From a virus: a stretch of 23,748 bases of DNA. Position 1 is the first letter of the stretch. The number at the start of each line of letters is the position of its first letter. Of the stretch, positions 1 to 23,748 are shown in pieces. The notes beneath the pieces were generated by a model, which saw only the letters and a list, made by a program, of their open reading frames with translations, did no database searches and was not told the origin of the DNA. Where the stretch lies: positions 1 to 23,748 of IMG/VR virus record IMGVR_UViG_3300030098_003223; one strand, written 5' to 3'. The position numbers and the translations under genes are program-made.

Positions 1-1214
1 CAGAAGCTGAGTCCATCCTTACGCCGAAAGACGATTCTCGTATTATGTATCTCGGGACTCCTCAGACTACTTTTACTATTTATCGTAAGTTGGCAGAGCG
101 TTCGTATCGTCCCTTCGTTTGGCCAGCAAGATTCCCCCGCTCCCTTGCAAACTACGAAGGACTTATAGCTCCTCAACTTCAATCAGATATTGATAATGGT
201 GCTGAAAAATGGGAAGTAACAGATCCAGATAGATTTGATCATGATGACTTACTTGAAAGAGAAGCGTCCATGGGACGTTCAAACTTTATGCTCCAATTTA
301 TGTTGGATACCTCTCTCAGTGATGCAGAGAAGTTCCCACTTAAAATGGCTGACCTTATTGTTACTTCTGTTAATCCCTCTAAAGCTCCCGAGAACTGCAT
401 TTGGTGCTCAGACCCCTCAAATGTTATCAAAGACCTCCCCACAGTTGGTCTCCCAGGAGATTATTTTTACTCTCCAATGTCAATTGTTGGAGAATGGGAA
501 GATTACCCAGAAACAATATGCTCAGTTGACCCATCGGGTCGAGGCTCAGATGAAACGGCTGCAGCGTACATATCGCAACGAAACGGGATCCTCTACTTGC
601 ATGAAATGCGTGCATATAGGGACGGATATAGTGACACTACCCTGTTAGACATCCTTAGAGGTTGTAAGAAATTTAATGTTACTAAATTAGTTATTGAAAC
701 TAACTTTGGTGATGGTATAGTTTCTGAACTATTTAAAAAACATTTACAACAGACTAAACAAGCTATAGATGTAGAAGAGGTAAGAGCTAATGTTAGGAAA
801 GAAGATAGGATTATTGATTCTCTTGAACCTGTACTCAATCAGCATCGCTTGGTTGTGGACAGAAGAGTTATCGAATGGGACTATCACTCGAATAAAGATG
901 AAGCTCCCGAACTCCGTCTCATGTACATGCTATTCTACCAGATGTCCCGTATGTGTCGTGAGAAAGGTGCCGTCAGACATGATGATAGATTAGACGCCCT
1001 TGCTCAAGGTGTAAAGTATTATACAGATGCTATGGGTATCTCAGCTCAAGAAGCGATCAAAGATCGTAAACGAGATGAGTGGAAAGATATGATGGATACT
1101 TGGATGGATGACCCTCAATCTATAGCTAATCATATGGTTTTAGGTATGGACTTAGAACAAAGAAAAAAAGCTAGAGGTAAGGCTGGTAAAAAACCACTCC
1201 CTACCTGGGTTTAG
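1..1214 (+). CDS. Terminase large subunit, C-terminal part (5' end outside window)
   Basis: This is the DNA-packaging motor and nuclease that fills the procapsid, homologous to T7 gp19. The open frame runs in from the left edge (first whole codon at base 3), so the ATPase Walker motifs lie outside the window. The first visible residues include a LGTPQT stretch, which is the ATPase coupling region in T7-like terminases. The nuclease domain follows: an acidic strand SVDPSGRGSDE, then VIETNFGDG, and a late RHDDRLDALA, which carry the metal-binding acids of the RNase H-like fold. The C-terminus is Lys-rich. In T7-like phages this gene lies near the right end of the linear genome, which matters for reading the region that follows. 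Family assignment is secure. Confidence 0.93.
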   Translation, partial: EAESILTPKDDSRIMYLGTPQTTFTIYRKLAERSYRPFVWPARFPRSLANYEGLIAPQLQSDIDNGAEKWEVTDPDRFDHDDLLEREASMGRSNFMLQFMLDTSLSDAEKFPLKMADLIVTSVNPSKAPENCIWCSDPSNVIKDLPTVGLPGDYFYSPMSIVGEWEDYPETICSVDPSGRGSDETAAAYISQRNGILYLHEMRAYRDGYSDTTLLDILRGCKKFNVTKLVIETNFGDGIVSELFKKHLQQTKQAIDVEEVRANVRKEDRIIDSLEPVLNQHRLVVDRRVIEWDYHSNKDEAPELRLMYMLFYQMSRMCREKGAVRHDDRLDALAQGVKYYTDAMGISAQEAIKDRKRDEWKDMMDTWMDDPQSIANHMVLGMDLEQRKKARGKAGKKPLPTWV

Positions 1215-1216
1215 CC

Positions 1217-1240
1217 TAATACGGTGTGTATACAGGGGAA
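1217..1240 (+). promoter_or_regulatory. T7-promoter-like element after the terminase gene
   Basis: The site reads TAATACGG, T, GTGTATACAGGGG. It shares TAATACG, a TATA core and a run of G with the T7 RNA polymerase promoter. It lies three bases after the terminase stop codon, the position of the phi-OR promoter region in T7. A copy differing at one base in the first 21 lies at 7119. It contains the 8-base palindrome TGTATACA. I infer a phage-polymerase promoter; the sequence alone does not prove activity. Confidence 0.5.
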
Positions 1241-1265
1241 GGGAAGGGTGGACCCTGCCCCTTAT

Positions 1266-1310
1266 GAGGAAGTTGTCGTCTTTCAGACAACACTTCCTCT
1301 TATACTTATA
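1266..1310 (+). terminator. Long hairpin, terminator-like
   Basis: GAGGAAG at 1266-1272 pairs with CTTCCTC at 1293-1299. The stem continues as TTGTC with GACAA after a 2-base bulge, giving about 12 pairs with an 8-base loop. A T-rich tract follows (TTATACTTATATTACTTATTTT). It lies about 30 bases downstream of the promoter-like site, between the terminase and a small membrane protein. It could be a terminator or an RNA-processing hairpin. Confidence 0.5.
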
Positions 1311-1380
1311 TTACTTATTTTCCCTTAATGAACATACTTAATATACTTCTAACACCTACTTTAACATTAATAAACCATCC

Positions 1381-1557
1381 ATGACTGCACCCAAACAACA
1401 TAAACAACGTTACTATTATATATTCTGGAGTATTGCAACTTTAAGTGTTGTGTTAGGACAAATTAATATAATTAATACGTATAACCGCCTGTCTGATAAT
1501 TTAGAAACTATTGTAATTGAAAAAGCTAGAGAAAAAATTGATAAAGCTTCAAACTAA
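1381..1557 (+). CDS. Small single-pass membrane protein (58 aa)
   Basis: The protein starts with a basic, aromatic stretch (KQHKQRYYYIF), continues with one hydrophobic segment at about residues 13-32, and ends in a charged, probably helical tail (EKAREKIDKAS). This is the shape of a small inner-membrane protein with a short cytoplasmic N-terminus. It sits between the terminase and talC, where T7-like phages often keep small lysis or membrane genes, so a holin- or spanin-like role is possible but not shown. No convincing Shine-Dalgarno precedes the ATG. It has no diagnostic motif, and I do not recognise a named family. Confidence 0.6.
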   Translation: MTAPKQHKQRYYYIFWSIATLSVVLGQINIINTYNRLSDNLETIVIEKAREKIDKASN

Positions 1558-1607
1558 AGCACAAGAATGTGTATCTAGAAAAAAAGCAAAGAAGATCTTA
1601 AAAAAGT

Positions 1608-2261
1608 ATGAAACTATTTCTTGATACTGCTAAGGTTGACGATGTAGAACAAAGAATCTCTACTGACTTGATCTCTGGCATTACCACCAATCCCACCCTC
1701 ATCAAGAAGAGTGGAAAGTTCCCTGATGATGTTTATCATGAATTTAACAGGTTAGGGATTACAGATATTAGCATGGAAGTCGTAGGTGAATCCTGTGAAG
1801 AGTTATTTGAACGTGCTGTTCATTTAACTAAAGAATTCGGAGATATTGCTACTATTAAACTTCCGTGTACAGTTGAAGGTTTAAAGGCGTGTAAGCGTCT
1901 TGCAAACTTGAATATAAGAGTGAACGTTACTTTAGTGTTTAGCGTTTCCCAGGCGATCCTGGCAGCATTAGCAGGTGCTACATATGTTTCACCGTTTATT
2001 GGAAGGATAGATGATAATTCCTTTGATGGTTTAGATTTGATTAAGGATATTAGTAAGATTTATAAGAAGAATTACGCTAAAACTTATATATTAGCTGCTT
2101 CTATTAGAGATGTTCACTCTGTTGGCAAAGCATTTGAATATGGGGCAGATATATGTACAATTCCTCCCTCAGTATTTGATAAAATGTATAATCATGTGTT
2201 AACCTCAGCAGGATTGTGTCAGTTTAACGAAGACGCGTTAAATTTTGGCAAAAATGTCTGA
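1608..2261 (+). CDS. talC: Transaldolase-like protein TalC
   Basis: A 217-residue class I aldolase of the short transaldolase / fructose-6-phosphate aldolase type. Transaldolase moves a dihydroxyacetone unit between sugar phosphates in the pentose phosphate pathway. In cyanophages this gene is thought to pull carbon from the Calvin cycle into NADPH and ribose for dNTPs. Visible motifs are the N-terminal FLDTA strand, GITTNPTL at about 24-31, the Schiff-base lysine K84 in ATIKLP, and YVSPFIGRIDD at about 126-136. Length fits the short family, not the roughly 330-residue bacterial transaldolase. It lies downstream of the terminase, as in P-SSP7-type phages, and is the last gene before the presumed genome end. 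Confidence 0.93.
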   Translation: MKLFLDTAKVDDVEQRISTDLISGITTNPTLIKKSGKFPDDVYHEFNRLGITDISMEVVGESCEELFERAVHLTKEFGDIATIKLPCTVEGLKACKRLANLNIRVNVTLVFSVSQAILAALAGATYVSPFIGRIDDNSFDGLDLIKDISKIYKKNYAKTYILAASIRDVHSVGKAFEYGADICTIPPSVFDKMYNHVLTSAGLCQFNEDALNFGKNV

Positions 2262-2270
2262 AGGCATAGC

Positions 2271-2293
2271 TTATTGAGAACGATTCGCAATAA
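2271..2293. promoter_or_regulatory. Interrupted palindrome just after talC
   Basis: The half-sites are TTATTG-n-GAA and TTC-n-CAATAA around a 3-base centre, with 18 of 23 positions symmetric. It begins 9 bases after the talC stop. It could form a hairpin or be a protein-binding operator; its GAGAA...TTC core resembles a Fur-type box. No T tract follows, so a simple terminator is less likely. Confidence 0.35.
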
Positions 2294-2337
2294 CCCCCAT
2301 GTACCCCTCTTAATTGTTAAGAATTCGGAAGGATTAA

Positions 2338-2432
2338 CCCGCTCGTTGCTACGCAACTCGCTCAATCTGCGCCGCTAAGTAATGCATAGCACGTGCAATC
2401 CTGCGGACAAAGCGAGCGCGAAGCGCGAGCGG
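2338..2432. repeat. GC-rich island with nested inverted and mirror repeats
   Basis: CCGCTCG (2339-2345) is the inverse complement of CGAGCGG (2426-2432), which would close an 80-base loop. Inside, GTTGC (2345-2349) and GCAAC (2353-2357) form a small hairpin, and GAGCGCGAAGCGCGAG (about 2414-2429) is a perfect mirror repeat containing GCGC-GAA-GCGC. Base composition is sharply richer in G+C than the flanks. Confidence 0.6.
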
Positions 2433-2507
2433 ATTACATTAGCATTAGTTATACTTAGCATTGCATTAGTTAATGTATATTAATATGTGCACATCTGTAT
2501 GCTAACT

Positions 2508-2520
2508 ATCATTATTACAG
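2508..2520 (+). repeat. Direct repeat ATCATTATTACAG, copy 1
   Basis: The identical 13-mer recurs at 2774-2786. In both places TATG and AAC follow within a few bases, and a TATAAT-type box lies 38-51 bases downstream. The pairing with two promoters suggests a shared upstream element, but this is only inference. Confidence 0.45.
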
Positions 2521-2544
2521 TATGTAACGATCCAACCAGATCAC

Positions 2545-2576
2545 TTGATTTGTTCGCTGATCCGTGGTATTATAAT
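2545..2576 (+). promoter_or_regulatory. Host-type early promoter (TATAAT box)
   Basis: A perfect TATAAT lies at 2571-2576. The -35 side is weak: TTGATT at 2545 with a 20-base spacer, or TTTGTT at 2549 with 16. Transcription would start near 2583, about 20 bases before the first early gene at 2602. Confidence 0.45.
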
Positions 2577-2601
2577 AATGTACACAAGTTAAGGTATTAA
2601 A

Positions 2602-2766
2602 ATGTTATTAAACAGACAACAGTTAGCGATGAGTTTAAGTCAACTAACTAAAGATGATTACTCTTTGTTAAATGATATCATCGTTGAATATGTTGAAATG
2701 ATTGATGACACAACCTTCAACAGATTAGAAGATTATGTTAACGCTAACATCAATGAACTTATCTGA
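2602..2766 (+). CDS. Small early protein (54 aa), unknown
   Basis: First gene after the presumed left genome end. It is preceded by AAGG about 7 bases before the ATG and by a TATAAT box. The 54 residues are acidic, with a short basic N-terminus (LLNRQQ) followed by a predicted helical region (QLTKDDYSLLNDIIVEY). It has no recognisable motif. Position and promoter suggest an immediate-early product made by host RNA polymerase. I cannot name a function. Confidence 0.55.
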   Translation: MLLNRQQLAMSLSQLTKDDYSLLNDIIVEYVEMIDDTTFNRLEDYVNANINELI

Positions 2767-2773
2767 GGTTGTC

Positions 2774-2786
2774 ATCATTATTACAG
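2774..2786 (+). repeat. Direct repeat ATCATTATTACAG, copy 2
   Basis: Identical to 2508-2520 and placed 15 bases upstream of the -35 box of the next promoter. Confidence 0.45.
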
Positions 2787-2800
2787 AGTATGAACTGCAC

Positions 2801-2829
2801 TTGCAATCTTATGCAAACTCTGTTATAAT
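2801..2829 (+). promoter_or_regulatory. Strong host-type promoter
   Basis: TTGCAA at 2801-2806 and TATAAT at 2824-2829 are separated by exactly 17 bases, a near-ideal sigma70 arrangement. The expected start, near 2836, lies just before a tRNA-like minihelix and the small-gene cluster. This is the best host promoter I see in the window. Confidence 0.65.
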
Positions 2830-2858
2830 TAAAATATAAACAAAGCGGTTCAATTCTT

Positions 2859-2922
2859 AACTAGATTGGTATTAACTTGAGGTTCGATTCCTCTTCTAGT
2901 TCTTAACTCAATCACGAGTTAA
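2859..2922 (+). ncRNA. tRNA-like minihelix plus hairpin in an early leader
   Basis: AACTAGA (2859-2865) pairs with TCTAGTT (2895-2901), and GAGG-TTCGATT-CCTC (2879-2893) is a typical T-arm with a canonical T loop. Together they form an acceptor plus T-arm minihelix with only 12 bases where the D and anticodon arms should be. A second perfect hairpin, TTAACTC/GAGTTAA with a 6-base loop, follows at 2903-2922. The unit is bracketed by TTCTTAACT repeats at 2854 and 2900. It may be a tRNA remnant, a regulatory leader or part of an attachment site. Confidence 0.35.
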
Positions 2923-2939
2923 ATCACAGTCAACTTCTT

Positions 2940-3071
2940 ATGAACAACTCAATGAACTATTACGAATCATTAGTAAAAGAAATTGATCAGTTAAAGAGTC
3001 AAGGTAAGTTAGTTAAATTCACACAACTTCCTTCACAAATTAACACCAAACGTAAATCAGTTAAGTTCTAA
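2940..3071 (+). CDS. Small early protein (43 aa), unknown
   Basis: A short basic protein with Lys-rich ends (KRKSVKF at the C-terminus). It follows the strong promoter at 2801 and the minihelix leader. There is no Shine-Dalgarno; TCACAGTCAACTTCTT directly precedes the ATG. A second in-frame ATG lies at codon 5. Its small size makes it tentative, but spacing and leader style match its neighbours. No family recognised. Confidence 0.5.
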   Translation: MNNSMNYYESLVKEIDQLKSQGKLVKFTQLPSQINTKRKSVKF

Positions 3072-3106
3072 TTAATTACTTACTGTTCACTCACTATTTA
3101 ACAAAC

Positions 3107-3313
3107 ATGACTCAACAAGTTGTTCTTCATTGCAAACCTGAAATCCTTGAAAATAGGGAGTTACTTAACTCATCTGATTTATTGATTTCAAATGTTACTG
3201 ACTTAGGAGAGATTGACATCTATGTTAATGATTTAGATACCATAGATGATGAGGAGTTATGTTTAAACTACGGAATTAATTATGATCTAGTTAATTGTGT
3301 AGAATTAGCTTAA
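3107..3313 (+). CDS. Acidic early protein (68 aa), unknown
   Basis: Very acidic: 15 Asp/Glu against 2 Lys/Arg in 68 residues, with a dense patch YVNDLDTIDDEEL at about 39-51. It lacks a Shine-Dalgarno and is preceded by a TTCAC-rich leader (TGTTCACTCACTATTTAAC). Acidic early phage proteins often bind host nucleic-acid enzymes, but nothing here proves that. I do not recognise a family. Confidence 0.6.
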   Translation: MTQQVVLHCKPEILENRELLNSSDLLISNVTDLGEIDIYVNDLDTIDDEELCLNYGINYDLVNCVELA

Positions 3314-3329
3314 CTCTCCGATTCTTTCT

Positions 3330-3368
3330 TGATAACATTCACAGTCAAATCGGTTGTGTTTGTTATCA
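3330..3368 (+). promoter_or_regulatory. Leader hairpin that presents TCACAGTCAA
   Basis: TGATAACA (3330-3337) pairs perfectly with TGTTATCA (3361-3368). Inside, CACA (3340-3343) pairs with TGTG (3355-3358) across a TT/TT internal loop. The repeated word TCACAGTCAA (3339-3348) lies within this structure. It stands 47 bases before the next start codon with no T tract, so a leader structure is more likely than a terminator. Confidence 0.45.
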
Positions 3369-3414
3369 CGAAGGATTCATAAATTGAACACCTTCACTAT
3401 TCACCAATTCTATT

Positions 3415-3732
3415 ATGTTTAACATGTTTATTACAGTTCCAACTCGCACAAGTGCAGCAGTTAAAGAGTTACAAGTTGATGGTCTAAATGGTCAAGCAAT
3501 TGTAACATATAACAGCGGTGATGTTTATGCGTATGGTAATGTTTCAAAACGTGCAATCATCAATGTATTGTTTAACCCAGACATAAGTCTTGGTTTTTGG
3601 GTTAATAGAAACCTATTACAATCTGATCGCGCTGAAGTATTAAATGGTGATGAGTTTGACTATGCAAACTACACAACAACACCATACTTGAAAGAGTTAC
3701 AAACTGAGGTTAAATTACCTGCATTTGCTTAA
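3415..3732 (+). CDS. KTSC-domain-like early protein (105 aa)
   Basis: Residues about 14-68 resemble the KTSC fold: a strand GQAIVTYNSGDVYAYGNVS, a helix (KRAIINVLF), then SLGFWVNRNL, matching the family pattern of a beta hairpin with G-x-Y-x-Y-x-x-V and a later S-x-G-x-x-x-N. KTSC domains occur in small phage and bacterial proteins, and their role is not well known. A start at the second ATG (3424) is equally possible. There is no Shine-Dalgarno. It belongs to the small early cluster and is followed by a terminator-like hairpin and a tRNA. Confidence 0.6.
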   Translation: MFNMFITVPTRTSAAVKELQVDGLNGQAIVTYNSGDVYAYGNVSKRAIINVLFNPDISLGFWVNRNLLQSDRAEVLNGDEFDYANYTTTPYLKELQTEVKLPAFA

Positions 3733-3743
3733 CTCTAACTAAT

Positions 3744-3766
3744 AGTGTCTTAATTGACACTTTTCT
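3744..3766 (+). terminator. Short hairpin with T run before tRNA-Asp
   Basis: AGTGTC (3744-3749) pairs with GACACT (3756-3761) around a 6-base loop, followed by TTTCT. It lies between the KTSC-like gene and the tRNA, so it could end the upstream message or mark the tRNA 5' processing border. The stem is only 6 pairs. Confidence 0.5.
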
Positions 3767-3838
3767 GATCCTATAGTTTAACGGTTAGAATGTTACCTTG
3801 TCACGGTAATGATGAGAGTTCGATTCTCTCTAGGATCG
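3767..3838 (+). tRNA. tRNA-Asp (anticodon GTC)
   Basis: A full cloverleaf can be drawn. The acceptor GATCCTA pairs with TAGGATC. The D arm is GTTT with GAAT, allowing G-U pairs. The anticodon stem is TTACC/GGTAA with loop TTGTCAC, a 4-base variable loop follows, then a T arm GAGAG-TTCGATT-CTCTC and discriminator G. CCA is not encoded. It is cotranscribed with the early genes. Isolated tRNAs are uncommon in T7-like cyanophages. Confidence 0.9.
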
Positions 3839-3889
3839 TTAGATAGCAAGCAATTGTTATCTATTTGTTCACTAATTCACAGTCAATTC

Positions 3890-4240
3890 ATGTCACAAAC
3901 AATTGGTACTGCATTTGAATTAATTAAGGATCAATATGATCTTGACACATTGCGTGAGATTGCTCAACATGGTTGTGAATCAGGAGTAGCAACTTTCCAC
4001 ATCTATTATTCAGAAACTGTTTCATTCTTCGATAACTATGAGGATGAGATAATTGAATACATTGCTGATACTTTCGGTGATGAATTCAATGAAACAATTT
4101 GGAACAATAACCCATGTAATATCATTGGTTATAAGAATGAAACTGTGTGGACATTTGTTGAACTTGTTGCATTACAATTAGTTGAAGAGTATGAATCAAC
4201 AACGTGTGAAGAATTAAGTGAGGAGTTAGTAACAGCATGA
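3890..4240 (+). CDS. Acidic early protein (116 aa), DUF7222-like
   Basis: I chose the ATG at 3890 because an upstream in-frame start would begin inside the tRNA. The leader is TCACAGTCAATTC with no Shine-Dalgarno. The core HGCESGVATFHIYYSETVSFF followed by EDEI resembles a widespread phage protein of unknown function (DUF7222, by my recollection of its H-G-C-x-S-G and Y-Y-x-x-T-x-x-F pattern). It is strongly acidic: 25 Asp/Glu against 3 Lys/Arg. Size, charge and position recall the T7 anti-restriction protein Ocr (gp0.3), but there is no clear sequence similarity, so any DNA-mimic role is conjecture. Confidence 0.7.
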   Translation: MSQTIGTAFELIKDQYDLDTLREIAQHGCESGVATFHIYYSETVSFFDNYEDEIIEYIADTFGDEFNETIWNNNPCNIIGYKNETVWTFVELVALQLVEEYESTTCEELSEELVTA

Positions 4241-4314
4241 CGACATTAATTGTTATCTTTTGTTTAACTGTCCTCCTTTACATCTTCCTTAAAAACATTC
4301 ATGACAACTACTAA
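4237..4314 (+). CDS. Membrane microprotein (25 aa) in a gene overlap
   Basis: The start overlaps the previous stop (ATGA) and the end overlaps the next gene by 14 bases. The product is almost entirely one hydrophobic helix (LIVIFCLTVLLYIFL) with a short polar tail (KNIHDNY). GAGGAG at 4221-4226 lies 10 bases before the start, so translational coupling is plausible. Tiny single-helix proteins can be holin-like or bind membrane complexes; no function can be given. Confidence 0.4.
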   Translation: MTTLIVIFCLTVLLYIFLKNIHDNY

Positions 4315-4531
4315 ATTCTTCTCAATGAATAACACTAAAGCAGAATTATTAGCTGAGGTTAAAAGACTTCACAATGATATTCTAGCTGAAGAGTTAAAAG
4401 AACCAACAGGATTACAAATGATTAGTGATGGTTCAGTGAAAGTATTTAACACCGTTAAGTATGAACTACCATTACTAGTTAAAGATGTAAAGAATGCTGG
4501 TTCAAGTTTGAAGAAGTTATTGACTTTTTGA
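4301..4531 (+). CDS. Small early protein (76 aa), unknown
   Basis: The N-terminal half is a probable helix (KAELLAEVKRLHNDILAEEL), and the C-terminus is Lys-rich and hydrophobic (SSLKKLLTF). No enzymatic motif is visible. The leader is TTAAAAACATTC with no Shine-Dalgarno. A terminator-like hairpin follows directly. It resembles the small uncharacterised proteins common in cyanophage early regions, but I cannot assign a family. Confidence 0.6.
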   Translation: MTTTKFFSMNNTKAELLAEVKRLHNDILAEELKEPTGLQMISDGSVKVFNTVKYELPLLVKDVKNAGSSLKKLLTF

Positions 4532-4543
4532 TTCTCTCACTTT

Positions 4544-4567
4544 ACCATCTATTGTAGATGGTTTTCT
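4544..4567 (+). terminator. Rho-independent-type terminator
   Basis: ACCATCTA (4544-4551) and TAGATGGT (4555-4562) form a perfect 8-pair stem with a 3-base loop, followed directly by TTTCT. It lies just after the gene ending at 4531. Confidence 0.6.
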
Positions 4568-4616
4568 GAGGGATTCTTCCCTTTAAATGTACTTTATTCA
4601 CAGTCAGTTCTTAACT

Positions 4617-4916
4617 ATGAGTCACCACAATCAACCTGAATACTTTACATTAGTATCGATATGTTCATTTGATGGTACACCAACTGTCATAGGAATCTTT
4701 GAAGATATTGATGCTGTAATGTATAGATTAAAGAGATTTCATTCATCATGCGGTGATGAATACCGTATCGAATGTTTTCATCTAAGCACAGCAGATAAAG
4801 AATCAAAAGAATATAATGATTTAATAGTTTCTAGACGAAAGCATCAACAAGAGCAGCAAATGCTTAAGGAAGTATATACTGCGGATGAAGAAAAAGAGGA
4901 GGTTAAAGTATCATGA
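4617..4916 (+). CDS. Small early protein (99 aa), unknown
   Basis: I chose the ATG at 4617; a longer in-frame start at 4587 would read through the repeated word TCACAGTCAG, which in neighbouring genes lies in the leader. The N-terminal part looks like an alpha/beta fold (EYFTLVSICSFDG, then IGIFEDIDAVMYRL). The C-terminal 40 residues are highly charged (RRKHQQEQQ, DEEKEEVKV). It overlaps the next gene as ATGA. Function unknown. Confidence 0.6.
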   Translation: MSHHNQPEYFTLVSICSFDGTPTVIGIFEDIDAVMYRLKRFHSSCGDEYRIECFHLSTADKESKEYNDLIVSRRKHQQEQQMLKEVYTADEEKEEVKVS

Positions 4917-5119
4917 GAGATAAAATAATCAAAGCATTATTATCACACGCTCAAGGAGATATACAAAAACATTTAGCAAATATAGAAATATATCTAACTA
5001 ATCCATCAGGTATTGGAGAACATTCTGATATCTTGGAATCAATTGAACATGAAATTAATCAAGTCGCTAAGTATCAAGATCAAATTGACGTTATTCAGAG
5101 GTATTTGAAACATGAATGA
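4913..5119 (+). CDS. Small early protein (68 aa), probably helical
   Basis: Unlike the earlier genes it has a good Shine-Dalgarno (GAGGAGG at 4896-4902, 10 bases from the ATG). The ATGA overlap with the upstream gene suggests coupling. The sequence is mostly amphipathic helix (KALLSHAQGDIQKHLANIEIYL, with a later helix ending IQRYLKHE). No motif recognised. Confidence 0.6.
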   Translation: MRDKIIKALLSHAQGDIQKHLANIEIYLTNPSGIGEHSDILESIEHEINQVAKYQDQIDVIQRYLKHE

Positions 5120-5270
5120 ACATGAATTCTATGTTGGATTAAGTAAAGAAAGATGGGAAGATGTAATAGATTATGTATTATATGCTATTCAATCTCCCAT
5201 TTCTGATGATGAAGAATATCAAAATGGATTACAGATCATAGAATTAATTAAGGAGCAAATGTACGATTAA
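5112..5270 (+). CDS. Small acidic early protein (52 aa)
   Basis: Overlaps the previous gene by 8 bases and the next by 1 (TAATG). The 52 residues are acidic, with two likely helices (SKERWEDVIDYVLYAIQS and NGLQIIELIKEQM). The tight overlaps on both sides support it as a real member of the operon. No family recognised. Confidence 0.55.
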   Translation: MNEHEFYVGLSKERWEDVIDYVLYAIQSPISDDEEYQNGLQIIELIKEQMYD

Positions 5271-5404
5271 TGTTATTAGTTTCACAGTCAATTCCGCAGG
5301 TAGATAGTAACACTTTATACAAAATCTATAAAGAAGTTACTAAACCTATACCTATCAAGTATCCTCCGACAAGGAGGCACTACAACATTCATTCATTTGG
5401 TTAA
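5270..5404 (+). CDS. Small early protein (44 aa), tentative
   Basis: The start overlaps the previous stop as TAATG, and the frame stays open to two bases before the next ATG at 5407. It contains the repeated word in its codons 5-7 (read as SQS) and ends with a basic stretch (YPPTRRHYNIHSFG). It may instead be a leader region: AAGGAGG near 5372 lies inside it, though 28 bases from the next start. Confidence 0.4.
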   Translation: MLLVSQSIPQVDSNTLYKIYKEVTKPIPIKYPPTRRHYNIHSFG

Positions 5405-5406
5405 TT

Positions 5407-5601
5407 ATGACATTCAAAAACTATCAATTCTCAATCAACGTTAAAACAAATCACGATCCAAGAAAGGCTATCTTTGAGATAGTTAACCAGTTAAAAGGTA
5501 TACTACCAGTATTATCAATTGACTACAAATTAATAGAAGATAGAGATGTTACAACAGAACATCACGGAGGGGTAGATGATAACACCAAATTGGAGACATA
5601 A
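5407..5601 (+). CDS. Small early protein (64 aa), unknown
   Basis: The N-terminal half alternates polar and hydrophobic residues (YQFSINVKTN), followed by a helix (RKAIFEIVNQLKGIL), an alpha/beta pattern; the tail is polar. It overlaps the following basic gene by 26 bases, and a GGAGG within it serves that next gene. No motif recognised. Confidence 0.55.
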   Translation: MTFKNYQFSINVKTNHDPRKAIFEIVNQLKGILPVLSIDYKLIEDRDVTTEHHGGVDDNTKLET

Positions 5602-5731
5602 CTCAGGAAAGTTACCTAAACGTACACTAAAACCTCAAGCAATGAGACAATCTCGTGCTAAATTACGCTCACTTATCAACAAATTACATGATTCACAGTC
5701 AAAACAACGACAAGGACGCACTAGAGAGTGA
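5576..5731 (+). CDS. Small basic protein (51 aa)
   Basis: It has a good Shine-Dalgarno (GGAGG about 7 bases before the ATG) and a strongly basic composition with many Arg/Lys (KLPKRTLKPQAMRQSRAKLR, and later KQRQGRTRE), as expected of a nucleic-acid binder. It overlaps the next gene by 44 bases, and the repeated word lies in the overlap, read in two different frames. Function unknown. Confidence 0.5.
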   Translation: MITPNWRHNSGKLPKRTLKPQAMRQSRAKLRSLINKLHDSQSKQRQGRTRE

Positions 5732-5873
5732 TGCTAAGTATTTAGTTACTCTTCAAAGTGGTAGAACATTCGTGTTAAATTCTGGATACGATGTATACCA
5801 AGCGGCATATGATGCTTATGAAGAAGCATGTTTGCATGATGACTATTTAGTAAATGCGGAGTTAATCGAATGA
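5688..5873 (+). CDS. Small acidic early protein (61 aa)
   Basis: I chose the ATG at 5688 (a GTG at 5655 would add 11 residues); neither has a Shine-Dalgarno. The repeated word forms its second to fifth codons (IHSQ). The core YLVTLQSGRTFVLNSGYDVYQAAYDAYEEA looks like a beta hairpin followed by a helix. It ends in an ATGA overlap with the next gene. No family recognised. Confidence 0.55.
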   Translation: MIHSQNNDKDALESDAKYLVTLQSGRTFVLNSGYDVYQAAYDAYEEACLHDDYLVNAELIE

Positions 5874-6196
5874 GTAAAAAACCTTATTTTCCTAACAACT
5901 GGAAACAAATCAAGAATGCACCTTCTTCAATGTTTGAATCTATCAGTTATGATGAATTCATGGAATGGAAAGTAGCAGGTTGGGAACTTCCTGGTTCTGT
6001 ATCTTGCATTATCAGGGATGAGAATTTTAAGACTGGTAAAATAAAAGAATACATTTATCAAAGTGATACAGCAGCTAATAATAAGATATCATCATTAATG
6101 AAACAAGGTGAGAGTCTTATTGCAGTATGTTGTGTCGATACAATACACCACATGACACCTAAAGAGGAGGAAGATGATGAATTCGAGGACGCTTGA
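5870..6196 (+). CDS. Conserved cyanophage early protein (108 aa)
   Basis: The N-terminal pattern KKPYFPNNWK, the FMEWKVAGWELPGSV core and a CIIR...KTGKIKEYIYQ strand pair match a small protein that I recall from many marine cyanophages, always of unknown function. The C-terminus is very acidic (PKEEEDDEFEDA). It overlaps the upstream gene by 4 bases and contains the Shine-Dalgarno and start of the next one. Its proximity to the RNA polymerase gene suggests an early role. Confidence 0.75.
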   Translation: MSKKPYFPNNWKQIKNAPSSMFESISYDEFMEWKVAGWELPGSVSCIIRDENFKTGKIKEYIYQSDTAANNKISSLMKQGESLIAVCCVDTIHHMTPKEEEDDEFEDA

Positions 6197-6332
6197 GGAT
6201 ATCTATTCTTACAAAAAGCAAGCGTTAGATCTTTTAGATAAAGATCATCCACATTATGATGAAATTAAATCACTATTAACCGACCAAATCAAGGACGAAA
6301 TAGAAGATCATGCCAACACCCGCTCAAATTGA
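6174..6332 (+). CDS. Small charged protein (52 aa) before the RNA polymerase gene
   Basis: GAGGAGG lies about 5 bases before a double ATG, a strong ribosome site. The product is a charged, helical-looking protein (LEDIYSYKKQALDLLDKDH, then YDEIKSLLTDQIKDEIED). It overlaps the previous gene by 23 bases and the RNA polymerase gene by 23, so translation of the polymerase may be coupled to it; the polymerase has only AAGGA well upstream. Function unknown. Confidence 0.55.
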   Translation: MMNSRTLEDIYSYKKQALDLLDKDHPHYDEIKSLLTDQIKDEIEDHANTRSN

Positions 6333-8649
6333 TGAACAAATCAAACTAGAAAGGGATCAAATATCTCTAGGAATCGAACGCTTACATAAGAATACTAAGC
6401 AATTAGAGGAAAAGAGTTATAGTTCAGCTACTATTTATGGTATTTCGTCTATCGATAGTTTATTACCATTGGTAGTAGATAAGATTAAGGATACTAATAA
6501 TAGATTACATAAAGGTGCAGCAGGTAAATCATTCAAAGAGTTACATCAATATTTATCTAATCTTGAACCTTTAGCGGCAGCAGCTATAGCATGTAAGATA
6601 ACATTTGATAAAGTATTTAGTATTAAAGAAGGTAGCAATCAATTAATCACAGTCAGTGAATCAATTGGCCAAGCTATTGAGAATGAATGTCAAATGAGAC
6701 ATTATGAAAATAAAGCACCAGCATTATTAAACACTTTAAAAGATAATTATTGGCATCAATCATGTGGTACTCATCAAAAGATAGTAGTAATACAAACTCT
6801 CATGAACAGGTACGGTATACCACAATGGGCATCATGGGGTAGATCTAATAGAATTAAACTTGGAACTTGGTTATTAGATTGTATTATGAGTACAAGTGGT
6901 TGGTTCCATAAAGAAATGCGTCAACAAGGACGCAAGCGAGTTAATTACATAGTACCTACAGCTGAATTTCTAGTAATTAAAGATCAAGTAATGCATGAGA
7001 GTGAACTATTCGCTCCATTAGCATGGCCAATGTTAATTGAACCTAACGATTGGGGTATAAAGCCAGGTGGTTACTTACTTAATGAGGTAATGAAAGGTCA
7101 TGAAATGGTTAGGCGTGGTAATACGGGGTGTATACAGGGAGATAAACCTATAGCTTTCTTGAATAAGATTCAGAAAGTAGGTTATCGACTTAATCAATTC
7201 ATTGTAAACGTAGCTGAAGAGCTTGATGAAAGAGGGATAAGTGTAGGAAAGTTTATCCCAATAGTTGAATTAGATCTCCCTCCAAAACCTCCTGATATAG
7301 CAGATAACAAGGACGCACGTAAAGCGTACCGTAGAGCAGCAGCAACAGTTAGAAATACTAATGCTGGTGCATTTAGACGTTCTTGTAGAACAAGGATGAC
7401 TATGGAGGCAGTTAAGAGGTTTAAAGATCGTGAGAGGTTTTATATACCTTGGTCTTTTGATTACCGAGGTAGGGCTTATCCTATACCCGCGTTTCTCACA
7501 CCACAAGATACTGATTTCGGGAAGTCACTTTTGGTCTTCGCTGATTCAGCACCTATTACACATGATGCATTTAAGTGGTTAGCTTTTCAAGTTGCTACTA
7601 CATATGGTCTTGATAAAGAAACTTGGGATGTAAGACAAAGTTGGGTTAGGAATAATCACCCTTTGATTACTAGAATAGCTAAGTTTCCTATAGAAGAATT
7701 ACCAAATTGGGAAGTAGCGGAAGAGCCTTGGCAATTTTTAGCTGCATGTGAGGAGTACTATGCTTGTGTTATTTCACAGTCAAGAAAAACAACCTCGCTT
7801 TGTGTAGCCACAGACGCTACATGTAGTGGTCTCCAGATCCTCGCTGGTTTAGCGATGGACCGTAGTACAGCACAACTCGTCAATGTGTTACCTTCTGATA
7901 GACCACAAGACGCTTATAAGGTCGTAGCTGAAACTGCTAAACCTAATATACCTAAGTACCTACATAATGTATGGTCTAGACGCTCAGTCAAAAGAACCGT
8001 CATGACAATACCCTATAATGCAAAACCATTCTCGAATCGTTCGTACATTAGGGACGCATTGAAAGAAGATGGTATTGATATAGATAAAGATGATCTCACA
8101 ATCGTTGTCGCAGCTGTTCGTCAGGCTATGAATGATATAGTTCCTGGTCCTATGGCAGTTATGTCATGGATAGAGAAGGAAGTATCTAAACAATTTAAAG
8201 ATAATCCTAACTTAACTTTAACATGGACTACACCATCTGGATTTGTTGTTAATCAAAAGATTCAGAAAAAGAAAGTTGAAAGATTATGTTTACAGTTATT
8301 GGGGTCTTGTGAGATTCGAGTAGCTACAGATAATCCTAATGAGGCTGATATAACAAGACATAGAGCAGCAACAGCTCCTAATCTTATACATTCACTAGAT
8401 GCTACACTTTTGCATCTTAGTGTTGAGCGTTTTAACGCACCAATTGCATTAATTCATGACAGTGTATTAAGTCGTGCTACAGATATGAGTTTACTTGCTA
8501 CAATAGTAAGGGAAACTTACATGCACTTATTCGCTGGTAATGATTACCTAACAGACTTTGCTACTCAAATAGGAGCAGAGACTGAACCACCGATCATAGG
8601 AGACCTTGAACCGGAATCCGTGATTGACTCCACTTATTTCTTTTGTTAA
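6310..8649 (+). CDS. T7-type single-subunit RNA polymerase
   Basis: At 779 residues it is about 100 shorter than T7 RNA polymerase (883), mostly in the N-terminal domain, as usual for cyanopodoviruses. Catalytic parts are clear: FDYRGRAYP (T7 DWRGRVY), D502 in TDATCSGLQ (T7 D537), K561-R562 through Y569 in KRTVMTIPY (T7 K631 to Y639), APNLIHSLDA, and D717 in LIHDS (T7 D812). The last residues YFFC keep the aromatic end that reaches the active site in T7. It would switch transcription from host to phage promoters. The gene contains two copies of TCACAGTCA (6647, 7774) and a T7-promoter-like site at 7119. Confidence 0.97.
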   Translation: MPTPAQIDEQIKLERDQISLGIERLHKNTKQLEEKSYSSATIYGISSIDSLLPLVVDKIKDTNNRLHKGAAGKSFKELHQYLSNLEPLAAAAIACKITFDKVFSIKEGSNQLITVSESIGQAIENECQMRHYENKAPALLNTLKDNYWHQSCGTHQKIVVIQTLMNRYGIPQWASWGRSNRIKLGTWLLDCIMSTSGWFHKEMRQQGRKRVNYIVPTAEFLVIKDQVMHESELFAPLAWPMLIEPNDWGIKPGGYLLNEVMKGHEMVRRGNTGCIQGDKPIAFLNKIQKVGYRLNQFIVNVAEELDERGISVGKFIPIVELDLPPKPPDIADNKDARKAYRRAAATVRNTNAGAFRRSCRTRMTMEAVKRFKDRERFYIPWSFDYRGRAYPIPAFLTPQDTDFGKSLLVFADSAPITHDAFKWLAFQVATTYGLDKETWDVRQSWVRNNHPLITRIAKFPIEELPNWEVAEEPWQFLAACEEYYACVISQSRKTTSLCVATDATCSGLQILAGLAMDRSTAQLVNVLPSDRPQDAYKVVAETAKPNIPKYLHNVWSRRSVKRTVMTIPYNAKPFSNRSYIRDALKEDGIDIDKDDLTIVVAAVRQAMNDIVPGPMAVMSWIEKEVSKQFKDNPNLTLTWTTPSGFVVNQKIQKKKVERLCLQLLGSCEIRVATDNPNEADITRHRAATAPNLIHSLDATLLHLSVERFNAPIALIHDSVLSRATDMSLLATIVRETYMHLFAGNDYLTDFATQIGAETEPPIIGDLEPESVIDSTYFFC
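7119..7144 (+). promoter_or_regulatory. T7-promoter-like element inside the RNA polymerase gene
   Basis: It reads TAATACGG, G, GTGTATACAGGG, then AGATA. It matches the intergenic copy at 1217 at 20 of the first 21 bases and, like the T7 promoter, has TAATACG, TATA and GGGAGA. It is in frame as NTGCIQGDK, so coincidence through coding constraint is possible, but the non-coding copy argues against that. A promoter here could make a message for the 3' part of the gene and the replication genes. Confidence 0.45.
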
Positions 8650-8880
8650 ATGTACAATTATTCACTTTTTGATAGCTTCTTTGCTCCAACTAGAGTTATA
8701 GTTGTCTCGGAAGAGCGACTAAAACAGAAGGAGATTGAACTCAAAGAGAACCAAATCAAGGTTGTAAACAACCGTATTGATGAACTAGTCAAGTATCGTT
8801 CTGAATTACAGGATGAATTAAAGGAACTAGCACCTGAAAGCCGTAAAGTAGCTTTGGAGGAGTCAGTATCCGATGTCTAG
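8650..8880 (+). CDS. Small coiled-coil protein (76 aa)
   Basis: It starts at the base after the polymerase stop codon. The N-terminus is hydrophobic and aromatic (YNYSLFDSFFAP). Residues about 20-65 are a heptad-rich coiled coil (SEERLKQKEIELKENQIK, then DELVKYRSELQDELKEL). The tail is acidic. It overlaps the ssDNA-binding gene by 8 bases and contains that gene's GGAGGAG site. Cyanopodoviruses often carry a small gene here; its function is unknown. Confidence 0.6.
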   Translation: MYNYSLFDSFFAPTRVIVVSEERLKQKEIELKENQIKVVNNRIDELVKYRSELQDELKELAPESRKVALEESVSDV

Positions 8881-9442
8881 AACTGTTCACGTCACAGAAA
8901 AACCCGTAACACTTGAAGGATTTCAAGCTATACTAGCACCTAGTAAGTTTGGTTATTCCCTCTCGGCTGTAGTTGGTAACGATGTTATCGACAAATTAGA
9001 GGCTGAAAGAGCTGCAGTCCTTAAATGGGCTGAGTCAAAATTGAAAAACCCTAAAAGATCCACGCTCAAGCCCGAGCCGTGGGAAGAATTAGCAAAGGGT
9101 AAGCATAAGATTAAGTTCTCTTGGTCTGAAGATAAAAAACCACCTGTTGTAGATACAGAAGGCTCGCCATTAACAGATGTTAAAACACCACTATATGCAG
9201 GGTCTACAGTTAAATTGGGTTTCTATCAGAAACCTTATATCCTCAGAGATGGAGTTACCTATGGTAGTTCTCTTAAGCTTGTTGGTGTACAGGTTGTCTC
9301 AGTAAAAGGAGAAGCTGGTGTAGATACTGGAGATTTAGACGCTACCGAAGTAGCAGAACTATTTGGTACTACTGCTGGTTTTAAAACATCAGATCCTAAT
9401 GTAACACCAATCACCAATGCAGAAGAAGAAGAAGACTTCTAA
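8873..9442 (+). CDS. Single-stranded DNA-binding protein, gp2.5-like
   Basis: A 189-residue protein in the T7 gp2.5 position with the typical body of short beta strands (APSKFGYSLSAVVG, TPLYAGSTVKLGFYQK, SLKLVGVQVVSVKG) and, decisively, an acidic tail with a terminal aromatic residue (EEEEDF). In T7 this tail contacts the DNA polymerase and the primase-helicase. The protein coats single strands and helps annealing and recombination at the fork. A GGAGGAG ribosome site precedes it. Its tail codons are (GAA)n and are reused in another frame by the next gene. Confidence 0.85.
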   Translation: MSRTVHVTEKPVTLEGFQAILAPSKFGYSLSAVVGNDVIDKLEAERAAVLKWAESKLKNPKRSTLKPEPWEELAKGKHKIKFSWSEDKKPPVVDTEGSPLTDVKTPLYAGSTVKLGFYQKPYILRDGVTYGSSLKLVGVQVVSVKGEAGVDTGDLDATEVAELFGTTAGFKTSDPNVTPITNAEEEEDF

Positions 9443-9791
9443 ATATAAGTCAGGCTTAGAAGAGCAAGTTGCAAAATTATTAGAAGGACTCGGAGTTTCT
9501 TATGAATACGAATCTTGTAAGATTCCTTATACCATCCAGCATAATTATCATCCTGATTTTATTCTCCCAAACCATGTACACCTTGAAACAAAAGGATACT
9601 GGTCCGCGCCAGACAGACGGAAGATTGCAGCTGTTAAGAGGGACAACCCGGAATTAGATTTAAGGATGGTTTTTCAGTCACCATATAATAAAATATCAAA
9701 AGGATCTAAAACTACGTATGCGAAATGGTGTGAAAAACATGACATACCATGGACGCATTTCCACAATATACCTATTGATTGGTTAATATAA
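9417..9791 (+). CDS. Endonuclease I, gp3-like Holliday-junction resolvase
   Basis: A 124-residue homologue of T7 gp3 endonuclease. Aligned catalytic residues are E15 in SGLE, D47 in HPDF, E57 and K59 in LETKG, corresponding to T7 E20, D55, E65 and K67. RMVFQSPYNK and YAKWCEKHDI are also conserved in the family. It resolves branched DNA before packaging and degrades host DNA. It overlaps the gp2.5 gene by 26 bases, its basic start (QKKKKTSKYK) being encoded by the same GAA-rich DNA as the acidic tail, and ends in a TAATG overlap with the primase-helicase. Confidence 0.9.
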   Translation: MQKKKKTSKYKSGLEEQVAKLLEGLGVSYEYESCKIPYTIQHNYHPDFILPNHVHLETKGYWSAPDRRKIAAVKRDNPELDLRMVFQSPYNKISKGSKTTYAKWCEKHDIPWTHFHNIPIDWLI

Positions 9792-11368
9792 TGACTGAAA
9801 GTGAGTTCGTGAGGCACATGCCTTGCGGTAATTGTGGTTCATCAGATGGAAATTCTCTCTACTCTGATGGACACACTTTCTGTTTTGTCTGTCACAATAG
9901 AACAGGCGACAATGATGTTATTCACAGTCAAAGAATGACTAGCACCGTCCAGTTAAAAGGATCAGCCGAAAGGTTGCATAAACGGAATTTATCAGAAAAA
10001 ACTAATCAGTTCTATCAGATTTATAGAGATGGTAATACCTTAAGGTTTGCTTATTATGATGAATCTGGTGTACTGAAAGGTATTAAAACAAAAAATAAAC
10101 AAAAAGACTTTAGATATGAAGGAGTTTCCACTGATACTTTATTCGGTCAGCATCGCTTCCCTAGTAGTGGCAAACGTATTGTTATTACTGAGGGTGAATT
10201 AGATGCTGCCAGTTGTTACGAAGCTATGCCCGGATGGCCGATGGTTTCGTTACCGCATGGAGCCGCTTCCGCAAAGAAAGATTGTCAGAAACAAATACCT
10301 TTGTTCCAAGGGTACGAAGAGATCATATTATTCTTCGATGGTGACGATGCAGGGCGCAAGGCCGCTGACGAAACGGCAAGTATATTACCGCCTGGTAAAG
10401 TCAAGATCGCACGCTTGGAATCGTACAAGGATGCATCTGATGCGTTACAGGCGAATGATACAGATGCAATAAGAAAGGCTATATGGAATGCTAAACCTTA
10501 TAGACCAGACGGAATTGTAGAAGGAAAAACTTTAGAAGCTATAGTCACTACACCTATACCACCTGCTGACCATGACTACCCATTTAAAGGGCTACAAGAT
10601 AAATTGCACGGGATTAGATATCAGGAGCTTACAACGATTACTTCAGGATCTGGCCAAGGAAAGTCCGCATTCTGCCGTCAACTTGCAGTTAACTTACTCA
10701 CCAAAGGAGTACGGGTCGGGTACCTGGCACTTGAAGAGTCAAATAGACGAACCGCACTTGGATTGATGTCCACAGCTGTAGGCAAATCCCTTCATATCGG
10801 AGAACATGACAAAAAAGAACTTGAAAACGATTTTCGTGATACCCTTGCTAATTGGAATCTTTACCTTTTTGATGGCTTTGGTAGTTTTGACCCGGACGTT
10901 ATTTACAACAGGATCGAATACCTTGCCAGTGGATTGGAGTGTCGCGTTATATTCTTAGATCACCTCAGTATATTATTGAGTGGTCTGGATGGGGATGAGC
11001 GTAGAATGCTGGATCAGACAATGACAAAATTAAGGTCGTTAGTAGAGAGGACTGGTATTTCATTATTTTTAGTCTCACATTTAAGAAGGAGTAACAATGA
11101 CAGAACCTCACACGAAGAAGGAGGAAAAGTATCTCTATCGCAACTTCGGGGATCTGCGGGAATCGCTCAACTTAGCGATCAAGTCGTTGCCCTCGAGCGA
11201 AATCAGCAGTCCCCAGATGAACGAGATATTACGACTATTAGAATCATTAAAAATCGCTATTCAGGCGAAACGGGCTTCGCAGGTAAAATAAAATTTAATT
11301 TAGATACTTCACGGTTTACTGATTATGAAACTGAAACAACACGATTCAACCCATCAACAGACTTCTAA
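9791..11368 (+). CDS. DNA primase-helicase, gp4-like
   Basis: A 525-residue fusion. The N-terminal zinc domain has C12, C15, C31 and C34 around SSDGNSLYSDGHTF. The TOPRIM primase domain has TEGELDA and FFDGDDAGRKA. The helicase has Walker A GSGQGKS with K291, a Walker B strand VIFLDHLS and a late RGSAGIAQLSD. The C-terminus ends STDF, like the acidic-aromatic end of T7 gp4 that binds the polymerase. The ATG overlaps the gp3 stop (TAATG). A TCACAGTCA copy lies in the variable linker after the zinc domain (9922). It unwinds the fork and primes the lagging strand. Confidence 0.95.
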   Translation: MTESEFVRHMPCGNCGSSDGNSLYSDGHTFCFVCHNRTGDNDVIHSQRMTSTVQLKGSAERLHKRNLSEKTNQFYQIYRDGNTLRFAYYDESGVLKGIKTKNKQKDFRYEGVSTDTLFGQHRFPSSGKRIVITEGELDAASCYEAMPGWPMVSLPHGAASAKKDCQKQIPLFQGYEEIILFFDGDDAGRKAADETASILPPGKVKIARLESYKDASDALQANDTDAIRKAIWNAKPYRPDGIVEGKTLEAIVTTPIPPADHDYPFKGLQDKLHGIRYQELTTITSGSGQGKSAFCRQLAVNLLTKGVRVGYLALEESNRRTALGLMSTAVGKSLHIGEHDKKELENDFRDTLANWNLYLFDGFGSFDPDVIYNRIEYLASGLECRVIFLDHLSILLSGLDGDERRMLDQTMTKLRSLVERTGISLFLVSHLRRSNNDRTSHEEGGKVSLSQLRGSAGIAQLSDQVVALERNQQSPDERDITTIRIIKNRYSGETGFAGKIKFNLDTSRFTDYETETTRFNPSTDF

Positions 11369-11489
11369 ATACATTAGACCACATCCACCAAGTAAAGAGG
11401 CAATCAAACGTGCCAGATTCATCGACAAAACCTATACCTGGGTTAGGAACAATAGTGTTCGATCTGGAGGCAAACGGTCTCCTAAGTGA
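11325..11489 (+). CDS. Possible small basic protein (54 aa) bridging two genes
   Basis: An ATG frame overlaps the end of the primase-helicase gene by 44 bases and the start of the exonuclease gene by 80. The product is basic (KEAIKRARF, VRSGGKRSPK) with an aromatic centre (DKTYTWVRNN). There is no Shine-Dalgarno. Small genes between helicase and polymerase are common in T7-like phages, but it could be a chance frame; codon-level conservation in relatives would decide. Confidence 0.3.
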   Translation: MKLKQHDSTHQQTSKYIRPHPPSKEAIKRARFIDKTYTWVRNNSVRSGGKRSPK

Positions 11490-11976
11490 TGCTACCTATA
11501 TCCACTGTGTTGTACTCCACTATCTTAAAGATAACCATACGGAAACGCACAATGATGAAAGCCCTGGTGAAGGAATGTCTAATCCTATTATCAGAGCAGT
11601 TCAACATTTGGAACTTGCTGATGTTCTTGTGGGCCATAATATCATTGGGTATGATTTACCTTTGCTTAAAAGGCTCTATCCTTTTTTTAATCCCCGCGGT
11701 ATTATTATCGATACTCTCCTTTTATCTAGGCTCTATCATCCGAATTTATTTGAGATAGACAAGAATAGAAATTGGAAACATATGCCATTACAATTATATG
11801 GTCGTCATTCACTTGAGGCGTACGGTTACAGATTATCAGAATACAAAGGGAACTTTAGTAAAGATACTGATTGGCAAAAGTGGTCTCAAGAAATGGAGGA
11901 TTATTGTAAACAAGATGTAGTTGTTACCACCAAATTATGCAAACACTTCCACCCTTACCTCAGTGGGTCGAATTAG
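11410..11976 (+). CDS. DNA polymerase, 3'-5' exonuclease part (split gp5)
   Basis: The start is GTG at 11410, with GAGG 9 bases upstream; no in-frame ATG fits. The 188 residues match the N-terminal proofreading domain of T7 gp5: VFDLEANGLL (T7 SDIEANALL), VGHNIIGYDLPLL (T7 FHNGHKYDVPAL), IDTLLLSRLYHPNL, SLEAYGYRLSEYKG and YCKQDVVVTTKL with the last catalytic Asp. The frame then stops, and homology continues in another frame in the gene starting at 11937. Either the enzyme is made as two chains, a -1 frameshift joins them, or one base is missing. Confidence 0.88.
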   Translation: MPDSSTKPIPGLGTIVFDLEANGLLSDATYIHCVVLHYLKDNHTETHNDESPGEGMSNPIIRAVQHLELADVLVGHNIIGYDLPLLKRLYPFFNPRGIIIDTLLLSRLYHPNLFEIDKNRNWKHMPLQLYGRHSLEAYGYRLSEYKGNFSKDTDWQKWSQEMEDYCKQDVVVTTKLCKHFHPYLSGSN

Positions 11977-13208
11977 AACACGAGGTAGCACGATTACTTA
12001 CACAACAAGAGATTCATGGATGGTATTTTGATGAACGCGCTGCACGGGAACTTGAATCTGCTCTCCGAAAAGAGTATGAAGAGACTTGTGCATTACTTCG
12101 AAACAAACACCCTTACATTGCAGGACCATTATTTACTCCTAAGCGAAATAATCGGACCCAAGGCTATGTTGCAGGGGCTGAAAGTACCAGACTTAAAGAA
12201 TTAAATCCCACATCTAGGGATCACATATCATGGATCTTACAAACACATTATGGTTGGACGCCTTCATCAATAACGAACTCAGGGAAGGCGGTTATAGACG
12301 AGACCGTATTAAAAGATATTGGGACGGATATAGCTCTCCAGTTTTTGACACTACTGGATCTGACAAAAAAGCTTGGGATGATATCAGAAGGCGTGAACGC
12401 ATGGCAGAAGCTTGTTACGACGTCTAGTAGAATACACCACCACTGTTCGGTAGCTACTCAAACTTTTAGAGCAGCCCACCGATCTCCAAATTTATCACAG
12501 GTACCATCAGATGAAAGGTTTAGGAAATTATTTAAAGCATCCCCTGGTATGGTTATGTGCGGGGCTGACCTTAGCGGCATTGAGCTTCGAGTATTATCCC
12601 ATTATCTTGCAAAATATGATGAAGGACGCTATGCGGAAATCCTTATCAACGGAGACATTCACCAAACAAATGCCGACAAAATTGGAATTACCAGACGACA
12701 AGTTAAAACAGTTACCTATGCCTTCCTCTACGGGGCAGGTGATGTCAAAATAGGACACTCTTATGACAAACAGCTTTCCGAGAACGAGGCGAGAAAAAAG
12801 GGTAAAGAAATACGTAAAGCTTATGTCGATGCCATTCCAGGTCTTAAAGAACTCTTGGAAGCAGTACACAAGGCTAGTGAGAGGGGTTATGTTCGCGGAT
12901 TGGACAATAGAAAAATCTTATGCGAGTCGAAACATAAGTCCGTCAATTACCTCATCCAGGGGTCTTCGGCGGTAATAGCAAAACGTTGGATGGTTACCAC
13001 CCATGACCACATCAAAGAAATGGATTTACGCTGTAACCAGCTCGCTTTTATTCATGACGAGTTGCAGTTTGAATCTGAACCAGAACATGTTGATGATCTC
13101 AAACATCTTCTTGTTCTCTCCGCTGCTGAAGCCGGAGAATATTACAATTTACGATGTCCCATAGCGGCTGAATCACAGTCAGGAGCTACATGGGCAGACG
13201 TACACTAA
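11937..13208 (+). CDS. DNA polymerase, polymerase part (split gp5)
   Basis: The 423-residue family A polymerase core. Motif A is GADLSGIELRVLSHY with D211, motif B is KTVTYAFLYGAGDVKIG with Y261 (T7 Y526, the tyrosine type at E. coli position 762), and motif C is IHDELQ with H373-D374. The loop matching the T7 thioredoxin-binding insert is short (about 30 residues around PLFTPKRNN to NPTSRDH), as in other cyanopodoviruses. Homology with gp5 already exists at WVELEHEVARLL, so the junction lies just before it. The ATG at 11937 has no ribosome site. Overlap with the exonuclease frame is 40 bases. Confidence 0.92.
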   Translation: MQTLPPLPQWVELEHEVARLLTQQEIHGWYFDERAARELESALRKEYEETCALLRNKHPYIAGPLFTPKRNNRTQGYVAGAESTRLKELNPTSRDHISWILQTHYGWTPSSITNSGKAVIDETVLKDIGTDIALQFLTLLDLTKKLGMISEGVNAWQKLVTTSSRIHHHCSVATQTFRAAHRSPNLSQVPSDERFRKLFKASPGMVMCGADLSGIELRVLSHYLAKYDEGRYAEILINGDIHQTNADKIGITRRQVKTVTYAFLYGAGDVKIGHSYDKQLSENEARKKGKEIRKAYVDAIPGLKELLEAVHKASERGYVRGLDNRKILCESKHKSVNYLIQGSSAVIAKRWMVTTHDHIKEMDLRCNQLAFIHDELQFESEPEHVDDLKHLLVLSAAEAGEYYNLRCPIAAESQSGATWADVH

Positions 13209-13211
13209 TTT

Positions 13212-13976
13212 ATGAAAATATTATGCGATGCAGACTTTATTGTCTACAAATCGTGTGCTGCAGCTGAAACTGAAATTGATTGGGGTGATGATACTATCCT
13301 TGTCACTAGCAATTTTAGCGACGCATATAATGCCACGAAACGTGAACTTACCAAAATTTCAAACAAATTTGGGTCATTCGCTTCTATGATACTGTTCTTT
13401 TCTGACAGTGTAAATTTCAGGAAAAAAATATTGGCCGATTATAAAGGTCATCGAAATAGAAAAAAGCCTTGCGGCTATAAGCGTGTCATCAATAAACTCA
13501 AGAATGAGTTTGAAGTAATTATTATGCCTGAATTAGAGGCAGATGATAGTATGGGAGTTTACGCAACCCAACATCCTGGTAATATTATTGTATCTCCTGA
13601 TAAAGATATGAAACAAATTCCAGGTCAATTATATAATTTTGAGGAAACATTCACAGTCACTCCTGAAGAGGGTGCGCGGTGGCACTTAATTCAAAGTGCA
13701 GCTGGTGACCAAACTGATGGATACGGTGGCATCCCAGGAATTGGGGTGAAACGCGCTCAAGCTTTATTTAAAGAGCATGGATACTCTTGGAAAACAGTAG
13801 TAAATGCTTTTGCAGAAAAAGACTTATCTGAAGATGTAGCATTAATAAATGCACGTCTTGCTCGAATATTAACTGTAGATGATTATGACTTCAAAAAAAG
13901 AAAACCTATCCTTTGGTCTCCCAGCTCCAGTTACGAAATTAACGATGGAGCAAGATCTGAAGTTAAGGTTAATTGA
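13212..13976 (+). CDS. 5'-3' exonuclease, gp6-like
   Basis: A 254-residue flap-type nuclease. Metal-binding acids appear as CDADF at the start, MPELEADDSMG, SPDKDMKQIPG and GDQTDGYGGIPG, with the last running into a helix-hairpin-helix (IPGIGVKRAQALF). FFSDSVNFRKKIL and KKPCGYKRV match T7 gp6. It removes RNA primers and degrades host DNA for nucleotides. A TCACAGTCA copy (13651) lies in it, read as TVT. The gene's end overlaps the next frame by 98 bases. Confidence 0.92.
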   Translation: MKILCDADFIVYKSCAAAETEIDWGDDTILVTSNFSDAYNATKRELTKISNKFGSFASMILFFSDSVNFRKKILADYKGHRNRKKPCGYKRVINKLKNEFEVIIMPELEADDSMGVYATQHPGNIIVSPDKDMKQIPGQLYNFEETFTVTPEEGARWHLIQSAAGDQTDGYGGIPGIGVKRAQALFKEHGYSWKTVVNAFAEKDLSEDVALINARLARILTVDDYDFKKRKPILWSPSSSYEINDGARSEVKVN

Positions 13977-14166
13977 AGATAGATTAAAATCAGGTTTTTA
14001 TGATCATAAAGATGATATAATTACTTGGATAATAGCGCTTCAAAAACAAAACTATGTTTTATCAAATTCACTCACCAATTTAGTTGACAAATGGCCACTT
14101 CAAATCCTGATGGACCCAAACGAAGTAACACAAATGTTCGGGATATCGCTCCCAAAGGAGGGTTAA
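13879..14166 (+). CDS. Small conserved protein (about 95 aa), unknown
   Basis: The start is uncertain: ATG at 13879, 13885 or 13945. The last would reduce the overlap with the exonuclease gene from 98 to 32 bases. Visible are an N-terminal SFGLPAPVTKLTMEQDLKLR stretch, which I recall vaguely from other cyanopodoviruses, and a helical core (DIITWIIALQKQNYVLSNSLTNLV). It also overlaps the MazG-like gene by 76 bases. Function unknown. Confidence 0.55.
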   Translation: MIMTSKKENLSFGLPAPVTKLTMEQDLKLRLIEDRLKSGFYDHKDDIITWIIALQKQNYVLSNSLTNLVDKWPLQILMDPNEVTQMFGISLPKEG

Positions 14167-14543
14167 GTAAAACTTTTTTATCGGACCAAGCAAAAGAGTT
14201 TAGATCTAAATATAATATAAAAAATTCAGCTGATTTACCTACACGAAGTTATCAAAAGAACCTTATTGTAGAAGAATTTAAGGAATTTATAGAAGCTGAA
14301 GGTATGCTCTTTCGTCATGGACGTAATTTACATGAGGAATGCTTAAAAGAATTGGCTGATCTTGTTTATGTATGCTATCAGTATGCAGAAAATATGGGTT
14401 GGTTCTTAGATGAAGCGTTAGATAGAGTACACAGAAGTAATATGTCCAAACTCGGAGAGGACGGTAAACCAATATACCGAGAAGATGGAAAGGTCTTGAA
14501 AGGACCAAATTATAAACCGCCTAATTTAGAAGATTTATTTTAG
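14091..14543 (+). CDS. MazG-like nucleotide pyrophosphohydrolase
   Basis: A 150-residue protein with the all-alpha NTP pyrophosphatase signature: VEEFKEFIEAE on one helix and EECLKELADLVYVCYQYAENMG on the next, giving the E-x-x-E and E-x-x-D metal sites, then ALDRVHRSNMSKLGEDGKPIYREDGKVLKGPNY read in two parts (up to GEDGKPI, then REDGKVL). That tail is typical of phage phosphoribosyl-ATP pyrophosphatase-like members. It may clean up non-canonical dNTPs or modulate alarmones; substrates cannot be told from sequence. It precedes the reductase genes by two bases, which fits a nucleotide-pool role. Confidence 0.8.
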   Translation: MATSNPDGPKRSNTNVRDIAPKGGLSKTFLSDQAKEFRSKYNIKNSADLPTRSYQKNLIVEEFKEFIEAEGMLFRHGRNLHEECLKELADLVYVCYQYAENMGWFLDEALDRVHRSNMSKLGEDGKPIYREDGKVLKGPNYKPPNLEDLF

Positions 14544-14545
14544 AA

Positions 14546-15922
14546 ATGACTGCAGAACTTATCTCCCGCACTGGTCGGGTCCAATCATGGTTGGATAACC
14601 CAGAATCTAGACTTCCAGTGAGCTGCACAGTTTTTGTTGTAGAAGACTCAATGGAGGGAAAAAATGGAATCGAAGCATCCTGGAGATTCGTCTCACATGC
14701 CTTACGATATGGAGCAGGAGTTGCTGTCCATCTATCAAAGCTCAGAGCCAGAGGAAGTGAAAACGGAAAAGGTCTTACAGCTTCTGGCCCTGTATCATTC
14801 GGCAAAATCTACTCGACGTTAAATGAAACACTCAGACGTGGCGGGGTCTATAAGAACGGTGCTTGCGTTTTGCATATGGATATCGTTCATCCTGACATTA
14901 TTGAGTTTCTTACTACGTCCAGAGCTGAACTTCCCTGGGTTAAACGTTGCGTTAACTTAGATCAAGAATCGTGGGATTCAGCGGATGACTTAGTAAAAGA
15001 TGCGATAATATATGGTATTAAGTCAGGTGATATCTGGCTAAACAAAATTAAACACGATAACAACGGAGAAAGAATTTATGGCAACGTCTGTCTTGAGGTT
15101 TACCTGCCCTCACGAGGAACTTGCTTGTTACAGCATGTCAATTTCGCAGCCTGTACAATCGGAACCATTGAAGAGGCTTTCTCTGAAGGTATGTCCCAGT
15201 TGTGCCAGCTCCATAGTAGGACAGGTGTTGGAACAACTGGAGAATATCTGCCAAGTGATACCGACAGACAGGTCGGCCTTGGTATCCTCGGCCTCGCAAA
15301 TCTCTTACGAAGATATTCCATAACTTACGAAGAGTTTGGAGCTGCATTACATGCGGCAAATAATAATCAGTCTTTAGATTTTAAAGCTGGTGAACTTGCT
15401 GCAGCTATACAAAAAGGTATTAATAAAGCTGCAGAAATAGCTAGAGAACATAACATGGTACGTGCTTTTGCTATAGCACCTACTGCTTCCTGTTCATACA
15501 GGAGTCAAGATCTGGATGGCTATACAGCCACACCGGAAATAGCACCACCTATAAGTAGAAAAATAGATCGTGATTCTGGTACATTTGGTGTACAGAGTTA
15601 TGATTATGGTAATGTAGAAATTGCCAGTGAAGTTGGTTGGTATGGTTACAAAAAAGTAGCTGACGAACTAATGATAATGTTAAATAATACGGGACTTCTT
15701 CACGGATATTCATTCAACTCATGGTCGGATGTGATAACCTACGACAATGCGTTCGTGCAAGAGTGGTTAGATTCACCTCAGACTTCCCTTTACTACAGTC
15801 TGCAAGTAATGGAAGATACACAAGATAAGACAGATGCGTATGCAGCATTAGATCAATCAGATGTTGATGATTACTTACAGGACATTTTAAAAGAAACTGT
15901 AAACTGCGATTGTCAAGAGTAA
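14546..15922 (+). CDS. Ribonucleotide reductase, catalytic (alpha) subunit
   Basis: The 458-residue compact catalytic chain reduces ribonucleotides to deoxyribonucleotides for phage DNA synthesis. The active-site cysteines are visible: C27 in LPVSCTVF, C182 in the NVCLE motif (N-x-C-x-E) and C203 in AACTIG. GAGVAVHLSKLRARGS and APTASCSY are the substrate-binding loops. The C-terminus ends in a redox pair, NCDCQE. There is no ATP-cone at the N-terminus, so overall activity control is probably absent. A diiron-type beta subunit follows with a TAATG overlap, which supports class I rather than class II; I recall a published reannotation of the P-SSP7 enzyme to class I. Confidence 0.88.
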   Translation: MTAELISRTGRVQSWLDNPESRLPVSCTVFVVEDSMEGKNGIEASWRFVSHALRYGAGVAVHLSKLRARGSENGKGLTASGPVSFGKIYSTLNETLRRGGVYKNGACVLHMDIVHPDIIEFLTTSRAELPWVKRCVNLDQESWDSADDLVKDAIIYGIKSGDIWLNKIKHDNNGERIYGNVCLEVYLPSRGTCLLQHVNFAACTIGTIEEAFSEGMSQLCQLHSRTGVGTTGEYLPSDTDRQVGLGILGLANLLRRYSITYEEFGAALHAANNNQSLDFKAGELAAAIQKGINKAAEIAREHNMVRAFAIAPTASCSYRSQDLDGYTATPEIAPPISRKIDRDSGTFGVQSYDYGNVEIASEVGWYGYKKVADELMIMLNNTGLLHGYSFNSWSDVITYDNAFVQEWLDSPQTSLYYSLQVMEDTQDKTDAYAALDQSDVDDYLQDILKETVNCDCQE

Positions 15923-16644
15923 TGAGAACACATCCATACGATAAATTATTAAATAGAAAAAGAACATGGACTCCTGTAAAACCTACAAAAGGCGAGGTGA
16001 AGTACGGTGCTGAAGAAACCATCAAGCGTGCTCTCGCAATACGTCATATGGAGTTACCAGTGGGAGAATTTATTCAAGAAGGACTTGAAAAAGAAGTACC
16101 CAACAACGCTCGGGTTCTTCTTGAGTCGAACGTTAAAGATGAGATCAAGCATGATCTGGCACTTGGCTACATTGTTGACGCCCATGGGGCTGATCAGCAG
16201 GCCGAATTAGAAGCTATGAGGATACGTGATGCCTGGATTGAACACCCTGATCATACTATTACCAAAGCTCTCGTTGCAGAACGAGCTATATTTTTTGTTT
16301 TACTTCCTTTCTTTAGGTTTACTGGTGATTCTGCTCTCAGAACAGTATCAGCTGATATTTCCAGAGATGAACAAATCCACGTGGCGGCTAATAGTCTTGT
16401 TTGTACTGAGTTGGGTTTATCCCCTAGCCCTTCTCTGGACAAACTTCGAAAAGCTACAATTAACTGGGTACTCCAACCCCTAGGTATAAATACTACCGAT
16501 AAATATTTGGACAAAAATTTTTGGCTGGATGCAAGTGATCGCCTAATGTATGAGGGCAAAGCCCCAGAGTTTTCTGAGACACAGAGAGCACGTATGCCAG
16601 CATTCTTTGAACATGCAAATACAAACCTCCCACAATACGCTTAA
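15922..16644 (+). CDS. Ribonucleotide reductase beta subunit, compact ferritin-like
   Basis: A start at the ATG overlapping the alpha stop (TAATG) gives 240 residues, much shorter than the usual 320-375. The ferritin-like metal ligands can be placed as E44 (tentative), E74 and H77 in DEIKH, E120 in VAERAIFF, and E150 and H153 in RDEQIH, with spacing 30, 46 and 30. The residue four after H77, where standard class Ia/Ib subunits have the radical tyrosine, is leucine (L81). A metal-based radical, perhaps dimanganese as in class Id, is therefore likely. It acts in a complex with the alpha subunit. Confidence 0.82.
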   Translation: MRTHPYDKLLNRKRTWTPVKPTKGEVKYGAEETIKRALAIRHMELPVGEFIQEGLEKEVPNNARVLLESNVKDEIKHDLALGYIVDAHGADQQAELEAMRIRDAWIEHPDHTITKALVAERAIFFVLLPFFRFTGDSALRTVSADISRDEQIHVAANSLVCTELGLSPSPSLDKLRKATINWVLQPLGINTTDKYLDKNFWLDASDRLMYEGKAPEFSETQRARMPAFFEHANTNLPQYA

Positions 16645-16804
16645 CATCGGGTTGACTGTTGAGCGTTTGTATCAGGAACTTGATGAAAGATTCCCAACAG
16701 TTAACCCACATCCTAAAGAAGAGATCGAAGCTATTATGTATAAAGCAGGTCAAAGATCCATTGTAGAGTGGATTGAAAATAGAATAAAAGACGAGGTACT
16801 TTAA
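16613..16804 (+). CDS. Small protein (63 aa), unknown
   Basis: I chose the ATG at 16613, a 32-base overlap with the beta-subunit gene; the frame opens further upstream but without a better start. The product has a helix (GLTVERLYQELDERF), a proline turn (PTVNPHPKEEIE) and a second helix (IMYKAGQRSIVEWIENRIKDEV). No family recognised. It stops two bases before the next gene, suggesting one message. Confidence 0.5.
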   Translation: MQIQTSHNTLNIGLTVERLYQELDERFPTVNPHPKEEIEAIMYKAGQRSIVEWIENRIKDEVL

Positions 16805-16806
16805 CT

Positions 16807-17163
16807 ATGTGTTTTGGAAGAAGATCTAGATCCGGCGGCGGCGGCGGAGACGGAGGAGCTGCTGCACGCGCTGCTGAAGATGCAAGGCGTAGAGCCAATG
16901 AAGATGCCGCTAGAATACAACGTGAAAACACCGCAAAGATGGCAGAAATGCAAGCAAAATTAGATGCAGTTAAAAAAGCATCAGCCTATACAAATCCAAT
17001 ACAAACTAAAGCTACCACAGGAGATATAAGTCAAGGTCTTGATAGGTCTAAAGCCTATGCTAAAAAGAAAAGAGCTATGACTTCTAAGAAAACTAGGATT
17101 GCACTTAACCCACAAGGTACTGCTAATGTAGGTGGTCTTGGTGGCGGACAAGCTAATCCATAA
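16807..17163 (+). CDS. Small virion protein, gp6.7/gp7.3-like
   Basis: It begins MCFGRRSRS followed by a glycine run, recalling the MCF start of T7 gp6.7, a minor virion protein ejected into the cell. Residues about 20-58 are an Ala/Arg/Glu-rich helix or coiled coil. The tail is basic then glycine-rich (KKTRIALNPQG ... GGLGGGQ), like the end of T7 gp7.3. It directly precedes the portal gene, as gp6.7 and gp7.3 do in T7. The similarity is short and compositional, so the name is tentative. GC content is locally raised by the glycine codons. Confidence 0.5.
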   Translation: MCFGRRSRSGGGGGDGGAAARAAEDARRRANEDAARIQRENTAKMAEMQAKLDAVKKASAYTNPIQTKATTGDISQGLDRSKAYAKKKRAMTSKKTRIALNPQGTANVGGLGGGQANP

Positions 17164-17177
17164 TACATATTAAATAA

Positions 17178-18797
17178 ATGTACAAGAACGCACGACAACG
17201 ATACGATACACTTACTAAAAATCGTACCCAGTTTCTAGACGTTGCTGTTCAATGCTCTAAGCTTACCCTTCCTTATCTTATACAAAATGATGAAGGCAGG
17301 ACCACACATATTAAATTAGATACTCCTTGGCAATCAGTAGGTGCTAAGTGTGTAGTAACTTTGTCAGCAAAATTAATGTTGGCTTTACTACCTCCACAAA
17401 GCACCTTCTTTAAGTTCCAAATTAGAGATGATAAATTAGGTACAGAACTACCTGCGGAGGTACGTTCTGAACTTGACTTAAGTTTTTCTAAGTTAGAACG
17501 TATGGTTATGGATTCTATTGCTGCATCAAGTGATAGAGTTACCATACATCAAGCCATTAAGCATCTAGTAGTAGGTGGAAATGCTTTACTTTTTATGGGT
17601 AAAGATGGGATTAAGCATTACCCATTGAACAGGTATGTTGTAGAACGCGACGGTAATGGTAATGTTATTGAAATCGTTACAAAAGAAATTATTAATCGTA
17701 ATCTATTACCTCCTATACTCCAAGAGATAGAACGTACAACTCCTAATTCACCTGGAGCTGACGGCGACCCTGTTGGTGCTAGAAATGAAGAGGATGTAGA
17801 TGTTTATACGTGTGTAAAGTTAGAAGGGAACCGTTGGATATGGCATCAAGAAGCATTTGATAAGCTAATACCAGGTACCCAGGGTAAAGCACCTAAGGAT
17901 GCTAGCCCATGGTTAGTTCTAAGGTTTAATAATATTGATGGTGAAAATTACGGAAGAGGAAGAGTCGAAGAGTTCCTCGGCGACTTCCATTCACTTGAAG
18001 CACTCTCTCAGGCACTCGTAGAAGGCTCTGCAGCGGCTGCAAAAGTAATCTTTACTGTATCACCCTCAAGCTCTACTAAACCCCAGACAATCGCTGCTGC
18101 AGGTAACGGAGCAATCGTTCAAGGAAAGCCGGATGACATAGGTGTTGTCCAAGTTGGAAAGACAGCTGACTTTGCGACTGCTGCACAAATGGCACAGCAA
18201 TTAGAACGTAGATTGTTAGAAGCTCACCTTGTTTTAAATGTAAGACAAAGTGAACGAACTACAGCTGAAGAGGTACGCCTCACACAACTAGAACTCGAAC
18301 AACAATTGGGAGGTCTATTCTCATTGTTAACTGTTGAGTTCCTTATACCCTATCTTAATAGAAAATTATTAGTACTTCAAAGAACAGGTGAACTACCTCG
18401 TATCCCTAAAGATATTGTTAACCCTACAATTGTAGCTGGTATTAATGCTCTAGGAAGAGGACAAGATAGAGAAAGTTTAACAGCATTTATAACTACTATC
18501 GCTCAAACAATTGGGCCAGAAGCTATGATGCAATACGTTAATCCTGATGAAGTTATTAAACGATTAGCTGCAGCACAAGGTATTGATGTATTGAATCTTG
18601 TTAAGTCAATGGATGACCGTCAACAAGAAGCTCAAGAACAACAACAACAAGCAGCACAGATGGAGTTATTGAAACAGTCTGGACAGTTTGCTAATTCACC
18701 AGCAGCTGATCCAACTAAAAACCCTGACGCAATAGAACAAATCGGAGATGCCGTTGAACAATACACCCAGCCGCCCGAAGAAGGTGCGGAACAGTAA
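17178..18797 (+). CDS. Portal protein (head-tail connector), gp8-like
   Basis: A 539-residue protein matching T7 gp8 in size and layout. The start has a helix with RQRYDTLTKNRTQFLDVAVQC, then LPYLIQNDEG, SVGAKCVVTLSAKLMLALLPPQ and FFKFQI, the pattern of T7-like connectors. The middle has YGRGRVEEFLGDFHSLEALSQ and the C-terminus is rich in Gln and acidic residues (QEQQQQAAQ). Twelve copies form the ring through which DNA is packaged and ejected, and the scaffold assembles on it. No Shine-Dalgarno precedes the ATG. Confidence 0.93.
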   Translation: MYKNARQRYDTLTKNRTQFLDVAVQCSKLTLPYLIQNDEGRTTHIKLDTPWQSVGAKCVVTLSAKLMLALLPPQSTFFKFQIRDDKLGTELPAEVRSELDLSFSKLERMVMDSIAASSDRVTIHQAIKHLVVGGNALLFMGKDGIKHYPLNRYVVERDGNGNVIEIVTKEIINRNLLPPILQEIERTTPNSPGADGDPVGARNEEDVDVYTCVKLEGNRWIWHQEAFDKLIPGTQGKAPKDASPWLVLRFNNIDGENYGRGRVEEFLGDFHSLEALSQALVEGSAAAAKVIFTVSPSSSTKPQTIAAAGNGAIVQGKPDDIGVVQVGKTADFATAAQMAQQLERRLLEAHLVLNVRQSERTTAEEVRLTQLELEQQLGGLFSLLTVEFLIPYLNRKLLVLQRTGELPRIPKDIVNPTIVAGINALGRGQDRESLTAFITTIAQTIGPEAMMQYVNPDEVIKRLAAAQGIDVLNLVKSMDDRQQEAQEQQQQAAQMELLKQSGQFANSPAADPTKNPDAIEQIGDAVEQYTQPPEEGAEQ

Positions 18798-18810
18798 ACC
18801 TAAGACACAA

Positions 18811-19008
18811 ATGAAACCGTTGTCTAAGGTTAACTCGAAATTTGAAGAGACAGAATTAGCAAAACCCACCTCCCTCGAAACTAATAAGTACGCTCAGAAA
18901 CCTTTAGTAGGTGAGCCTTCTATACATACCCCTGGTGGTATAGTAACTAAAGTTGGTCTCGGAGGATTAAAAACAGAAACAAATTATGGCAGTCAATCTG
19001 ACGTATGA
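18811..19008 (+). CDS. Small protein between portal and scaffold (65 aa)
   Basis: The frame is open from 18748, inside the portal gene, but the ATG at 18811 avoids that overlap. The sequence is low in hydrophobics, with Lys/Thr/Gly and turn-forming residues (PSIHTPGGIVTKVGLGG), so probably extended or disordered. It overlaps the scaffold start by 23 bases. Possibly a minor virion or assembly factor; no family recognised. Confidence 0.5.
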   Translation: MKPLSKVNSKFEETELAKPTSLETNKYAQKPLVGEPSIHTPGGIVTKVGLGGLKTETNYGSQSDV

Positions 19009-19807
19009 TCCTAGTGATGATCCAGAAGCTATTGAAGCTGAGGAACAACGAGATGTAGAGTCACTAGAAGTAGCGGATAAGTTACAAGAAGAAGAGCAAG
19101 GTTTACTTGCAGGTAAATATAAAGATGCTGAAGAATTAGAGAAAGCTTACATAGAACTTCAAAAGAAATTAGGTTCTGATGGTAAGGAAGAAACTGAGGC
19201 ATCGACTGAGGAAACAGAAGAAGAAGTTAAAGAAGAAACTGAAGATCCATTTGAAGATGATGTAGCAGCTCAAACTATCTTCCAAGCATCAGATGAATTC
19301 TCTGATAACGGTGAGATAAGTGCTGACACTATGGAAGCTTTAACTAAAATGGATAGTAAAGATTTAGTAGAAGCGTATCAAAGAATACAAAGTGCTGAAG
19401 TACCTACAGAAACAACTGAATCAACTACAGAAGAACCAGGTCAACAATTATCTGCTGAGTCTGTAAATGAAATACGTAACGCTGTTGGTGGTGAAGAAGC
19501 TTATACTAAAATGGTTGCATGGGCGCAAGAAAATTTAGCACCTAATGAAGTGCAAGCTTATGATAATGCTATTGCTAGCGGTAACTTAGATACTATTAAT
19601 TTAGCACTACAAGCTGTTTACTATAGGTACACAGATGATGTAGGTTCTGAAGGTGATATGATCCAAGGTAAAGCCGCTACTGCTGTGGATGGTTTTAGAA
19701 GCCAAGCTGAAGTTGTTCGTGCAATGGCAGACCCACGCTACGAAAATGATCCTGCATACCGCCAGGATGTATATAATAAATTAGAACGATCTAACATTAA
19801 ATTTTAA
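18986..19807 (+). CDS. Capsid scaffolding protein, gp9-like
   Basis: A 273-residue, very acidic protein with Glu/Thr-rich low-complexity stretches (EETEASTEETEEEVKEETE in the first third, TTESTTEEPGQQ later) and a helical C-terminal part (FRSQAEVVRAM, DVYNKLERS). Composition, position just after the portal and size fit the T7 gp9 scaffold, which is lost from the mature head. The internal YLQ-like early helix (EELEKAYIELQKKLG) is also typical. Assignment rests on context and composition. Confidence 0.85.
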   Translation: MAVNLTYDPSDDPEAIEAEEQRDVESLEVADKLQEEEQGLLAGKYKDAEELEKAYIELQKKLGSDGKEETEASTEETEEEVKEETEDPFEDDVAAQTIFQASDEFSDNGEISADTMEALTKMDSKDLVEAYQRIQSAEVPTETTESTTEEPGQQLSAESVNEIRNAVGGEEAYTKMVAWAQENLAPNEVQAYDNAIASGNLDTINLALQAVYYRYTDDVGSEGDMIQGKAATAVDGFRSQAEVVRAMADPRYENDPAYRQDVYNKLERSNIKF

Positions 19808-19808
19808 A

Positions 19809-19943
19809 ATGCCAAAGGTCAATGGAAAAACTTTTGCGTATAACAAAGCAGGATACGCACAAGCTAAGGCTGCCAAAAAAGCTTCTGCAAAAGCTAAGTC
19901 AACAGCAGCCCATAAAAAATCACCCATTAGAAAACTTACTTAA
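19809..19943 (+). CDS. Small Lys/Ala-rich basic protein (44 aa)
   Basis: It starts one base after the scaffold stop. Sequence pattern: FAYNKAGYAQAKAAKKAS followed by a second Ala/Lys run ending in KKSPIRKLT. It is a histone-tail-like DNA-binding composition, with 13 Lys/Arg and no Asp/Glu. A small virion DNA-binding or packaging protein is plausible; this is inference from composition and context. It does not resemble a named family I can be sure of. Confidence 0.55.
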   Translation: MPKVNGKTFAYNKAGYAQAKAAKKASAKAKSTAAHKKSPIRKLT

Positions 19944-19954
19944 GGAATTTAATT

Positions 19955-20227
19955 ATGGCAATGGGCTATTCTCCAGTCGATACTACTAATATAGCTGATG
20001 ATGGAGTAATATACTATGTACAAACCAGTGGTAATACATGGGTAAGAGCACCTTATAGAGATCAAGGCAGTATTGCTTCATATGAGCATGCTGAATTAAA
20101 CCCAAAAGGTATCGAAGGTGTAAACGCTAGTCCTCCTAATACAGGAACTAGTGCAACGGGATTTGATATTACTCCACCTGTTGACGGTACCTACCCACAA
20201 CACCAATTAACTAGTCAATTATTATAA
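19955..20227 (+). CDS. Unknown protein (90 aa) upstream of psbA
   Basis: AAGGAA lies about 8 bases before the ATG. The stop codon abuts the psbA start with no spacer. The protein is Gly/Pro/Thr-rich with short strands (GVIYYVQTSGNTWVRAPYRD) and a disordered-looking C-terminal half (NASPPNTGTSATG). It has no helix-rich region and no membrane segment. It may be a structural accessory protein, as it lies in the head-gene block. No family recognised. Confidence 0.6.
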   Translation: MAMGYSPVDTTNIADDGVIYYVQTSGNTWVRAPYRDQGSIASYEHAELNPKGIEGVNASPPNTGTSATGFDITPPVDGTYPQHQLTSQLL

Positions 20228-21274
20228 ATGGCAACACTCACATTACAAAAATCCAATTGGAATAGATTTTGTGACTGGGTAACAAGCACTGATAACCGCC
20301 TCTATGTGGGGTGGTTCGGTGTCTTGATGATACCATGTCTTATTACAGCAGCAACTTGTTTTATTATCGCGTTCATCGCTGCACCGCCAGTGGATATTGA
20401 CGGAATACGTGAACCAGTAGCAGGATCTTTACTTTATGGAAACAACATCATCTCAGGAGCAGTGGTCCCCAGCTCCAACGCCATCGGCATGCACTTCTAT
20501 CCCATCTGGGAAGCAGCAAACATGGACGAATGGCTCTACAATGGTGGACCTTATCAACTCACAATTTTTCACTTCCTCATTGGTATCTCAGCTTATCTGG
20601 GACGACAATGGGAACTTAGTTATAGACTAGGCATGCGCCCTTGGATTTGTGTTGCTTACTCAGCTCCATTGGCAGCGGCCTTTGCAGTCTTCCTGGTATA
20701 TCCATTCGGACAAGGAAGTTTCTCTGACGGTATGCCGTTGGGGATCTCAGGGACATTCAACTTTATGTTTGTCTTCCAAGCAGAACACAATATACTCATG
20801 CATCCTTTCCATATGTTGGGAGTTGCGGGGGTTTTTGGCGGTGCTTTGTTCGCTGCTATGCATGGTTCCTTGGTCACCAGTTCACTCATCAAAGAAACAA
20901 CTGAACAAGAGTCCTTAAATTATGGCTACAAGTTCGGTCAAGAGGAAGAGACGTATAACATTGTTGCGGCTCATGGCTACTTTGGGAGACTCATCTTCCA
21001 ATATGCTAGCTTTAATAATAGCCGTAGTTTACATTTCTTCCTGGCTGCTTGGCCCGTCGCTTGCATATGGCTTACCTCTATGGGAGTTTCAACCATGGCG
21101 TTCAATCTTAACGGATTCAACTTTAACCAATCCGTAGCAGATTCAGAAGGTAGGACTATCCCTACGTGGGCAGATGTATTAAATAGAGCTGACCTAGGTA
21201 TGGAAGTAATGCATGAACGTAATGCTCATAACTTCCCACTTGACCTAGCAGCTGTACCTGAAACAGTTGGTTAG
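20228..21274 (+). CDS. psbA: Photosystem II D1 protein
   Basis: The 348-residue reaction-centre subunit replaces photodamaged host D1 during infection. Numbering is three behind the standard: Y158 (YZ), D167, E186, H187, H329, E330, H334, D339 and A341 for the oxygen-evolving cluster, and H195 (P680), H212 and H269 for pigments and iron. Q127 marks the D1:1 (Gln130) type. Five membrane helices are present. The tail after A341 is only 7 residues (AVPETVG) against about 16 in typical cyanobacteria. No Shine-Dalgarno. It sits with hli among the head genes. Confidence 0.97.
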
Positions 21275-21281
21275 TGTGATA

Positions 21282-21310
21282 GTGGCGACCCGTAAGAGCG
21301 TCCTCGCCGC
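21282..21310 (+). terminator. Hairpin after psbA
   Basis: GTGGCGA (21282-21288) pairs with TCGCCGC (21304-21310) with one G-T pair and a 15-base loop. No T run follows, so it may stabilise or delimit the psbA message rather than end it. Confidence 0.4.
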
Positions 21311-21331
21311 TGTTCAATTACTTACTTATAC

Positions 21332-21508
21332 ATGATTACAACAGAATATGGCAAACAAAATATGTTTGCAACTGAACCACCTATCGAAGTATTAACAATG
21401 AACAACGACAACGCTGAATTACAAAATGGCCGTTGGGCTATGATTGGAATAGTCGCAGCTCTTGGTGCTTATGCTGCCACAGGGCAAATCATTCCAGGTA
21501 TATTCTAA
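21332..21508 (+). CDS. hli: High-light-inducible protein
   Basis: A 58-residue member of the one-helix chlorophyll-binding stress proteins. The signature AELQNGRWAMIG, followed by a single membrane helix (IVAALGAYAATGQIIPG), carries the Glu, Asn and Arg used for pigment and helix pairing. Hli proteins bind chlorophyll and carotenoid and help protect and reassemble photosystem II, matching the neighbouring psbA. The N-terminal 20 residues are variable. No strong Shine-Dalgarno. It is short but typical for phage copies. Confidence 0.92.
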   Translation: MITTEYGKQNMFATEPPIEVLTMNNDNAELQNGRWAMIGIVAALGAYAATGQIIPGIF

Positions 21509-21560
21509 ATCACAACACACCGCGTCCGTTCATCCATTAATTTTCATGGACGCATGACGA

Positions 21561-21586
21561 CCAAGGCATGGAACGGGGTCTTGGTA
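21561..21586 (+). promoter_or_regulatory. Intergenic hairpins after hli
   Basis: ACCAAG pairs with CTTGGT around a 14-base loop. Just upstream GCGTCC (about 21524) can pair with GGACGC (about 21550). Both stand in the gap between hli and the next small gene, which has a GAGG ribosome site. No T run is present. Confidence 0.3.
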
Positions 21587-21601
21587 CTATGAGGTATTAC
21601 T

Positions 21602-21709
21602 ATGTCTCCTGTAGAACTTCAAGCTCGTGTTAGAGAGCAAGAACTTTTTAAGAGAGAAAATAAACTCAAGTATCGCGGTGTAACTTACACTAAAACTACT
21701 AAAAATTAA
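21602..21709 (+). CDS. Tiny DUF4278-like protein (35 aa)
   Basis: GAGG about 8 bases before the ATG gives a clear ribosome site. The C-terminal half LKYRGVTYTK matches the short Y-R-G-x-x-Y core that is the hallmark of DUF4278, a tiny family found mainly in cyanobacteria. The N-terminal half is a charged helix (VELQARVREQELFKRE). Function unknown. It stops three bases before the beta-barrel gene and was probably taken from a cyanobacterial host. Confidence 0.6.
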   Translation: MSPVELQARVREQELFKRENKLKYRGVTYTKTTKN

Positions 21710-21712
21710 TCA

Positions 21713-22075
21713 ATGAAAAAATTTGCACTAGCCCTAGCGGCCACTCTAGCTTCTGCTCCTGCAATTGCTGGACCTTATGTTAACGTAGAAACTAACGGTA
21801 ACTACACTGGATCTGATTATGAATCAAGAGCTACTGACCTTCATGTTGGTTATGAGAACACACTAGGTTCTTTTGACTGGTATGCACAGGGCGGTAAGAC
21901 AATCAATGCCGCTGATGGTGTTGACTCTGAATCTAATTGGTCTGGTAAAGTAGGCGGTTCTGTAGCTGCTACTGATAAGCTAGGTATTTATGGTGAAGTA
22001 GCTTTCTCAAATATATTTGATGAAGATACTGATAACACATGGGGTACCAAGCTCGGGGCTAAGTACGCTTTCTAA
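21713..22075 (+). CDS. Secreted outer-membrane beta-barrel-like protein (120 aa)
   Basis: It has a textbook signal peptide, MKKFALALAATLASAPAIA, with cleavage expected before GPYVNVE. The mature part, about 100 residues, alternates polar and aromatic strands (TDLHVGYENTLGSFDWYAQGG, then WSGKVGGSVAATDKLGIYGEVAF, read as separate strands) and ends in TKLGAKYAF, with the C-terminal Phe that outer-membrane barrels use for insertion. It would be exported to the host outer membrane. Similar small proteins appear in marine phage genomes, role unproven. It lies between hli and the capsid gene. Confidence 0.75.
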   Translation: MKKFALALAATLASAPAIAGPYVNVETNGNYTGSDYESRATDLHVGYENTLGSFDWYAQGGKTINAADGVDSESNWSGKVGGSVAATDKLGIYGEVAFSNIFDEDTDNTWGTKLGAKYAF

Positions 22076-22213
22076 ATGCTAAAATGTTTTCAAGCACCGT
22101 GGAGTATCTTAACGATGCTCCTGGTGTTTTTCATTTTAATAGAGGGTCTACATATGATAGAACATGAACACTGTAGATCTTGTCCACCATGTCAATTAGA
22201 GGATGACTACTAA
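22076..22213 (+). CDS. Possible small membrane protein with Cys cluster (45 aa)
   Basis: The frame starts at the base after the barrel-protein stop and encodes one hydrophobic helix (WSILTMLLVFFILIEGL) and a CRSCPPC tail. However, the helix codons coincide with a strong terminator hairpin, so the long form may be false. An internal ATG at 22154 with AGAGG 8 bases upstream would give a 19-residue peptide that keeps the cysteines. The stop overlaps the next start (TAATG). I give the long form with low confidence. Confidence 0.35.
   Translation: MLKCFQAPWSILTMLLVFFILIEGLHMIEHEHCRSCPPCQLEDDY
22095..22131 (+). terminator. Strong rho-independent-type terminator
   Basis: CACC pairs with GGTG, GGAG with CTCC and ATC with GAT around a TTAAC loop, with two small mismatches, followed directly by TTTTTCATTTT. 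It is 20 bases after the beta-barrel gene and would close the psbA-hli-barrel cargo message. Confidence 0.75.
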
Positions 22214-22329
22214 TGACAGAAAAACTTCCACCCAAAGATTATCCTTATGATATTCCATGTGATGTGGAACCTGATGAGGAGAAAGAAGAAGAAGACCTAT
22301 CCCTTGAGGATGCCCTTACTTCTTTATGA
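22213..22329 (+). CDS. Small acidic protein (38 aa)
   Basis: GAGG lies 10 bases before the ATG, which overlaps the previous stop (TAATG). The protein is proline-containing at the start (LPPKDYPYDIP) and very acidic after (EPDEEKEEEDLSLEDALTSL). Ribosome site and overlap support translation. No family recognised. Confidence 0.5.
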   Translation: MTEKLPPKDYPYDIPCDVEPDEEKEEEDLSLEDALTSL

Positions 22330-22337
22330 AGCCCACA

Positions 22338-22354
22338 GCATGGCGGAACCATGC
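22338..22354 (+). promoter_or_regulatory. Small hairpin in the leader of the gene at 22388
   Basis: GCATGG (22338-22343) pairs with CCATGC (22349-22354) around a 5-base loop (CGGAA). It is not followed by a clean T tract until 22368, so its role (leader structure or weak terminator) is open. Confidence 0.35.
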
Positions 22355-22387
22355 ATAGGTTAAAACTTTTTATAAAACATTTTTATT

Positions 22388-22858
22388 ATGCCTTTTATTT
22401 CAAATAGCACACAGGGTACAGTAACATATACTCCTGGTGTAACTAATCAATCTCTGATTCTTCCTAACGATACAGCAGTAAATAACTCTGCTACTTTGGT
22501 AGAAGTTTCTGAATTCGAAATTGCTGTTGCTAAGTATGAAAGATATGTAGTTAAATACAATCTCTTTACTACACACAACGCTACTGCTGACCTTAAAGTT
22601 AAGGTTGATGTACCAGCCTCACCTACACTATATCGTGCTCAGCTCGTAAGTGGTGGTGATGAAGGAACTACAACTCTTACTGCTGAAGGTGATCTAGAAC
22701 TCACAACTGACACTGCTAATGATATCGTAGAAGTTAAGTTCTTAATACACAACGGAGCAAACGCTGGTGCAATTAAGTTCTCATTTGCAGAAAGAGATGC
22801 AGGTGGAGCAGGTGTAACTATCCTTGGTGGATCTTACGCTGAATACAACAGGTTCTAA
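22388..22858 (+). CDS. Beta-rich probable structural protein (156 aa)
   Basis: The sequence alternates short strands and polar turns throughout (GTVTYTPGVTNQSLILP, YERYVVKYNLFTTH, ADLKVKVDVPASP, TTTLTAEGDLELTTD, GAIKFSFAERDAGG). It has no membrane segment, signal peptide or catalytic motif. Immediately before the major capsid gene, such a protein is a good candidate for a capsid decoration or stabilising protein, but that is inference from fold type and position. No Shine-Dalgarno: an A/T-only stretch precedes the ATG. Confidence 0.6.
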   Translation: MPFISNSTQGTVTYTPGVTNQSLILPNDTAVNNSATLVEVSEFEIAVAKYERYVVKYNLFTTHNATADLKVKVDVPASPTLYRAQLVSGGDEGTTTLTAEGDLELTTDTANDIVEVKFLIHNGANAGAIKFSFAERDAGGAGVTILGGSYAEYNRF

Positions 22859-22871
22859 ATAACCTTGGATT

Positions 22872-22891
22872 GGAGGTTCCCCTCCTTTCTT
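22872..22891 (+). terminator. Terminator-like hairpin before tRNA-Gly
   Basis: GGAGG (22872-22876) and CCTCC (22881-22885) pair around a 4-base loop TTCC, followed by TTTCTT. It separates the gene ending at 22858 from the tRNA. Confidence 0.6.
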
Positions 22892-22962
22892 GCGAGTATA
22901 GTTTAACGGTAAAACTGTAGCCTTCCAAGCTACTGTTAAGGGTTCGAGTCCCTTTACTCGCT
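22892..22962 (+). tRNA. tRNA-Gly (anticodon TCC)
   Basis: A complete cloverleaf: acceptor GCGAGTA with TACTCGC, D arm GTTT with AAAC, anticodon stem GTAGC/GCTAC with loop CTTCCAA, 4-base variable loop, T arm AAGGG-TTCGAGT-CCCTT, discriminator T. CCA is not encoded. It stands between a head-gene candidate and the capsid gene, so late transcription is expected. Confidence 0.93.
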
Positions 22963-23089
22963 TTGGCTTTTGGCCCACTAAGGTGGATACCCTTAAGCTG
23001 TCTAGACGGTGGGATAGACCACAACAATATAACGCGAAAAAATTTCTCAACGTTGAGAGTCTGTAAATTATACTACTCTCTTTATAACA
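22963..23089 (+). promoter_or_regulatory. Structured leader of the capsid gene
   Basis: The 127 bases hold small inverted pairs (CCAC with GTGG near 22974-22986; GTGG with CCAC near 23010-23023) and a perfect 14-base palindrome TCTCAACGTTGAGA at 23045-23058. No Shine-Dalgarno precedes the capsid ATG at 23090. The late promoter is expected here or upstream, but no copy of the 1217/7119 element is present. Confidence 0.4.
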
Positions 23090-23748
23090 ATGGCAACAGC
23101 CACACAATCGGTACTCGGTACCCTGAATAAGGCGGTAACCTCCACATCTGGAGCTAACGCATATAATGATAAGTACGCAACTTATTTAAAGTTATTTAGC
23201 GGAGAGTTGTTTAAAGCTTATGAGTCAGCAACGATTGCACGTGATACTGTGCAACGTCGTACACTCAAGAACGGAAAATCATTACAGTTCATCTTCACGG
23301 GACGTATGCAAGCTGCATACCATACCCCAGGTGAACCAATCCTTGGATCGGGTGATCCTCCAGTAGCAGAGAAGACCATCGTCTGTGACGACCTTCTCAT
23401 CTCTAGTGCATTTGTATATGACCTAGATGAAACTCTGGCTCACTACTCCCTACGTGGAGAGATCTCCAAGAAGATTGGTCACGCTCTAGCTGAAGCATAT
23501 GACAAGAAGATCTTCCGTACTGTAGCTTTAGCTGCTCGCGCTTCACATCCAATCACTGCTTCTCCAGGTCCAGAACCAGGTGGTACTCAAATCAAACTGG
23601 GTGCTAACAAAGAGTATGATGCTCAAGCATTGGTTGATGGTTTCTTCGAGGCTGCTTCAGTACTCGATGAGAAGAATGTACCTAAGCAAGGACGTACAGC
23701 TGTACTATCTCCAAGACAGTACTATGCTCTAGTCTCTCAGGTATCTAC
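23090..23748 (+). CDS. Major capsid protein, N-terminal part (3' end outside window)
   Basis: The first 219 residues of the T7 gp10-type capsid subunit. Visible features: NDKYATYLKLFSGELFKAYE, the strand TVQRRTLKNGKSLQFIFTGR with TPGEPILG after it, TIVCDDLLISSAFVYDLDE, HYSLRGEISKKIGHALAEAYDKKIFR and, at the edge, KQGRTAVLSPRQYYAL. These are the N-arm, E-loop and spine-helix regions of the HK97 fold in T7-like phages. Hundreds of copies build the icosahedral head on the scaffold. The window cuts it before the C-terminal half. Confidence 0.95.
   Translation, partial: MATATQSVLGTLNKAVTSTSGANAYNDKYATYLKLFSGELFKAYESATIARDTVQRRTLKNGKSLQFIFTGRMQAAYHTPGEPILGSGDPPVAEKTIVCDDLLISSAFVYDLDETLAHYSLRGEISKKIGHALAEAYDKKIFRTVALAARASHPITASPGPEPGGTQIKLGANKEYDAQALVDGFFEAASVLDEKNVPKQGRTAVLSPRQYYALVSQVS

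Follow-up and report, generated by a model that had tools for sequence, protein, structure and literature searches.

A predicted two-copy promoter for the phage-encoded T7-like RNA polymerase of a P-SSP7-related podovirus, with a covarying hairpin joined to one copy

The element TAATACGGTGTGTATACAGGGG, located immediately downstream of the terminase gene of a podovirus whose relatives include the cyanophages NATL1A-7, S-RIP1 and P-SSP7, is very probably a promoter, here called P2, and one of exactly two predicted to serve the phage's own single-subunit T7-like RNA polymerase (RNAP). The window analyzed here is a stretch of 23,748 nucleotides (positions 1 to 23,748 of the IMG/VR record IMGVR_UViG_3300030098_003223). 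Comparison of its sequence with those of relatives establishes the two-copy layout, the pairing of the two copies within each genome, the covariation of promoter bases with polymerase residues and the presence of a covarying hairpin. P-SSP7-type podoviruses, which infect marine cyanobacteria, are widespread, and what promoters their polymerases use has so far been guesswork; a screen published in 2024 used an unrelated predicted P-SSP7 sequence and named promoter prediction as a bottleneck (PMC11475235). As a promoter, P2 would be a further member of the Syn5 kind, while neither the relation between residues and bases nor the hairpin has, to our knowledge, been described: a search of open-licence papers yielded no P-SSP7 promoter, cyanopodovirus small RNA or promoter-polymerase covariation beyond the work cited here.

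P2 occupies positions 1217-1238 of the + strand, with its TATA at 1229-1232, and begins 2 bases past the stop codon (TAG 1212-1214) of the gene for the terminase large subunit, whose 3' part (3-1214, + strand) is truncated by the start of the window. A sequence-only reading of this DNA had described the element correctly in both sequence and place. It had also reported a copy at 7119, which is indeed present (TAATACGGGGTGTATACAGGGA, 7119-7140, + strand, two mismatched positions) and is not intergenic: this copy, P1, sits within the coding sequence of the RNAP (6310-8649, + strand, 779 aa, Pfam RNA_pol and RPOL_N, alignable with T7 RNAP), and the RNAP genes of relatives carry theirs at the equivalent position, about nt 790-820. 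Within the recognition region the two copies of the window differ by a single base, T or G at -8 in the T7 register. No third copy of the 22-mer exists in the full record, even when 6 mismatches are allowed, this count applying to 43,626 bases that may be slightly incomplete, and dinucleotide shuffles gave zero matches at up to 3 mismatches. The sequence-only reading would have counted a lack of further intergenic copies against a promoter; this is the wrong refutation test, because Syn5, whose system is defined by experiment, has only two promoters, one of them intragenic in its RNAP gene, and the record shows the same layout. The short core TGTGTATACAGGGG, searched with 3 mismatches, produced 3 matches for 1.68 expected, which is chance level, and this 14-mer taken alone was dropped as evidence. 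Since the short core does not rise above chance, the evidence consists of the long match and of the comparison among relatives.

Another repeat of the window, TCACAGTCA, was considered as a rival promoter. Its 11 copies are all on the + strand at 2924-13659, in the early and replication region, and none was found in the remaining 30 kb or on the - strand. It is confined to the closest relatives and occurs within genes as well as between them.

The relatives were gathered from IMG/VR through the terminase (80) and through the RNAP (80) and completed with 11 named phage records, providing 34 loci in which both sites could be read; these are not independent lineages and include near-duplicates, such as L021, L139 and L142, which share one site. 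The pairing score was that of the best ungapped alignment of post-terminase DNA to a fixed segment of the RNAP gene. The sequence of the element varies between phages, and the post-terminase element matches the RNAP gene of its own genome in 33 of the 34 loci, with a mean score of 19.5 against the own segment versus 10.7 against the RNAP segments of other genomes; none of 10,000 permutations produced as good a mean. The own segment was the best match, or tied for it, in 26/34 loci, the exceptions to pairing being L080, which is clear, and L012, which is only partial. Fixing the segment matters to this score: with the whole RNAP gene as target, 28% of mismatched pairs reached 12 or more and the control overlapped. 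Common descent alone is insufficient to account for identity within genomes because the upstream bases vary freely between phages. An exact scan of IMG/VR for a 21-mer of the element returned no match, since the recognition bases differ among phages.

The coding context of P1 carries the same signature. The variable promoter bases form the codons of about four variable residues flanked by conserved RRG and IQG, and this variable stretch changes each time the promoter changes. In 96/96 RNAP genes with a readable motif, the element encodes Ile by ATA and Gln by CAG, codons used for these residues in 37% and 35% of cases elsewhere in those genes. The genes are kin and do not represent independent events; in this codon count, L065, L066 and L088 were misaligned by the register of the regular expression, a matter of which the alignment-based pairing test is independent. 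It can be observed that the intragenic promoter (7100-7150, RNAP codons about 266-278) dictates some of the polymerase's own amino acids. A simple rule emerges, by which the sequence common to the post-terminase site and to the RNAP gene at about nt 790-820 would be the promoter; it offers a concrete promoter candidate for dozens of polymerases together.

If these elements are promoters, their bases should be read by the polymerase, and a comparison of about a hundred related viruses points to the residues that would do so. Background-corrected mutual information was computed for 72 RNAP-promoter pairs over 465 variable residues, those encoded by the element itself being excluded, and ranked residues 668, 210, 178, 205, 68, 660, 70, 66 and 666 highest. 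In the alignment with T7 RNAP, residues 660 and 668 fall in the specificity loop, at N748 and R756, which are individual promoter contacts; 205 and 210 belong to the intercalating hairpin and 65-77 to the AT-rich recognition loop. T7 RNAP binds its promoter through these three elements (PMC13029058). With TATA placed at -4 to -1, the associations follow a colinear order: the AT-rich loop with about -15/-16, residue 660 with -12/-11, 668 with -9, 205 and 210 with -6 and 178 with -5; residues 66-77 also covary with promoter bases.

The correspondence is near-deterministic. Residue 668 pairs E with G (15/15), Q with T (24/24), N with T (5/5), R with C (4/4) and K with A (14/16); residue 178 pairs R with G (53/53); and residue 210 pairs R with T (20/20) and T with C (44/44). 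If the base read by residue 668 is the one on the template strand (E-C, R-G, Q/N-A), this relation fits classical contacts. Relatedness was controlled with 36 disjoint nearest-neighbor pairs, distance being measured outside the promoter-reading regions, and Fisher p-values were 2e-6 for 668, 4e-8 for 178, 2e-6 for 210 and 1e-5 for 660 with -11, all somewhat optimistic given that the tested pairs were chosen from the ranking and the enrichment intervals set after a first ranking. For residue 670, the counterpart of T7 Q758, no link with -8 was seen (p 0.39). The window itself agrees with the table, with E668-G, R178-G, R210 and Q205-T, L66-A and K68-T; the codons of its covarying residues R178, Q205, R210, C660 and E668 lie at 6841, 6922, 6937, 8287 and 8311. 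Such a table of residues and bases is directly testable and could be used in the design of orthogonal polymerase-promoter pairs.

Pairing within genomes, this covariation and the layout shared with Syn5 together lend strong support to the earlier proposal that the element is a candidate promoter of the phage's own polymerase. Could the repeat instead be a site of recombination, replication or packaging, or the remnant of a gene conversion? Two near-identical copies, one of them near the genome end (in P-SSP7, the terminal repeat follows at about 1.15 kb), are what such a site might look like. It would not predict covariation with promoter-reading RNAP residues in independent close pairs, nor that the two copies of Syn5 are active promoters (PMC3950665), and we regard it as highly improbable. 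The predicted promoter is not of the T7-consensus type either. TAATACG, TATA and a G-run are all present, and the sequence-only reading had built its T7 likeness on them; the TAATACG resemblance is coincidental, as this stretch varies freely among relatives, where TAATACG is absent, and falls out of the T7 register by one base once TATA is set at -4 to -1. The window RNAP has E at the position of T7 R756. Moreover, the recognition region of TAATACGACTCACTATAGGGAGA, the T7-type promoter, from -17 to -5 is not conserved, and the record has two copies where a T7-type promoter would have many, upstream of middle and late genes. The T7-consensus explanation was rejected and its probability is close to nil.

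P2 differs from P1 in what follows it. Hairpin 1 (1234-1262, + strand), with the loop AAGGGTGGA at 1244-1252, is predicted from covariation, from a covariance model (41.4 bits) and from folding, the fold of 1232-1312 having a z of -3.1. Relatives likewise possess, immediately 3' of the post-terminase start, a stem with this near-invariant 9-nt loop. In an alignment of 58 distinct sequences anchored on the loop, 81.9% of cells pair, and covariation reaches 0.648 versus 0.255 in shuffled and at most 0.336 in slid alignments, with two-sided changes in 10/10 pairs; in roughly half of the sequences two of the inner pairs do not form and look like an internal loop. Across 867 kb the covariance model matched 16 times, never twice in one contig, always just past the terminase and never at the RNAP-gene copies; most of these matches belong to the training set, and the result speaks for specificity of position, not for discovery. 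At least 119 IMG/VR stretches contain one and the same exact 27-base string spanning promoter and hairpin; bacterial genome contigs, scanned for one promoter-hairpin pattern, gave no match. Hairpin 2 (1266-1299, + strand), followed by a T-rich tract that extends to 1313, resembles a terminator and presumably acts as one; under a permissive criterion, 92/92 loci tested have such a terminator-like hairpin and a T-rich tract after the element. A second loop class, AAGTGGTG or AGTGGTG and then TGTGTGGA, was observed just past the terminase in L034, L084 (Syn5) and L092 (P-SSP10), and seems to be a sister version of this hairpin.

Since late transcripts started at P1 need an end and a terminator-like hairpin comes next, hairpin 1 might be the 3' end of such transcripts, as a terminator or stabilizer lying beside P2 by chance. 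The spacing makes this unlikely. Promoter and loop lie 10-16 nt apart, with 15 in 106/137, a nearly constant interval; between stop codon and promoter the gap can be anything within 2-50 nt in this set and is larger in others. Because the first interval is nearly fixed and the second variable, hairpin 1 is tied to the start site and goes with the transcript of the promoter.

We propose that P1, within the RNAP gene, most likely drives a long rightward transcript covering the replication and virion genes. The P2 transcript would begin within TATACAG, with a predicted start on the + strand at 1232-1235 (A1232 in the Syn5 register, C1233 in the T7 register, G1235 being the first G). Its RNA would fold at once into the 5' hairpin displaying the AAGGGUGGA loop and then meet the terminator-like hairpin, where many transcripts would end at about 70-80 nt; the remainder would read through to the transaldolase gene talC (1608-2261, + strand, Pfam TAL_FSA), the first large gene 3' of P2, and, on concatemers, to the left end. 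We infer the termination and the abundance of this transcript, as well as a role for its hairpin. A tentative reading, with nearly an even chance of being right, is that P2 produces a dedicated small structured RNA about 70-80 nt long. Most P-SSP7-type cyanophages would carry this RNA and transcribe it with their own polymerase; it would consist of the 5' AAGGGUGGA-loop hairpin and the terminator hairpin, and its loop would target a phage protein, host RNA or packaging. It is also quite possible, if somewhat short of an even chance, that P2 serves mainly, like T7 phiOR, for read-through to talC and the concatemer junction, as a means to replication, packaging or late expression of talC, and that the hairpins are only a leader. 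phiOR is equally placed, the gene after the element in relatives is usually talC or thyX, and Syn5 RNAP passes a T7 terminator in vitro (PMC3950665). A terminator-like hairpin right after P2 would be odd in a promoter meant for talC expression; such a hairpin recurs in every locus tested, and the loop is conserved far above the need of a mere leader. Whichever function applies, the covarying hairpin is fused to P2 and not to the copy in the RNAP gene. It is a new candidate RNA from phages that have already been studied well.

Elsewhere, the window holds a glutamine-II riboswitch aptamer (Rfam RF01704; 21524-21584, + strand; 53.7 bits versus a gathering score of 33) located 5' of a small ORF, and two tRNA genes on the + strand, at 3766-3839 and 22892-22962, for Asp (gtc) and Gly (tcc).

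Among known systems, the hairpin behaves like the structured RNAs of Rfam, with covariation and a conserved loop, yet it matches none of them: Rfam 15 gave no family at 1217-1320 for E up to 5. In T7, phiOR is a promoter placed after the terminase gene. The window shares with T7 this position, a TATA before the start and equivalent reading elements in the RNAP, and differs in its recognition bases and in having two copies in the record where T7 has many promoters. In P-SSP7, AACCCCTACGTATACAGGGG is found exactly at 6853, in the RNAP gene, and at 43820, past the terminase, and at no other site with up to 5 mismatches. The two positions, the TATACAGGGG end and the AAGGGTGGA hairpin are as in the window, and the recognition bases are not. 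The published PHIRE prediction for P-SSP7, AAAATTCTTCAAGTTTACAA (PMC11475235), is unrelated to either this pair or the window element.

Syn5 offers the closest precedent in experiment. The Syn5 RNAP is biochemically characterized, its experimentally defined promoter is ATTGGGCACCCGTAA, and only two promoters are present in the Syn5 genome, one of them within the RNAP gene (PMC3950665, citing Zhu et al. 2013). We located one copy just past the terminase, at 44797, and the other at 4929, about nt 791-809 of the RNAP gene. The sequence-only reading had cited Syn5 as a contrast, which holds for the sequence and not for the layout; several relatives even carry CACCCGTA, like the Syn5 promoter. The Syn5 promoter is proven by experiment, whereas that of the window is predicted from comparison. 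The initiation region is TATACAGG in the window and GTAAG in Syn5, and the hairpin loop is AAGGGTGGA in the former and AAGTGGTG in the latter, the AAGTGGTG hairpins of Syn5 and P-SSP10 having been read by eye at the corresponding place. Both phages encode a single-subunit T7-like RNAP, that of the window being 36% identical to that of Syn5, and both have two copies only, in the RNAP gene and after the terminase, with a hairpin starting at the post-terminase start site. The recognition bases are different, as in nearly every relative: the layout is shared, the specificity is not.
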